From positions 1 to 47,563 of the forward strand of contig CACXUM010000029.1 in assembly GCA_902770835.1 (NCBI GenBank): DNA of 47,563 nt, in the 5' to 3' direction. The position numbers and the translations under genes were made by a program. Shown piece by piece: positions 1 to 47,563 of the stretch (its first letter is position 1; every line of letters starts with the position of its first letter). This DNA is from an uncultured Bacteroidia bacterium. GTDB lineage: Bacteria > Bacteroidota > Bacteroidia > Bacteroidales > F082. Below the pieces are notes generated by a model. The model was given only the letters and a program-made list of their open reading frames with translations. It was not told the DNA's origin and did no database searches.

Positions 1-743
1 TTTAGTTCTTCCCATTCCTCAATGGTGGGCATGCGCCAGCCCGTGCCCCAGTTGGCCGTGGCAGCGTCGTCTTCTGGTTGCAAAATGACCAGTTCGTCAG
101 AATAACCGTTGTAACCATAGTTGGCGTCGTTGCAATACTTGGTCAATGTGTTTTCACTGCCATTGCAATACTTGTAAGTGCTCCAATCGTAATCGGCCTT
201 TGTCGTAGTTTCACCCCATGCGAAGTAACTACCTAAGCCTTCAGGTGTTTCGGCATATACATTACAGGTGGCCCACAATGTTCCACTTGGCAAGCCAAGG
301 TCAATGTAGTCGTGGCCGTTGTAAGTACCATTCCCGCTCGGTTGTTTCTCAGTGGTGAATTTTTTATCCGCACCATAATGATAGTCAGAGCCTTTCTTGG
401 CGTATGCGCGGACATGATAAACCGTATTGGGTTTCAGTTCAGTAAGTTTACAGGTGAAAGACTCGTTCCATTGGGCGGTGGAAAGATGCTCTTCACTTGC
501 AGTTGGGTTTTCTTGGAAGCCCCAGCATACGCCCAACTCCTCAAGTGTAACACCTTCGCTTACAACGACCTCAGCTCCACAAACTGCGGTTTTTGTAGTG
601 ATGTCAGAAGGTGTGATAGTGGTAACCGTTACCGTTACGGTCTCGTCATTATTAGGTTCATCTTCCGGTTTGTTACATCCTGCGGTAAATACTACCGCCG
701 CCATTAGCATTACGGCTGCTACTGCCTTCATCATTTTTTTCAT
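1..743 (-). CDS. FISUMP-domain lipoprotein, 3' end outside window
   Basis: This open frame starts at the ATG at 743 and runs off the left edge (about 247 codons visible). The N-terminus is a lipoprotein signal peptide ending in the lipobox FTAGC, so the protein should be lipid-anchored and exported. Next comes a fibronectin type III-like segment (about residues 35-130, ending in the strand pattern TVYHVRAYAKKG). After that is a Fibrobacter succinogenes major paralogous (FISUMP, TIGR02145-like) domain, recognised by YIDLGLPSGTLWATCN, YFAWGETTTK and WGTGWRMPTIEEWEEL. Such proteins are common, variable surface lipoproteins of Bacteroidota with no known enzymatic role. Family assignment is confident; function is unknown. 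Confidence 0.85.
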   Translation of the reverse strand, partial: MKKMMKAVAAVMLMAAVVFTAGCNKPEDEPNNDETVTVTVTTITPSDITTKTAVCGAEVVVSEGVTLEELGVCWGFQENPTASEEHLSTAQWNESFTCKLTELKPNTVYHVRAYAKKGSDYHYGADKKFTTEKQPSGNGTYNGHDYIDLGLPSGTLWATCNVYAETPEGLGSYFAWGETTTKADYDWSTYKYCNGSENTLTKYCNDANYGYNGYSDELVILQPEDDAATANWGTGWRMPTIEEWEEL

Positions 744-790
744 ATTGGTTGAATTTTAAGATTTATAGTTGCTCAAATCTTTAGACAATA

Positions 791-820
791 AACGCTGTTC
801 GCAACAGCGTTGCAAAAATC
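791..820 (-). promoter_or_regulatory. Palindrome at a probable transcription start
   Basis: Nine-base arms AACGCTGTT (791-799) and AACAGCGTT (803-811) are separated by only CGC. Directly upstream on the minus strand is GATTTTTGC (812-820), one mismatch from the Bacteroidota -7 box TAnnTTTGC. The predicted start of transcription therefore falls inside the palindrome, which could be an operator or a 5' hairpin of the lipoprotein mRNA starting at 743. It could also be a weak terminator for the regulator ending at 891, although no long T-run follows it. Confidence 0.5.
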
Positions 821-890
821 GGAATACGAGAAAGATTTTGTACTTACAAATCGTCAAAATCAACTTACAAATGATGTTTTGTAAGCAGAT

Positions 891-2582
891 TTATAACTGA
901 TTACGGCTTTTCCACTCGGAAGGCGTCATGCTGACGATGGCCTTGAAGGTGCGGAAGAAGGTCGTCTCGTTCGCGAACCCCGACTCCATCCAAACCTCCG
1001 AGGCGTGGGTGCCGGGCTGGCTGAGCAACTGCTTGGCGTGCTCCACGCGATAGGTGTTGACGAACTGGCTGAACGAGCAGTGGCGCAGGTTGTTGATGCA
1101 GGCCGATAGTGTGTTGCGGTTGCAACCTACCGTCGTTGCCACATCTGACAATTTCAGTCCGCTGTTCAAGTAAAGGTGCTCTTCCTCCATCAGTTGGCAG
1201 ATGCGCTGTAGCAGTTCGCCATCTGCAACGCTAATCGCTGAGGCAGTCGGATTTTCCGTTTCGTTGGCCTTGCTCACTTCTTCCACCAATTCGTCTTTGC
1301 ATTGTGTTGCCTTTCGTGTGCGAATAATAAGGTACACGATAAATGCAGCCAAAAGTGCCAAGCCTACCCCAATCCACAGCCAAGGGAACGAGGCATGGGC
1401 GGCCAGCAAAGGCGCATCAGGATTGACGCGCAACAACACTACAGACTTGAGTGGATAGTAGTTGGAGTTGTCGAGGCCACCGGCAAGGATGAGGTTGCCG
1501 TCATCATTGAGGGCAGGCCAACAGAGGCCCATGCTATTCAGCGGGTCGGTATAATAGAGCGTCAATGGCGCAGGATTCTCCGTATAATCCACTCGCAACA
1601 CATAGACCTGTTTGCTTTGTCGGTTAAAGCCCACCAAATAGCCCCGTCCGCGCTTCCTGTCCACCACGGGAAAATGATAATGGATGCTATCGCCTTGGAA
1701 CATTGTTGGCACTGCGCATGTGGTAGAAAGCAGGCTGAAGTCGGTGCCACTGGTCTTGACGAAGCCTATTTGGTTTTCGGCGTTTTTCACGGGCAGCAAG
1801 TAAGCGTAGTCGTCGGCAGCCTCGTCGCCGATGAAACAGAAATCGCTTATTCGAGGAATGTCGTAGGCCAACGGACGCCATTCGTCAAGCAGAGGCGCGT
1901 GGAAAGGCTCGCCCCATAGTTGGTCAACGATGATGCTGTCAGGACGAATGCCACTGGTGTGTTTTGTATCCAAACTACTGAATATCATCACATTGTCTTT
2001 TGCCGTGCGCAAAATATAGGGACAGGAACGCTTTGCAGCCACCTCCTTGACGCGAACAAAGGTCGAGTGGCCGTCAAATAGTTCTATGCAGTCATCGCTA
2101 TACCAGTTGCCCGAAATCACCACACGACCGCTGTCGATTTCAGTTGCGGAGAAGTTGCTGCGTTTCATGTCCATGCAGCCGAAGCCCTCGCAGGTGTGGG
2201 TGGTTGGGTCGTACCATTCAGCCGTGAAAGTTTGTCCGATACCCAACGGCTCATTGGCACCGCCACAGGCCAGCACTTTGCCAGATTTCATAGGAACGAC
2301 AATGCCGAAGTCGTGCGCATAGACCATTTGCACCGTATGCCAAGTGCCGCCGCTGAAATACTCTGCCGTGGCCGTTGGAACGAACCCTGTGGTATGCCCC
2401 CCGATGACAGTCAGTTCGCCATTGACAATGAAGGTGCAGTGGCCGTAACGGGGGATATTGAGGTCGGGTAGTTGCTCTGTTTCCAACTTTTTTGGAGTCA
2501 GACCTACACTCTCCGACGAGTGCATTGCAAGCAAGGATGCCGATGCCAGTAGGATGATTATTATAATAAGGTATCTTTTCAT
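891..2582 (-). CDS. Membrane-anchored Kelch-like sensor fused to AraC-family regulator
   Basis: A 563-residue protein. An N-terminal signal/anchor (residues 1-20, rich in I/L) precedes a long exported region with Kelch/galactose-oxidase-like repeats (YGHCTFIVNGELTVIGGH, KSGKVLACGGANEP, SGRVVISGNWY, DDGNLILAGG). A transmembrane helix follows at about residues 398-420 (WLWIGVGLALLAAFIVYLII), then a cytoplasmic AraC/XylS double helix-turn-helix (LSDVATTVGCNRNTLSACIN and ESGFANETTFFRTFKAIVSM). The likely role is a one-component transmembrane regulator: a periplasmic beta-propeller senses a ligand and the AraC domain binds DNA. The layout resembles Bacteroidota hybrid regulators but without kinase or receiver domains. 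The flanking lipoprotein and downstream genes are possible targets, which is inference. Confidence 0.85.
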   Translation of the reverse strand: MKRYLIIIIILLASASLLAMHSSESVGLTPKKLETEQLPDLNIPRYGHCTFIVNGELTVIGGHTTGFVPTATAEYFSGGTWHTVQMVYAHDFGIVVPMKSGKVLACGGANEPLGIGQTFTAEWYDPTTHTCEGFGCMDMKRSNFSATEIDSGRVVISGNWYSDDCIELFDGHSTFVRVKEVAAKRSCPYILRTAKDNVMIFSSLDTKHTSGIRPDSIIVDQLWGEPFHAPLLDEWRPLAYDIPRISDFCFIGDEAADDYAYLLPVKNAENQIGFVKTSGTDFSLLSTTCAVPTMFQGDSIHYHFPVVDRKRGRGYLVGFNRQSKQVYVLRVDYTENPAPLTLYYTDPLNSMGLCWPALNDDGNLILAGGLDNSNYYPLKSVVLLRVNPDAPLLAAHASFPWLWIGVGLALLAAFIVYLIIRTRKATQCKDELVEEVSKANETENPTASAISVADGELLQRICQLMEEEHLYLNSGLKLSDVATTVGCNRNTLSACINNLRHCSFSQFVNTYRVEHAKQLLSQPGTHASEVWMESGFANETTFFRTFKAIVSMTPSEWKSRNQL

Positions 2583-2600
2583 CAGACTTTGAACAAGAGT

Positions 2601-2609
2601 GCAAAGATA
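2601..2609 (-). promoter_or_regulatory. Promoter -7 box TATCTTTGC
   Basis: A perfect match to TAnnTTTGC on the minus strand, 18 bases before the ATG of the Kelch-AraC regulator. It supports that start. Confidence 0.6.
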
Positions 2610-2649
2610 ATTATTTTATTTCTCTTGTCCATTTCAAGTTTTATTCCTC

Positions 2650-3966
2650 TCACAAAAACATCACGAAATAGACAGGTATGTAAATGATCGTTCCCTTGGT
2701 CTCCCATTTCTGGCCGTTTGATAAAACGATGCCCTTATTGATATGATAGTCAGGTGTTTGGGTGAAGTGCGTCAGTGCGACATGTATTTTATAGTCTTTC
2801 CCAGACTTCACCTCGATAGGCAATACTGAGAGATTGTCGTAGTCGTCGATGAGAAAATCCACTTCGCCGTGGTGCTTGTTGTCGTAATAAAACAGATTGT
2901 GGCCATGTGCCTTCAGTTCCTGGGCAACCACCGACTCGTAAACAGAGCCTAAATTGATGCTTGGCGTATCTTCGAGTATGGGCAGGATGTTGGTTTTGTA
3001 CAAAATGTTGGTCAGTAGTCCGACATCATTCAAATAGAGTTTCAACAAGTTCTTCCGCGCAGATTCCACCAAAGGGAATCTTGGATTGGAAATGGCCTTC
3101 ACTTCAAGCGCAATGCCAGAAGAAATCAGATAGTCGAATTCGTCTTGGTAATCAGAGAATTGCTTCCCTGCCTTGTTCTCTATATCCTTTACCACGACAC
3201 GCTTTTTCTTGTTTTCGAGGTTCGAGGGAATCATTTGGAACACGTTTTGGATTATAAGTTTGTGTTCAGCATCATAACGCGAGGCGTCGGCACCATAATA
3301 ACGATGGATTTCGGTTTGTATGCGCCTCATTTTCATAATGTTTCGTTCTGAGAGATAGGAATTTATGGCATCAGGAAGGCCGCCGGTCAGAAGATATTCA
3401 CGGAAAAGTGTCATCATCCTTTGGTGAAGGGAGTCGTCAAGGCTTTGCTGCGCAAGATATTTATCCCGCACAAACGAAATGGTTTCCTCGTTAAATCCAT
3501 TTGCCCAAAGAAACTCCTCGAAATCAAGTGGATACATCTGCAAGGTTTCAATGCTTCCTATTGGAATGCTCGGCGTTTGGAGCAAAGTCACGCCAAGCAG
3601 CGAACCGCTGCAGATGTAGGTGTATCTGTCGTCGTCTTTCAGGAACTTCAACAAAGTGAGGAACACGGGATAGGTTTGGATTTCGTCCAAAAAAACGAGT
3701 GTGTTTTCCTTTTTGCGCAGTTTGTTTCCAGCAAAGGTGCCGAGCATGGTGTAAAAGTCAATTACGCTCCGTACATTGGCAAACATACGACTACCTGTAC
3801 TGTCGGCTTGTAGGTTGATTTCCACATAATTGGGGAACAGTTTCTTGCCCACATGTCGGATGATATAGGTCTTGCCGATTTGTCGTGCTCCGTCAACCAG
3901 TAGGATTTTGTTCGATGGAACTGACAAGAATTGGGTGATTTCTTCCTCTATTTTTCGCTTCAACAT
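2650..3966 (-). CDS. AAA ATPase with DUF4143 C-terminal domain
   Basis: A 438-residue member of the AAA_14/DUF4143 family. Walker A is GARQIGKT (residues 26-33) and Walker B is NTLVFLDEIQ. The C-terminal region carries a PD-(D/E)XK-like signature, EVDFLIDD followed by LPIEVKSGK. These ATPases are numerous in Bacteroidota genomes and their cellular role is not established; nucleic-acid or selfish-element functions have been suspected. The ATG at 3966 lies 21 bases from a good promoter box. The gene stands alone between the Kelch-AraC regulator and the kinase-AAA+ gene. A 33-bp tandem repeat lies upstream at 4033-4122. Unlike the ATPases at 8382 and 23714, no repeat was seen at its 3' end. Confidence 0.9.
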   Translation of the reverse strand: MLKRKIEEEITQFLSVPSNKILLVDGARQIGKTYIIRHVGKKLFPNYVEINLQADSTGSRMFANVRSVIDFYTMLGTFAGNKLRKKENTLVFLDEIQTYPVFLTLLKFLKDDDRYTYICSGSLLGVTLLQTPSIPIGSIETLQMYPLDFEEFLWANGFNEETISFVRDKYLAQQSLDDSLHQRMMTLFREYLLTGGLPDAINSYLSERNIMKMRRIQTEIHRYYGADASRYDAEHKLIIQNVFQMIPSNLENKKKRVVVKDIENKAGKQFSDYQDEFDYLISSGIALEVKAISNPRFPLVESARKNLLKLYLNDVGLLTNILYKTNILPILEDTPSINLGSVYESVVAQELKAHGHNLFYYDNKHHGEVDFLIDDYDNLSVLPIEVKSGKDYKIHVALTHFTQTPDYHINKGIVLSNGQKWETKGTIIYIPVYFVMFL

Positions 3967-3987
3967 TTTCGTATCTGATTTTTGAAC

Positions 3988-3996
3988 GCAAAAATA
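3988..3996 (-). promoter_or_regulatory. Promoter -7 box TATTTTTGC
   Basis: A perfect TAnnTTTGC on the minus strand, 21 bases upstream of the ATPase start at 3966. Confidence 0.6.
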
Positions 3997-4032
3997 CTCA
4001 TTTTTTGGATATTACAATAATAAATAGTGAAA

Positions 4033-4122
4033 TTTTTGTCATTTTTCCACCCAATTTTTAGTCTGTTTTTGTCATTTTTCCACCCGATTTTTAGTCTGTT
4101 TTTGTCATTTTTCCACCCGATG
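4033..4122. repeat. 33-bp tandem repeat, about 2.7 copies
   Basis: Unit 1 is 4033-4065, unit 2 is 4066-4098, and a partial unit 3 begins at 4099. The units share TTTTTGTCATTTTTCCACCC and then [A/G]ATTTTTAGTCTG, with one A/G difference between units 1 and 2. There is no spacer, so it is not a CRISPR. It occupies the intergenic space between the DUF4143 ATPase (minus) and the kinase-AAA+ gene (plus), so it could serve either as an iteron-like binding site. Confidence 0.9.
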
Positions 4123-4190
4123 TTTTCTTTGGAAAAAATAGCGCAAGAATTTTTTCATCCTCTCTGCTTGTATGTTTCAAATTAAATCGT

Positions 4191-4199
4191 GACCTTTGC
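4191..4199 (+). promoter_or_regulatory. Possible promoter -7 box (GACCTTTGC)
   Basis: One mismatch from TAnnTTTGC, 18 bases before the start of the kinase-AAA+ gene. Weak on its own but well placed. Confidence 0.35.
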
Positions 4200-4217
4200 C
4201 CAATAAATTTCAAACGT

Positions 4218-5963
4218 ATGGAAACATTCAAAAAAGGTGAGAAGATTGGCAAATATGTCATCAACTCGTTCATAAAGAAAGGTATTGTGGCTGAGTCATA
4301 TACGGTGCTTGGGCCTGATGACATGATGTATTTTATGAAGGTGTTCGACCTCAGAAGCATCCCTCGCGAGCAACTGTTTGAGGGCAAGGAGGTCTACGAA
4401 ATCCAACTCTGCAAGGAATTGAACACCGACGAGAACCAGAACGTCATCCGCTATGTCGACAACGGCGAGGTGCGCAAGGGCAACCAAACCTTCCATTATT
4501 TGGTGACGGAGTTCTATCGCGGCGTGCTGCTGTCGGAGGCGGTCACTTCCGAAGGCCCCTTCGACTTGGAGGATGCCGTGCAGATTACCTTGTGTGTGCT
4601 AAGCGGCCTGTCGTTCATCCATTCCCGTGCATTGATACACAACGATATACGTCCGTCAAACATCATGCTCCAAGAACTTGAGGACGGTATGCTGATGCCC
4701 ACAATAATCGACTTGGGGCATATTTCTTACATGGTGAAAGGTCGCCCGACTTTCTCCGTTGAGGACTTGAAGCCGTTTTTCCGCGCTCCCGAGACTTTCC
4801 GCGCGGTGTATACGGTGAAAAGCGACATTTTCTCCACTGGTGCGCTGCTCTATTTCCTGATTTTCGGCAAGTCGCCGTGGGAAGTGGATTTGGCGGCTGC
4901 CAATGGCGACAAGAAGTTGGTGGCCGATGCCGTGAAAAAGGCGCGGAAACAAGACCTCGTTTTGGAAACTGAGGAGGTGCAACTGCCTGATTACATGAAG
5001 GCTATCCTCTTGAAAGCCTTGGCCAAAAAGCCTGACGATCGTTTCGCTTCGGCTGCCGATTTTGCGCAGGCTTTGTTGGAACAGGTAATGCCCGAATTGG
5101 CGAAAAAGATGGAGGAGGAGAACCCCAACCCGCAGGCCGAAACACCAGACCATGACAACAGCGGTCCGACCATCACTTTCAAGAAAGGCTCAGGCAGCGG
5201 CTTCGACAATGTGACGGGTCGCGACGAACTGAAGGAACAGTTGCGCAAGGAGGTGCTTTTTGCCCTTCAAAATCCCGAAAAGGCGAAGTTGTACAAGTTG
5301 CCGGCTATCAACGGCGTGCTGCTTTATGGTCCTCCCGGATGTGGCAAAAGCCTTGTGCTTGAGAGTTTTGCGGAAGAATTGGGCTTCAATTATTCCATCA
5401 TCAAGGGCGTGGAGATGGGGCATATCTATCAGGACGGCGTGCTCGACAACCTGCAACGGGTGTTCGATGCCGCCGAAATCAAGGCTCCGTTTGTGCTTTG
5501 CTTTGATGAAATAGAGTTCATTGCGCCCAATCCCAACGGCGAGGGCGAGGATAGCAACATTACGCAGCAAATTTCGGCCTTGTTCGGCATGATGAACAAT
5601 TGTTCTAAGAAAGGTATCCTCGTGGTGGCCACCACCAACCGCCCCGACCTCATCGACCAAGCCATCATGCGTGTAGGCTGTTTCGACCGCGTGTTTTTCG
5701 TGCCGCAACCTGATTTTGAGGCGCGTAAGGACATTTTCATCGACCACTTGAAAGAGCGTCCCTGCGAGGAATTGGACTTTGATGAATTAGCTAAAATGTC
5801 AGACGATTTCAATGCGGGCGACATCACGGAGGCCGTCAATGAGGCCGCCATGACTGCTGCCTATAACGATGTGCCGATTTCGCAGAAAATCCTCGTCGAC
5901 GTGCTGAAATACAAGAACCCGACCTATTCCACCAAGACGCGCATCGGTTTCAACAAGAATTGA
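4218..5963 (+). CDS. Protein kinase-like domain fused to AAA+ ATPase
   Basis: A 581-residue cytosolic protein with two enzymatic folds. Residues about 10-290 form a Hanks-type Ser/Thr kinase-like domain. The candidate ATP lysine is K41, the catalytic loop is HNDIRPSN (141-148, against the usual HRDxKxxN), the metal-binding motif is DLG (165-167), and APE is at 190-192. The glycine loop is degenerate and the loop lysine is Arg, so activity is uncertain. An acidic linker (about 297-325) leads to a classical AAA domain: Walker A GPPGCGKS (371-378), Walker B FDEIE (429-433), sensor-1 ATTNRPD (471-477). The arginine-finger region reads MRVGCFDR instead of LRPGRFDR, so one of the two finger arginines is Cys488 while R491 is kept. 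The stop is 2 bases before the ATG of a YbjN-like gene, implying an operon. No function is known for this combination. Confidence 0.85.
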   Translation: METFKKGEKIGKYVINSFIKKGIVAESYTVLGPDDMMYFMKVFDLRSIPREQLFEGKEVYEIQLCKELNTDENQNVIRYVDNGEVRKGNQTFHYLVTEFYRGVLLSEAVTSEGPFDLEDAVQITLCVLSGLSFIHSRALIHNDIRPSNIMLQELEDGMLMPTIIDLGHISYMVKGRPTFSVEDLKPFFRAPETFRAVYTVKSDIFSTGALLYFLIFGKSPWEVDLAAANGDKKLVADAVKKARKQDLVLETEEVQLPDYMKAILLKALAKKPDDRFASAADFAQALLEQVMPELAKKMEEENPNPQAETPDHDNSGPTITFKKGSGSGFDNVTGRDELKEQLRKEVLFALQNPEKAKLYKLPAINGVLLYGPPGCGKSLVLESFAEELGFNYSIIKGVEMGHIYQDGVLDNLQRVFDAAEIKAPFVLCFDEIEFIAPNPNGEGEDSNITQQISALFGMMNNCSKKGILVVATTNRPDLIDQAIMRVGCFDRVFFVPQPDFEARKDIFIDHLKERPCEELDFDELAKMSDDFNAGDITEAVNEAAMTAAYNDVPISQKILVDVLKYKNPTYSTKTRIGFNKN

Positions 5964-5965
5964 AA

Positions 5966-6370
5966 ATGAAAGTTAAACAATTGGTTTCCAAATATTTGAA
6001 GTCGCAAGGAATGGTTGCGAAAAAGAATGATTTAGGCCTGAATTTCACCTACGACGGCTGGAATTTCCTCCTTTGGAACGATGCCGACGACCCGCTCTTT
6101 TTCCGCCTGATTCTGCCCGGTGTTTTCGATGTGACGGACGACAATTTTGCGAAGGCAATCATGGCCTGTAACAAGGTCAATTGGGACTTCAAGGTGGTTA
6201 AGGCGGTACTCTATGACTTTGAGGATGAGCATGATAAAGGGGCTTCAGTATGGATTTGTTACGAACAGCAACTTGATACTGAGCCACAACTTGAGGAATT
6301 GATTCCACGCGCCATCCACAGCCTCATTTCCGCCGCCGATGCGTTTAACAAAGAAATGACAGAAGAATAA
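5966..6370 (+). CDS. YbjN / type III chaperone-like small protein
   Basis: I place the start at the ATG at 5966, two bases after the upstream stop; a TTG at 5960 is possible but less likely. The protein is about 134 residues, without signal or membrane segment. Its pattern (a helix, then paired strands as in YDGWNFLLWNDADDPLFFRL, then a C-terminal helix) resembles the YbjN/T3SS-chaperone fold. It is acidic and lacks obvious catalytic residues, as expected of a binding or chaperone-like partner. The tight coupling suggests it works with the kinase-AAA+ protein. Fold assignment is by pattern only. Confidence 0.6.
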   Translation: MKVKQLVSKYLKSQGMVAKKNDLGLNFTYDGWNFLLWNDADDPLFFRLILPGVFDVTDDNFAKAIMACNKVNWDFKVVKAVLYDFEDEHDKGASVWICYEQQLDTEPQLEELIPRAIHSLISAADAFNKEMTEE

Positions 6371-6381
6371 TATTTAATTCT

Positions 6382-8190
6382 ATGAAAATCAAATTCTTAC
6401 TAATTTCAATGCTGTTAGCAAACATGGCTGTCGCCCAATATGCACCCGCTGGCGACAAAATCAAGACGAGATGGGCGGAGCAAGTCGCACCCGAAAACGC
6501 CCTGCCCGAATATCCGCGTCCGATGATGGTGCGTCCTGTTTGGAAAAACCTCAACGGCCTTTGGCAATACGCCATCACTGCGAAAGGGGAGAAGGCACCA
6601 CAAAAATATGAGGGTGACATCCTCGTGCCGTTTTGCATCGAGTCGTCGCTGTCGGGTGTGCAAAAAGAGGTCGGACCTGACAATGCGCTTTGGTATCAGA
6701 AGACTTTCGACGTTCCTTCCAATTGGAAAAATGGTCGCATCCTGCTTCATTTCGGTGCCGTCGACTGGATGGCTGATGTTTGGGTGAATGGCATCAAAGT
6801 TGGTTCACACACAGGCGGTTACACTCCTTTCACTTTCGACATTACACAGGCATTGCAAGGGAAACAAAACAACCTCGTTGTCCGCGTTTGGGACCCGACC
6901 AACAGCAGTTACATCCCTCATGGAAAGCAAGTTACGAAGCCAAGAGGCATTTTCTACACTTCCGTGACGGGCATTTGGCAGACAGTTTGGCTTGAAAATG
7001 TGCCTGAAGATTACATCCAAAATCTCGTCACCACACCCGATTTCGACAAGGCAACGGTGAGCGTGAATGTGGATTTCTCCAACCCGACCAAGGACGATTT
7101 GTACCAAGTTGAGGTGTCGTTTGAGGGCGAAACTGTCGCTATGGGCAAGTCCATCAACGGGCAGCCTGTGGAGGTCAACATGCCGGAAGAGTTTCTCCGA
7201 TGGACACCTGACCATCCTTTCCTTTATGACATGAAAGTCAAAGTGTTGCGTAAAGGAAAAGTGATTGACGAGGTAGACAGTTATTTCGCCATGCGCAGTT
7301 TCGGCACGCAGCGCGACGAAAATGGCATAGTGCGTCTCACTTTGAACGGCCTCCCGATTTTCCATTTCGGCCCGCTCGACCAAGGTTGGTGGCCCGATGG
7401 ACTTTACACCGCCCCCACCGATGAGGCTTTGGCCTACGACGTGCAGAAAACTAAGGACTTGGGCTTCAACATGATACGTAAGCATGTGAAAGTGGAGCCT
7501 GCGCGTTGGTACTACCATTGCGACCGTATCGGCCTCATCGTTTGGCAGGACATGCCGAGCGGCGGTCGCGGCCCTGAGTGGCAGACTACGCAATACTACC
7601 AAGGCCCTGAAAGCCTGCGCTCGCTTGAATCGGAGGAATGTTACAAAAAAGAGTGGACGGAAATCATAAACACATTGAAATCAGTGCCGTGCATTGGGGT
7701 TTGGGTGCCGTTCAACGAGTCGTGGGGGCAGTTCAAGACGCCTGAAATCGTTGAAATGACCAAGAAACTCGACCCGACGCGCCTTGTGAATCCCGCTTCA
7801 GGAGGAAATTTCTACACTTGCGGCGACATTCTCGACCTTCACCACTATCCCGAGCCGAAGATGGTGCTTTATGATCCGACCCGCGCCACGGTTTTGGGCG
7901 AATATGGCGGCATCGGGCGCAAGGTGGATGGCCACACTTGGGTGAAAGACCAAGGCTGGGGCTATGTTGAGTTTGACACCGAAGAAAAGGTGACCGACAC
8001 ATACATTGAATACGCCAATATGCTGTATAAGATGGTTTTCCAAGGTTTTTCGGCGGCGGTTTACACGCAAACCACCGATTGCGAAACCGAACTCAACGGC
8101 TTGATGACTTACGACCGCGCGGTCGTCAAAATGGACGAAAAACGGTTGTTGCAAATCAATCGGAAAATCAGCCACGCTTTGGCGGAATGA
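6382..8190 (+). CDS. Secreted glycoside hydrolase family 2 protein
   Basis: A 602-residue protein with a signal peptide (1-18). It has an N-terminal sugar-binding jelly roll (WYQKTFDVPSNWKNGRILLHF, DWMADVWVNGIKVGSHTGGY), an immunoglobulin-like middle domain and a TIM barrel. The catalytic acid/base is probably E446 in FNESWGQ and the nucleophile E507 in VLGEYGG, following the GH2 pattern. It is much shorter than E. coli LacZ and resembles the compact beta-galactosidase/beta-glucuronidase-like GH2 enzymes of gut Bacteroidota. Substrate cannot be told from sequence. It starts 11 bases after the YbjN-like gene, so it may be co-transcribed, although the functions look unrelated. There is no lipobox Cys, so it is probably periplasmic. 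Confidence 0.9.
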   Translation: MKIKFLLISMLLANMAVAQYAPAGDKIKTRWAEQVAPENALPEYPRPMMVRPVWKNLNGLWQYAITAKGEKAPQKYEGDILVPFCIESSLSGVQKEVGPDNALWYQKTFDVPSNWKNGRILLHFGAVDWMADVWVNGIKVGSHTGGYTPFTFDITQALQGKQNNLVVRVWDPTNSSYIPHGKQVTKPRGIFYTSVTGIWQTVWLENVPEDYIQNLVTTPDFDKATVSVNVDFSNPTKDDLYQVEVSFEGETVAMGKSINGQPVEVNMPEEFLRWTPDHPFLYDMKVKVLRKGKVIDEVDSYFAMRSFGTQRDENGIVRLTLNGLPIFHFGPLDQGWWPDGLYTAPTDEALAYDVQKTKDLGFNMIRKHVKVEPARWYYHCDRIGLIVWQDMPSGGRGPEWQTTQYYQGPESLRSLESEECYKKEWTEIINTLKSVPCIGVWVPFNESWGQFKTPEIVEMTKKLDPTRLVNPASGGNFYTCGDILDLHHYPEPKMVLYDPTRATVLGEYGGIGRKVDGHTWVKDQGWGYVEFDTEEKVTDTYIEYANMLYKMVFQGFSAAVYTQTTDCETELNGLMTYDRAVVKMDEKRLLQINRKISHALAE

Positions 8191-8192
8191 TC

Positions 8193-8264
8193 TTGTAGGG
8201 CTGTCGCATCGTGGCTGTCGTTCCCTGGACATTTTTGCGACTCCATGACAAGACGGCCCTACAA
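8193..8264. repeat. Imperfect long hairpin after GH2 gene
   Basis: Outer arms TTGTAGGGC (8193-8201) and GCCCTACAA (8256-8264) are perfect. An inner GTCGC/GCGAC pair sits at 8203-8207 and 8237-8241. It follows the GH2 stop by 2 bases. It could be a dispersed palindromic element or a structured 3' end; it lacks a T-run. Confidence 0.5.
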
Positions 8265-8275
8265 ACCAATATCCC

Positions 8276-8376
8276 AATTTCGGGCGGAATCGATGAAATT
8301 TTTTTCGATTCCGCCCACTTTTATATAGAATCTGGGCGGAATCGATGATTTTTTGCTCGATTCCGCCCGGATTCTG
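8276..8376. repeat. Hairpin doublet, left copy (52-bp spacing)
   Basis: Two 35-base palindromes lie at 8282-8316 and 8334-8368. Both begin GGGCGGAATCGATGA and end TCGATTCCGCCC, giving 12-bp perfect arms. Their starts are exactly 52 bases apart. The block ends 5 bases before the stop codon of the DUF234-type ATPase (minus strand, stop at 8382-8384). The same block recurs in the same orientation at 9837-9937, on the other side of the gene. Confidence 0.95.
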
Positions 8377-8381
8377 ATTTT

Positions 8382-9806
8382 TTAGTCTTCAAACAAGTCA
8401 TCTAAAGTGAGTTGAAAGGCCATTTCTGAAACATAACTGTTTTGCGAGGCTCCGTTGGCGGTGATGAGGGTGGGGAGGATGCCGCAGCGAGTTCCGGTTT
8501 GTTCCACGAAGGCGGCTCGACGTTTCCTGATTTTTGCAGCTTCCTCTTTGTCAAGCAGATATGCGCCTTCGCTGTATTTGATTTCGCAGAGGTTGATCAT
8601 CTTGTCGGCGCGCTCGATGATGAGGTCGATTTGGGTTTTGTCGTTCTTCGCCTTGCTGCGCCAAGCGTAGTACTCCGTCCCGATGCCGTCGATTCGGAGG
8701 GCTTTCTTGATTTGCGGAATGTGTGCCATGCAAAGCCGCTCGAAGGCGTGGCCGTACCATGTGTTGACGGTCGGGGTGCCGAGGTGATGAAGCCAATATT
8801 GTTGATCCTCAAATTGTTTGGTGGCGAAAGTGAGGTGAAACAGCGTGAAGAAATCGGTGAGTTGGAAGATGCCGCCCGTCGCCTTGATTTTCTTCTCGCG
8901 GGTGTGGTAGCGGCGGATGAGGTCGCAGTTTTCGAGGTCTTCCAATTGGTTGCTGATATGCCCGTTGTCGGCGGTTTTCAGTTTCTTGGTGAGTTCCACG
9001 CGGGTGAGGCCTTTTTTGTTGGCCGCCAATTGCGCGATGATTTTCAGATAAGGTTTCTCGTTGTCAAACAGCGACTTATACAGCGATTCGTATTCAGAAG
9101 CCAGTTCGCCGCCCTTGCTGAAACACAGCCTGTCGATGTTTTGGGCAAGGCTTTCGTTGTTTTTCAGAAGGCTCAGATAGTAAGGTACGCCGCCGAGCAT
9201 CATGTAGGCTTGGGCTGTCATCTGGCGTGTCCAGTGGAAGCCGTTGGCGTTCAGGTAGTTTTCAGTTTCTTTTAGGGTGAAGGGCGCAAGATGTATGCTG
9301 TGTGTCAGGCGGTTGTGAAGCCCGCCACGGTTGTTGATGATGTTGCGCACCATCCACGAGGTGGCACTGCCGCAAACGATGAGTTTCACCTCGTCGCGCA
9401 ACGAGGCCCAAGTGTTCCAAAACTGCCCCAAAGCCCGCACGAAAGCGCCGCCTTTCCTGTCGAAACACGGAAGTTCGTCGATGAAAATGACGCAAGGCTG
9501 GCCGTTTTTTGCTTTTTGTGCCATCAGTTCCTGCAAGGCGTGGAACAACTCCAACCAATTGGACGACAGCGGTTTTTCGTAGCCATATTCGCGCAGCGCG
9601 ATTTGGAAGGCCGACACTTGTTCCGACTTTTTCCCGTAGAGCAGCCCGGAGACGGAAAACGTCAGTTCGTCTTTCAGCACTTGGTTGATGAGAAAGGTTT
9701 TCCCGACGCGCCTCCGCCCGTAGAGGCCGATGAACTCGGCGTGGTTTGAGCTGATGTATTCCCGCAGCAGTGCAGTTTCTTTTTCTCTTCCTATTAAAGT
9801 AGCCAT
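8382..9806 (-). CDS. AAA ATPase, archaeal-ATPase/DUF234 family
   Basis: A 474-residue protein. I choose the ATG at 9806 (MATLIGREKE) because the longer reading frame runs back through the hairpin doublet and has an implausible N-terminus. The GREKE motif, Walker A GRRRVGKT (30-37) and Walker B CVIFIDELP mark the archaeal-type ATPase family (PF01637). A winged-helix segment follows (KKGLTRVELTKKL, SNQLEDLENCDLIRRY). The C-terminal DUF234 region has a PD-(D/E)XK-like signature, QIDLIIER then LCEIKYSEG. The end, NSYVSEMAFQLTLDDLF, matches the remnant at 31310-31492. Its role is unknown. Both ends are flanked by copies of the same hairpin doublet, the strongest sign in the window of a mobile or self-associating unit. 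Confidence 0.9.
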   Translation of the reverse strand: MATLIGREKETALLREYISSNHAEFIGLYGRRRVGKTFLINQVLKDELTFSVSGLLYGKKSEQVSAFQIALREYGYEKPLSSNWLELFHALQELMAQKAKNGQPCVIFIDELPCFDRKGGAFVRALGQFWNTWASLRDEVKLIVCGSATSWMVRNIINNRGGLHNRLTHSIHLAPFTLKETENYLNANGFHWTRQMTAQAYMMLGGVPYYLSLLKNNESLAQNIDRLCFSKGGELASEYESLYKSLFDNEKPYLKIIAQLAANKKGLTRVELTKKLKTADNGHISNQLEDLENCDLIRRYHTREKKIKATGGIFQLTDFFTLFHLTFATKQFEDQQYWLHHLGTPTVNTWYGHAFERLCMAHIPQIKKALRIDGIGTEYYAWRSKAKNDKTQIDLIIERADKMINLCEIKYSEGAYLLDKEEAAKIRKRRAAFVEQTGTRCGILPTLITANGASQNSYVSEMAFQLTLDDLFED

Positions 9807-9836
9807 AACTGAATCAATTTCGCCGCAAAAATAATA

Positions 9837-9937
9837 AATTTCGGGCGGAATCGATGAAATTTTATTTAATTCCGCCCACATTTTTACAGAAACTGGGCGG
9901 AATCGATGATTTTTTGCCCGATTCCGCCCAGATTTTT
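9837..9937. repeat. Hairpin doublet, right copy (52-bp spacing)
   Basis: Palindromes lie at 9843-9877 (right arm slightly degenerate) and 9895-9929 (11-bp arms). Starts are again 52 bases apart. Sequence and orientation match the block at 8276-8376, including the inter-hairpin spacer (AC-TTTT-A-AGAA-CT). The block begins 31 bases upstream of the ATPase ATG, so the gene sits between direct repeats of about 100 bp. Confidence 0.95.
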
Positions 9938-9954
9938 GTGTTGGTTGCAAAAAC

Positions 9955-9981
9955 AAAGGTGCGCCATTACGGCGCACCTTT
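9955..9981 (-). terminator. Terminator of the lipoprotein gene
   Basis: The arms AAAGGTGCGCC and GGCGCACCTTT enclose a 5-base loop. On the minus strand they are followed by GTTTTTG, 29 bases after the stop of the lipoprotein gene. Confidence 0.8.
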
Positions 9982-10010
9982 GGGGAATTTTTTAGGAATG
10001 ATGTGTTTCT

Positions 10011-10859
10011 TTACTTGGACTGGCCAGTGATGGTGATGTCAGTGCGGATGGTCTGACCTTGGCTGTTGGTGATGGTCTGAACCTCGCCGTGGGTGATGTG
10101 AATCATGTGGTACTCACCATTGTAACGGGTACCAATGACATAGTCATAGTCCTTGGAATTCCAAGCGGAAACGCCACGGAAATCGGAAATCACGCTGTAA
10201 ACGCCATCGCTGAAGAAAGCGGCCTTATCGACATCGGTCTTAACGGCAGCCCAATCTTCGGGAAGGATCAGGTACATTTCTGCACCAGCAACGGGCTTGA
10301 TGATGGCGAAGACTTCCTTGCCATTGCCAGTCCATTCCAGACCGTATTCAGCAAGGCCGGTGGCATCGCTGCTGCCTTGTCTGACCCATGAGAAATCCTT
10401 GGGTTCCAAAGCAACGGCGGGTTGGTTGATGTTGAGGTTGATGGTGGTGCTGTTCATCTTGCCGTCAACGTCGGTGATGGTGGCAGTGAAGATGGCCTTG
10501 GCGACCAATTCTCTGCTTTCTTCATTATTGGTCAAACCGAAATTCAGGACCTGTTCAAAGGTGTACTCAGTTCCACTCACATTGATGATGGAGTCGTAAG
10601 ATCTGGTTTCAGTGTCATCCAAGGTGGTGAACTTGACATTGAGTTTGAAAGTGGCAAGTTCTTTCATGGTCTGGCTGTTGGAAGCAGCGCGGAAGCCAAG
10701 TGTGTAGTTTTGGCCTATGTCGACGGTTTGGCCGTCATACACATAGTTTTCGCCCGTCTTGACGGCGATTGAGGGTTCCGGGTTGGTGATTTCCGGGGTG
10801 CAGCTTGCAATGAAAGCAACGCTGGCGAAGCACACGAGTGCCAATGCTAATTTCTTCAT
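10011..10859 (-). CDS. Hypothetical lipoprotein
   Basis: A 282-residue protein with a lipoprotein signal peptide and lipobox FIASC (Cys20). The rest is strand-rich. Residues about 30-150 look like an Ig/PKD-type fold (FKLNVKFTTLDDTETRSYDS, KAIFTATITDVDGKMNSTTI). A second domain (about 155-260) contains FSWVRQGSSDATGLAEYGLEW, followed by short strands. This is a common architecture among Bacteroidota cell-surface lipoproteins of unknown function. It has its own promoter and terminator and is therefore monocistronic. No catalytic motif was seen. Confidence 0.85.
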   Translation of the reverse strand: MKKLALALVCFASVAFIASCTPEITNPEPSIAVKTGENYVYDGQTVDIGQNYTLGFRAASNSQTMKELATFKLNVKFTTLDDTETRSYDSIINVSGTEYTFEQVLNFGLTNNEESRELVAKAIFTATITDVDGKMNSTTINLNINQPAVALEPKDFSWVRQGSSDATGLAEYGLEWTGNGKEVFAIIKPVAGAEMYLILPEDWAAVKTDVDKAAFFSDGVYSVISDFRGVSAWNSKDYDYVIGTRYNGEYHMIHITHGEVQTITNSQGQTIRTDITITGQSK

Positions 10860-10918
10860 TTTTTAATGATTTAAGTTAGTAATAAGGTTATTTGTTTGAG
10901 TTTGTTTCAAAGAACGCG

Positions 10919-10927
10919 GCAAAGATA
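10919..10927 (-). promoter_or_regulatory. Promoter -7 box TATCTTTGC
   Basis: A perfect TAnnTTTGC on the minus strand, giving a leader of about 55 bases for the lipoprotein gene starting at 10859. Confidence 0.6.
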
Positions 10928-10970
10928 GCAAATACTTTGCCAAACTTTTCAAAACTGACAAAAAAATGAA

Positions 10971-10997
10971 AAAAAGCCTGTTTTTGGCAGGCTTTTT
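10971..10997 (-). terminator. Terminator of the ferredoxin gene
   Basis: AAAAAGCCTG and CAGGCTTTTT enclose a 7-base loop. On the minus strand a T-rich tract follows, 28 bases after the ferredoxin stop. Confidence 0.85.
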
Positions 10998-11024
10998 CCT
11001 TTTAATGCAGTTTCATTTCTCGAT

Positions 11025-11192
11025 TTAGTCTTCAACGATTGCTTCGTTCGGGCAAGCGCCGGCGCAGGTTCCGCAACCAACGCAGGTGTCAGGGTCGATG
11101 ACATAGATGTCGCCTTCCGAAATAGCGCCCACCGGGCATTCGTCGATACATGTGCCGCAAGCAACGCAGCTGTCTGTGATTTTGTAAGCCAT
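11025..11192 (-). CDS. 2[4Fe-4S] ferredoxin
   Basis: A 55-residue protein, MAYKITDSC...IVED. It has two complete CxxCxxCxxxCP motifs, [12 protein letters not shown] (residues 9-20) and [12 protein letters not shown] (37-48), each supplying ligands for a [4Fe-4S] cluster. This is the short clostridial-type ferredoxin, a low-potential electron carrier. It is divergent from korAB, its most obvious partner: 2-oxoacid:ferredoxin oxidoreductases reduce exactly such ferredoxins. It has a perfect promoter box and its own terminator, so it is transcribed alone. Confidence 0.95.
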
Positions 11193-11232
11193 AATGTTTT
11201 TAATTTTAATGTTTGTTTTGAGTTTTAGTGCC

Positions 11233-11241
11233 GCAAAAATA
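11233..11241 (-). promoter_or_regulatory. Promoter -7 box TATTTTTGC (ferredoxin)
   Basis: A perfect match on the minus strand, 40 bases upstream of the ferredoxin ATG. Confidence 0.65.
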
Positions 11242-11395
11242 CTACAACTTTCATTCCAACAAGCCTAAAATGGAAATTTTTATTCAGTCTAAATAAGGAA
11301 ATGGTTCAAGTCGTTGATATTGAAAGGGATGTGTTTTTCATTCTAAAAAGGAAAATAAAAACGGGAAACTTTCGATTTTGCACCTATTTATTATG

Positions 11396-11404
11396 TACTT
11401 TTGC
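11396..11404 (+). promoter_or_regulatory. Promoter -7 box TACTTTTGC (korA)
   Basis: A perfect TAnnTTTGC, 47 bases upstream of the korA ATG at 11452. Confidence 0.65.
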
Positions 11405-11451
11405 AGCGAATTACTCTACATGTAAAATCATCAAATTAAAAATCAGTAAAT

Positions 11452-13244
11452 ATGACAGCAAAAAGTAAGGTTGTAGCCCTTGAACATGTCGTCATCCGTT
11501 TTTCGGGCGACTCGGGCGATGGTATGCAACTTACCGGAAATCTATTTTCGGATTCAACAGCATTTGCCGGAAACGATTTCGCCACCTTCCCGGACTATCC
11601 GGCTGAAATCCGCCCACCGCAAGGCACCGTGGCTGGCGTCTCTGGCTTCCAAGTGCATTTCGGACACAAACCTGTCCACACCACTGGCGACCTTTGCGAC
11701 GTCCTCGTGGCTATGAACCCCGCCTCCATCAAGGCGAACATGCGTTGGCTCCGCCCCGGAACCATCATCATCTTCGACTCCGACTCAGTGACCGAAAAGG
11801 CCCTCGAGAAGGCCGGCTATGCCGATGACCCGACCGTCGACGGCACCCTCGCCGACTATCAGGTGGTCAAAGCCCCTATTTCGGAACTCACCAAAGAGGC
11901 CCTGAAGGACTTCGGCATGGACAACAAGTCGATGCTCAAGTCGAAGAACATGTTTGCCCTCGGTATCGTGATGTACTTGTTCAACCGTGAACTCGACACC
12001 GTTTACAAGTATTTTGAAACCAAGTTCAAAGGCAAAGATCAAGTGATCAAGGCCAACCGCACCGTCCTCGACGCCGGTTACCACTATGCCGACACTTGGG
12101 AGCTCTTCACCAACACCTATCGTGTGGAAGCCGCCGACCTCGAAAAGGGCAAGTATCGCAACATCACCGGCAACACCGCCGCCGCTTGGGGCTTGATGGC
12201 CGCCTCCGAGAAGTCGGGCCGCCCGCTCTTCCTCGGTTCGTACCCCATCACTCCCGCCACCGACATTTTGGCCGAACTGACCAAATACAAGAACCTCAAC
12301 GTCAAGGCTTATCAGGCTGAAGACGAAATCGCCGGCATCATGTCATCCATCGGTGCTGCCTACACAGGCTGCATGGCCGTGACGACGACTTCCGGCCCCG
12401 GCCTCTCGCTGAAGAGCGAAGCCATGGGGCTGGCCGTGATGACGGAACTTCCGTTGGTCATCATCGACGTGCAGCGTGGCGGTCCCTCCACAGGTCTGCC
12501 GACCAAGATGGAACAAAGCGACCTGCTGCAAGCTCTCTACGGCCGCAATGGTGACGCTCCGCTCGTGGTCATCGCTGCCCGCAGCTCTGCCGGTTGCTTC
12601 TACACCGCTTACGAAGCCGCCCGTATCGCCATGGAGCACATGACGCCTGTCTCCCCAAGATGGCTGACCTGCCGAGCATCACGCCTCCGTTGGCCAAGGC
12701 CGACGACCCGAACTATATGCCTTACCGCCGCGACGAGAAATGGCTCCGCCGCGAATGGGCTATTCCGGGAACGCCCGGTTTGCGTCACCGCGTTGGCGGT
12801 CTGGAAAAGGAAAACGGCAAGGGCAACTTGTCCACCAATCCTGAGAACCACCAGATCATGACCGAACTCCGTGAGGAAAAGATCAACCGCGTGGCCAACG
12901 ACATTCCGCTGCAAGAAATCTACGGTGACAAGAATGCCGACCTCCTCGTGGTGAGCTGGGGCGGCACTTTCGGCACCGTCCGCACTGCCGTCGAAGGCCT
13001 GATGGAAGAAGGCAAGAGCATCGCTCACGCCCATTTCGACTACATCATGCCGCTGCCGCGCAACACTGAGGAAGTGCTTCAAGGTCACAAGAAGATCGTG
13101 GTCTGCGAAATCAACCGCGGCCAGTTCGCCAAGTACCTGCGCATGAACTTCCCGGAATACAAGTGTGAGCAATTCAATAAGGTGATGGGCCTGCCGTTCA
13201 CCATCGGCGAGCTTGAAGCTAAGTTTAACGACCTTTTAAAATAA
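11452..13244 (+). pseudogene. korA: korA, 2-oxoacid:ferredoxin oxidoreductase alpha subunit, disrupted by deletion
   Basis: The gene encodes the fused gamma/alpha subunit. The gamma domain begins VVIRFSGDSGDGMQLTG; the alpha pyrimidine-binding domain begins near WGLMAASEKSGRPLFLGSYP. Reading in the starting frame breaks after MEHMTPV (codon ending 12651). Homology resumes in another frame at LPKMADLPSITPPLAK and continues to the natural stop at 13242-13244. Homologues have about 16 residues here, a glycine-rich DGY...NG...PW segment, which are absent. That fits loss of about 49 nt, and the frame change requires a loss congruent to 1 modulo 3. The enzyme converts 2-oxoglutarate to succinyl-CoA with reduction of ferredoxin. 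Since korB follows intact 7 bases later, an assembly or sequencing error is as likely as real inactivation. Confidence 0.85.
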
Positions 13245-13251
13245 TACGACT

Positions 13252-14283
13252 ATGGAAAATCAGAATATCGAACAAGAGGTCATGCTGACCAAAGAGGATT
13301 TTGCAAGCGATCAAGTGGTGAAATGGTGTCCCGGCTGCGGTGACCACGCCATCTTGAAGGCCGTTCAAGACATTTTCCCGAAGTTGGGTAAGAAGAAGGA
13401 AGACATCGTTGTCGTTTCTGGCATCGGCTGCTCCTCGCGCTTCCCTTACTATATGAATACATACGGTTTCCATAGCATCCACGGTCGTGCTGCCGCTGCC
13501 GCCACTGGCGTGAAGCTGGCCAACCCGAACCTCAGCGTGTGGATGATCACCGGCGACGGCGACTGCACCGCCATCGGTGGAAACCACTTCATACACGCCT
13601 GCCGTCGTAACATCGACATCAACCTGATCCTGTTCAACAACCGTATCTACGGTATGACCAAGGGTCAGTTCTCTCCCTGCACCTTCCGTGGCACGAAGAC
13701 CAAGACTTCGCCGCAAGGTACTTACGAGGATCCGTTCAATCCTGGTGAACTCGCCATCGGTGCCAAGGCTACCTTCTTTGCTCGTGGCGTGGACATCAAT
13801 CCGAAGGAGCTGAGCGAAATCTTCTGGGAATCGTACAAGCACGACGGCATCGCCGTGACCGAGGTCCTGCAAAACTGCATGATCTTCTCTAACGGCGTGC
13901 ATGAAAACATCACCGGCAAGGACGTCCGCGACGACATGCAGGTGAAGTGCGTCCACGGCCAGCCGCTCATCTTCGGCAAGAACCGCGACAAGGGTATCCG
14001 TCTGAATGGTAACCAACTTGAAGTGGTGAAGATTGGCGAGAACGGCATCACCGAGAAGGACATTCTCGTCCACGACAAGACCACCGAAGACACGGGTATC
14101 CACATGATGCTGGCACACATGATGCCGCCTCATTTCCCCGTGGCCATCGGTGTCATCCGCGATGTGAAAGCCCCGACCTTCAACGACAGCCTCGTCGAGG
14201 TCATCGAGAAGGAAAAGGCCGCCTCGAAGATCAAGAACATGGACGACCTGCTGAACAGCGGTTCGACTTGGACGATCGAGTAA
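13252..14283 (+). CDS. korB: 2-oxoglutarate:ferredoxin oxidoreductase beta subunit
   Basis: A 343-residue protein of the thiamine-diphosphate-binding beta subunit family. It opens with KWCPGCGDHAILKA, whose cysteines belong to the cluster-binding motif of this subunit. The TPP motif is GDGDCTAIGGNHF, ending in LILFNN. The segment IYGMTKGQFSPCT is characteristic of KorB. It starts 7 bases after korA and ends at a strong terminator, so the two form an operon. With KorA and the ferredoxin encoded upstream it would carry out the oxidative 2-oxoglutarate/succinyl-CoA step used by anaerobic Bacteroidota. Confidence 0.95.
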   Translation: MENQNIEQEVMLTKEDFASDQVVKWCPGCGDHAILKAVQDIFPKLGKKKEDIVVVSGIGCSSRFPYYMNTYGFHSIHGRAAAAATGVKLANPNLSVWMITGDGDCTAIGGNHFIHACRRNIDINLILFNNRIYGMTKGQFSPCTFRGTKTKTSPQGTYEDPFNPGELAIGAKATFFARGVDINPKELSEIFWESYKHDGIAVTEVLQNCMIFSNGVHENITGKDVRDDMQVKCVHGQPLIFGKNRDKGIRLNGNQLEVVKIGENGITEKDILVHDKTTEDTGIHMMLAHMMPPHFPVAIGVIRDVKAPTFNDSLVEVIEKEKAASKIKNMDDLLNSGSTWTIE

Positions 14284-14304
14284 TCGCAAAGCGTTTTTGA
14301 AATG

Positions 14305-14337
14305 AAAAATCCCGTTCTTTGGAGCGGGATTTTTTTT
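14305..14337 (+). terminator. Terminator of korAB
   Basis: AAAAATCCCG (14305-14314) pairs with CGGGATTTTT (14325-14334) and continues into T-rich sequence, 22 bases after the korB stop. Confidence 0.85.
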
Positions 14338-14366
14338 ATTATTTGGTGGTTGTTTAGAAAAATGAT

Positions 14367-14375
14367 TACTTTTGC
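14367..14375 (+). promoter_or_regulatory. Promoter -7 box TACTTTTGC, 3 bases before the ATG
   Basis: A perfect TAnnTTTGC ends at 14375 and the ATG of the MNT gene is at 14379. The expected transcription start would fall on or just after the ATG, so the transcript would be leaderless. Confidence 0.5.
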
Positions 14376-14378
14376 AAT

Positions 14379-14702
14379 ATGAAGACAAAAAATGAATATA
14401 TTGAATTGATTGAAAATCAAGAGGATGAGTTAAGAAAAAACTTCGGAATCCGTTCGCTTCGCCTGTTTGGGTCTGTGTCGCGAGATGAACAGATTGAAGG
14501 AAGCGATGTTGATGTTTGTGTTGAAATGGAGCCTCAAGCCTATTTGATAGTTCGATTGAAGCGTTTCCTTGAGCGTCTTTTGGGTTGTTCAGTGGATGTG
14601 GTGAGAATGCACAAACACGTGAATCCTTATTTATTGCAAGAAATCAATCGCGATGGAGTTTACGTCATCAGACCTGAAGGTTATACTTTTTTGACGTTAT
14701 AG
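14379..14702 (+). CDS. MNT-type nucleotidyltransferase, solitary
   Basis: A 107-residue minimal nucleotidyltransferase. The catalytic signature is GSVSRDEQIEGSDVDVCVE: G31-S32 and the metal-binding pair D43/D45. Such proteins act as MntA-type antitoxins that modify a HEPN toxin, but no HEPN gene is adjacent here, only a convergent PIN gene overlapping its last 6 bases. It may be an orphan left after loss of its partner. No alternative Met lies near the N-terminus, so the start very close to the promoter box is likely real. Confidence 0.85.
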   Translation: MKTKNEYIELIENQEDELRKNFGIRSLRLFGSVSRDEQIEGSDVDVCVEMEPQAYLIVRLKRFLERLLGCSVDVVRMHKHVNPYLLQEINRDGVYVIRPEGYTFLTL

Positions 14703-15098
14703 TTGGACAAAATCTTGTATTCTCAATACCTTTACATACGGGAATCCAATGTCTTTCAGAACATTGAAGTGCTTATCGTTTGAAACAAGTAATTCTGCTC
14801 TTCCGCAAATGGCGCAGTCAACAAACTTGTTGTCGTCTGGGTCTGCCACAATATAACCGAAACGCCAAGTAGGATAGACCCTGATAAAATTGGGCTTGTT
14901 TATCAGCGTTTTGATGATGGCTTCTGCAAAAGCAGGTGAAGTTTTTTCTGAAATGATTTCCTCATACTCCATCAAGATTTCATTTGACACACAAATCTCC
15001 AACTGCTGCTCCAAAAAGTCTGTCCACACTTTGTGGTAGGGACTTTTTGAAGGTAGTATGGCGACCAAACAATTGGTGTCAATAACAATCCTTCTCAT
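14697..15098 (-). CDS. PIN-domain ribonuclease toxin
   Basis: A 133-residue protein of the PIN-family putative toxin group. The expected acidic residues are visible: D7 in VIDTN, E40/E44 in SNEILMEYEE, D89/D94 in DPDDNKFVDCA, and D108 in VSNDKHF. PIN toxins cleave RNA using Mg2+ held by these residues. It overlaps the upstream antitoxin gene by 4 bases (ATGA-type junction at 15095-15098), typical of a translationally coupled toxin-antitoxin operon with the antitoxin first. Confidence 0.9.
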   Translation of the reverse strand: MRRIVIDTNCLVAILPSKSPYHKVWTDFLEQQLEICVSNEILMEYEEIISEKTSPAFAEAIIKTLINKPNFIRVYPTWRFGYIVADPDDNKFVDCAICGRAELLVSNDKHFNVLKDIGFPYVKVLRIQDFVQL

Positions 15099-15328
15099 TT
15101 TGCTTCAGAATAAGGCGTTCTCCAATGCTCATCAAGAATGCGTTCAATGGCCTCACCGTTTAGAGTACCTTCATCCCAAAGACGGTCAGCTTCTTCTTGA
15201 ACTTGCTTGGCATAGAACTCGGCCAATACTTCTTTCAATTCAAGCATCATCTTCTCACTGTCGCAATGGTTGAACATTTCAAGCAGGTGCAACTGAATTG
15301 GATTCAATGTAGTTTGTTCGGCATACAT
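15095..15328 (-). CDS. Antitoxin of the PIN toxin
   Basis: I choose the ATG at 15328 (MYAEQTTLNPIQLHLLEMF), 77 residues. A perfect promoter box lies at 15349-15357, and the longer frame from 15352 would start inside it. The helical, Glu-rich protein (LHLLEMFNHCDSEKMMLELK, EFYAKQVQEEADRLWDEG) resembles the small Bacteroidota antitoxins found upstream of PIN toxins. Its job would be to bind and neutralise the toxin and probably repress the operon. Confidence 0.8.
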   Translation of the reverse strand: MYAEQTTLNPIQLHLLEMFNHCDSEKMMLELKEVLAEFYAKQVQEEADRLWDEGTLNGEAIERILDEHWRTPYSEAK

Positions 15329-15348
15329 GGTATTCTTGTTTTCAATCC

Positions 15349-15357
15349 GCAAAAATA
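15349..15357 (-). promoter_or_regulatory. Promoter -7 box TATTTTTGC (PIN operon)
   Basis: A perfect match on the minus strand; it decides the antitoxin start at 15328. Confidence 0.65.
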
Positions 15358-15398
15358 CAAAAACGATTTGTTCTCCGCAATATGACTAAGAAATTCAT

Positions 15399-15407
15399 TA
15401 TTTTTGC
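15399..15407 (+). promoter_or_regulatory. Promoter -7 box TATTTTTGC
   Basis: A perfect match; it lies inside the long frame that begins at 15382 and so points to the ATG at 15427 as the real start of the membrane protein. Confidence 0.6.
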
Positions 15408-15426
15408 AATCGTAAAACAATCATCC

Positions 15427-16035
15427 ATGACCGAAAAAGAAAAGCCCTCCAAAAAGATTACTCCCAATCCTGATGGATACGATATTACAATTTATCCAGA
15501 ATATTGGACGTCAGTGTTAAGTATAATCATACCAATTGTTTTAGTATATTTGTTTAAAGGAATGCTTAAGCCGTTATTTTCATCTCTGAATCAGTGGCTT
15601 GGTTTGGGCGTTTTTTGTATTTTCATATCTATAATCGTGTGTCTTTCGTTGTTTTGCATTTCGAAATTGACAAATGCCAAAGTCAATATTAGGTTGACAG
15701 ATGAGGGATTGGAGCAAAGGAAAGTATCTGGACCAGCCTGGATTCCTGAAAGCAAGGTGGTTAAGTGGGAGAATATGTCGTACTTTCATTTATTCGGTAT
15801 AGGAGGAGGCTTTTCTCGTTCTGCTGCGTTTAATGGCAATGACTTTTTTATTGGAACGAAACTAGGATCCGACTATTCTTTTAGCACGATAGCCTTTTTT
15901 CGTCGTGAGCGAGAGCTGAAAATGGTTATGAAATCATTCCGAACAGAGTTTTTGCAGTTGGCACGTCAACATGGGATTGAACGAAAGAAACTATGGGAAG
16001 AAAAACAAGACTCTTTTGATAAGAAGCATTTGTAA
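15427..16035 (+). CDS. Hypothetical membrane protein
   Basis: A 202-residue protein beginning MTEKEKPSKK. A hydrophilic N-terminus is followed by two transmembrane helices (VLSIIIPIVLVYLFKGML and LGLGVFCIFISIIVCLSLFC). A cytoplasmic part follows whose strand-rich first half (VNIRLTDEGLEQRK, VVKWENMSYFHLFGIGGG) resembles membrane-associated PH-like or YcxB-like domains. The tail is basic and helical. No catalytic residues were recognised. It has its own promoter. Confidence 0.75.
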   Translation: MTEKEKPSKKITPNPDGYDITIYPEYWTSVLSIIIPIVLVYLFKGMLKPLFSSLNQWLGLGVFCIFISIIVCLSLFCISKLTNAKVNIRLTDEGLEQRKVSGPAWIPESKVVKWENMSYFHLFGIGGGFSRSAAFNGNDFFIGTKLGSDYSFSTIAFFRRERELKMVMKSFRTEFLQLARQHGIERKKLWEEKQDSFDKKHL

Positions 16036-16078
16036 TGCTTCGAACTATTTGTAAATCAATAATTTGTATTGCTATATT

Positions 16079-16615
16079 ATGAAAATCCCCTTCAAACCCG
16101 GAACATTGATTTATCCCTTGCCCGCCGTGATGGTCACATGCGGCGATTGCGAGGAAAACTACAATATCATCACCATCGGCTGGACGGGAACGATTTGTTC
16201 CGATCCGCCCATGTGCTACATCTCCGTCCGCAAGGAACGCCACTCGCACGAACTCATCATGAAAAACAAGGAGTTCGTCATCAACCTGACGACGGAGGAC
16301 TTGGCCGCCGCCACGGATTGGTGCGGCGTGCGCTCAGGCCGCGACTACAACAAATTCAAGCAGATGCACTTGCATACTGAGCCTGCCCAAATCGTGAAAG
16401 CCCCTTTGATTGCCGAGTCGCCGTTGAGCATCGAGTGCAAGGTGGTGGAGGTGAAGGAATTGGGCTCGCACGATATGTTCATTGCCGAGGTGGTGGCCGT
16501 CAATGCAGAGGAAAAACTCATCGACAAGGGCACGGGCGCGTTCCAACTCAACCACGCCAAGCCTTTGGCCTATTCCCACGGCAAATATTACGGCCTCGGC
16601 GAGAAAAAGAAATGA
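16079..16615 (+). CDS. Flavin reductase family protein (FMN-binding split barrel)
   Basis: I place the start at the ATG at 16079 (MKIPFKPGT), 178 residues. The protein matches the flavin reductase-like/DIM6-NTAB family: a barrel beginning YPLPAVMVTCGD, the FMN-contacting segment ITIGWTGTICSDPPMCYISV, then RHSHELIMKNKEFVINL. The C-terminal half has AEVVAVNAEEKLIDKGTG and ends PLAYSHGKYYGLG. Members reduce or bind FMN with NAD(P)H or serve as flavoprotein partners. The physiological substrate is not evident from neighbours. Confidence 0.9.
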   Translation: MKIPFKPGTLIYPLPAVMVTCGDCEENYNIITIGWTGTICSDPPMCYISVRKERHSHELIMKNKEFVINLTTEDLAAATDWCGVRSGRDYNKFKQMHLHTEPAQIVKAPLIAESPLSIECKVVEVKELGSHDMFIAEVVAVNAEEKLIDKGTGAFQLNHAKPLAYSHGKYYGLGEKKK

Positions 16616-16642
16616 TTTATTTTTCGGATTGAGAGGTTTTTG

Positions 16643-16651
16643 TACTTTTGC
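16643..16651 (+). promoter_or_regulatory. Promoter -7 box TACTTTTGC
   Basis: A perfect TAnnTTTGC, 18 bases before the ATG at 16670; it rules out the longer start at 16640. Confidence 0.6.
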
Positions 16652-16669
16652 AATCCATACTACCTGAAT

Positions 16670-18121
16670 ATGAAAAAGACGTTGTTTGTATTGGCATTTC
16701 TTGCATTGGGTTGGCAGTTGAAGGCCGAGTGCCCGCCCGAAGTTGAGGATTTTACCTTTACGGATTGTAATGGAGTGGAATACAATCTGTTTGAGTTGCT
16801 CGACGGTGGGCAATATGTCTTGGTTCACTTTCAGAATGATTTTAGCGGTTATGGGCAGACCTTGACCATGAACAATTTGTACCATCAATATGGCTGCAAT
16901 GGCAGGGATGTGTTTTTCATGGAATTGTTGACCAATGCTGATGATGCGCAGTGCCATGTTTGGGGTGAAGAATACCATGTAGAGTTCCCTTTGGTTGGCA
17001 TTGATGGGGGAAGCGCCTCGTTTTATGCCCTATATCCTGATTGCATCTACGACTATGGGAACAACCAGTTTCTGCTGTTTTTGCCTGACCATCAGATATT
17101 TCAAGAGCCGATAGTCTATCATTTTGAGGAAGTTTTTTCGGATTTGGGCATCGTGCCAATCGATTGCAGTTTTGGCCACTGCGAGGAACCAAGCAACTTG
17201 ACGGCTCATCTTTCAGCATCTCAATTGGACCTTGAGTGGGAGGGCGTTGAAGGAGCCGAGTATTATCATGTGTTTTCGCGGAATTATGCGGAAGAGGATT
17301 TCCATTTTGAGGCCAATACGGTTGAGCCAAATATAGAAAACGTAACGTATCATCCGACGGAGGAGAACTGTTACTTTGTGGTTTCGCGCTGTGAAGATGG
17401 CTCTGAGAACAATTCCGATACGATTTGTGTTGGTCCTGAAGCCTTGGATTTCAAGTTGGTTGATTGTCATGGCAACGAAATCCATTTGTTCGACATCCTT
17501 GACAGAGGTCAGTTCGTTTTCGTTGATTTCTTCGGATTTACCTGCATTTCGTGCCGTGAGGCGATGCCATACATTGTGGAATCCTATTACCGTTATGGAT
17601 GCAACAATGAAGACATATTCTACATGGAAGTGACCACCGACCCCGAGGAGTTGTGTTTCCGATGGTGCGAGGAATTTGGTGTCGAATATCCTACAATAGG
17701 CAAGGAAGGAGGCGCGCAGAAGTTCGTGGATTTGTTTCATTTCTCCTCTTCTCCGCATTATTTTCTGATTGCCCCTAACAGAGAAATTGTACTTGACGGA
17801 GGCCATTCGGGTTTTTATATCTATGATTTGCAAACCATCATTGATGCTTTTGAGCCTTTGGGTATTGAAGTGCATCAATGCTATTCGGATGTCTCTGATA
17901 ATCAGCAAGAAGGTTGCTCGATTTATCCCAATCCAGCTGATGGAATTGTGAACATTGAGGTCCAAGGTCTGATTAAGGTTTACAACAGTTTGGGCCAATT
18001 GGTGGACGCTGTTGTGTCTGATAGTCAACAGGTAAGGATCGACACAAATCGCTATCCCGATGGTTTGTATTTCGTTCAGACGAACGGAAAAGGTATGGGA
18101 AAATTTGTGGTAATGCACTGA
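16670..18121 (+). CDS. T9SS-sorted protein with two thioredoxin-like domains
   Basis: A 483-residue protein with a signal peptide (MKKTLFVLAFLALGWQLKA). Two homologous thioredoxin-like domains follow. The first (about 25-180) has FTFTDCNGVEYNLFELLDGG but no CxxC. The second (about 265-405) has FKLVDCHGNEIHLFDILDRG and a CISC motif at 292-295. They are joined by a fibronectin type III-like linker (SNLTAHLSASQLDLEWEGV). The C-terminus is a type IX secretion sorting domain (YPNPADGIVNIEV, IKVYNSLGQLV, YPDGLYFVQT). The protein should therefore be exported across the outer membrane and could act in surface thiol exchange. tilS starts 2 bases after the stop. Confidence 0.85.
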   Translation: MKKTLFVLAFLALGWQLKAECPPEVEDFTFTDCNGVEYNLFELLDGGQYVLVHFQNDFSGYGQTLTMNNLYHQYGCNGRDVFFMELLTNADDAQCHVWGEEYHVEFPLVGIDGGSASFYALYPDCIYDYGNNQFLLFLPDHQIFQEPIVYHFEEVFSDLGIVPIDCSFGHCEEPSNLTAHLSASQLDLEWEGVEGAEYYHVFSRNYAEEDFHFEANTVEPNIENVTYHPTEENCYFVVSRCEDGSENNSDTICVGPEALDFKLVDCHGNEIHLFDILDRGQFVFVDFFGFTCISCREAMPYIVESYYRYGCNNEDIFYMEVTTDPEELCFRWCEEFGVEYPTIGKEGGAQKFVDLFHFSSSPHYFLIAPNREIVLDGGHSGFYIYDLQTIIDAFEPLGIEVHQCYSDVSDNQQEGCSIYPNPADGIVNIEVQGLIKVYNSLGQLVDAVVSDSQQVRIDTNRYPDGLYFVQTNGKGMGKFVVMH

Positions 18122-18123
18122 CA

Positions 18124-19494
18124 ATGATTGACCAGTTCCAAGCATATATTAATAGGTATAACTTGATTGCCGAGGGCGAAAAAGCCGTTTTGGCTCTCAG
18201 CGGCGGCATCGATTCAATGGTTTTGGCAGATTTGTTGCTGAAAGCCAAGGTGGATTTTGTCGCGGCGCACTGCAATTTCCATTTGCGCGGCGAGGAATCC
18301 GATGGCGATGAAAAGTTTGTGCGAGAATTTGCAGAACAGAATGGTGTTCAATGCTTTGTAGAGCATTTTGATACCGAGAAATGCGCTTCAGAAAACGGAA
18401 TTTCCATCGAAATGGCCGCCCGCGACTTGCGCTATGCTTGGTTTGAAGAATTGCGGCAGCAGTTGGATTACGACAAAATCGCTGTGGCGCATCATGCCGA
18501 CGACCAAGCCGAGACTTTTTTCATCAACTTGTTGCGCGGTGCGGGACTTCGAGGCTTGAAAGGAATGCAACCGCAAAATGGCGTCATCATTCGGCCTTTG
18601 CTATGGGCTTCAAGGGAACAGATTCATCGGTATGCCATTGAGAACCAAATCGTTTGGAGAGAAGATCATACCAATGCAGAGAGCGTTTATCTGCGCAACA
18701 AAATCCGCAACCGACTTTTGCCTGCTTTTGATGAGCTGCAACCTGAAGCGAGGCAAGGATTATATAAATCTTTGGAGCATCTTGCTTCGGAAAACGAGCT
18801 TTATCGGGCATTGCTGAAAGAGAAGTTGGAGCAAATTGTTGAACAAAATGGTGATGTTCAAAGGTTGCCTTATTCTACAATAACATTTGCAGCTGTCGGC
18901 CCTTCGACAGGCTCAGGGACCTTGGCTTTTTCATTTCAGTTGCTTTTTGAATGGCTTAGGCAATATGGCTTCAATACTGATCAATGCCGTTTCATCTTTG
19001 AGGCGATGGAAACAGGCATCGGTAACCAATATTGTTCTCCTACTCACAAAGTTGTTATTGGCAGAAATGAATTGCAACTTTCTGAATTAAAAGAGGATGC
19101 AAATGCTGAAATCCAAATCGATGAAGGGGAGCGGGATGTGTTTTCTCCCATCCATCTTTGTTTGTCCAAGTTGGAGAAAACTTCCGATTTTGTCATCGAC
19201 AAATCATCCGATGTGGCTCAGTTGGATTTCGACAAATTGAAGTTCCCTTTGACTTTGCGCCATTGGCGTCATGGCGACCGATTCCATCCCTTGGGTATGA
19301 AAGGCTCGAAGTTGTTGAGTGATTTCTTTGTGGATCAGAAGTTTACGGAATGGAAAAAACGCAAGGTTTGGCTGTTGGTTTCCGCTGATGATGAGATTAT
19401 TTGGGTGGTTGGGCATCGCATTGACGACAGGTTCAAAATTTCGGATTCAACAAAAACATTATTTCTATGCAAACTGATTCAGGTAGATAGATAA
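18124..19494 (+). CDS. tilS: tRNA(Ile)-lysidine synthase
   Basis: A 456-residue protein. The N-terminal PP-loop ATPase motif is LALSGGIDSM (SGGxDS at 26-31). HHADDQAETFFINLLRGAGL is the characteristic TilS motif. A C-terminal substrate-binding domain ends with LRHWRHGDRFHPLGMKGSKL. The enzyme joins lysine to C34 of tRNA-Ile(CAU), so it is essential in most bacteria. An odd in-frame segment, AVGPSTGSGT (about residues 257-266), is encoded by a REP-like palindrome at 18898-18921; the flanking TilS sequence continues without a frame change, so function is probably kept. Confidence 0.93.
   Translation: MIDQFQAYINRYNLIAEGEKAVLALSGGIDSMVLADLLLKAKVDFVAAHCNFHLRGEESDGDEKFVREFAEQNGVQCFVEHFDTEKCASENGISIEMAARDLRYAWFEELRQQLDYDKIAVAHHADDQAETFFINLLRGAGLRGLKGMQPQNGVIIRPLLWASREQIHRYAIENQIVWREDHTNAESVYLRNKIRNRLLPAFDELQPEARQGLYKSLEHLASENELYRALLKEKLEQIVEQNGDVQRLPYSTITFAAVGPSTGSGTLAFSFQLLFEWLRQYGFNTDQCRFIFEAMETGIGNQYCSPTHKVVIGRNELQLSELKEDANAEIQIDEGERDVFSPIHLCLSKLEKTSDFVIDKSSDVAQLDFDKLKFPLTLRHWRHGDRFHPLGMKGSKLLSDFFVDQKFTEWKKRKVWLLVSADDEIIWVVGHRIDDRFKISDSTKTLFLCKLIQVDR
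18898..18921. repeat. REP-like palindromic element inside tilS
   Basis: The element reads GGCCCTTCGACAGGCT followed by CAGGGACC. I recognise this as a widespread bacterial repeat whose translations PSTGSGT, LRQAQGP and VPEPVEG recur in unrelated proteins. Here it adds the peptide AVGPSTGSGT to TilS. Recognition is from memory of the repeat, not from a search. Confidence 0.65.
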
Positions 19495-19500
19495 TTTTTC

Positions 19501-19509
19501 TATTTTTGC
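19501..19509 (+). promoter_or_regulatory. Promoter -7 box TATTTTTGC (HEPN/MNT)
   Basis: A perfect match, 18 bases before the HEPN ATG and just after the tilS stop. Confidence 0.6.
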
Positions 19510-19527
19510 AGACCAAATTATTATTCG

Positions 19528-19980
19528 ATGGAAAACATTTTGCCGAGATGGGAACAGAAACTGAACAGCTACCGAAAGGCTTTGGGCCGTTTGGCGGAAG
19601 TTGTCAATGTGGCGAAGGTTCGGCAATTGAATGATTTTGAGGCTGATGGACTGATTCAACGCTTCGAGTTCACTTTTGAGTTGGCTTGGAAATTGATGAA
19701 AAGCTATGCAGAATATCAAGGCACCGACAAGGAGATTATGGGCTCGAGGGATGCCGTCCGTTGGGCTTTTGATTGCGGGTTGATAACTAACAGTGATGTT
19801 TGGATGGAGATGATTAAGCGCAGAAACGATACATCGCATACTTACGACGAAGATGCCGCCGCTGATGTGGTAATCAGGGTGAAAGATGTTTATTTTCAAG
19901 CGTTTGTGTCATTCCATAATAAGATGAAAACCTTATCTATGCAGAGTAATGAAGATTTGTTTACCCAGATGGGAGAATGA
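19528..19980 (+). CDS. HEPN-like toxin, HI0074 family
   Basis: A 150-residue helical protein of the nucleotidyltransferase substrate-binding (HI0074) family. It carries the HEPN RNase motif Rx4H as RNDTSH (99-104), followed by Tyr106; the neighbouring MNT partner typically modifies that tyrosine region. Other family marks are QRFEFTFELAWKLMKSY and DAVRWAFDCGLI. The predicted role is an RNase toxin held inactive by AMPylation. It overlaps the next gene by 4 bases. Confidence 0.88.
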   Translation: MENILPRWEQKLNSYRKALGRLAEVVNVAKVRQLNDFEADGLIQRFEFTFELAWKLMKSYAEYQGTDKEIMGSRDAVRWAFDCGLITNSDVWMEMIKRRNDTSHTYDEDAAADVVIRVKDVYFQAFVSFHNKMKTLSMQSNEDLFTQMGE

Positions 19981-20300
19981 TGGAATTTGGCCTTAGAGAT
20001 ATGGAAATCAATGCTTTGCGAGAGGTTTTGGCTTCGATTCCAGAGGTCGAGGAAGCCATCATCTATGGTTCGCGTGCCCGTGGGACGAACAAACAGGCCT
20101 CCGACATTGATATTACGCTGAAAGGTAGCGATTTAACCTATCTCCAATTGGCCCTTCTTGACGCAAAAATTGATGACTTGTATTTGCCCTATTTTGTGGA
20201 TTTGAGCCTTTTTTCAATGCTTAAGAATAAAGATTTGATTGAAAGCATTGAACGGGAAGGAAAAGTGCTGTATAAGAGTAAAAAAACATTGATAATGTAA
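19977..20300 (+). CDS. MNT-type nucleotidyltransferase antitoxin
   Basis: A 107-residue minimal nucleotidyltransferase. The active-site signature is YGSRARGTNKQASDIDITL: G31-S32 and D43/D45. In MNT/HEPN modules this enzyme adds AMP units to the HEPN toxin. The start codon overlaps the HEPN stop (ATGATG), and the pair shares one promoter. Confidence 0.88.
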   Translation: MMEFGLRDMEINALREVLASIPEVEEAIIYGSRARGTNKQASDIDITLKGSDLTYLQLALLDAKIDDLYLPYFVDLSLFSMLKNKDLIESIEREGKVLYKSKKTLIM

Positions 20301-20326
20301 CTAATTGAAAATCTAATAATTATAAT

Positions 20327-22393
20327 ATGAAAAAACTATTCCTATTCCTGCTGATGGCCTTTGCAGCCATCGTGCCTACGGAGGTCAGGGCACAGATTAT
20401 CGAGCCTGTGAAATGGACCATTGCCATTGAAGACCTCAACGACAACGAGTTTGATTTGGTCGCCACGGCCACCATCGACCCGCAGTACCACATTTATTCT
20501 ACTAAGATGCCCGATTTGGCACCCCTGCCAACGGTGTTCGACATCCAAACTTCGGAATTTTTCGAGGCCGTGGGCGAAGCTCGCGACCTTACCGATGTGC
20601 CGCTTTACTATGATGACATCTTTGAGACGGAATACAAGCAATTCGCTGGTTCTGCGGCGTTTGCGCAAACCTTCCGTAAGCTGAAAGATGGCTCTTTCCC
20701 CATCACTGGCGAGATTTCCTATCAGGCTTGCAAGGACGGCCAATGCGTCTCCCTGACTGAGGATGTCGACCTGATGTACGGCTCTGAACCTGCTGTGATT
20801 GAGGCTGCTGAGCCCCAAAAAACTGCTGGAGGCAAGTCGAACATTTGGGGTATGATTCTCGAAGCCATCCTTTGGGGCTTTGCCGCACTGCTCACGCCTT
20901 GCGTCTTCCCGATGATTCCCATGACCGTGTCGTTCTTCATGCACGGCGAGGGCGAAACCAAGGCCCAAGGCCGCTTCAAGGCATTTATGTACTTCATTTT
21001 CATTGTGTTGCTCTATACTCTGCCCATTGCCATCATCATTATGGTGACTTGGCTTGTGGGCGGCAACAGTGTCACTGCCGACATCTTCAACTGGCTCGCC
21101 ACACACTGGCTGCCGAATATCATCTTCTTCCTCGTGTTCATGATTTTCGCGGCCTCTTTCTTTGGCGCGTTTGAAATCACGTTGGGCAGCAATATGGTGA
21201 ACAAGAGCGATAGCAAACAGAGTACCAAGAGTTTAGGTGGTATCTTCTTCATGGCCTTGACCCTTGTTTTGGTGTCCTTTGCTTGCACGGGTCCTATTGT
21301 GGGTACGGTGCTCATCAAATCCACTTCGGGTGAGTTTTGGGCTCCTATCGTGACGATGTTTGCCTTTGCCGTGGCCTTTGCGCTTCCGTTTGCCTTGTTT
21401 GCCTTCTTCCCGAATTTGCTCCAAAGCCTGCCCAAGAGCGGTGGCTGGCTCACCTCCGTGAAGGTCGTGTTGGGCTTCATCGAAGTCGCGTTGGGCTTCA
21501 AGTTCCTCAGCGTGGCCGACCAAACCTACCACTGGCATCTGCTCGACCGTGAAGTTTATCTCGGCATTTGGATTGTGTGTTTTGCTTTGCTTGGATTTTA
21601 TCTCCTCGGCAAAATCCGTTTCAAGGGAGAGAAGGAAGTCAAGGAGTTGGGCGTGTTCCGTTTGGTGCTGATTATCATCGACTTCGTCTTTGTGATTTAT
21701 ATGATTCCTGGCATGTGGGGTGCTCCTTTGAAGGCTTTGTCGGGTTATTTGCCGCCCAAGCAAACTCTCGATTTCGACCTCAACAGAATAATCGAGGAGA
21801 ACAGCGAAAAGGTGATTGAATATGTGGATGCCAAGATGGCCAATATGGCGGTGGCTCCGCAAGGTCAAGCGCAAGCCGTTGCCACTGTTGAGTTTACGGA
21901 AGAACCCAAATATGCAGACCTGTTCCATTTGCCGCACAATTTGAAAGGCTATTTCGACTACGACCAAGCCTTGGCCGTCGCAAAAGCCACGAATCGTCCC
22001 ATTTTTGTTGACTTCACAGGTCACGGTTGCGTGAATTGCCGTGAGATGGAGGCCAACGTTTGGAGCGACCCGCGTGTGAAGGATATGCTCCGCCATGATT
22101 TTGTGCTCTGCGCCTTATATGTCGATGACAAGACTTCACTGCCAAAGGAAGAATGGTACACTTCGACCTACGATGGCAAAGAAAAGAAGACCATCGGCCG
22201 CAAGTACGCCGACTTCCAAATCTCGAAGTTTGGCACTAATGCCCAACCGTATTACTGCCTGATGGACCACAACGGCAACCTCCTGATGAAGCCTCGCGCC
22301 TACGATTTGGACAAGGATGCTTTTGTGGCTTTCTTGAAGGACGGTATCAAAAATTTCAAGGAAGGAACTTATTATCAGCATGTTATAGACTAA
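20327..22393 (+). CDS. dsbD: DsbD-like thiol:disulfide interchange protein
   Basis: A 688-residue protein with a signal peptide (1-22). The N-terminal periplasmic domain (about 25-150) is DsbD-alpha-like (WTIAIEDLNDNEFDLVATAT, DPQYHIYSTKM). An eight-helix-type CcdA/DsbD membrane core follows (about 170-470; LLTPCVFPMIPMTVSFF and FACTGPIVGTVL hold its two cysteines). The C-terminal thioredoxin domain has the active site CVNC at 568-571 in DFTGHGCVNCREMEANVW. It moves electrons from cytoplasmic thioredoxin to periplasmic thiols. The C45 hydrolase gene follows after 11 bases and may be co-transcribed. Confidence 0.93.
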   Translation: MKKLFLFLLMAFAAIVPTEVRAQIIEPVKWTIAIEDLNDNEFDLVATATIDPQYHIYSTKMPDLAPLPTVFDIQTSEFFEAVGEARDLTDVPLYYDDIFETEYKQFAGSAAFAQTFRKLKDGSFPITGEISYQACKDGQCVSLTEDVDLMYGSEPAVIEAAEPQKTAGGKSNIWGMILEAILWGFAALLTPCVFPMIPMTVSFFMHGEGETKAQGRFKAFMYFIFIVLLYTLPIAIIIMVTWLVGGNSVTADIFNWLATHWLPNIIFFLVFMIFAASFFGAFEITLGSNMVNKSDSKQSTKSLGGIFFMALTLVLVSFACTGPIVGTVLIKSTSGEFWAPIVTMFAFAVAFALPFALFAFFPNLLQSLPKSGGWLTSVKVVLGFIEVALGFKFLSVADQTYHWHLLDREVYLGIWIVCFALLGFYLLGKIRFKGEKEVKELGVFRLVLIIIDFVFVIYMIPGMWGAPLKALSGYLPPKQTLDFDLNRIIEENSEKVIEYVDAKMANMAVAPQGQAQAVATVEFTEEPKYADLFHLPHNLKGYFDYDQALAVAKATNRPIFVDFTGHGCVNCREMEANVWSDPRVKDMLRHDFVLCALYVDDKTSLPKEEWYTSTYDGKEKKTIGRKYADFQISKFGTNAQPYYCLMDHNGNLLMKPRAYDLDKDAFVAFLKDGIKNFKEGTYYQHVID

Positions 22394-22404
22394 ATTGACT
22401 TGCC

Positions 22405-23622
22405 ATGAAAAAGCGTTTGTTAGCACTTTTCCTGATGGCAGCCGTGATGACCGAGGTGCAACCTGTTTTGGCCTGCACCTCGGTCATTGTTTCTGGCCGC
22501 GTCACTAAGGACGGTCGTCCTTTGATATTTAAGAACCGCGATACCAGCACTTTGCACAACATGACGATTGTCGTACAGGGACGGGTTTACCGCTATGTCG
22601 GTTTGGTGAACGCCGAGGACACCGCGCCCATCAATGTGTGGGGCGGCCACAATGAGGCTGGTTTCGGCATCATCAACACGGCGGCCTACAACCTCAACGG
22701 CGATGGCGGCGACACCGACGGCGACGGCATCCTCATCCGCAAGGCTTTGGAACTTTGCGCCAACTTGGAGGATTTCGAGCGGCTTTTGGACACCGTCAAA
22801 AAGCCCCGATATGTCAATTCCAACTTCGCTGTCCTCGACGCCAAGGGCGGCTGCGCCTACTATGAGACAGGCAATTACGAGTATGTGAAGTTCGACGTGA
22901 ACGACCCGAATGTTGCCCCCGACGGCTACCTGATGCGAACCAATTTCGGTACGACAGGTAACCATAAACTTGACCAAGGTGTGGAGCGTTATTGCGCCAT
23001 CACCGACTTCATGGCAGAGGCTTGCAAGGAAGGCAACATGGAGCATGATTACCTCATCACTTCCATTTCAAGGTATTTGAAACACGGCGTGACGAAACTT
23101 GATATGTATGATTTTATGCCTGAAAATGAGAATGACACGCAGTATTTTCCCTTTGGTGATTACATTGCCCGCTATTCCACCTCTTCGGTGATTCTTGTTC
23201 AGGGTGTTCGCCCTGATGAGTCGCCGCTGAACACCGTAAGTTGGACGATTATCGGCTGGCCGCTGACCACCGTGGCCATTCCATTGGTGCTCACTCCTTC
23301 AGGGAAACTGCCCGCTATCGTCACCGACGACGGCACAGGGCATTCGTGGCTCAACGAGAAAGGTCTGGAACTGAAGCAACGGATTTTCTCCCTTGAAGCA
23401 GGAAACACCACCTCTTATGGCGACCTTTCCAAACTGTTCAACAAGCAAGGAACGGGCATTTTGCAACAAATCCAACCCATTGAAAAAGAGGTGATGCGCC
23501 GGGGTGAAGATGCCCTTGCTGACCTTCGTAAATCGAAGAGTTTCAAGTCTGTTGAAGGTTATTATGACTGGGTGGATGAGTTTCTTTTGGAGCAGTATAA
23601 GAGTTTGTTTGGGGTGGAATGA
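22405..23622 (+). CDS. C45-family Ntn hydrolase / acyltransferase-like
   Basis: A 405-residue protein. The signal-like N-terminus ends in LACTSVIVSGRVTKDGRPL: Cys24 would become the N-terminal nucleophile after cleavage, as in penicillin acylase/choloylglycine-type Ntn hydrolases. FKNRDTS (conserved Arg), GFGIINTAAYNLN and YYETGNYEYVKF fit the peptidase C45/acyl-CoA:6-APA acyltransferase family. The substrate is an amide but its identity is not evident. It is probably periplasmic or lipid-linked, and lies directly downstream of dsbD. Confidence 0.85.
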   Translation: MKKRLLALFLMAAVMTEVQPVLACTSVIVSGRVTKDGRPLIFKNRDTSTLHNMTIVVQGRVYRYVGLVNAEDTAPINVWGGHNEAGFGIINTAAYNLNGDGGDTDGDGILIRKALELCANLEDFERLLDTVKKPRYVNSNFAVLDAKGGCAYYETGNYEYVKFDVNDPNVAPDGYLMRTNFGTTGNHKLDQGVERYCAITDFMAEACKEGNMEHDYLITSISRYLKHGVTKLDMYDFMPENENDTQYFPFGDYIARYSTSSVILVQGVRPDESPLNTVSWTIIGWPLTTVAIPLVLTPSGKLPAIVTDDGTGHSWLNEKGLELKQRIFSLEAGNTTSYGDLSKLFNKQGTGILQQIQPIEKEVMRRGEDALADLRKSKSFKSVEGYYDWVDEFLLEQYKSLFGVE

Positions 23623-23662
23623 GCCTCAAAACTTTAGAAAATAGGAGCAAATTTTTCTCGAT

Positions 23663-23705
23663 TTTTATGCAAATCATAAAATCGAATTTGTATTTTTGCA
23701 TAAAA
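23663..23705. repeat. Palindromic repeat upstream of second DUF4143 ATPase
   Basis: Arms TTTTATGCAAA (23663-23673) and TTTGCATAAAA (23695-23705) enclose a 21-base loop. The first 21 bases are identical, in the same orientation, to 24864-24884 just after the gene. The right arm overlaps the promoter box at 23691-23699. Confidence 0.92.
23691..23699 (+). promoter_or_regulatory. Promoter -7 box TATTTTTGC, embedded in the repeat
   Basis: A perfect TAnnTTTGC, 14 bases before the ATPase ATG. It shares bases with the right arm of the palindrome, so a protein or structure on the palindrome would affect transcription. Confidence 0.55.
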
Positions 23706-23713
23706 TTTCGGGT

Positions 23714-24862
23714 ATGATAGAACGCTCCATAGAAAAAAAACTGCGGCAAATGACGACAAAATTTCCTGTCGTCACGCTGACGGGCACGCGTCAATGTGGG
23801 AAGTCCACCTTGCTGAAACAGCGCTTTAACGACTTCAAATACATCTCGTTGGAGGATTTGGACCGTCGCCAGTTTGCCATCGAAGACCCGCGCGGTTTCC
23901 TGATGAACTTCGGCAAACCTTTGATCATAGACGAGGCACAATACGCCCCCGACTTGTTCTCCTACATCCAAACCCAAGTCGATGAGCGAAACGAAACGGG
24001 ATTGTATATCCTTTCCGGTTCACACAACTTCCTTCTGATGGAGCGCATCTCGCAAAGCCTTGCCGGGCGCACGGCGGTGATGAAGATGGCACCGCTCTCC
24101 GTCGGCGAACTTAGCCAAGCCTCGTTATTGCCTGAGAACTTGAACAAATGGCTGATGACCGGCGGCTATCCGCGCATCTACGACAAGGACATTGCTCCCG
24201 TGGATTTTTTCCCCAATTATGTGCAGACTTACCTCGAGCGCGATGTGCGTTTGCTCCGCAACATCAGCGACATGTCGCAGTTTGTCCGCTTCCTGAAACT
24301 CTGTGCGGGGCGCGTAGCACAACTGCTCAATGTGGCGTCATTGGCCACGGAATGTGGAATTTCGGTGCCCACTGCCAATGCTTGGCTGTCCATTTTGGAG
24401 ACGAGTTACACCATTTTCTTGCTAAAACCTTACTACAAAAACTTCAACAAACGCCTCGTGAAGTCACCGAAACTGTATTTCTGTGACACGGGGTTGGTTG
24501 CCTCATTGCTGGGTTTGGAGGAGACGAAACAGATGGAAACGCATTACTTGCGCGGCGAACTGTTTGAAAACATGGTAGTTGCCGAGTTCGTGAAACGGGC
24601 ATACGCGCAAGGCCGCGAGCCAAACCTCTATTTTTGGCGCGACAGCAACAATGACGAAGTCGATTTGCTTTCGGAGCAAGGCATGACTTTGGAGTGCTAT
24701 GAAATCAAGTCGGCGGCCACCATGCACAGCGACCATTTTGCTTCGTTGAAGACTTTCGCCAAGACCGCCCAATTGGACGCGGATCGACTGCATGTGGTTT
24801 ACGGCGGCGAGCAGAACATCCAAACCTCCAACGGCGACTATATTTCATGGAAAAACCTTTAG
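23714..24862 (+). CDS. AAA ATPase with DUF4143 C-terminal domain
   Basis: I use the ATG at 23714 (MIERSIEKKLRQM), 382 residues; the longer frame begins with a TTG inside the promoter box. Walker A is GTRQCGKS (24-31), Walker B PLIIDEAQ, sensor segment YILSGSHNFLL. A winged-helix-like part (NVASLATECGISVPTANAWL) and DUF4143 follow. The C-terminus has a PD-(D/E)XK-like signature, NDEVDLLSEQG then YEIKSA. Family function is unknown. The gene is bracketed very closely by direct copies of a hairpin repeat, one ending 8 bases before the ATG and the other starting 1 base after the stop. Confidence 0.9.
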   Translation: MIERSIEKKLRQMTTKFPVVTLTGTRQCGKSTLLKQRFNDFKYISLEDLDRRQFAIEDPRGFLMNFGKPLIIDEAQYAPDLFSYIQTQVDERNETGLYILSGSHNFLLMERISQSLAGRTAVMKMAPLSVGELSQASLLPENLNKWLMTGGYPRIYDKDIAPVDFFPNYVQTYLERDVRLLRNISDMSQFVRFLKLCAGRVAQLLNVASLATECGISVPTANAWLSILETSYTIFLLKPYYKNFNKRLVKSPKLYFCDTGLVASLLGLEETKQMETHYLRGELFENMVVAEFVKRAYAQGREPNLYFWRDSNNDEVDLLSEQGMTLECYEIKSAATMHSDHFASLKTFAKTAQLDADRLHVVYGGEQNIQTSNGDYISWKNL

Positions 24863-24863
24863 G

Positions 24864-24905
24864 TTTTATGCAAATCATAAAATCCGATTTTCAGATTTGC
24901 ATAAA
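24864..24905. repeat. Palindromic repeat downstream of second DUF4143 ATPase
   Basis: Arms TTTATGCAAATC (24865-24876) and GATTTGCATAAA (24894-24905) enclose a 17-base loop. Bases 24864-24884 are identical to 23663-23683. It begins 1 base after the ATPase stop codon. Confidence 0.92.
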
Positions 24906-24933
24906 TTGTGAGCATTTATCAAAATAGAATACT

Positions 24934-25710
24934 ATGAACGAAATCCTACGCGTAGAGGGTCTGAGCAAGACGTTTCGGCTCTCGCGCAAGCAACAACAAA
25001 TCGAAAGGACCGACCGCAAGGAGATTGTGGCGGTCGATAACCTTTCGTTTACCGCCAACAAAGGCGAGATTTTCGGTCTGCTCGGTCCCAACGGGGCAGG
25101 CAAGACCACGACCTTGCGCATGTTGGCCACCTTGATTGCCCCCGACAAAGGCGACGCTTTCATTGACGGTTGCTCCATCGTGAGCCAACCTGAACAGGTC
25201 AGGGCGAAAATCGGCTTCCTGACCTCCGAACTGAAATTGGAGGACTTCTTCACGCCGAATTACCTCTTCGACTTTTTCTCACAACTCTATGGAATTGACC
25301 CAGAAGTCGTCGCCAAACGCAAGGCCAAGCTTTTTGAGCGTTTCGGTATCGACCGTTTCGCCGAGGTGAAAGTCGCCAACCTTTCCACGGGCATGAAGCA
25401 GAAAACCTCGTTGGTGGTTTCGTTGGTGCACGACCCGGAGTTTGTCATCTTCGACGAGCCTACCAACGGCTTGGACGTGCTGACCGCCCGCACCGTTACC
25501 GACTACCTTTTAGAGTTGCGCGAACAAGGCAAGACCATCATCCTCAGCACCCACATTTTCAGCCTTGTGGAACGCCTTTGCGACCGCGTGGGCATCATCA
25601 TCGACGGGCAAATGACGCACTGTGACACCTTGCAGGGCATCTGCAGCGGACAGTCGCTTGAAGACCGCTTCTTCAACATTTACAAAGCCAAGAAAGGAGG
25701 ACTGGAGTGA
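24934..25710 (+). CDS. ABC transporter ATP-binding protein, NatA-like
   Basis: A 258-residue ATPase. Walker A is GPNGAGKTT (51-59), the signature is LSTGMKQK (150-157), Walker B VIFDEPT (171-177), and the switch His is H207 in LSTHIFS. The substrate class matches CcmA/NatA ATPases that pair with ABC-2 permeases for export; NatAB exports sodium ions in Bacillus, but the substrate here is not proven. The next gene, its permease, starts at the stop codon (TGATG) behind a clear Shine-Dalgarno AAGGAGG at 25694-25700. Confidence 0.92.
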   Translation: MNEILRVEGLSKTFRLSRKQQQIERTDRKEIVAVDNLSFTANKGEIFGLLGPNGAGKTTTLRMLATLIAPDKGDAFIDGCSIVSQPEQVRAKIGFLTSELKLEDFFTPNYLFDFFSQLYGIDPEVVAKRKAKLFERFGIDRFAEVKVANLSTGMKQKTSLVVSLVHDPEFVIFDEPTNGLDVLTARTVTDYLLELREQGKTIILSTHIFSLVERLCDRVGIIIDGQMTHCDTLQGICSGQSLEDRFFNIYKAKKGGLE

Positions 25711-26891
25711 TGAAAAACAACACTTGGACGATTATAAAAAAGGAGTGCGCGCGTTTCTTCGGCGACCGCACCATGCTGCTCACCACGGTCGTCATGCCGG
25801 GTTTGATGATTTACCTCATCTATTCCTTCATGGGCAACAACTTTATGGAACCCAAGGACTTGGACCGTGCCACGCTTTATGTGGAGAACATGCCTGAAAG
25901 CCTGCACCCGATGTTGGAGGCTTTGCTTTTGGACATGGTGACCGAGGACGTTGATTTCGAGCAACTTCGCGGAAAACTCGCCTTGAAGGAAAGCAAGTTT
26001 GCCGTGCTCGCGTTTCCCGAAGGCTTCGATTCGCTGACTGCCCAATACGACCCGGCGAGCGGTTTGCCCGCGCCGAATGTGCAGCTGCTCTACAATTCCG
26101 CTTCGGAGTCGTCGCAGCAGGCCTATACGATGGTGAGTACTGCCTTGAACGCTTACGAAAACATGTACTGCAACCGTTTCGACATCAACGCCTCCGACGA
26201 CGAATCGGCTGTGTTCGACCTTGCTTCCAACGAGGATGTGGTGGGCAATCTCTTCAGCAAACTGATTCCGATGCTGCTGCTTATGGTGGCGTTCATGGGT
26301 TGCATGTCCATCGCGCCGCCGTCCATAGCGGGCGAGAAGGAACGCGGAACGATTGCCACTTTGTTGGTCACGCCGTTGAAACGCCGCGAGTTGGCCTTGG
26401 GCAAGGTGCTGAGCCTCTCGCTTTTCTCCATGTTGAGCGGCTTGTCGAGTTTCACGGGCATGATGCTCTCTTTGCCCAAACTGATTCGTGCCGACGAGTT
26501 GGGCATGGATGCCAATATCTACCAAGCCTCTGATTATGTTGTGCTTTTATTGTTGATTTTCAGTACTATACTGATTTTGGTTTCGGTTGCGTCCATCGTT
26601 TCTGCCTACGCCAAATCGGTGAAAGCGGCTTCCACCATCATGGCACCTTTGATGATTGTGGTGATGTTGGTCGGGATGTTGCCGATGATGTCGGGCACAG
26701 AAGTGTCCAATCTCGCATATTTTGCCATTCCGGTTTACAACAGCGTGCTCTGCATGTCGCAGGTCTTTGCCCACGAGGCATCGATGGCGGCGGTCGTCGT
26801 CACCATTGTCGCCAACGTGCTTTACACAGCTTTGGGCATTTGGATTCTCACGCGGATGTTCGACAGCGAGAAGGTGATGTTCTCGAAATAA
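25710..26891 (+). CDS. ABC-2 type transporter permease, NatB-like
   Basis: The start is the ATG at 25710 overlapping the upstream stop by one base; a GTG at 25707 is also possible. The 393-residue protein has one N-terminal helix (MLLTTVVMPGLMIYLIYSFM), a large extracytoplasmic loop (about 45-175) and five or more helices in the C-terminal half (LIPMLLLMVAFMGCMSI, VVLLLLIFSTILILVSVASI, IMAPLMIVVMLVGMLPMM). EKERGTIATLLVTPLKR is the conserved ABC-2 cytoplasmic motif. With the preceding ATPase it forms an exporter. Confidence 0.92.
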   Translation: MKNNTWTIIKKECARFFGDRTMLLTTVVMPGLMIYLIYSFMGNNFMEPKDLDRATLYVENMPESLHPMLEALLLDMVTEDVDFEQLRGKLALKESKFAVLAFPEGFDSLTAQYDPASGLPAPNVQLLYNSASESSQQAYTMVSTALNAYENMYCNRFDINASDDESAVFDLASNEDVVGNLFSKLIPMLLLMVAFMGCMSIAPPSIAGEKERGTIATLLVTPLKRRELALGKVLSLSLFSMLSGLSSFTGMMLSLPKLIRADELGMDANIYQASDYVVLLLLIFSTILILVSVASIVSAYAKSVKAASTIMAPLMIVVMLVGMLPMMSGTEVSNLAYFAIPVYNSVLCMSQVFAHEASMAAVVVTIVANVLYTALGIWILTRMFDSEKVMFSK

Positions 26892-26894
26892 ACG

Positions 26895-26924
26895 AAAAAG
26901 AGCGGTGTTTGCCGCTCTTTTTCA
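26895..26924. terminator. Bidirectional terminator between natB-like and dipeptidase genes
   Basis: GAAAAAGAGCGG and CCGCTCTTTTTC enclose a 6-base loop; A-runs and T-runs on both sides allow it to serve both convergent genes. Confidence 0.85.
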
Positions 26925-26944
26925 ATTCTGTGTTTTTCAATTGT

Positions 26945-28321
26945 TTAAGCCAATTCCCCGCCCTTCGCAAAGTGCTGGTAGAAAGCGACAATCGTCTCAA
27001 TGCCTTTGTAGAAATGGTCGAGACGGTAGTTCTCGTTGGGCGAGTGGATGGCGTCTTCGCCGAGGCCGAAGCCCATCAGGATGGACTTGATGCCAAGCAC
27101 TTCCTCGAACCTTGCGATGATCGGAATCGAGCCGCCCGAGCGCATCGGGATGGGCTGCTTGCCGTAGGTGTCCATGTAGGCGGCTTCGGCGGCCTTGTAA
27201 GCTGGCAGGTCGATGGGGCAGCCGTAGGCCTGACCGCCATGCAGCGGCGTGACCTTCACCGAGACGTATTCGGGAGCGTTCTTCTCGAGATAGTCCTTCA
27301 CCAAAGCAGCAATCTTCTCGTGGTTTTGGTTGGGCACCAAGCGGCACGACAGTTTGGCGTAGGCCTTCGAAGGCAGCACGGTCTTGGAGCCTTCGCCCGT
27401 GTAGCCGCCCCACATTCCGCAAAGGTCGAAGCTGGGGCGCACGCCCACGCGCTCAATCTTGGTGTAGCCTTCCTCGCCGCGCAAAGCCTTCACACCGAGG
27501 CTGTTCTTGTAGTCAGCCTCGCTGTACGGCGCCATGTTGAGCAGTTCGCGCTCGCGGGCTGAACATTCAATGACATCGTCGTAGAAATGCGGAATGGTGA
27601 TGTGGTTGTTCTCGTCGGTGCATTTGGCAATCATCTCGCACAAGGTGTTGAGCGGGTTGGCCACGCTACCGCCGAAGAGGCCGGAGTGGAGGTCGGCGTT
27701 GGGGCCGGTGACCTCGATTTCCCAATAGGCCAAGCCGCGCAAGCCCGTGGTGATGCTCGGCACGTCGGTGGCAATCATCGAGGTGTCGGAAACGAGGATG
27801 ACGTCGGCCTTCACGAGGTCTTTGTATTCCTCAATCCACTTCGAGAGGCTGCCCGATCCGATTTCCTCCTCGCCTTCGAGCATGAACTTTACATTGCAGG
27901 GCAAAGTGTTGGTTTTCACCATCGTTTCAAAGGCTTTGGCGTGCATGAACGACTGTCCTTTGTCGTCGTCGGCGCCGCGAGCCCAGATTTTTCCGTCTTT
28001 GACGACGGGTTCAAACGGGTCGGTGTGCCACAGGTCGATGGGATCGACGGGCATCACGTCGTAGTGGCCGTAAACCAGCACGGTAGGCAGTTTCGGGTCG
28101 ATGGTTTTCTCGCCATAGACGATGGGATTGCCCTCGGTGGGCATCACCTCTGCCTTGTCGGCGCCGGCTTTCAAAAGATGGTCGCGCCAGCACTCGGCAC
28201 AGCGGATCATGTCGGGCTTGTGCGCCGATTCCGAGCTGATGGACGGGATTCTGATCAGGTCAAACAATTCCTCAAGGAAACGCTCCTTGTTGGCTTCGAT
28301 GTAGTTGTTGGTGATTTGCAT
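26945..28321 (-). CDS. M20-family dipeptidase
   Basis: I use the ATG at 28321 (MQITNNYIEANKERF), 458 residues; a promoter box at 28369-28377 excludes the longer frame. It is a co-catalytic metallopeptidase. Metal ligands are H86 in YGHYDVMP, D118/D119 in RGADDDKGQ, the catalytic Glu pair in EGEEEIGSG (about 149-157), an Asp in VSDTSM, and a C-terminal His in IHSPNENY. Related enzymes cleave dipeptides in the cytosol. There is no signal peptide. Confidence 0.93.
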   Translation of the reverse strand: MQITNNYIEANKERFLEELFDLIRIPSISSESAHKPDMIRCAECWRDHLLKAGADKAEVMPTEGNPIVYGEKTIDPKLPTVLVYGHYDVMPVDPIDLWHTDPFEPVVKDGKIWARGADDDKGQSFMHAKAFETMVKTNTLPCNVKFMLEGEEEIGSGSLSKWIEEYKDLVKADVILVSDTSMIATDVPSITTGLRGLAYWEIEVTGPNADLHSGLFGGSVANPLNTLCEMIAKCTDENNHITIPHFYDDVIECSARERELLNMAPYSEADYKNSLGVKALRGEEGYTKIERVGVRPSFDLCGMWGGYTGEGSKTVLPSKAYAKLSCRLVPNQNHEKIAALVKDYLEKNAPEYVSVKVTPLHGGQAYGCPIDLPAYKAAEAAYMDTYGKQPIPMRSGGSIPIIARFEEVLGIKSILMGFGLGEDAIHSPNENYRLDHFYKGIETIVAFYQHFAKGGELA

Positions 28322-28368
28322 AATTATTGAATTTGGAATTTCAAGATTTGAAGATTTCAAGATTGTGG

Positions 28369-28377
28369 GCAAAGATA
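28369..28377 (-). promoter_or_regulatory. Promoter -7 box TATCTTTGC (dipeptidase)
   Basis: A perfect TAnnTTTGC on the minus strand, 47 bases upstream of the ATG at 28321. Confidence 0.6.
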
Positions 28378-28423
28378 GGGAATTCTTTTGAAAATCGTTT
28401 TGGTTGGATTCAGAAAATTTGTG

Positions 28424-28432
28424 TATTTTTGC
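28424..28432 (+). promoter_or_regulatory. Promoter -7 box TATTTTTGC
   Basis: A perfect match ahead of the small antitoxin-like gene at 28462, which also has a GGAGC ribosome-binding sequence. Confidence 0.6.
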
Positions 28433-28461
28433 GCATAATATAACAAAAAAGGAGCAAAATT

Positions 28462-28620
28462 ATGGCTTTAGAAATTAGACCTATCCCTGTTTTGACAGGC
28501 ATTGATGCAGAACGTTTTATAGAGGAAGCAGAAGCTGTAGAGCGCAATCCTCATACGATTGAATTGGCTCTTTCCCAAGAAGACTTTGAGAGGATGATGT
28601 CTAAGGCTCAATTAAATTGA
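28462..28620 (+). CDS. Small antitoxin-like protein upstream of a GNAT remnant
   Basis: A 52-residue protein: MALEIRPIPVLTGIDAERF, then EEAEAVERNPHTIELALS and a short tail. It has a promoter and a GGAGC ribosome-binding site. The pattern of a short acidic protein followed by a GNAT acetyltransferase fits a GNAT-type toxin-antitoxin pair, with this as the antitoxin. The tail may be shortened: its stop is followed directly, in the same frame, by the GNAT remnant, suggesting a deletion junction near 28600-28625. Confidence 0.65.
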   Translation: MALEIRPIPVLTGIDAERFIEEAEAVERNPHTIELALSQEDFERMMSKAQLN

Positions 28621-28788
28621 CTTTGTGCTGATTCTTATAACGTGAAAAGTGCATTAGGTTTCTATGAAAAGAATGGTTTCCGATACCTTTTCTCTACCGA
28701 AAACCAAGAAGCCAAAAATTCGGGTCTGCCAATGCCAATGAAAACAAGGTATATGTATTTTGATTTGCTGGATGTCCTTGAGAGATAA
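28621..28788 (+). pseudogene. C-terminal remnant of a GNAT acetyltransferase
   Basis: Translating from 28621 gives 55 codons. ADSYNVKSALGFYEKNGFRY is the acetyl-CoA-site end of a GNAT fold, and the end is TRYMYFDLLDVLER. There is no start codon, and the first two thirds of the domain are missing. It abuts the stop of the antitoxin-like ORF in frame. It is best read as a decayed GNAT toxin. Confidence 0.75.
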
Positions 28789-28963
28789 GGGCGAAATGAA
28801 ATTCATTGATAGTAGTAAATGTTTAAAAATCAACATAATTAAGTAATTAAAATTAAACTATATCGAAATATAATAAAGGCAAAATAGCGTTTGTAACTGG
28901 TTCTTGAACACCATTTTCCACAACGCCTTTCTTGGAAGGCAACCAATCAAGACCAAGTTATTG

Positions 28964-29055
28964 ATGCCGTATTTCTATGCGGCGTGGAATGACTTGTTAG
29001 ATTGGTGGGCGTGGAAACCCGGTGTTCAAGCAAGGAATGAATTCCACGCTTTTTT
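28964..29055 (+). promoter_or_regulatory. Attenuator-like leader before the small HTH gene
   Basis: GCGTGGAA (29009-29016) can pair with TTCCACGC (29042-29049), which is followed by six T, as in an intrinsic terminator. A second GCGTGGAA at 28982-28989 could compete for the same partner. An ATG at 28964 opens a frame reading MPYFYAAWNDLLDWWAWKPG with four Trp codons across this region. It could be a terminator, an attenuator or chance; 28789-28963 shows nothing else I can name. Confidence 0.4.
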
Positions 29056-29074
29056 ATATCCAAATCTCACGAAC

Positions 29075-29305
29075 ATGGCCACACAAGAAGCACCACATAT
29101 CGGACACCTTATTAAAGAAGAACTCGCCCGGCAGGAGCGGACGGTGGCGTGGCTTGCCCGTAAATTGTGTTGCTCGCGGCAGAATGTCTATCATCTTTTC
29201 GAGTGCCGATGGATTAATACTGAAATCCTTACAAGGCTTTGTGACATAATGGATTGCAACTTCTTCAAAGTCTATTCAGACCATTGGGAAAACCAGAAAC
29301 CGTAA
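29075..29305 (+). CDS. Small helix-turn-helix regulator
   Basis: I use the ATG at 29075 (MATQEAPHIGHLIKEEL), 76 residues. The frame is open upstream, but related small Bacteroidota HTH proteins begin at this point. ARQERTVAWLARKLCCSRQN is a helix-turn-helix of the XRE-like type, followed by VYHLFECRWINTEILTRLCD and NFFKVYSDHW. It probably regulates genes in the accessory island, perhaps the adjacent peptide locus; that is inference. Confidence 0.7.
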   Translation: MATQEAPHIGHLIKEELARQERTVAWLARKLCCSRQNVYHLFECRWINTEILTRLCDIMDCNFFKVYSDHWENQKP

Positions 29306-29396
29306 AATGATATTTGACACTATTGTAAAACCATTTGTTGCACAAGTGACAAATAATCCGTTACGTTGTAATTGTTTGATTTTTAGTTTGTTTCTC

Positions 29397-29405
29397 TATT
29401 TTTGC
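29397..29405 (+). promoter_or_regulatory. Promoter -7 box TATTTTTGC (peptide locus)
   Basis: A perfect TAnnTTTGC. TTTG about 20-30 bases upstream may be the -33 element. The leader to the first small ORF is about 60 bases and contains a short GCCT/AGGC hairpin at 29436-29457. Confidence 0.6.
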
Positions 29406-29466
29406 GGAGTTTAATTCATCAACTAAAACCGAAGAGCCTGATGGGATATAACTAGGCAAAAAAGTT

Positions 29467-29631
29467 ATGGCAAAGGATTTGCAAGAAATTATTGAAAAAG
29501 AAAACTCAGATGGTACCGTCACCTATACCGCTATTAATACGGATGGCGATGTTAAAACCGTTACAAGTAGTTATGACTCTCAGTCAAGCAAGGATGATGC
29601 AAAATCGGAAGCAATACGTGGAGTGTTGTAA
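29467..29631 (+). CDS. Small ORF, possible first RiPP precursor
   Basis: A 54-residue peptide: MAKDLQEIIEKENSDGTVTY, a middle rich in Thr/Asp/Ser, and the end KSEAIRGVL. It has an acidic, helical start and a polar Thr/Ser-rich remainder. It lies between a perfect promoter and the second small ORF, all in one orientation with the SPASM maturase. It could be a RiPP precursor or an accessory small protein. I do not recognise a family. Confidence 0.55.
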   Translation: MAKDLQEIIEKENSDGTVTYTAINTDGDVKTVTSSYDSQSSKDDAKSEAIRGVL

Positions 29632-29710
29632 AATAGGCCAAACAAACATCTGAATAAAATAAATCCAAAACCTACGAAGGTGTAAGAGTAGGGAACAAAA
29701 CAACAGAATT

Positions 29711-29854
29711 ATGGGTAAAAAAGAAGAATTCGAACGAGCGACAAAAAAAGTTGAGGATATGATTAAGGAGGTATCAAAGCCGACTGCTACAACAAGCGGT
29801 TTTGGTCATGCTCGTCCTGACAGATGTTGCCCAGGAGAATACATCGGTCGCTAA
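29711..29854 (+). CDS. Putative RiPP precursor peptide (Cys-Cys core)
   Basis: A 47-residue peptide. The leader is charged and helical (MGKKEEFERATKKVEDMIKE, 1-20), then VSKPTATTSG and a Gly/Arg/Cys/Pro-rich end, FGHARPDRCCPGEYIGR (31-47). A helical leader followed by a small Cys-containing core, just ahead of a radical SAM/SPASM gene, is the classic RiPP arrangement. Candidate modification residues are the adjacent C39-C40, Tyr44, and the Thr/Ser stretch. A stem-loop follows between it and the maturase gene. No exporter or protease is seen nearby. Confidence 0.65.
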   Translation: MGKKEEFERATKKVEDMIKEVSKPTATTSGFGHARPDRCCPGEYIGR

Positions 29855-29864
29855 ACCTAAAAGC

Positions 29865-29897
29865 AAACCAGCCATTGTAAAACACATTGGCTGGTTT
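29865..29897 (+). terminator. Stem-loop between precursor and maturase (partial terminator)
   Basis: AAACCAGCCA (29865-29874) and TGGCTGGTTT (29888-29897) enclose a 13-base loop, followed by CATTTTGTATT. The T-tract is interrupted, so some read-through into the maturase gene is expected, keeping precursor mRNA in excess. Confidence 0.6.
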
Positions 29898-29913
29898 CAT
29901 TTTGTATTATCAC

Positions 29914-31128
29914 ATGTACTACCATCTTAATAACTCTATATACCTGGTTTCTGGATATAGTTATGGATGTATTTATGATTTGTTGCATAACAAATTATAC
30001 CATGTTGCTAATGATGTTATAGAAATAATCAGTAGGATTGTTTTAAACAATACACTTACGAAAGAAAACTGTTCATTTTTATCCTATTTTTTGGATAAAA
30101 AGATACTGGTAGAAAAAGACAAACCTTGTAAGAGGATACCACTATTGACAGATGTGTATAATTATCCAAGACAAATTGATTTTGCCTGGATAGAGGTTAC
30201 TAATTCTTGTAATCTCAAATGTATTCATTGTTATAACGAAAAGGCGAACATCAAAAAGACTTTTCTCCGTTTTGAAGAGTTCAAGTACATTGTTGATGAA
30301 CTCACAAGTATTGGAATCAATAAAATACAAATTATAGGTGGAGAACCTTTTTTGTTAGAAAAGAATACGTTATTTGAAATGATGGGCTATCTGTCAGGTA
30401 AAGTTGATAGTTTTGAAATTTTTACCAATGGAACACTAAACACAAAGGAAGATCTCTTGTATATTAAAACGCATTGTCCTAATGTACATATAGCCACTTC
30501 TTTACATTCTAATATTCAAAAAGAACATGAGCGCGTGACCCAAGTATTGGGGTCTTATGAATTAGCCGTTACGAATATAAGGAATGCAAAAGAAATAGAA
30601 TTGCCTATTAGGTATGTGGGGACGTTAATAGGCTGTATTAATGTTGGAAAAGAACTTGAATTTGGACCGCCCTCAAGAAGGGACTATATAAGATTGTCAG
30701 GAAATGCCATACTTCAATTGTACAATGATGAATTACTAAAAGAGCGTGTTATAACAGAAAAAAGATTTGAAATTGAAAACTTAAAGGAACGAGTGGATGT
30801 GGTTTACAATGAAAACTGTTTTTCCACTCATTTATATGTTGGATGCGATATGGAGGTATATCCATGTCCTATGGAACGAAGAATCTCTCATGGAAATTTG
30901 AAGGGGAAGCATTTATCGGAACTTTTGGAAAACAGCATTTTAGATTTTTCTAAAGATGAGATTGAAGGTTGCAAAGATTGTGAATATAGGTATTTGTGCA
31001 TTGATTGCCGACCAGATTCGATTACTGGTAACTTTTTTGAAAAGCCTTGGTATTGCACTTACAACCCATACAAAGGAGAATGGGTAACTTTTGAGGAGTT
31101 TAAAGAATCAATAAAAGCGAAGCAATAA
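29914..31128 (+). CDS. Radical SAM/SPASM peptide maturase
   Basis: I choose the ATG at 29914 (404 residues); the longer frame starts with a TTG inside the stem-loop. Residues 1-75 form a small domain (YYHLNNSIYLVSGYSYGCIY) like the N-terminal part of other Bacteroidota peptide maturases, possibly the precursor-recognition element. The radical SAM motif CNLKCIHC has C99, C103 and C106; GGEP is at 142-145. A SPASM domain with two auxiliary [4Fe-4S] clusters is indicated by C311, C318, C353, C356, C362, C365 and C381. Such enzymes install thioether, C-C or other crosslinks in precursor peptides. Similarity to the SPASM enzyme of grasp-with-spasm systems is possible, but no ATP-grasp gene is present. 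Base composition is clearly more AT-rich than the neighbours, a sign of transfer. Confidence 0.85.
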   Translation: MYYHLNNSIYLVSGYSYGCIYDLLHNKLYHVANDVIEIISRIVLNNTLTKENCSFLSYFLDKKILVEKDKPCKRIPLLTDVYNYPRQIDFAWIEVTNSCNLKCIHCYNEKANIKKTFLRFEEFKYIVDELTSIGINKIQIIGGEPFLLEKNTLFEMMGYLSGKVDSFEIFTNGTLNTKEDLLYIKTHCPNVHIATSLHSNIQKEHERVTQVLGSYELAVTNIRNAKEIELPIRYVGTLIGCINVGKELEFGPPSRRDYIRLSGNAILQLYNDELLKERVITEKRFEIENLKERVDVVYNENCFSTHLYVGCDMEVYPCPMERRISHGNLKGKHLSELLENSILDFSKDEIEGCKDCEYRYLCIDCRPDSITGNFFEKPWYCTYNPYKGEWVTFEEFKESIKAKQ

Positions 31129-31217
31129 TCAAGTAAGGAGAGGGAAGTAAGAAAAGACTTGTTTCCAATGTTATTATTTTGTAGTTCAATGTATTGGCAG
31201 AAAAATATGCAATTATC

Positions 31218-31310
31218 ACTTGACGGAATCTCACAAAAAATCAAGGATTCCGTCAAGTTATCCATTATATTTTGACGGAATCTCGCAAAATTTGGCACAT
31301 TCCGTCAAGT
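31218..31310. repeat. Hairpin doublet (52-bp spacing), GGAATC core
   Basis: The first palindrome has 13-bp perfect arms, ACTTGACGGAATC (31218-31230) and GATTCCGTCAAGT (31246-31258). The second has 10-bp arms, TTGACGGAAT (31272-31281) and ATTCCGTCAA (31299-31308). The TTGACGG starts are 52 bases apart, the same spacing as the doublets at 8276 and 9837. It abuts the stop codon of an ATPase remnant on the minus strand. Confidence 0.92.
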
Positions 31311-31492
31311 TATAATGGGGTTTCGTTGGATGTAAATAGCTGTTCTAAAGTTACTTGCGATTGTGCTATATCGCTGTAAATGTTGCGTTTTACGCCGTAG
31401 GTTGTTATCATGGTGAGGTGCAATACTTTGCGGATTTTGGAGTATAGGTGGTCGTATTCATCCCACAATGCGCCTTGTTTTTTCGGATATTG
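31310..31492 (-). pseudogene. C-terminal remnant of a DUF234/archaeal-type ATPase
   Basis: On the minus strand, from 31492 to a TAA at 31310-31312, the frame reads QYPKKQGALWDEYDHLYSKI, then LTMITTYGVKRNIYSDIAQS and QVTLEQLF. This matches the end of the ATPase at 8382-9806 (LPTLITANGASQNSYVSEMA, then FQLTLDDLF) in pattern and position. No start codon or ATPase core remains. It lies directly after, and in the same frame as, the RelE-type toxin stop at 31493-31495. Its own stop touches the hairpin doublet. Confidence 0.75.
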
Positions 31493-31783
31493 TTATTCGT
31501 GCATGTTCTGCGCGTGGCAGGCATCAACAACGGTTACTGTCTTACCATCGAAAGTGTAGGCGAAATACCACTTGTCAGCATTGGCCATATAATAGCCCTT
31601 CCAACGTGATAATGTGGGCTCGCGCCTAAGAAGGTTGTTTTCTATTCCATAGATGGAATCGAAAGCATCATTAACATTCTTCTCCATCAATGCCAAAGAG
31701 TAGGTGTGCTTATACTTTTTGGAGACATTTCGATAGAACGCAGTTATCTTCTGTGCACAACGTTTCCTGATAATGTAATTCAT
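31493..31783 (-). CDS. RelE/ParE-type toxin
   Basis: A 96-residue basic protein, MNYIIRKRCAQKITAFYRNV, ending KWYFAYTFDGKTVTVVDACH plus AQNMHE. That C-terminal pattern (a strand pair, then DACHxQNMHE) is typical of a Bacteroidota RelE/ParE-like toxin group. Its ATG overlaps the antitoxin stop by 4 bases (ATGA). Members usually cleave mRNA at the ribosome or inhibit gyrase; which applies here cannot be told. Confidence 0.8.
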   Translation of the reverse strand: MNYIIRKRCAQKITAFYRNVSKKYKHTYSLALMEKNVNDAFDSIYGIENNLLRREPTLSRWKGYYMANADKWYFAYTFDGKTVTVVDACHAQNMHE

Positions 31784-31989
31784 GGCCGAGTGTACTCCTC
31801 CCTAACTGCTGCTAAGGTCATTTCACGAGCCTCCTCGATACTCATGGTTTCAGTGTCTCCAAATTCCATTTGCTGGATGCGCAAATCTATCAATTCCTGT
31901 GCCCACCTGCGGATGGCAGCCATGTCGGAAAGGCTCGGATTCACTCCACGAAGTACTTCTTCATCAATTCTAACGGTTACGGTACACAT
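31780..31989 (-). CDS. Antitoxin of the RelE-type toxin
   Basis: A 69-residue protein: MCTVTVRIDEEVLRGVNPSL, AAIRRWAQELIDLRIQQMEF, MSIEEAREMTLAAVREEYTR. The N-terminal strand plus helices suggests a ribbon-helix-helix-like DNA-binding part, with a C-terminal toxin-binding tail. It precedes and overlaps the toxin gene, and is driven by a perfect promoter box at 32007-32015. Confidence 0.78.
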   Translation of the reverse strand: MCTVTVRIDEEVLRGVNPSLSDMAAIRRWAQELIDLRIQQMEFGDTETMSIEEAREMTLAAVREEYTRP

Positions 31990-32006
31990 AACAATCTTTT
32001 ATTTGT

Positions 32007-32015
32007 GCAAAAGTA
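32007..32015 (-). promoter_or_regulatory. Promoter -7 box TACTTTTGC (RelE-type pair)
   Basis: A perfect TAnnTTTGC on the minus strand, 17 bases before the antitoxin ATG. Confidence 0.6.
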
Positions 32016-32032
32016 CGCATAAATTTTTTATC

Positions 32033-32791
32033 TCACGCTTTGCTGTCGTAAATTTGTAGTCTAATAGTAAATCCATCAAATACCGCATAACTGAAATCAT
32101 AAATCCAATTTCCCACAACGGTGGTCAGGGCATGGTCGCCGGATGGGTATTGCATCGGTTTGTGCTGGTGGCCGAAAACGAAGAAATCAATTGAAGGGTC
32201 GAGCAGGGCTTGCTCTTGGGCATATTGGTAGAGGCGCGTGTTGGGAATGTCGTCATAATAGCCGCGTTCCACTTCGTTTTTGATTTTTTTCAGGCGATGG
32301 TTGTGTGACCATTTCAAGGCCAAACCTATGCCGAAGTCGGGATGTATCAGCCTGAACAAGAACTGGTTGAATTTGCATTCAAACACCTTTTTCAGGAACT
32401 TGTAGCCCTTGTCGCCGGGGCCTCTGCCGTCGCCGTGAACGAGGAAGAACTTCTTGCCTTTGATGGTCTTGATGACGGGTTCGCGGTGCAGTTCAATCCC
32501 GATTTCATTGCGCAAGTAACCGAAACTCCAAAGGTCGTGGTTGCCGATGAACAAATGCACGGGGATGCCCGCATCAGTGAACTCGGCCAATTTGCCTTGC
32601 AGCCTGACGAAACCCTTGGGAATCACGGTCTTGTACTCAAACCAAAAGTCGAACAAGTCGCCCATCAGGTAGAGTTCCTCGCAGTCGGGACGGATTTGTT
32701 CCAAAAAACGCAATAACTTGCGCTCGCGCTCGTGGCTGTCCTCAAGCGAGGGAATGCCCAAATGGAAATCGGTGACGAAATAAACGGCCAT
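32033..32791 (-). CDS. lpxH: UDP-2,3-diacylglucosamine diphosphatase
   Basis: A 252-residue calcineurin-like phosphoesterase. The metal-binding motifs are in order: DFHLG, GDLFDFWFEY, GNHD, VHGDGRG and GHQHKP. The DFWFEY segment after GDxxD is characteristic of LpxH, which cleaves UDP-2,3-diacylglucosamine to lipid X in lipid A synthesis at the inner membrane face. Its ATG overlaps the stop of punA by one base (TGATG), and lpxK lies just upstream, so two lipid A genes share this operon. Confidence 0.88.
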   Translation of the reverse strand: MAVYFVTDFHLGIPSLEDSHERERKLLRFLEQIRPDCEELYLMGDLFDFWFEYKTVIPKGFVRLQGKLAEFTDAGIPVHLFIGNHDLWSFGYLRNEIGIELHREPVIKTIKGKKFFLVHGDGRGPGDKGYKFLKKVFECKFNQFLFRLIHPDFGIGLALKWSHNHRLKKIKNEVERGYYDDIPNTRLYQYAQEQALLDPSIDFFVFGHQHKPMQYPSGDHALTTVVGNWIYDFSYAVFDGFTIRLQIYDSKA

Positions 32792-33627
32792 CAGAACTTG
32801 ATTTCGGACGAGCGGCGGATGAGTTCGGTGATGAGGGTGATGAGTTTCGGCTCCACGGCGTTCACGGCCTTGATGACTTCCTCGTGCGTGATGGTGACGG
32901 GATGGTCCTCGCCGTAGATGTTGCCCATGTCGGAGATGATGGACAGGCCGAAAACGGGCAGTTTGCCTTGTCGCGCCACGATGACCTCTGGCGTGGTTGA
33001 CATTCCGATGGCGTCAGTCCCTATGATGCGGAAGTAGCGGCACTCGGCAGGCGTTTCGTAGGTCGGGCCGGTGGTGGCGGTGTACACACCATGCTGAACT
33101 TCAATGCCTTTCTCTTTTGCGATGGCATCGGCCAAGTGGATGAGGCGCTTGTCGTAAGGCTCGCTCATGTCGGGGAAACGATCGCCGAAACGGTCGTCGT
33201 GCGGCCCAATCAGCGGGTTGGGCATCATGTGGATTTGGTCGGTGATGATCATGATGTCGCCCACCTTGAAGTCGGGGTTGAGGCCGCCAGCGGCGTTGCT
33301 TAGGATGAGGAATTGTATGCCCAACTGCATCATCACGCGAATGGGGAAGGTAACGGTTTCTATTGGGTAGCCTTCATAGAAGTGGAAACGCCCTTGCATG
33401 GCCACCACGCGCCGACCGGCAATGGTGCCAAACAGCAGTTGCCCCTTGTGGCCTTGCACAGTGGAAACAGGGAAGTTCGGTATGTCAGAATAGGGGATGG
33501 CGTGTTGCACGGTGATGCCATTGGCCAAACCGCCCAAACCAGAACCTAAAACGATACCGATTTCTGGACGGAAATTTCTCGTTTTCAGGTTGATATAATC
33601 AATTGTAGTGAGTATCTTCTCGTACAT
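32791..33627 (-). CDS. punA: Purine nucleoside phosphorylase
   Basis: A 278-residue protein of the trimeric PNP/MTAP class. The phosphate-binding N-terminus is IGIVLGSGLGGLANGI, with QGHKGQL, then QGRFHFYEGY, SNAAGGLNPDFKVGDIM, and the purine site TTGPTYETPAECR followed by DAIGMSTTPE. It splits (deoxy)guanosine and inosine with phosphate for purine salvage. It overlaps lpxK by 29 bases and lpxH by one, so it is translated within the lpxK-punA-lpxH operon. Confidence 0.95.
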   Translation of the reverse strand: MYEKILTTIDYINLKTRNFRPEIGIVLGSGLGGLANGITVQHAIPYSDIPNFPVSTVQGHKGQLLFGTIAGRRVVAMQGRFHFYEGYPIETVTFPIRVMMQLGIQFLILSNAAGGLNPDFKVGDIMIITDQIHMMPNPLIGPHDDRFGDRFPDMSEPYDKRLIHLADAIAKEKGIEVQHGVYTATTGPTYETPAECRYFRIIGTDAIGMSTTPEVIVARQGKLPVFGLSIISDMGNIYGEDHPVTITHEEVIKAVNAVEPKLITLITELIRRSSEIKF

Positions 33628-34648
33628 AGTTCAATATTTCTTCGTTAAACTTTTCTTCTTCGTGGAACCTTACGCCAACGGGCAAAGCGAACAGCGGCGC
33701 AGTTTCAAACTGACAAAAATAAGGAGAATTTGTCAATCGGGCGGCATCTTTTTCGGTGGTGACGATGATTTTTTGTTCGCCTTCGAGATGCCCAAATCGT
33801 TGCAGGATGGTTATCAAATCGTCTTCGGTGTAGGCGTGATGGTCTGCAAAAGTCAGATAATCAAATGTTTGGAATCGTTTGTAAAGTTCCTTGATGAGCG
33901 GCTTCGGATTTGCAATGCCGCAAAACAGCAGGGCGGAATCGGCTTTAGCAACCTCAAATTGTTTGGCCGCCTCGTTCAAAGGCTGCAAAGGAGCGTACTC
34001 CAAATATGAAAAAAACACTTTTTGCCCGTTTGTTGGCTTTAACTTTCTGATAATCTGTTGTTTCTCTCTTTCATCCAAATTCTTCGGCGACTTGCTGACC
34101 ACGATGATTTGTGCACGTTTGGCGGCTGACTTGATGTCGCGCAAAGTGCCAGCAGGGAAGAGGAAATCGTCGCAATAAAGGTGCTGATATTCAGTCAGTA
34201 GGATGTTTAATCCCGCTATGATGGGTCGGTGTTGGAAAGCGTCGTCCAAGAGAACGACTTCAGCACGGTGAGGAAAGGTAAGCAGTTTGCCTGTGCCGTC
34301 CACACGGTCTTCATCCACCGCGACCATAATCCCTTGAAACTTCCTGAAATATTGTAGCGGCTCATCGCCAATGGTTTCGTAAGTGCTTTGGTTGTCAGCC
34401 ATTTGGAAACCTTTCGTCTTGCGCCCGTAGCCCCGACTCAACGTTGCCACTTTGTATTTGTCGCGCAATATATTAATAAGGTATTCCACCGTGGGCGTTT
34501 TGCCGCTTCCACCGAGGCAGAGGTTGCCCACGCAAATCACTGGCTTCTCGAATCGCGTCTTTTTCAAAATCCGCCAATCGTAAAGTTTGTGCCTGATTTT
34601 CAGCGCAATGTGATACAAAAGCGATATGGGCAAAAGTAAAATTCTCAT
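33599..34648 (-). CDS. lpxK: Tetraacyldisaccharide 4'-kinase
   Basis: I use the ATG at 34648 (MRILLLPISLLYHIALKIRH), 349 residues. The N-terminal membrane-interacting helix is followed by the P-loop VGNLCLGGSGKTPTVEYL and then TLSRGYGRKTKGF, the LpxK signature pair. DEPLQYF and LLDDAFQHRPI complete the family pattern. LpxK phosphorylates the lipid A disaccharide at the 4' position using ATP. It is the first gene of an operon with punA and lpxH and is transcribed divergently from the nif3-like gene. Confidence 0.94.
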   Translation of the reverse strand: MRILLLPISLLYHIALKIRHKLYDWRILKKTRFEKPVICVGNLCLGGSGKTPTVEYLINILRDKYKVATLSRGYGRKTKGFQMADNQSTYETIGDEPLQYFRKFQGIMVAVDEDRVDGTGKLLTFPHRAEVVLLDDAFQHRPIIAGLNILLTEYQHLYCDDFLFPAGTLRDIKSAAKRAQIIVVSKSPKNLDEREKQQIIRKLKPTNGQKVFFSYLEYAPLQPLNEAAKQFEVAKADSALLFCGIANPKPLIKELYKRFQTFDYLTFADHHAYTEDDLITILQRFGHLEGEQKIIVTTEKDAARLTNSPYFCQFETAPLFALPVGVRFHEEEKFNEEILNYVREDTHYN

Positions 34649-34657
34649 TATGGGGGT

Positions 34658-34685
34658 CAAAATTAGGCAAAAATTCCTAATTTTG
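34658..34685. promoter_or_regulatory. Palindrome between lpxK and nif3-like genes
   Basis: CAAAATTAGG (34658-34667) and CCTAATTTTG (34676-34685) form 10-bp perfect arms around an 8-base centre. The divergent gap is only 54 bases, so one bound protein could cover both promoters. Confidence 0.5.
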
Positions 34686-34702
34686 AGCCAAATTTTGAAA
34701 AT

Positions 34703-35497
34703 ATGACCGTAAAAGACATTTTGGATTGCATTACCGAGATTGCACCGCTGCATTGGCAAGAAAGTTACGACAATGCAGGCCTGCAAGTCGGTGACATGAA
34801 CGCAGAAGCACGTAAAGCATTGATTTGCTTGGATATAACCGAAGAAATCGTGGACGAGGCCATCGCCAAAAACTGTAATCTCATCATCAGCCATCACCCG
34901 CTGATTTTCAGGGGATTGAAGCATTTGACTCCCGAAACCTACATTGAGCGTGCTGTGATGAAAGCCGTCAAGCACGACATCACTATGATTTCCATGCACA
35001 CTAATTTGGATAACAGTTACTTAGGTGTGAGTCGCGTCCTCGCGGAAAAGTTGGGCTTGAAGAATTTGCACATTCTGCAACCTTCTGAATGTTCACCTGA
35101 ACTTTGTGGAGCAGGCATGGTCGGTGAATTTGAAAAACCTTTGGAAGAGGCTGGTTTCCTGCAACTTGTGGCCAAAACAATCGCCTCGCCTTGTTTGCGC
35201 CATTCTGCTTTGACAGGTCGTAAAATTCAGAAAGTCGCACTTTGTGGCGGGTCAGGAGTTCCGTTTATGGCCGATGCGATGAAAAATCATGCCGATGCTT
35301 ATCTTACCGCCGACATCAAATATCACGACTTTTTCGTTCCAGAGGGTAACATTTTGTTGGTCGACGGCGGGCATTTCGAGACCGAACAATTCACGAAAGA
35401 ATTATTATGTGACTTGATTCGGAAAAAATTTCCTAAATTTGCAGCCGAAATCGCAGAAACGAGGACAAATGCGGTTCATTATTTTGTAAGAAATTAG
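34703..35497 (+). CDS. Nif3-like dinuclear metal-binding protein (DUF34)
   Basis: A 264-residue member of the Nif3/YbgI family. The metal ligands are seen in LIISHHPLIFRGL, MHTNLDN and near the C-terminus VDGGHFETE. DNAGLQVGD is the N-terminal family mark. Members form toroidal hexamers with a dinuclear site; proposed roles include GTP cyclohydrolase-like activity, but physiology is unsettled. It is followed after 11 bases by a zinc-ribbon protein, a pairing often seen in Bacteroidota. Confidence 0.93.
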   Translation: MTVKDILDCITEIAPLHWQESYDNAGLQVGDMNAEARKALICLDITEEIVDEAIAKNCNLIISHHPLIFRGLKHLTPETYIERAVMKAVKHDITMISMHTNLDNSYLGVSRVLAEKLGLKNLHILQPSECSPELCGAGMVGEFEKPLEEAGFLQLVAKTIASPCLRHSALTGRKIQKVALCGGSGVPFMADAMKNHADAYLTADIKYHDFFVPEGNILLVDGGHFETEQFTKELLCDLIRKKFPKFAAEIAETRTNAVHYFVRN

Positions 35498-35508
35498 AAA
35501 TCAACAAT

Positions 35509-36594
35509 ATGGCTAAGAAAGTGAATAATGAAGAGGCTGAAGTGACTGAAGTTGCTGAGGCTAAAGAAGTTAAGGAAACCAAGAAGGTAACCAAAAAGAC
35601 CGCCAAGGTTGAGGAAACCCCCGAAGTTGTGGATGCCGAAGTCAAGGAGGAAACCGCTGGGGAAAAACCCAAGAAGACTGCGAAAAAAACCACCAAGAAA
35701 GTGGAGGAAACTCCTGTGGTTGAAGAAGTTAAAGAGGAAGTGAAGGAAGAGGTTAAGGAGGAAATCAAGGAAGAAATCGCTGAGGTCAAGGAAGAAGTGA
35801 AGGAAGAGCCTGCGGAGGCTGCGACCGAATCCGAACCTGCTGGCGAAGTGCCGGTTGAAGTGAGCGTCGAGCAGAAATTGGTGGCTCTCTACACTTTGCA
35901 ACAGGTGGACTCCAAGATTGACGAAATCCGTGCCTATCGTGGCAATCTTCCCCTTGAAATTCAGGATATTGAGGACGAAATCGCTGGTTTGGAAACCCGT
36001 ATCACCAACTTCAAGGCGGAAAGCAAGAAGTATCAATCGGACATCACCAACTATAAAATCAAGATCAAGGAAACTGAAGCCTTGATTAAGAAATATGAGG
36101 AGCAGCAGAACAATGTCCGCAACAACCGTGAGTATGATTCGCTGACAAAAGAGATTGAATATCAAACACTTGATAATCAACTTTCGGAGAAGCGCATCAA
36201 GGAAATCACGGCAAAGGACAATGATGTGGCCGCCAAGGTTGCTGAGGCTCAAATGCGCTTGAACGAGCTGAAATCGGCTCTGAAGGAGAAAAAAGTGGAA
36301 CTCCATTCGTTAGTGGAAGGCACCGAAAAGGAAGAGGAACAACTGCTTGAGCGTTCAGCCGAAGCCGAGAAATTCGTTGAAGACCGCCTGCTCGTCGCCT
36401 ACAAGCGCATCCGCAAGAACGCCCGCAACGGCCTTGCCGTGGTCGGCATTTTCGATGAGGCTTGCGGCGGTTGCTTCAACCGTATTCCTCCGCAACACCA
36501 ATTAGACATCTGCACGCACAAGAAAATCATCGTGTGCGAATATTGTGGACGTATCTTGGTGGACAAAGACATCATTGCGCAATATAACGCATAA
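35509..36594 (+). CDS. C4 zinc-ribbon coiled-coil protein with Lys/Glu-rich N-terminus
   Basis: A 361-residue protein. Residues 1-120 are a low-complexity Lys/Glu/Val region with VKEEVKEEVKEEIKEE-type repeats. A long coiled coil follows (about 125-300; LVALYTLQQVDSKIDEIRAY, QQNNVRNNREYDSLTKEIEY). The C-terminal C4 zinc ribbon is made by CGGC and CEYC. The ribbon plus NNREYDSL motif marks the CT398/zf-RING_7 family encoded with Nif3-like proteins. The highly charged N-terminal extension is unusual for the family and may be intrinsically disordered. It probably acts with the upstream Nif3-like protein. Confidence 0.88.
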   Translation: MAKKVNNEEAEVTEVAEAKEVKETKKVTKKTAKVEETPEVVDAEVKEETAGEKPKKTAKKTTKKVEETPVVEEVKEEVKEEVKEEIKEEIAEVKEEVKEEPAEAATESEPAGEVPVEVSVEQKLVALYTLQQVDSKIDEIRAYRGNLPLEIQDIEDEIAGLETRITNFKAESKKYQSDITNYKIKIKETEALIKKYEEQQNNVRNNREYDSLTKEIEYQTLDNQLSEKRIKEITAKDNDVAAKVAEAQMRLNELKSALKEKKVELHSLVEGTEKEEEQLLERSAEAEKFVEDRLLVAYKRIRKNARNGLAVVGIFDEACGGCFNRIPPQHQLDICTHKKIIVCEYCGRILVDKDIIAQYNA

Positions 36595-36621
36595 CGTAAA
36601 AAATAGTGTTTTTTTGGTTTG

Positions 36622-36648
36622 GGGTCACATTCGTGTGGCCCTTTTTTT
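36622..36648 (+). terminator. Terminator of the nif3-like operon
   Basis: GGGTCACA and TGTGGCCC enclose a TTCG tetraloop (one G-T pair), followed by seven T. It lies just before the convergent gene ends at 36651. Confidence 0.85.
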
Positions 36649-36650
36649 GT

Positions 36651-38108
36651 TCAGAACCTCACCTTGAGGGTGGTCAAAAGGAGGTGCTTGAATTGCCTTT
36701 GCGTGACAGGTTCGATGTCCAGATCGCCTGCATCGTAAAGGGTGATTTGGTTTTTGCCGCATGTGAGTTCGTAGGCAAAATCGAAAGTGACGGCTGTGCC
36801 TGCGGGCACACTGATGCCGACTGAGGCTTTCTTGACACTGCCATCAGATTTTCCTAAACCCAATGGACTGCCGTAATAGGCTGCGCCCAAACGAAGGTAG
36901 GAGCCGCCAAGGTCCCACTCGCTGCCGAGGCGGAAGTTGAGGGTGCGCCCGTAAGTGTTTCGGATGTTGAAATTGACGGTGTCATAGTTCCAGTCATTGG
37001 CGGTGAACTTGGCCGCACCATAATTCTGATATTCTGCGTCAAGGCTGATGATGCCACGGTTTTGGACGACAAAAGCCATGCTCCCAATCCACTTCAAAGG
37101 GCTGATGAATGTGTATTCGTAGTAGGATTGTGGGCTGATGTATTTCCTTGTAATCCAGTTGATTTCAGATTCTGTTTCGGTTTGCCACGATTCGGTGAAA
37201 GCATAGATGGTCGGGGAGTGGAAAGCACCGCCGAAACGGAACCACGAATTAGCATGGTAAATGAACCCGACCTTGACACTGCCGCCCCAGCCAGTAGAGC
37301 GGAGGTTCTCGGTGAAACTCCACTTGTTGAAACCGCTCCCGGGGTCTGCGCCGTCGGGATGCGACTCGCTGAAAACCTTCACGCCTTCGCGCTTGATGTG
37401 GGCCAAGTTCGCACTGATGCCGATAAAGAGTTTGTCGAAATAGTTGGCGCTTCCTGCAAAGGTCCATTCCTCGGAACGCCCCTTAAAATCACAATCCTGA
37501 CCTTGCCAAATGTTGCCTTGAGGCACGGGACTGCTGTAATATTCTCCTTCTTCATCTTCATAAATGTCAATGAGATAGGTCTGCCATGCGGGATAGATGT
37601 CGTTGGGGAATAGGCTTTGGAAATCATCGGGATTGAGTCCGTCGATTTGCGCGAGATAATTGTCAATCTTAGAACTTGTTGGATTGATGCCTCTGCTCAA
37701 GGTGTGCATGTTGAAGTCGTTGGTGCGCGTGAGTCCGATGCCAAACTGGGTGTATCGTAAGGCGCGGTAATTGCTCCGCTCTTTGGTGCCGACAAAGCCC
37801 ACATTGGGAATCGAAAGGCGGAAACGGTTGGCGTTTTGGGTCGAGCCGTAATAGTCGGAGGAATGGAAATTGTCCATCAGGTTGAGCGAGGCCGTAAACT
37901 CATTGCTGCGGTAAATGCCCAAGCCAGCCGGATTGATGCTGACGGCGGTCATGTCGCCACCCACCGCGCCGAGGGCGTTGCCCATGCCCAAAGCCTTGGC
38001 TGTGCCTTGGTAATAGGTTTGCGAAAACCGGCAGGCATCGTCGGGGCCTTGCGCGAAGGTCGCCGAAATGCAGAACAGAGCAAAAACTATAGTGATGATT
38101 CTCTTCAT
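36651..38108 (-). CDS. Outer-membrane beta-barrel protein, OmpP1/FadL-like
   Basis: I use the ATG at 38108 (MKRIITIVFALFCISATFAQ), 485 residues with a signal peptide. GTAKALGMGNALGAVGGDMT and AVSINPAGLGIYRSNEF are the FadL/OmpP1 N-terminal hallmark. Many amphipathic aromatic strands follow, and the protein ends in RQFKHLLLTTLKVRF with a terminal Phe as in outer-membrane barrels. The family transports hydrophobic compounds across the outer membrane. The substrate is unknown. Its promoter box sits in the stem of the upstream gene's terminator. Confidence 0.85.
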   Translation of the reverse strand: MKRIITIVFALFCISATFAQGPDDACRFSQTYYQGTAKALGMGNALGAVGGDMTAVSINPAGLGIYRSNEFTASLNLMDNFHSSDYYGSTQNANRFRLSIPNVGFVGTKERSNYRALRYTQFGIGLTRTNDFNMHTLSRGINPTSSKIDNYLAQIDGLNPDDFQSLFPNDIYPAWQTYLIDIYEDEEGEYYSSPVPQGNIWQGQDCDFKGRSEEWTFAGSANYFDKLFIGISANLAHIKREGVKVFSESHPDGADPGSGFNKWSFTENLRSTGWGGSVKVGFIYHANSWFRFGGAFHSPTIYAFTESWQTETESEINWITRKYISPQSYYEYTFISPLKWIGSMAFVVQNRGIISLDAEYQNYGAAKFTANDWNYDTVNFNIRNTYGRTLNFRLGSEWDLGGSYLRLGAAYYGSPLGLGKSDGSVKKASVGISVPAGTAVTFDFAYELTCGKNQITLYDAGDLDIEPVTQRQFKHLLLTTLKVRF

Positions 38109-38116
38109 ATTAACGA

Positions 38117-38157
38117 AAAAGACTACCTTTTGAATTGAACTGCAAAGGTAGTCTTTT
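38117..38157 (-). terminator. Terminator whose stem contains the next gene's promoter box
   Basis: AAAAGACTACCTTT (38117-38130) and AAAGGTAGTCTTTT (38144-38157) form 14-bp perfect arms with a 13-base loop and run into T-rich sequence on the minus strand. TACCTTTGC (38142-38150), a perfect -7 box for the gene starting at 38108, overlaps the upstream arm. Confidence 0.75.
38142..38150 (-). promoter_or_regulatory. Promoter -7 box TACCTTTGC
   Basis: A perfect TAnnTTTGC on the minus strand, 33 bases before the barrel gene's ATG; embedded in the terminator stem. Confidence 0.6.
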
Positions 38158-38186
38158 ATTGTCAAATCCGGCTATTTGGCTGAAAT

Positions 38187-39548
38187 TTATCTTCTTCCGC
38201 CGCCCGAACTGCGTCCGCCGCCGCCACTTGAACCGCGACTTCCGCCACCTGAACTGTGGCTGCCGGCCGAACTTGAGCTACGGCTTCCGCCGCTATAACT
38301 GCTGCCCGAACTGCGGCTTGAACTCGATGAGGAGCTTCTCGAAGGCGAACTGCTTCTGTTGTAACTGCCGCTTGATGAGCTGCTCCTGTTGCTTGACGAG
38401 CCACTTCTGTTGTAGCTGCCACTGCTTGAGTTGCTTCTGCTTGCGCTGGATGAGGATGAGCGCGAGGAGGATGAACCTTGCGGGCGTACATATTCAGAAC
38501 TGGAGCGCGAAGGACGGCTGCTGCTCGGCGAGGTGTAGTTTTGGCGTTCACTGCTTTGGCTGCCCGTGCGGGCGGTGCTGCTGCTTGAAGGACGGCTGGC
38601 CGTGACATTGCCCGTGCGTCCGCTGGTGCCTGCTGTCGGGCGGTTGCTGACGGTGGGTCTGCTGATGTTAGCATTGCCGGTGCGGCTCGAAGCACTGCCT
38701 GCCGTTGGGCGGCTTGAGTTGCTGCCGCTGACTCTGGCATTGCTGCCACCAGCGCTGGCTGTGCCCGACATGCTGCCTCCCGTTGAGGGCCTGACGCGAC
38801 CGTTGTTCATACTGTTGCTCATCGAGCCGGCGGTGCTGTTGCCGTGGCGCACGCTGGCCACATAGTTGCCGAGGCTGTTGTTGCCGCCGCCATTATAGTT
38901 TCCGCCATGATGCCAGTCGTGGTGGTGATGGTGGTGATGATACGGGTGGTACCAATATGGGTTGTAGTAGGCCCAGCTGTAAGACCAATAAGGATCCCAG
39001 CCCCAATAGCTGTAGTAGGGATAGCCCCAGTAATAGTCCCAGCCCCAGTAGGAGCGCCAGTAAGGACGATAGCCCCAACCGATGTAGAAACTCGGGGCGA
39101 AACTCCAATAGAAGGGGTCGTAGCTGCTGCCCACATAAACGTAGGTGTCGCCGCCGCTGCTGCCGCCTGTGTAATAGTCGTCGTAATAGTCACGCGAGGA
39201 GGAGGCTTGTGTGCCGAAACGCTTGATGCGAGCCGCATAGTCGGCATCGTAGTAGGTTTCGGTGGTGGTGTAGACCACGCCGTTGGTGTCGGTCACCGTT
39301 TCCGTGGTTTGGTAAACGGGTTCGGCATTGCTGGTGTAGTTCTTGCTGTCGGAATAGTAGGCTTGGTAGTCGTATTCCGAGTTGCTGCTGATGCTTGGGC
39401 TCACGTAGGAGCCGTTGCCTGCGGCCATGCGACTGCCCGTATTGCCATAGGGCGAATAGTAAGTGTCGTCTTTCGCCATTTGCTTGTTCGACGAGCAAGC
39501 GGCGAAGGCCATCAAGGCAATGAACGGAAGGATTCTGAACGCTTTCAT
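38187..39548 (-). CDS. Low-complexity lipoprotein: Trp/Tyr-rich, poly-His and Ser/Arg/Gly tail
   Basis: A 453-residue lipoprotein (lipobox FAACS). Residues about 60-120 contain Thr/Tyr repeats. About 140-205 is extremely rich in Trp/Tyr/Pro (GYRPYWRSYWGWDYYWGYP). A run of seven His plus more (about 206-215) follows. From about 245 to the end the protein is almost entirely Ser, Arg, Gly, Asn and Thr, finishing SSGGGGRSSGGGRR. There is no catalytic motif. Aromatic and His stretches suggest surface adhesion or metal binding, and the basic tail may bind polyanions, all inference. The composition is very biased, but codon use and position fit a real gene with its own promoter and terminator. Confidence 0.8.
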   Translation of the reverse strand: MKAFRILPFIALMAFAACSSNKQMAKDDTYYSPYGNTGSRMAAGNGSYVSPSISSNSEYDYQAYYSDSKNYTSNAEPVYQTTETVTDTNGVVYTTTETYYDADYAARIKRFGTQASSSRDYYDDYYTGGSSGGDTYVYVGSSYDPFYWSFAPSFYIGWGYRPYWRSYWGWDYYWGYPYYSYWGWDPYWSYSWAYYNPYWYHPYHHHHHHHDWHHGGNYNGGGNNSLGNYVASVRHGNSTAGSMSNSMNNGRVRPSTGGSMSGTASAGGSNARVSGSNSSRPTAGSASSRTGNANISRPTVSNRPTAGTSGRTGNVTASRPSSSSTARTGSQSSERQNYTSPSSSRPSRSSSEYVRPQGSSSSRSSSSSASRSNSSSGSYNRSGSSSNRSSSSSGSYNRSSSPSRSSSSSSSRSSGSSYSGGSRSSSSAGSHSSGGGSRGSSGGGGRSSGGGRR

Positions 39549-39588
39549 TTTATTGTGTTTTTATTTGTTCTTGAAATTATTTTTCGCT

Positions 39589-39597
39589 GCAAAAATA
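39589..39597 (-). promoter_or_regulatory. Promoter -7 box TATTTTTGC
   Basis: A perfect TAnnTTTGC on the minus strand, 40 bases upstream of the low-complexity lipoprotein gene. Confidence 0.6.
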
Positions 39598-39644
39598 TGC
39601 AAAATTCGTACCAAAATCGATATTTATGGGGAGTTTTTTCGGCT

Positions 39645-40430
39645 TTATTCCAATTTTATGACTTGCCCTTCGCCGTCGCCATCTGTTGCGAGCCAAGGGT
39701 TGCCTTTATAGTACACATTTCCAATGCTATAGATGTGAGCGGTGAGTATGGTTCTGGCCCAAACATAGATGTCGTTGGTCGATTCGGACGATACGCTGGC
39801 GATGTTGGAATTCAAATGTTCGGCGTGGACGAGGCCATAGCTTCTCAGGTAATGTTCGGCATAGCCAACTTTGCCTCTGAGAGTGACTTCTGCCGTGCCA
39901 TTGCTGAAGTCGTTTTTCAGGATATTGCAGTTCACGGTGAGGTCGACATTGCCGCTGCCTTCTTTGATGTTGAGGAAAACACTTCGCGACCAAATGGTGT
40001 CGATGCCATAATTCGTGGTGTCGATGTATTGTTGGCCGATGCCTTTGATGGAGTCGGTGCAGATGAGGTCGCCGATGGAGGCATAGTCGATGGTTTGGAG
40101 GCTGTCAAAATACACGGTCAGGTCGATGTTGTAGTCGAAACTGCGGAGCCAGTTGAAGTCGTTCTCGTTCTTGATGAAAAGTGTGTCACCAATGATTTCT
40201 GTCGTCACTTTCCCGATGAGGTTTTTCGGGCAAGTCAGTTCCAAATGCTGGTGGTTGTCATGTACTAATTTGACATTCACGTTGTTGAACATCGAAATGG
40301 CATTGAACCTTTGGCCAAGGTTGCGCTGTTCGGTGACGGGTTCTCCGTTGTTGAAGAGCGCGTCCACTTTGCTACACGAGGTCATCAAACTAACGAGGAA
40401 AAACAGGATTGCGATGCGATTTCTTTTCAT
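39645..40430 (-). CDS. DUF2807 lipoprotein (head GIN domain)
   Basis: A 261-residue lipoprotein (lipobox LMTSC). The DUF2807/'head GIN' beta-helix-like domain is recognised by FNAISMFNNVNVKLVHDNHQ, IGKVTTEIIGDTLFIKNEND and LTVYFDSLQTIDYASIGDL. The family is abundant in Bacteroidota with unknown function, once suggested to be an adhesin. It overlaps the upstream PagL-like gene by 41 bases, so the two are co-transcribed. Confidence 0.88.
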   Translation of the reverse strand: MKRNRIAILFFLVSLMTSCSKVDALFNNGEPVTEQRNLGQRFNAISMFNNVNVKLVHDNHQHLELTCPKNLIGKVTTEIIGDTLFIKNENDFNWLRSFDYNIDLTVYFDSLQTIDYASIGDLICTDSIKGIGQQYIDTTNYGIDTIWSRSVFLNIKEGSGNVDLTVNCNILKNDFSNGTAEVTLRGKVGYAEHYLRSYGLVHAEHLNSNIASVSSESTNDIYVWARTILTAHIYSIGNVYYKGNPWLATDGDGEGQVIKLE

Positions 40431-41592
40431 GGCGTGGTAAGTAGTATTTGTGTTGGATATGGTAGCCGATGCCGATGCTGATGAAGTCGGCCTTGATGTC
40501 GTAGGTGGTGAAGGCGAGCGTGGTAAACAGGTTTTCGTTGAAATAATAGCGGACGGCCACCTTTTGGTAAAACAGCAGGCCGAAGGTCTTCGAGTTGAGC
40601 GGTACGTTGTTGCGCACCCCGGCGTTGAACATGAAACTGACGCGGTCGAGCATCATTTCGTAGGCAAAGAGGAAGCCAGGCTTGAGGTAGATGCTCCAAT
40701 TGGGCTTGGTGATCTTGTCGGAGTTGTCGTACACGATTTCGAATCCGAGGCCTAAGCGATCGCGCTCGGTGATCTGGAACATGAAATTGGCGGCAATGTT
40801 GTGGACGTAAAAATACTGGTGTGTGCCGTATTGTTGGCTCATGTCCTTGAAACCGAGGGTGTATTGGTAGTCGGTGACGAAATGCCGCTTGCCGTCGAAC
40901 TCGAAGAGGTAGTTTTTGGGGCGCAACTTCTTGTCGATGCGCGTTTTGGGTGGCGCCAAGTACCACGAAAATCCCGTGGCCACGCTGAAAATGTTGATGC
41001 CCATATTGGGTGTTCGCGTCGCTCCGTTCGAGAAGTGGGTGAGGCCGATGGAAGTCACCCAATGCAGCCGCTCCACAATGCGCTGACGATACTCAAACGA
41101 TAGGTTGATGGCAGCGTTCAGGTGAGAACCTATGGCGTAGTTGTGGAAGTTTTCCGTCGGGTGGAACTTGTTGGTGAGCCACGATAGGCCCACGCCCAAC
41201 TTGAAGGTCAGTCGGCTCGATTCGTTTGGCGTGAACGGGAAGTTGATGAAAGGGTACAGGGCAAACACCTTGCCTAATTCCGCCGCGATGCTGTCGTTGC
41301 CGAAGCCCGAATAATAGAAGGTGAACCCGATGGAAGGGTAGTTGTGCAGCACTTCCCAGCGGTGTTGGCCGTAGGTGTTGCGGTGCAGCGACAGTTCGAA
41401 GGCCGGCGTGTGGCGGCTGTAACGGCCTAATGCCGAGTGGAATTCGTCGTTCTGGAAATACATGTAGCCATAGTGCATCCGCGCCTCAATCTCGTAGTTC
41501 TTGTGGCTCGATTGGGCACACACTTGACCCACACCTATTATTAATAGGCAGCAGAGCAAACAGAGGACTGTATGGAGCGTGTGGCTTTTCAT
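40390..41592 (-). CDS. Outer-membrane acyloxyacyl hydrolase, PagL-like
   Basis: I use the ATG at 41592 (MKSHTLHTVLCLLCCLLIIG), because the promoter box at 41600-41608 lies inside the longer frame. The 400-residue protein has a signal peptide and a beta-barrel body. IGLTHFSNGATRTPNMGINI matches the PagL (lipid A 3-O-deacylase) catalytic stretch with its His and Ser two residues apart. It is much longer than PagL, with an added N-terminal part. It may trim lipid A acyl chains in the outer membrane; its neighbour is a DUF2807 lipoprotein. Confidence 0.8.
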   Translation of the reverse strand: MKSHTLHTVLCLLCCLLIIGVGQVCAQSSHKNYEIEARMHYGYMYFQNDEFHSALGRYSRHTPAFELSLHRNTYGQHRWEVLHNYPSIGFTFYYSGFGNDSIAAELGKVFALYPFINFPFTPNESSRLTFKLGVGLSWLTNKFHPTENFHNYAIGSHLNAAINLSFEYRQRIVERLHWVTSIGLTHFSNGATRTPNMGINIFSVATGFSWYLAPPKTRIDKKLRPKNYLFEFDGKRHFVTDYQYTLGFKDMSQQYGTHQYFYVHNIAANFMFQITERDRLGLGFEIVYDNSDKITKPNWSIYLKPGFLFAYEMMLDRVSFMFNAGVRNNVPLNSKTFGLLFYQKVAVRYYFNENLFTTLAFTTYDIKADFISIGIGYHIQHKYYLPRHEKKSHRNPVFPR

Positions 41593-41599
41593 TGAAGAT

Positions 41600-41608
41600 G
41601 CAAAGGTA
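41600..41608 (-). promoter_or_regulatory. Promoter -7 box TACCTTTGC
   Basis: A perfect TAnnTTTGC on the minus strand, 7 bases before the ATG at 41592, so the leader is very short or absent. Confidence 0.55.
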
Positions 41609-41716
41609 CAAAAAACTCTCATAAGCATCCGAAAGGATGCGTTGAAAAGGAGCCGGTTGGCGACTTTTCAAGCCAAAATGTTTTGACTGTTTTGAAAGTT
41701 TTGTGATTAAAAAACC

Positions 41717-41725
41717 TATTTTTGC
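41717..41725 (+). promoter_or_regulatory. Promoter -7 box TATTTTTGC (mazG)
   Basis: A perfect match, 19 bases before the ATG at 41745; it lies inside the longer frame from 41703 and rules that start out. Confidence 0.6.
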
Positions 41726-41744
41726 GCTCTCAAATAATGTTATC

Positions 41745-42536
41745 ATGGACGAAAGACTAAAAGCCTTCAAGCATTTGCTGGATATTATGGACGCAGTGCG
41801 CGCCGGCTGCCCGTGGGACAGCACCCAAACCATACACAGCCTGCGCCACCTCACCATTGAAGAAACTTACGAACTCAGCCAAGCCATCCTCAACGACGAC
41901 CTCAACGAAGTGAAAAAGGAACTTGGCGACCTCATGCTCCATCTTGTCTTCTATGCCAAGATAGGGCAGGAGCAGGGCGTATTCGACATCGCCGACGTGC
42001 TCAACGGCATCTGCGAGAAGATGATTGTGCGCCACCCGCATATCTTTGGCAACGAGCATGTTGAGAACGCCGAACAGGTGGAGCAAAATTGGGAGAAAAT
42101 CAAGTTGGAGCGCGAGCACAACCGTAGTGTGTTGGGTGGTGTGCCTGAAGGCTTGCCCTCTTTGCTTAAAGCCTATCGCATGGCCCAAAAGACCGCTGGC
42201 GTGGGCTTCCGTTGGCCCGATGCGGAGCAGGCATGGCAGAAGGTAGAGGAGGAGAAGGAAGAACTCATTGAGGCATTGCAAAGGCATGACGACACTGCCC
42301 ATATAGAAGAGGAATACGGCGACCTGCTCTTCGCTTTGGCGGCATACGGCAATTATATCGGCGTGAATCCCGACGATGCCCTCGAAAAGACCAACAAGAA
42401 GTTCCGCGAGCGTTTCGCCCACGTCGAGCAACGCGCCCGCGAGCAAGGCAAAGGCGTGCAACACCTCACCCTCGACGAGATGATTGCTTACTGGAAAGAA
42501 GCCAAATCGCCTCACACAGAACCCGCAGAATTATGA
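41745..42536 (+). CDS. mazG: Nucleoside triphosphate pyrophosphohydrolase
   Basis: I use the ATG at 41745 (MDERLKAFKHLLDIMDAVRA), 263 residues. There are two tandem MazG all-alpha domains. The first has CPWDSTQTIHSLRHLTIEET and the metal-binding pattern EExxE...ExxD (IEETYEL, KKELGDLMLH). The second has EKEELIEAL and EEEYGDLLFAL. SVLGGVPEGLPSLLKAYRMQ-like sequence joins them. The enzyme hydrolyses NTPs to NMP and pyrophosphate, cleaning the nucleotide pool. Confidence 0.95.
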   Translation: MDERLKAFKHLLDIMDAVRAGCPWDSTQTIHSLRHLTIEETYELSQAILNDDLNEVKKELGDLMLHLVFYAKIGQEQGVFDIADVLNGICEKMIVRHPHIFGNEHVENAEQVEQNWEKIKLEREHNRSVLGGVPEGLPSLLKAYRMAQKTAGVGFRWPDAEQAWQKVEEEKEELIEALQRHDDTAHIEEEYGDLLFALAAYGNYIGVNPDDALEKTNKKFRERFAHVEQRAREQGKGVQHLTLDEMIAYWKEAKSPHTEPAEL

Positions 42537-42580
42537 GAAATAAATTGTCATAAATCTATGCGGAAATCCTTTTTTTTGAC

Positions 42581-42589
42581 TACTTTTGC
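42581..42589 (+). promoter_or_regulatory. Promoter -7 box TACTTTTGC (DUF3791/3990 module)
   Basis: A perfect TAnnTTTGC, 13 bases before the first ATG of the module. Confidence 0.6.
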
Positions 42590-42602
42590 CGCTGAGTTAT
42601 AA

Positions 42603-42842
42603 ATGTTTGAGATGGATATGGCATACAACATTCAAGACAAACTGGATTGGACTCTGATTTTCATCGTTGAGTTTGCTCGGAAGCACAGCCTCACTATGAA
42701 GCAGGCATTTAACTATTTGAGCCGATTCAAAGGCATTGATTTCGTGGACCGTCATTATGATTATGTCCATACCCAGTCGTTTCCTTCCATGGTCGCTGAC
42801 CTGACAGAATATTGCCATAGAAAAGGAGGGGCTCTCGTATGA
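42603..42842 (+). CDS. DUF3791-like small protein, first of module
   Basis: A 79-residue helical protein: MFEMDMAYNIQDKLDWTLIF, then KHSLTMKQAFNYLSRFKGID and the end EYCHRKGGALV. The ATG at 42603 is used, with 42612 or 42618 possible. The pattern of a helical start, 'TxxQAxxYL' and 'GIDFVxxHYDYVHTQS' fits DUF3791, found next to DUF3990 genes. It overlaps the next gene by 4 bases. It may be an antitoxin or immunity component. Confidence 0.78.
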   Translation: MFEMDMAYNIQDKLDWTLIFIVEFARKHSLTMKQAFNYLSRFKGIDFVDRHYDYVHTQSFPSMVADLTEYCHRKGGALV

Positions 42843-43312
42843 TTCTGTATCATGGTTCCAATGTAGAATTTGACAGCATCGACCTGCTGAAATCAAAGCC
42901 AAACAAGGACTTTGGTAAAGGTTTCTATTTGTCTGACAATTATGACCAGGCTTTTGAGATGGCCAAGACAAAAGTGGAACAATTAGAAACGGGCGTTCCT
43001 GTGGTTATGACCTACCAAGTGGACGAGGCAGGGTTTTCATCGTTGCGCATCCTCCGTTTTGACGATTATTCCGAGGAATGGGCCAAATTCATCATTTTAA
43101 ACCGCAACAGTGTATCGAAAACGGCGATGCATGATTATGATGTGGTGATTGGACCGATAGCCAACGACACCGTAGGCGCACAACTTTGGAGATACGAGAA
43201 CAAGTCTATTGACCTACCAACATTAGTAAAGAATCTGCATTATATAAAAGGATTGACTATCCAGTATTTTTTCGGAACAGAAAAGGCAATCAAATTGTTG
43301 AAAAAACTATGA
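42839..43312 (+). CDS. DUF3990 ADP-ribosyltransferase-like toxin
   Basis: A 157-residue protein of the DUF3990 family, related to ADP-ribosyltransferases of the H-Y-E type. LYHGS carries His5, GKGFYLSDN carries Tyr30, and DYDVVIGPIANDTV is near the third catalytic position. The predicted activity is transfer of ADP-ribose from NAD+ to a target not known here. The gene sits between two DUF3791-like genes with 4-base overlaps on each side, so the three proteins are translated together as a likely toxin-antitoxin module. Confidence 0.82.
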   Translation: MILYHGSNVEFDSIDLLKSKPNKDFGKGFYLSDNYDQAFEMAKTKVEQLETGVPVVMTYQVDEAGFSSLRILRFDDYSEEWAKFIILNRNSVSKTAMHDYDVVIGPIANDTVGAQLWRYENKSIDLPTLVKNLHYIKGLTIQYFFGTEKAIKLLKKL

Positions 43313-43530
43313 GCGAACAGGCGATGATGAAGATGGATATGGTGAAAAACCTTGCTGTGCTTTTGATGGATCAAGATGCAACGTTGAGCATGGAGCAAGC
43401 GCTTTCAATAGTGTTTAACTCCGACACTTACCAAAAAGTGTTGAATGAAAAGACCAGGCTTTATTACCAAAGCCCTCGTTATGTGTTCTCTTTTCTTGAA
43501 TCCGAATTAACCAAAGGCAAAATGGAATAA
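43309..43530 (+). CDS. DUF3791-like small protein, third of module
   Basis: A 73-residue helical protein: MSEQAMMKMDMVKNLAVLLM, DATLSMEQALSIVFNSDTYQ, ending YVFSFLESELTKGKME. 'MEQALSIVFNSDTYQKVL' and 'YYQSPRYVFSFLE' are typical of the second helical partner found after DUF3990 genes. It overlaps the toxin gene by 4 bases. A role as antitoxin is inferred from position. Confidence 0.75.
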   Translation: MSEQAMMKMDMVKNLAVLLMDQDATLSMEQALSIVFNSDTYQKVLNEKTRLYYQSPRYVFSFLESELTKGKME

Positions 43531-43567
43531 ATTTTCCCTTGCGGCATAACATCAAACAAAAATTCAT

Positions 43568-43576
43568 TATATTTGC
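43568..43576 (+). promoter_or_regulatory. Promoter -7 box TATATTTGC
   Basis: A perfect TAnnTTTGC, 66 bases before the ATG at 43643, giving a leader of about 60 bases. Confidence 0.6.
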
Positions 43577-43642
43577 AGCGCGTTTTACGCACCCTGTTTT
43601 TGACGAATCAATTCACTTAATACTAACTAAAATTTCAAAAAA

Positions 43643-46003
43643 ATGAAAAAAGTATCTTTACTTATCGCGATGATTGCCTTCGTTTGCGGCAATGCTTTCG
43701 CACAGATGAGCTTCGATTTCAACGACTGCCCCGCAGGCGCTAAGATTGCTCAAACCCTCGGTGATCCTTGGACCACTTGGAGCAACGCTCCCGGCGGTGC
43801 CGAAGACGGTGTTTTCGCCGAACAGAACTCTATGGCCGCTCACTTCACCTACGGTAACGACCAGGTGCTTAATCTTGGTAATGTCACTACTGGTACTTGG
43901 GAACTCAGTTTTGACATGTACATTCCCAATGGCAAGGATGCCTACAACAACATCCTCCACATCTTCAACGGAAGCGGTAGCGAATGGGCCACTGAGGTTT
44001 GGTACAAGACCTCTGACAACGGCACTGCAATCAAAGCCGCTAATGTGACTACCAACTTCGATTGCCCTTACGATAGTTGGTTCACTGTGAAGTATGTGGT
44101 TGACCTTGACAATGACGAGGCAACTTTCTATGTGGATGATGCCGAAATCTACACTTGGCAGTTCAGCCTTCAGGCCGAAGGTGCCGCTGGCACTCGTCAA
44201 CTCGGCGCCATGGACTTCTATCCTCCGACCAGTGCTGCTGTTTCCGACTACTATATCGACAATGTCGATGTGCAGCCGGTTATGAACCTTGAGGTGGTTC
44301 TCGAAGATGACTTTGAGGAGTACACCGAGGGCAATAAGATTGCTGCTGAAGCCATTGCTGCCGGTCACGATTGGTGGACCACTTGGAGCAACGCTCCTGG
44401 TGGTGCCGAAGATGGCGTTGTCGCTTCTTTCGAAGGCACCAAGTGCGGTCATCTTACCTATGGCAACGACCAGGTTCTTCTTTTGGGTGATGCCACAAGC
44501 GGTACCTACACACTCGGCTTCGATATGTACATTCCTAATGGCAAGGATGCCTACAACAACGTTCTCCACATCTTCAACGGCAGCGGAAGCGAATGGGCCA
44601 CGGAGGTTTGGTACAAGACCTCTGACAACGGCACTTCAATTAAAGCTGGTGGCGTAACCACCAACTTCGATTGCCCCTTCGACAGTTGGTTCACTGTGAA
44701 GTATGTGGTTGACCTTGACAATGACGAGGCAACTTTCTATGTGGATGATGAGGAAATCTATACTTGGCAGTACAGCCTCCAAGCCGACGGCACCGCTGGT
44801 TCACGTCAACTTGCCGCTATGGACTTCTATCCTCCGACCAGTGCCGCTGTTTCGGACTATTACATTGACAATGTGTATGCTTACAAACTTGGTGGCGTTT
44901 CTGCTCCTATTTTGAGCGTTACTCCTGAATCAATTACTGAATACCTTCAGGAAGACGATCTCACCATGGTTGATATTACCATCGACAATGCAGGTAACTC
45001 CATTGGTGATTGGAATGCATACGTTGAGTTCGGTCATGGAGAAGGTGGCTCACAAACCAGCGAGCTTGCCTATCATGATGGAGAAGCGACTTCTGGAATT
45101 GGCTCATCAGGTGGTCCTTACACTCGTGAGATGGCTATTCGCCTTCCTGCAACCGCTTATGCTGGCGCAGCTATGGGTATGAAGATTACTTCGGCCAAGT
45201 TCCAAGTTGCTGCTCAATACAAATCAGAAGATGATAACTATATCTTCCGCATTTATGGACAAGGTGCCAACAACCAGCCCGGTGAACTCCTTGCCGAGAA
45301 GACCGTTGTATCGTCTGAACTTGGTGTCTGGCTGACGGCTACTTTCGATGAAGATGTCTATTTGGATGGACAAACCATTTGGGTAACTGTTGAACTCTTA
45401 CAAACTGCTGGCGAATATCCTCTGACTATGGATGGTGGACACTATGGCGCAGAGGGCGATGGCAACTGGCTCAGCACACAGGGTGGGTCGTTTGACCACT
45501 GCTATAGCGCTGGTGACTTTGAAGGTGCTTGGCTGATTACTGTTAACTGCGAAGGCCAACTCATTCCTGGCACTTGGGCCACGCTCAGTCAGGAAACGGG
45601 TTCCGTCCCCGGCGGTCAGTCTCAAACCATTTCCCTTACGCTCAACTCCATCGGCCTCACCGATACTCGCTACGAAGCCAACCTCATCATCAACACCAAC
45701 GATCAAAACATGCCTCATGTTGAGATTCCGGTTGTTTTGATTTATGATCCCACAGGCGTTGAGGAAACCGTTTCGCAACTGGCAAGCATTTATCCTAACC
45801 CTGCCACTACGAGCGTCACCCTCGAAGGCGACAACCTGAACAGCGTGGCCATCTACAATGTGGCTGGCCAACTCGTCCGCGTGGTGAAACTCGACAGCGT
45901 GAACAACACCATCAACTTGGATGTTGAAGCCGGTGTCTACTTCTTCAGCGTGTACGACAACAATGGCAACAACAGCGTCCAGCGCGTTGTCATCGTGAAG
46001 TAA
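43643..46003 (+). CDS. T9SS-sorted surface protein with duplicated beta-sandwich domain
   Basis: A 786-residue protein with a signal peptide (1-21). Two nearly identical domains of about 200 residues follow (about 22-215 and 224-418). Each has WTTWSNAPGGAEDGV, DMYIPNGKDAYNN, LHIFNGSGSEWATEVWYKTS and YVVDLDNDEATFYVDD. They look like LamG/concanavalin-type or cleaved-adhesin sandwiches for carbohydrate or protein binding. A third region has Ig/BACON-like strands (VTPESITEYLQEDD). The C-terminus is a type IX sorting domain (SIYPNPATTSVTLEGDNLNS, VEAGVYFFSVYDN). It should be exported through T9SS and anchored or released at the surface. There is no peptidase motif. Confidence 0.87.
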   Translation: MKKVSLLIAMIAFVCGNAFAQMSFDFNDCPAGAKIAQTLGDPWTTWSNAPGGAEDGVFAEQNSMAAHFTYGNDQVLNLGNVTTGTWELSFDMYIPNGKDAYNNILHIFNGSGSEWATEVWYKTSDNGTAIKAANVTTNFDCPYDSWFTVKYVVDLDNDEATFYVDDAEIYTWQFSLQAEGAAGTRQLGAMDFYPPTSAAVSDYYIDNVDVQPVMNLEVVLEDDFEEYTEGNKIAAEAIAAGHDWWTTWSNAPGGAEDGVVASFEGTKCGHLTYGNDQVLLLGDATSGTYTLGFDMYIPNGKDAYNNVLHIFNGSGSEWATEVWYKTSDNGTSIKAGGVTTNFDCPFDSWFTVKYVVDLDNDEATFYVDDEEIYTWQYSLQADGTAGSRQLAAMDFYPPTSAAVSDYYIDNVYAYKLGGVSAPILSVTPESITEYLQEDDLTMVDITIDNAGNSIGDWNAYVEFGHGEGGSQTSELAYHDGEATSGIGSSGGPYTREMAIRLPATAYAGAAMGMKITSAKFQVAAQYKSEDDNYIFRIYGQGANNQPGELLAEKTVVSSELGVWLTATFDEDVYLDGQTIWVTVELLQTAGEYPLTMDGGHYGAEGDGNWLSTQGGSFDHCYSAGDFEGAWLITVNCEGQLIPGTWATLSQETGSVPGGQSQTISLTLNSIGLTDTRYEANLIINTNDQNMPHVEIPVVLIYDPTGVEETVSQLASIYPNPATTSVTLEGDNLNSVAIYNVAGQLVRVVKLDSVNNTINLDVEAGVYFFSVYDNNGNNSVQRVVIVK
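43760..44890 (+). repeat. Intragenic tandem duplication, about 606-609 bp period
   Basis: For example GACCACTTGGAGCAACGCTC recurs from 43771 to 44377, and AGTATGTGGTTGACCTTGAC from 44091 to 44700. Long stretches, such as about 44081-44144 against 44690-44753, appear identical at DNA level, so the duplication is recent or is being homogenised. Confidence 0.9.
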
Positions 46004-46027
46004 TCAATCCAAAGCAGATTGAATGAA

Positions 46028-46060
46028 AAAAACCGCTCCGTTTGGGGGCGGTTTTTTTTG
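46028..46060 (+). terminator. Terminator after the large T9SS gene
   Basis: AAAAACCGCTCC pairs with GGGGCGGTTTTT around a GTTTG loop, followed by more T, 24 bases after the stop. Confidence 0.85.
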
Positions 46061-46081
46061 TTTTTTTGGGATTGCCTATCG

Positions 46082-46175
46082 GCAAGAAATCTGGACAAAA
46101 TCTTTCATAAAATCGTTCAAAAATCTGTATTTTGATTTTGATGGATTTTAATATGATTTTTGAAAGATTTCTTGC
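46082..46175. repeat. Long-range inverted repeat
   Basis: GCAAGAAATCT (46082-46092) and AGATTTCTTGC (46165-46175) are perfect 11-bp arms 72 bases apart. An inner ATCTTTCA/TGAAAGAT pair is partly present. It fills the gap between the T9SS gene and the methyltransferase gene. Confidence 0.45.
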
Positions 46176-46188
46176 GAAGCAATACCAT

Positions 46189-46923
46189 CTATCGAGTCAT
46201 TTCTGCTAAAATGATGGCTCCAGCCACAGCCGCGTTCAGCGATTCGGTTGCGCTGCCACCCATGCGCGGGATGGTAATCGGATGCGTGAGGCAAGGCAGC
46301 ACCTCCTTGCGGATGCCGTGCGACTCGCTCCCGATGACGATGAAGCCCTCGGGTTTTTCCTTCATCTGGAAAAGGTTCTCCCCTTCGAGCAAGGCGCCAT
46401 AAACCGCCTTGCCCTCGTTTTTGGCCTTTTGCAGAAAAGCAGGCAAATCGGTTTTCCAAACCTTCACCCTGAACAGCGAACCCATTGTGGCCTGCACCGT
46501 CTTGGGGTTCCATAATTCCACGCAATCCATGCTGCATACCACATCACGGATGCCGAACCACTCCGACGTGCGGATAAGGGTGCCCAAATTGCCCGGGTTG
46601 GCGATGCCGTCCAAGGCCAAAACGAACTTCGACCTTGGCTCGATTTCGCCTTGCTGCGGAATCCTGACCACGGCGAGGATGCCCGGCGGCGTGTCATGGC
46701 CGCTCATCTGCTCCATCTGCACTTCGCTGACGGTTTCGGCCTCAGCGAAAACGGGATAATCCGCGAGAAAGGTTTGGGTGGCATACAGCCCAACGGTCTC
46801 GAAACCAGAGCGAAGCAGTTCCTCAACCATCTTGCGGCCTTCCACTACGAAAAGCCCTAATTCCTTCCTGAATTTCTGCTGCCGCAACGAAGCGACTTGC
46901 TTGACTAAGTTCTTGGTAATCAT
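46189..46923 (-). CDS. TrmH/SpoU-family RNA 2'-O-methyltransferase
   Basis: I use the ATG at 46923 (MITKNLVKQVASLRQQKFRK), 244 residues. It has an N-terminal substrate-binding domain (GLFVVEGRKMVEELL) and a C-terminal SPOUT domain with its three motifs: IANPGNLGTLIRTSEWFG, VIGSESHGIRKEVL and IPRMGGSATESLNAAVAGAI. These form the knotted S-adenosylmethionine site. Members methylate ribose 2'-OH in rRNA or tRNA. The target nucleotide is not evident. Confidence 0.92.
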   Translation of the reverse strand: MITKNLVKQVASLRQQKFRKELGLFVVEGRKMVEELLRSGFETVGLYATQTFLADYPVFAEAETVSEVQMEQMSGHDTPPGILAVVRIPQQGEIEPRSKFVLALDGIANPGNLGTLIRTSEWFGIRDVVCSMDCVELWNPKTVQATMGSLFRVKVWKTDLPAFLQKAKNEGKAVYGALLEGENLFQMKEKPEGFIVIGSESHGIRKEVLPCLTHPITIPRMGGSATESLNAAVAGAIILAEMTR

Positions 46924-46965
46924 TTCTAAATTTGCGCATCTACTTGTTACTAACGGCGAAAGTAC

Positions 46966-46993
46966 AAAAAAGGCTGTCCTTTGGAGGACAGCC
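46966..46993 (-). terminator. Terminator of rplI
   Basis: On the minus strand GGCTGTCC and GGACAGCC enclose a 6-base loop and are followed by TTTTTT (46966-46971), 50 bases past the rplI stop. Confidence 0.85.
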
Positions 46994-47042
46994 ACTCTCA
47001 AAAAAGCACAAAAATAATGCAAATATTATAAATATTGATTAT

Positions 47043-47492
47043 TTATTCTGCGAAAACGTTGAAGTCGATGTCGACGGCCACTTCCTTGTGGAGTTTCAGT
47101 TTGGCCTTGTATTCGCCGACTTCCTTGATGGCCTCTTCATTGAGGACGATGTGTTTGCGATCCACTTCGATGCCAGTGGCTTCCTTGATGGCGTTGGCAA
47201 TCATGATGGTGTTGACCGAGCCGAAAATCTTGCCCGTGGCGGCAGCCTTGGCAGGGATTTGCAACTTCAGGCCTTCCAAAGCCTTGGCTTTCTCAAGAGC
47301 CTCGTTCTTGATTTTCTCTTCCTTGTGGGCTTGTTGGCGCATCTCTTCGGCCAAAATCTTGCGGTTGCGTTCGGTGGCTAAGATGCCTAAGCCTTGGGGG
47401 ATGAGGAAGTTGCGGCCATAGCCGGGCTTCACGGTGACGATGTCGTTCTTATATCCTAAGTTGTTGACGTCTTGTTTCAGAATGATATCCAT
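47043..47492 (-). CDS. rplI: 50S ribosomal protein L9
   Basis: A 149-residue protein. The N-terminal L9 signature is MDIILKQDVNNLGYKNDIVT followed by VKPGYGRNFLIPQGLGILAT. A helical linker and the C-terminal rRNA-binding domain follow (GKIFGSVNTIMIANAIKEAT, VDRKHIVLNEEAIKEVGEYK). Length matches the family. A strong Shine-Dalgarno AAGGAGG (47500-47506, minus strand) precedes the ATG, rare for this genome. rpsR lies just upstream in the usual rpsF-rpsR-rplI order. Confidence 0.97.
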   Translation of the reverse strand: MDIILKQDVNNLGYKNDIVTVKPGYGRNFLIPQGLGILATERNRKILAEEMRQQAHKEEKIKNEALEKAKALEGLKLQIPAKAAATGKIFGSVNTIMIANAIKEATGIEVDRKHIVLNEEAIKEVGEYKAKLKLHKEVAVDIDFNVFAE

Positions 47493-47510
47493 GTGTTGTC
47501 CTCCTTCAAA

Positions 47511-47563
47511 TTATTTCAAACAATCTGCTACGAATGGCATCAGGGCGAGGTGGCGGGCACGCT
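47511..47563 (-). CDS. rpsR: 30S ribosomal protein S18, C-terminal end only
   Basis: The visible frame ends ARHLALMPFVADCLK and a TAA at 47511-47513. This is the conserved C-terminus of S18. It is 18 bases upstream of rplI on the minus strand, as in the standard rpsF-rpsR-rplI operon. The rest lies beyond the window. Confidence 0.9.
   Translation of the reverse strand, partial: RARHLALMPFVADCLK

Follow-up and report, generated by a model that had tools for sequence, protein, structure and literature searches.

An uncultured Bacteroidia bacterium carries an ATPase gene that stands between two copies of the same hairpin doublet. The gene lies in a stretch of 47,563 nucleotides (contig CACXUM010000029.1), the whole of which was analyzed and is called the window below. 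This arrangement raises the question of whether hairpins and gene form one mobile unit and, if so, what moves it. An initial annotation, made from the letters of the window, proposed a mobile or amplifying unit without a transposase and compared it with REP elements and their RAYT proteins.

Hairpin doublets on both sides of an ATPase gene

The features of the window that matter for this question are as follows.

8276..8373, minus strand: downstream hairpin doublet (hairpins 8282-8316 and 8334-8368), a direct repeat of the upstream doublet
8385..9806, minus strand: gene for a STAND-type ATPase with a C-terminal PD-(D/E)XK-type domain, 474 aa, PADLOC PDC-S27, assigned by profile and fold matches
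9826..9833, minus strand: promoter-type box TAnnTTTG, between doublet and start codon
9837..9934, minus strand: upstream hairpin doublet (hairpins 9843-9877 and 9895-9929)
8191..9949, no strand: stretch present in filled but not in empty same-genus alleles, limits approximate
31215..31308, minus strand: second hairpin doublet, relic of another unit (hairpins 31215-31261 and 31272-31308)
31310..31443, minus strand: remains of roughly the final 40 codons of a paralogous ATPase (...HLTMITTYGVKRNIYSDIAQSQVTLEQLF...), assigned by sequence match

The 98-nt block at 8276-8373 is repeated at 9837-9934 in the same orientation with 91% identity and a start-to-start distance of 1561, which agrees with the block of about 100 bp that the initial annotation had described. 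It had also described 35-base palindromes whose starts are 52 bases apart. This spacing holds within the upstream and downstream doublets alike. The GGGCGGAATCGA/TCGATTCCGCCC arms match perfectly in two of the four hairpins; in the others, 9843-9877 and 9895-9929, the right arm carries two mismatches and one mismatch, respectively. Arm matches with at most two mismatches number 15 in the window, compared with 4.3 expected, and none of 100 shuffles reaches 15. Eight of the 15 fall in the four doublet hairpins. A search of the whole genome of the organism (3.26 Mb, 85.8% complete) with the doublet block returned matches at the window locus only, and no transposase was found between the two doublets. 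We take the TAnnTTTG box to be the Bacteroidota -7 promoter consensus.

A fused ATPase and nuclease-type protein

The encoded protein is predicted from its sequence to be a P-loop ATPase of the STAND / ATPase_2 type (Pfam PF01637, E = 1.4e-13), with a PF03008 (DUF234) match that sits exactly at the cut-off of 22.5 bits. The PADLOC profile PDLC04984 (PDC-S27) aligns with residues 1-472 of 474 over profile positions 1-473 of 474 (E = 6e-181), which places the protein in that family. In an alignment of 22 paralogs, the P-loop GRRRVGKT, D110-E111, D394, E408, and K410 are all kept, with the P-loop and the residues of the nuclease motif D394...E408-x-K410 invariant.

The model of the full protein (pLDDT 89.7) has its best fold match in 2qen, a P. 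abyssi ATPase (E = 1.9e-12), followed by ORC/Cdc6 and plant NLR chains. For the C-terminal domain modeled alone (pLDDT 94.1), the only PDB matches at E <= 0.001 are AF1548, McrC, and MspJI (E 6e-5 to 8e-4; query TM 0.39-0.54), and the next-best fold matches are the repair endonucleases 2vld and EndoMS (5gke). Among solved structures related by sequence, two weak AAA matches were found and nothing else. The predicted fold and the motif together place this domain in the PD-(D/E)XK superfamily, in agreement with the signature that had been read from the sequence at the outset. The ATPase-nuclease gene is the sole gene in a unit of roughly 1.6-1.7 kb, and no HUH/Y1 Pfam match was found in the unit.

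Block-wise presence and absence of the unit

The window locus was used to search 99 same-genus genomes (own genome included), and 30 fetched loci were read. Eight of these alleles are filled (one partially), two hold a solo doublet, 17 are empty, and three are unclear. In the seven filled alleles with a readable GH2 gene end (L217, which is the window, L218-L222, and L224), ATPase and doublets are present; L220 is cut by a contig end, and L223 is the partial allele. The ATPase is absent from the solo doublets L225 and L227, the latter of which is reversed. In empty alleles, the GH2 gene end is followed by the terminator-like repeat of the neighbor. L231, L240, and L246 have another neighbor or end early, and no doublet was seen in them.

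Twelve of the 99 genomes contain the exact hairpin pattern, which in every case lies beside a window-type ATPase or forms a solo doublet at the site of this gene; no genome contains the backward control pattern. Both doublets are retained in relatives that have the ATPase at the window position and complete flanks. The presence/absence comparison proposed in the initial annotation came out clean, with neither randomly placed doublets unconnected to the ATPase nor loss of a flanking copy where the ATPase keeps its position. Hairpins and gene form one insertion unit. In addition, genome G081 carries a 79%-identical ATPase with its upstream doublet between other genes, where the downstream doublet is absent, and the window site in that genome is empty. 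No target duplication was found at the window site itself. The mobility of the unit is well supported, and it behaves, as proposed, as a mobile unit with no known transposase.

Adjoining the unit at 8193-8264 is a 73-bp inverted repeat (TTGTAGGGC...GCCCTACAA), which is present in filled alleles and, in altered form, in solo alleles, and which was not seen in the empty alleles read. It is included in the stretch 8191..9949 and may not be the unit's own. The TTGTAGGGC sequence occurs seven times in 263 kb of own-genome loci.

The doublets themselves show several changes. Across seven species, the identity of upstream and downstream copies within one genome is 0.845-0.928, and the mean values of 0.842 (up-up), 0.882 (down-down), and 0.864 (cross) provide a weak test. 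A compensatory change common to both copies in L047 hints at concerted evolution of the doublets. In the upstream copy of the same locus (L047_up, 2373-2470), one hairpin has its loop inverted in place when compared with the 13 other aligned copies, and the downstream copy of L060 and the solo doublet of L227 are also inverted. These inversions suggest cruciform processing or template switching.

A private hairpin for each paralog

The genome of the organism has 43 PF01637 matches, 32 of them above the cut-off, and the 40 stretches examined around such matches include 22 full-length genes of the window type. For each gene, the 700 bp upstream was compared with the 700 bp downstream, and 1,764 mismatched-locus pairs served as the control. 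Thirteen of the 22 paralogs score above the control maximum of 45, eleven through hairpin repeats and two (L024 and L025) through outer direct repeats. Examples of the scores are 151 for the window, 155 for L010, 159 and 96 for L011, 146 for both L012 and L021, 116 for L033, and 110 for L023. A hairpin lies just upstream in 20 of the 22 paralogs. Stem sequences vary by locus, and the hairpins are private to each paralog. This family-wide pattern extends beyond the initial annotation, as does the decayed copy at 31215-31443 described below.

In deduplicated loci drawn from the genus and the class, an upstream hairpin (arms of at least 11, within 200 bp) is found at 85% of 137 loci, compared with 9% of shuffles and 6% of control windows. 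A downstream hairpin (arms of at least 11, within 130 bp) is found at 50% of 139 loci, compared with 2% and 1%, respectively. Units carry single or double hairpins upstream and often downstream too, and about half of the homologs are without the downstream hairpin. Hairpin-type direct repeats on both sides occur at 69 of 136 loci versus 5 of 300 mismatched pairs, but these controls can include orthologous pairs, so the case for hairpin pairing rests on the own-genome test with 1,764 pairs. Seven Prevotellaceae-type relatives (L053-L059) have a hairpin upstream only, although the upstream side of L059 is cut. Retention therefore does not require a hairpin pair, and movement perhaps does not either.

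A TAnnTTTG box lies at most 90 bp from the start codon in 115 of 133 homologous loci and in 11 of 133 control windows. Where box and hairpin are both present (107 loci), the box starts inside the hairpin in 32, at most 30 bp after it in 48, and further away in 27, such that the hairpin overlaps or abuts the box in 80.

Another explanation would treat the hairpins as transcription terminators or RNA elements whose match on the two sides arose by chance or local duplication. Stem-loops are common near gene ends, and the downstream doublet of the window does follow the stop codon. However, the window hairpins have a T-run in the loop and not 3' of the stem, the upstream copy is located at or upstream of the promoter box, and in 13 of 22 loci the score of the matched private pair is above that of all 1,764 controls. 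The pairing of hairpin and protein, presented next, contradicts this explanation too, and we regard it as hardly tenable.

Hairpins move with the gene

Hairpin sharing was compared among 140 deduplicated genes, and pairs were classed as non-syntenic if they had no flank match of at least 150 bp within about 2.3 kb. With the proviso that short flanks may mask synteny, the upstream hairpin is common to 79% of 38 non-syntenic pairs at a protein identity of at least 80%, to 18% of 22 pairs at 70-80%, to 4% of 51 pairs at 60-70%, and to at most 1% of pairs below 60%. The 38 pairs represent about eight families, and 20 of them come from the one group of seven, L053-L059. Hairpins move with the gene, and their sequences differ among paralogs.

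This result bears on the idea that the unit is non-autonomous, with the ATPase as cargo and with hairpin ends that a different recombinase, or hairpin-processing enzymes of the host, would recognize in trans. A unit without a known transposase is what this idea would lead one to expect, and the solo doublets and the hairpin loop inverted in place are consistent with it. Hairpins that differ among paralogs and follow the protein are not. Moreover, because the window hairpin is found across the 99 genomes only at the ATPase or its site, a shared trans enzyme would be left without a common end. We consider this explanation quite improbable.

Copy number and distribution

Paralogs in the genome of the organism are at most 60% identical to each other. 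Copies were analyzed in three genomes (22 of 25, 22 of 24, and 18 of 21 matches), and the highest identity among the 615 within-genome pairs is 61%. Only one of these pairs has cross-matching hairpins. For 41 of the 62 copies, one of the other genomes in the set has a counterpart at 80% identity or more, and 36 of the 41 are syntenic. Recent amplification within a genome was rejected because no pair in the three genomes exceeds 61% identity, although assembly collapse could mask recent near-identical copies. The description of the unit as amplifying is accordingly not borne out.

The type is present in 21 of 30 sampled genomes of the genus (own genome included), with 0 to 25 matches each, and in 36 of 295 genomes of the class (E <= 1e-60, with scoring limited to five candidates per genome). 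Homologs on one plasmid each of Butyrivibrio and Emticicia and on several virus-labeled contigs have upstream hairpins as well. No such hairpin was found close to the gene in L372 or in a Desulfosarcina plasmid homolog. A virus or plasmid origin was considered and rejected, as the virus-labeled homologs (20 loci) and the plasmid homologs (137 records, all below 60% identity) are distant.

Two further observations concern distant homologs. On the virus-labeled contigs L370 and L371, tandem CCGCGGTATATAATGC...GCCGCGG palindromes lie upstream of the homolog, again as a doublet. The haloarchaeal homologs L391, L392, and L394 have TTAGTAAAATCG-type direct repeats just upstream. In one of the three, an upstream hairpin with 12-bp arms is formed with the TTAGTAAAATCG-type repeat, and no upstream hairpin with arms of at least 10 was found in the other two.

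A second, decayed unit in the window

Positions 31247-31443 of the window match the gene end and downstream side of L127, an intact copy in genome G022, at 78% identity. The flanking gene at 32073-32868 is the ortholog of the gene beside this intact copy. Judging from these matches, 31215-31443 is the remnant of another unit, orthologous to the L127 insertion.

The gene just upstream of the relic (29887-31128) has a CxxxCxxC motif, which we take to be radical-SAM-like. Elsewhere in the window, an AAA_14/DUF4143 ATPase gene at 2650-3966, presumably of the kind taken as PDC-S01, has nearby hairpins with 10-bp arms only.

Target duplications at other sites

At three other sites (L024, L139, and L150), the hairpin-bearing unit has on either side a directly repeated copy of a host gene end, 53-65 bp long. 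Because the duplicated ends are single-copy in empty alleles, these repeats are target-site duplications. At L024, which is in the genome of the organism, the 53-bp end of a presumably miaB-like host gene is found on both sides of the hairpin-ATPase-hairpin arrangement with 96% identity. The same site in 29 same-genus loci is empty in 19, filled in two, and cut or occupied by other inserts in eight. Each of the 19 empty alleles has one copy of the gene end, with 5-102 bp between the two flank alignments. A further stretch of about 315 bp to the right of the second copy is absent from empty alleles, and we read it as a separate insertion.

The L139 unit (G021; filled also in G087 and G016) has a duplication of 64-65 bp that is single-copy in the empty genomes G055 and G029, where the flank alignments overlap by 65 and 64 bp, respectively. 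Among 25 genomes, only these two are collinear and empty. In six, a related copy shares the left junction and has a different right flank, twelve have the left flank with no contiguous ATPase and the right flank elsewhere, and G041 and G007 show a partial match.

At L150 (G012), a 53-bp duplication is single in the empty genome G094, as read from the sequence (alignment overlap 29 bp). Genome G007 has this gene end on both sides of a stretch of about 0.7 kb that lacks an ATPase (L360, 600-1560), and thus a duplication at this site can exist without the unit. At L127, a 44-bp gene end is duplicated. Relatives have a single copy, some with a solo hairpin or relic, and they are not collinear with L127 at its far flank.

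Non-hairpin direct repeats were listed in 21 of 136 loci, and 14 of these remain after removal of seven true hairpins (L049, L093, L106, L131, L144, L156, and L329). With L138, L139, and L293 counted as a single event, the 14 loci stand for about 12 independent insertions, and their repeats align over 27-125 bp. Five loci were listed with inverted repeats, and three of these are not hairpins. Mismatched controls gave such non-hairpin repeats in 4 of 300 pairs (direct) and 0 of 300 (inverted). The inner limit of the upstream copy is 122-193 bp before the start codon in 13 of the 14 loci, and that of the downstream copy is 58-138 bp after the stop codon in 11 loci and 7-9 bp in two; L344, at 370 and 220, stands apart. 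Most of these limits fall immediately beyond the hairpins, or directly after the gene where the downstream hairpin is absent. The repeats of L014, L025, L111, L112, L114, L123, L134, and L344 are candidate duplications, and the 125-bp repeat of L112 (74% identity), which contains a GTAGGGC-type repeat, may not be a target duplication.

The family as a whole displays the general characteristics of a transposable element, namely a defined unit, empty sites, target duplication, and copies in different locations. The window site displays all of these but the duplication.

At the L024 site, two other species carry different ATPase-like genes (L249 in G041 and L250 in G081, 445 and 456 aa), which we take to be AAA_14/DUF4143-like. 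The gene junction is an insertion hotspot. Neither a hairpin pair nor a duplication was seen with these two genes.

The main rival to a mobile element is that the gene encodes an antiviral ATPase-nuclease (PDC-S27) whose hairpin is an operator, and that it has spread by ordinary horizontal transfer and illegitimate recombination. Its profile match at E = 6e-181 and the counting of the family among common rumen and archaeal defense candidates favor this view. An operator would account for a hairpin at the TAnnTTTG box in 80 of 107 loci and for an upstream hairpin that is more constant than the downstream one, and the gene-end duplication in G007 lacks the ATPase. Not predicted by this view, however, are a second hairpin of matching sequence past the stop codon, outer limits that in most candidates lie similarly close beyond the hairpins, and recurrent target duplications of 44-65 bp. 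We judge it to be rather unlikely.

Proposed element and mechanism

We think it somewhat probable that the doublet-ATPase-doublet arrangement is one copy of a family of small single-gene mobile elements, each moved by its own ATPase-nuclease via cognate hairpins. Such a unit, about 1.6-1.7 kb in size, would consist of subterminal hairpins, a promoter, and the STAND ATPase-PD-(D/E)XK gene, and would insert at host gene ends or in intergenic positions with duplication of roughly 44-65 bp of target. At some sites the gene is missing, and solo doublets and truncated relics remain. We infer a catalytic role of the enzyme in movement because it is the product of the sole gene in the unit, has a nuclease-type fold, and is paired with its hairpins. 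The initial annotation had named it as the natural candidate to recognize them.

In the mechanism that we propose, each ATPase would bind its own hairpins at the element ends, either as duplex or as extruded cruciform or single strand. ATP-driven assembly could then bring the hairpin ends together in an element-encoded synapse. The nuclease domain would nick the element ends and the target strands with a stagger of about 44-65 bp, and gap filling of the staggered nicks would yield the long target duplication. Through the promoter hairpin, the protein may also repress its own gene, and this could account for the presence of one copy per specificity per genome. Solo doublets could arise by recombination between the two direct doublet copies.

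Several points weigh against movement by the unit's own enzyme. The hairpin overlaps or abuts the promoter box, and an operator alone would explain that. Near-identical copies within a genome were not found, unlike for most transposons, although short-read assembly may hide them. No target duplication was found at the window site, and G007 has a duplication free of the ATPase.

Relation to known elements and to PDC-S27

IS200/IS605 elements are small single-gene units with subterminal hairpins, an HUH Y1 transposase, and no target duplication. The unit resembles them in its size, single gene, and subterminal hairpins, but it encodes an ATPase-nuclease, has no HUH Y1 match, and is flanked by duplications of 53-65 bp at L024, L139, and L150. 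REP/RAYT systems (REPtrons) have palindromes on both sides of one gene, and the paired hairpins of the unit recall this layout. Dispersed palindromes mobilized by a hairpin-binding protein are nevertheless a poor description of the unit, because the window hairpin is undispersed (12 of 99 genomes, one locus in its own genome), an HUH/Y1 protein is absent, and long target duplications are found at other family loci. The analogy drawn in the initial annotation therefore deserves practically no credence.

Tn7-like transposons use TnsA, a restriction-like nuclease, and TnsC, an ATPase, and the target duplication of Tn7 is 5 bp. The unit also combines an ATPase with a PD-(D/E)XK nuclease, but it does so in one fused gene, with no DDE transposase and with duplications of 44-65 bp. 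A unit of 1.6-1.7 kb leaves no room for a second gene and thus for a DDE transposase.

The available text of PMC12988326 describes PDC-S27 as an ATPase domain fused to PD-(D/E)XK, handles it as a defense gene, and counts 3,503 in Archaea and 4,562 in Bacteria; that of PMC13356809 reports 2,865 in 6,530 rumen genomes and MAGs. The window protein belongs to the same family by HMM over nearly its full length and has the same domain make-up as described in PMC12988326. Hairpins, target duplications, and mobility of a unit go unmentioned in the available portions of these accounts.

The nearest experimental precedent found is the Rpn/YhgA-like nucleases (PF04754). In the available text of PMC5350276, these are encoded by single PD-(D/E)XK genes with variable tails, promote RecA-independent recombination, and are tied to independent insertions at one locus; Rpn nucleases are also reported to act in phage defense (PMC10327210). 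The portions of these articles at hand describe Rpn proteins as nucleases without an ATPase domain and mention neither flanking hairpins nor target duplication. No description of hairpin-bracketed elements of the PDC-S27/ATPase family was found in the open-access literature. The best reading is that the unit is a new, undescribed type of transposon-like element.

Implications

In its fullest form, our proposal is an autonomous transposon class that combines private-hairpin recognition, 44-65 bp duplications, and same-specificity exclusion, which would permit up to two dozen mutually orthogonal elements per genome. PDC-S27 proteins in Bacteroidia would then serve, at least partly, as the enzymes of selfish elements. 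We regard this proposal as nearly balanced between true and false, with a slight lean toward the latter.

The approximately twenty natural hairpin/protein variants in a single genome are a ready specificity series for experiments. An ATPase and a restriction-like nuclease in one gene, with specificity residing in a hairpin, offer a possible route to new recombination chemistry. Members of the family that sit in units which are bounded by hairpins and duplicate their targets change how the defense counts of PDC-S27 may be read.
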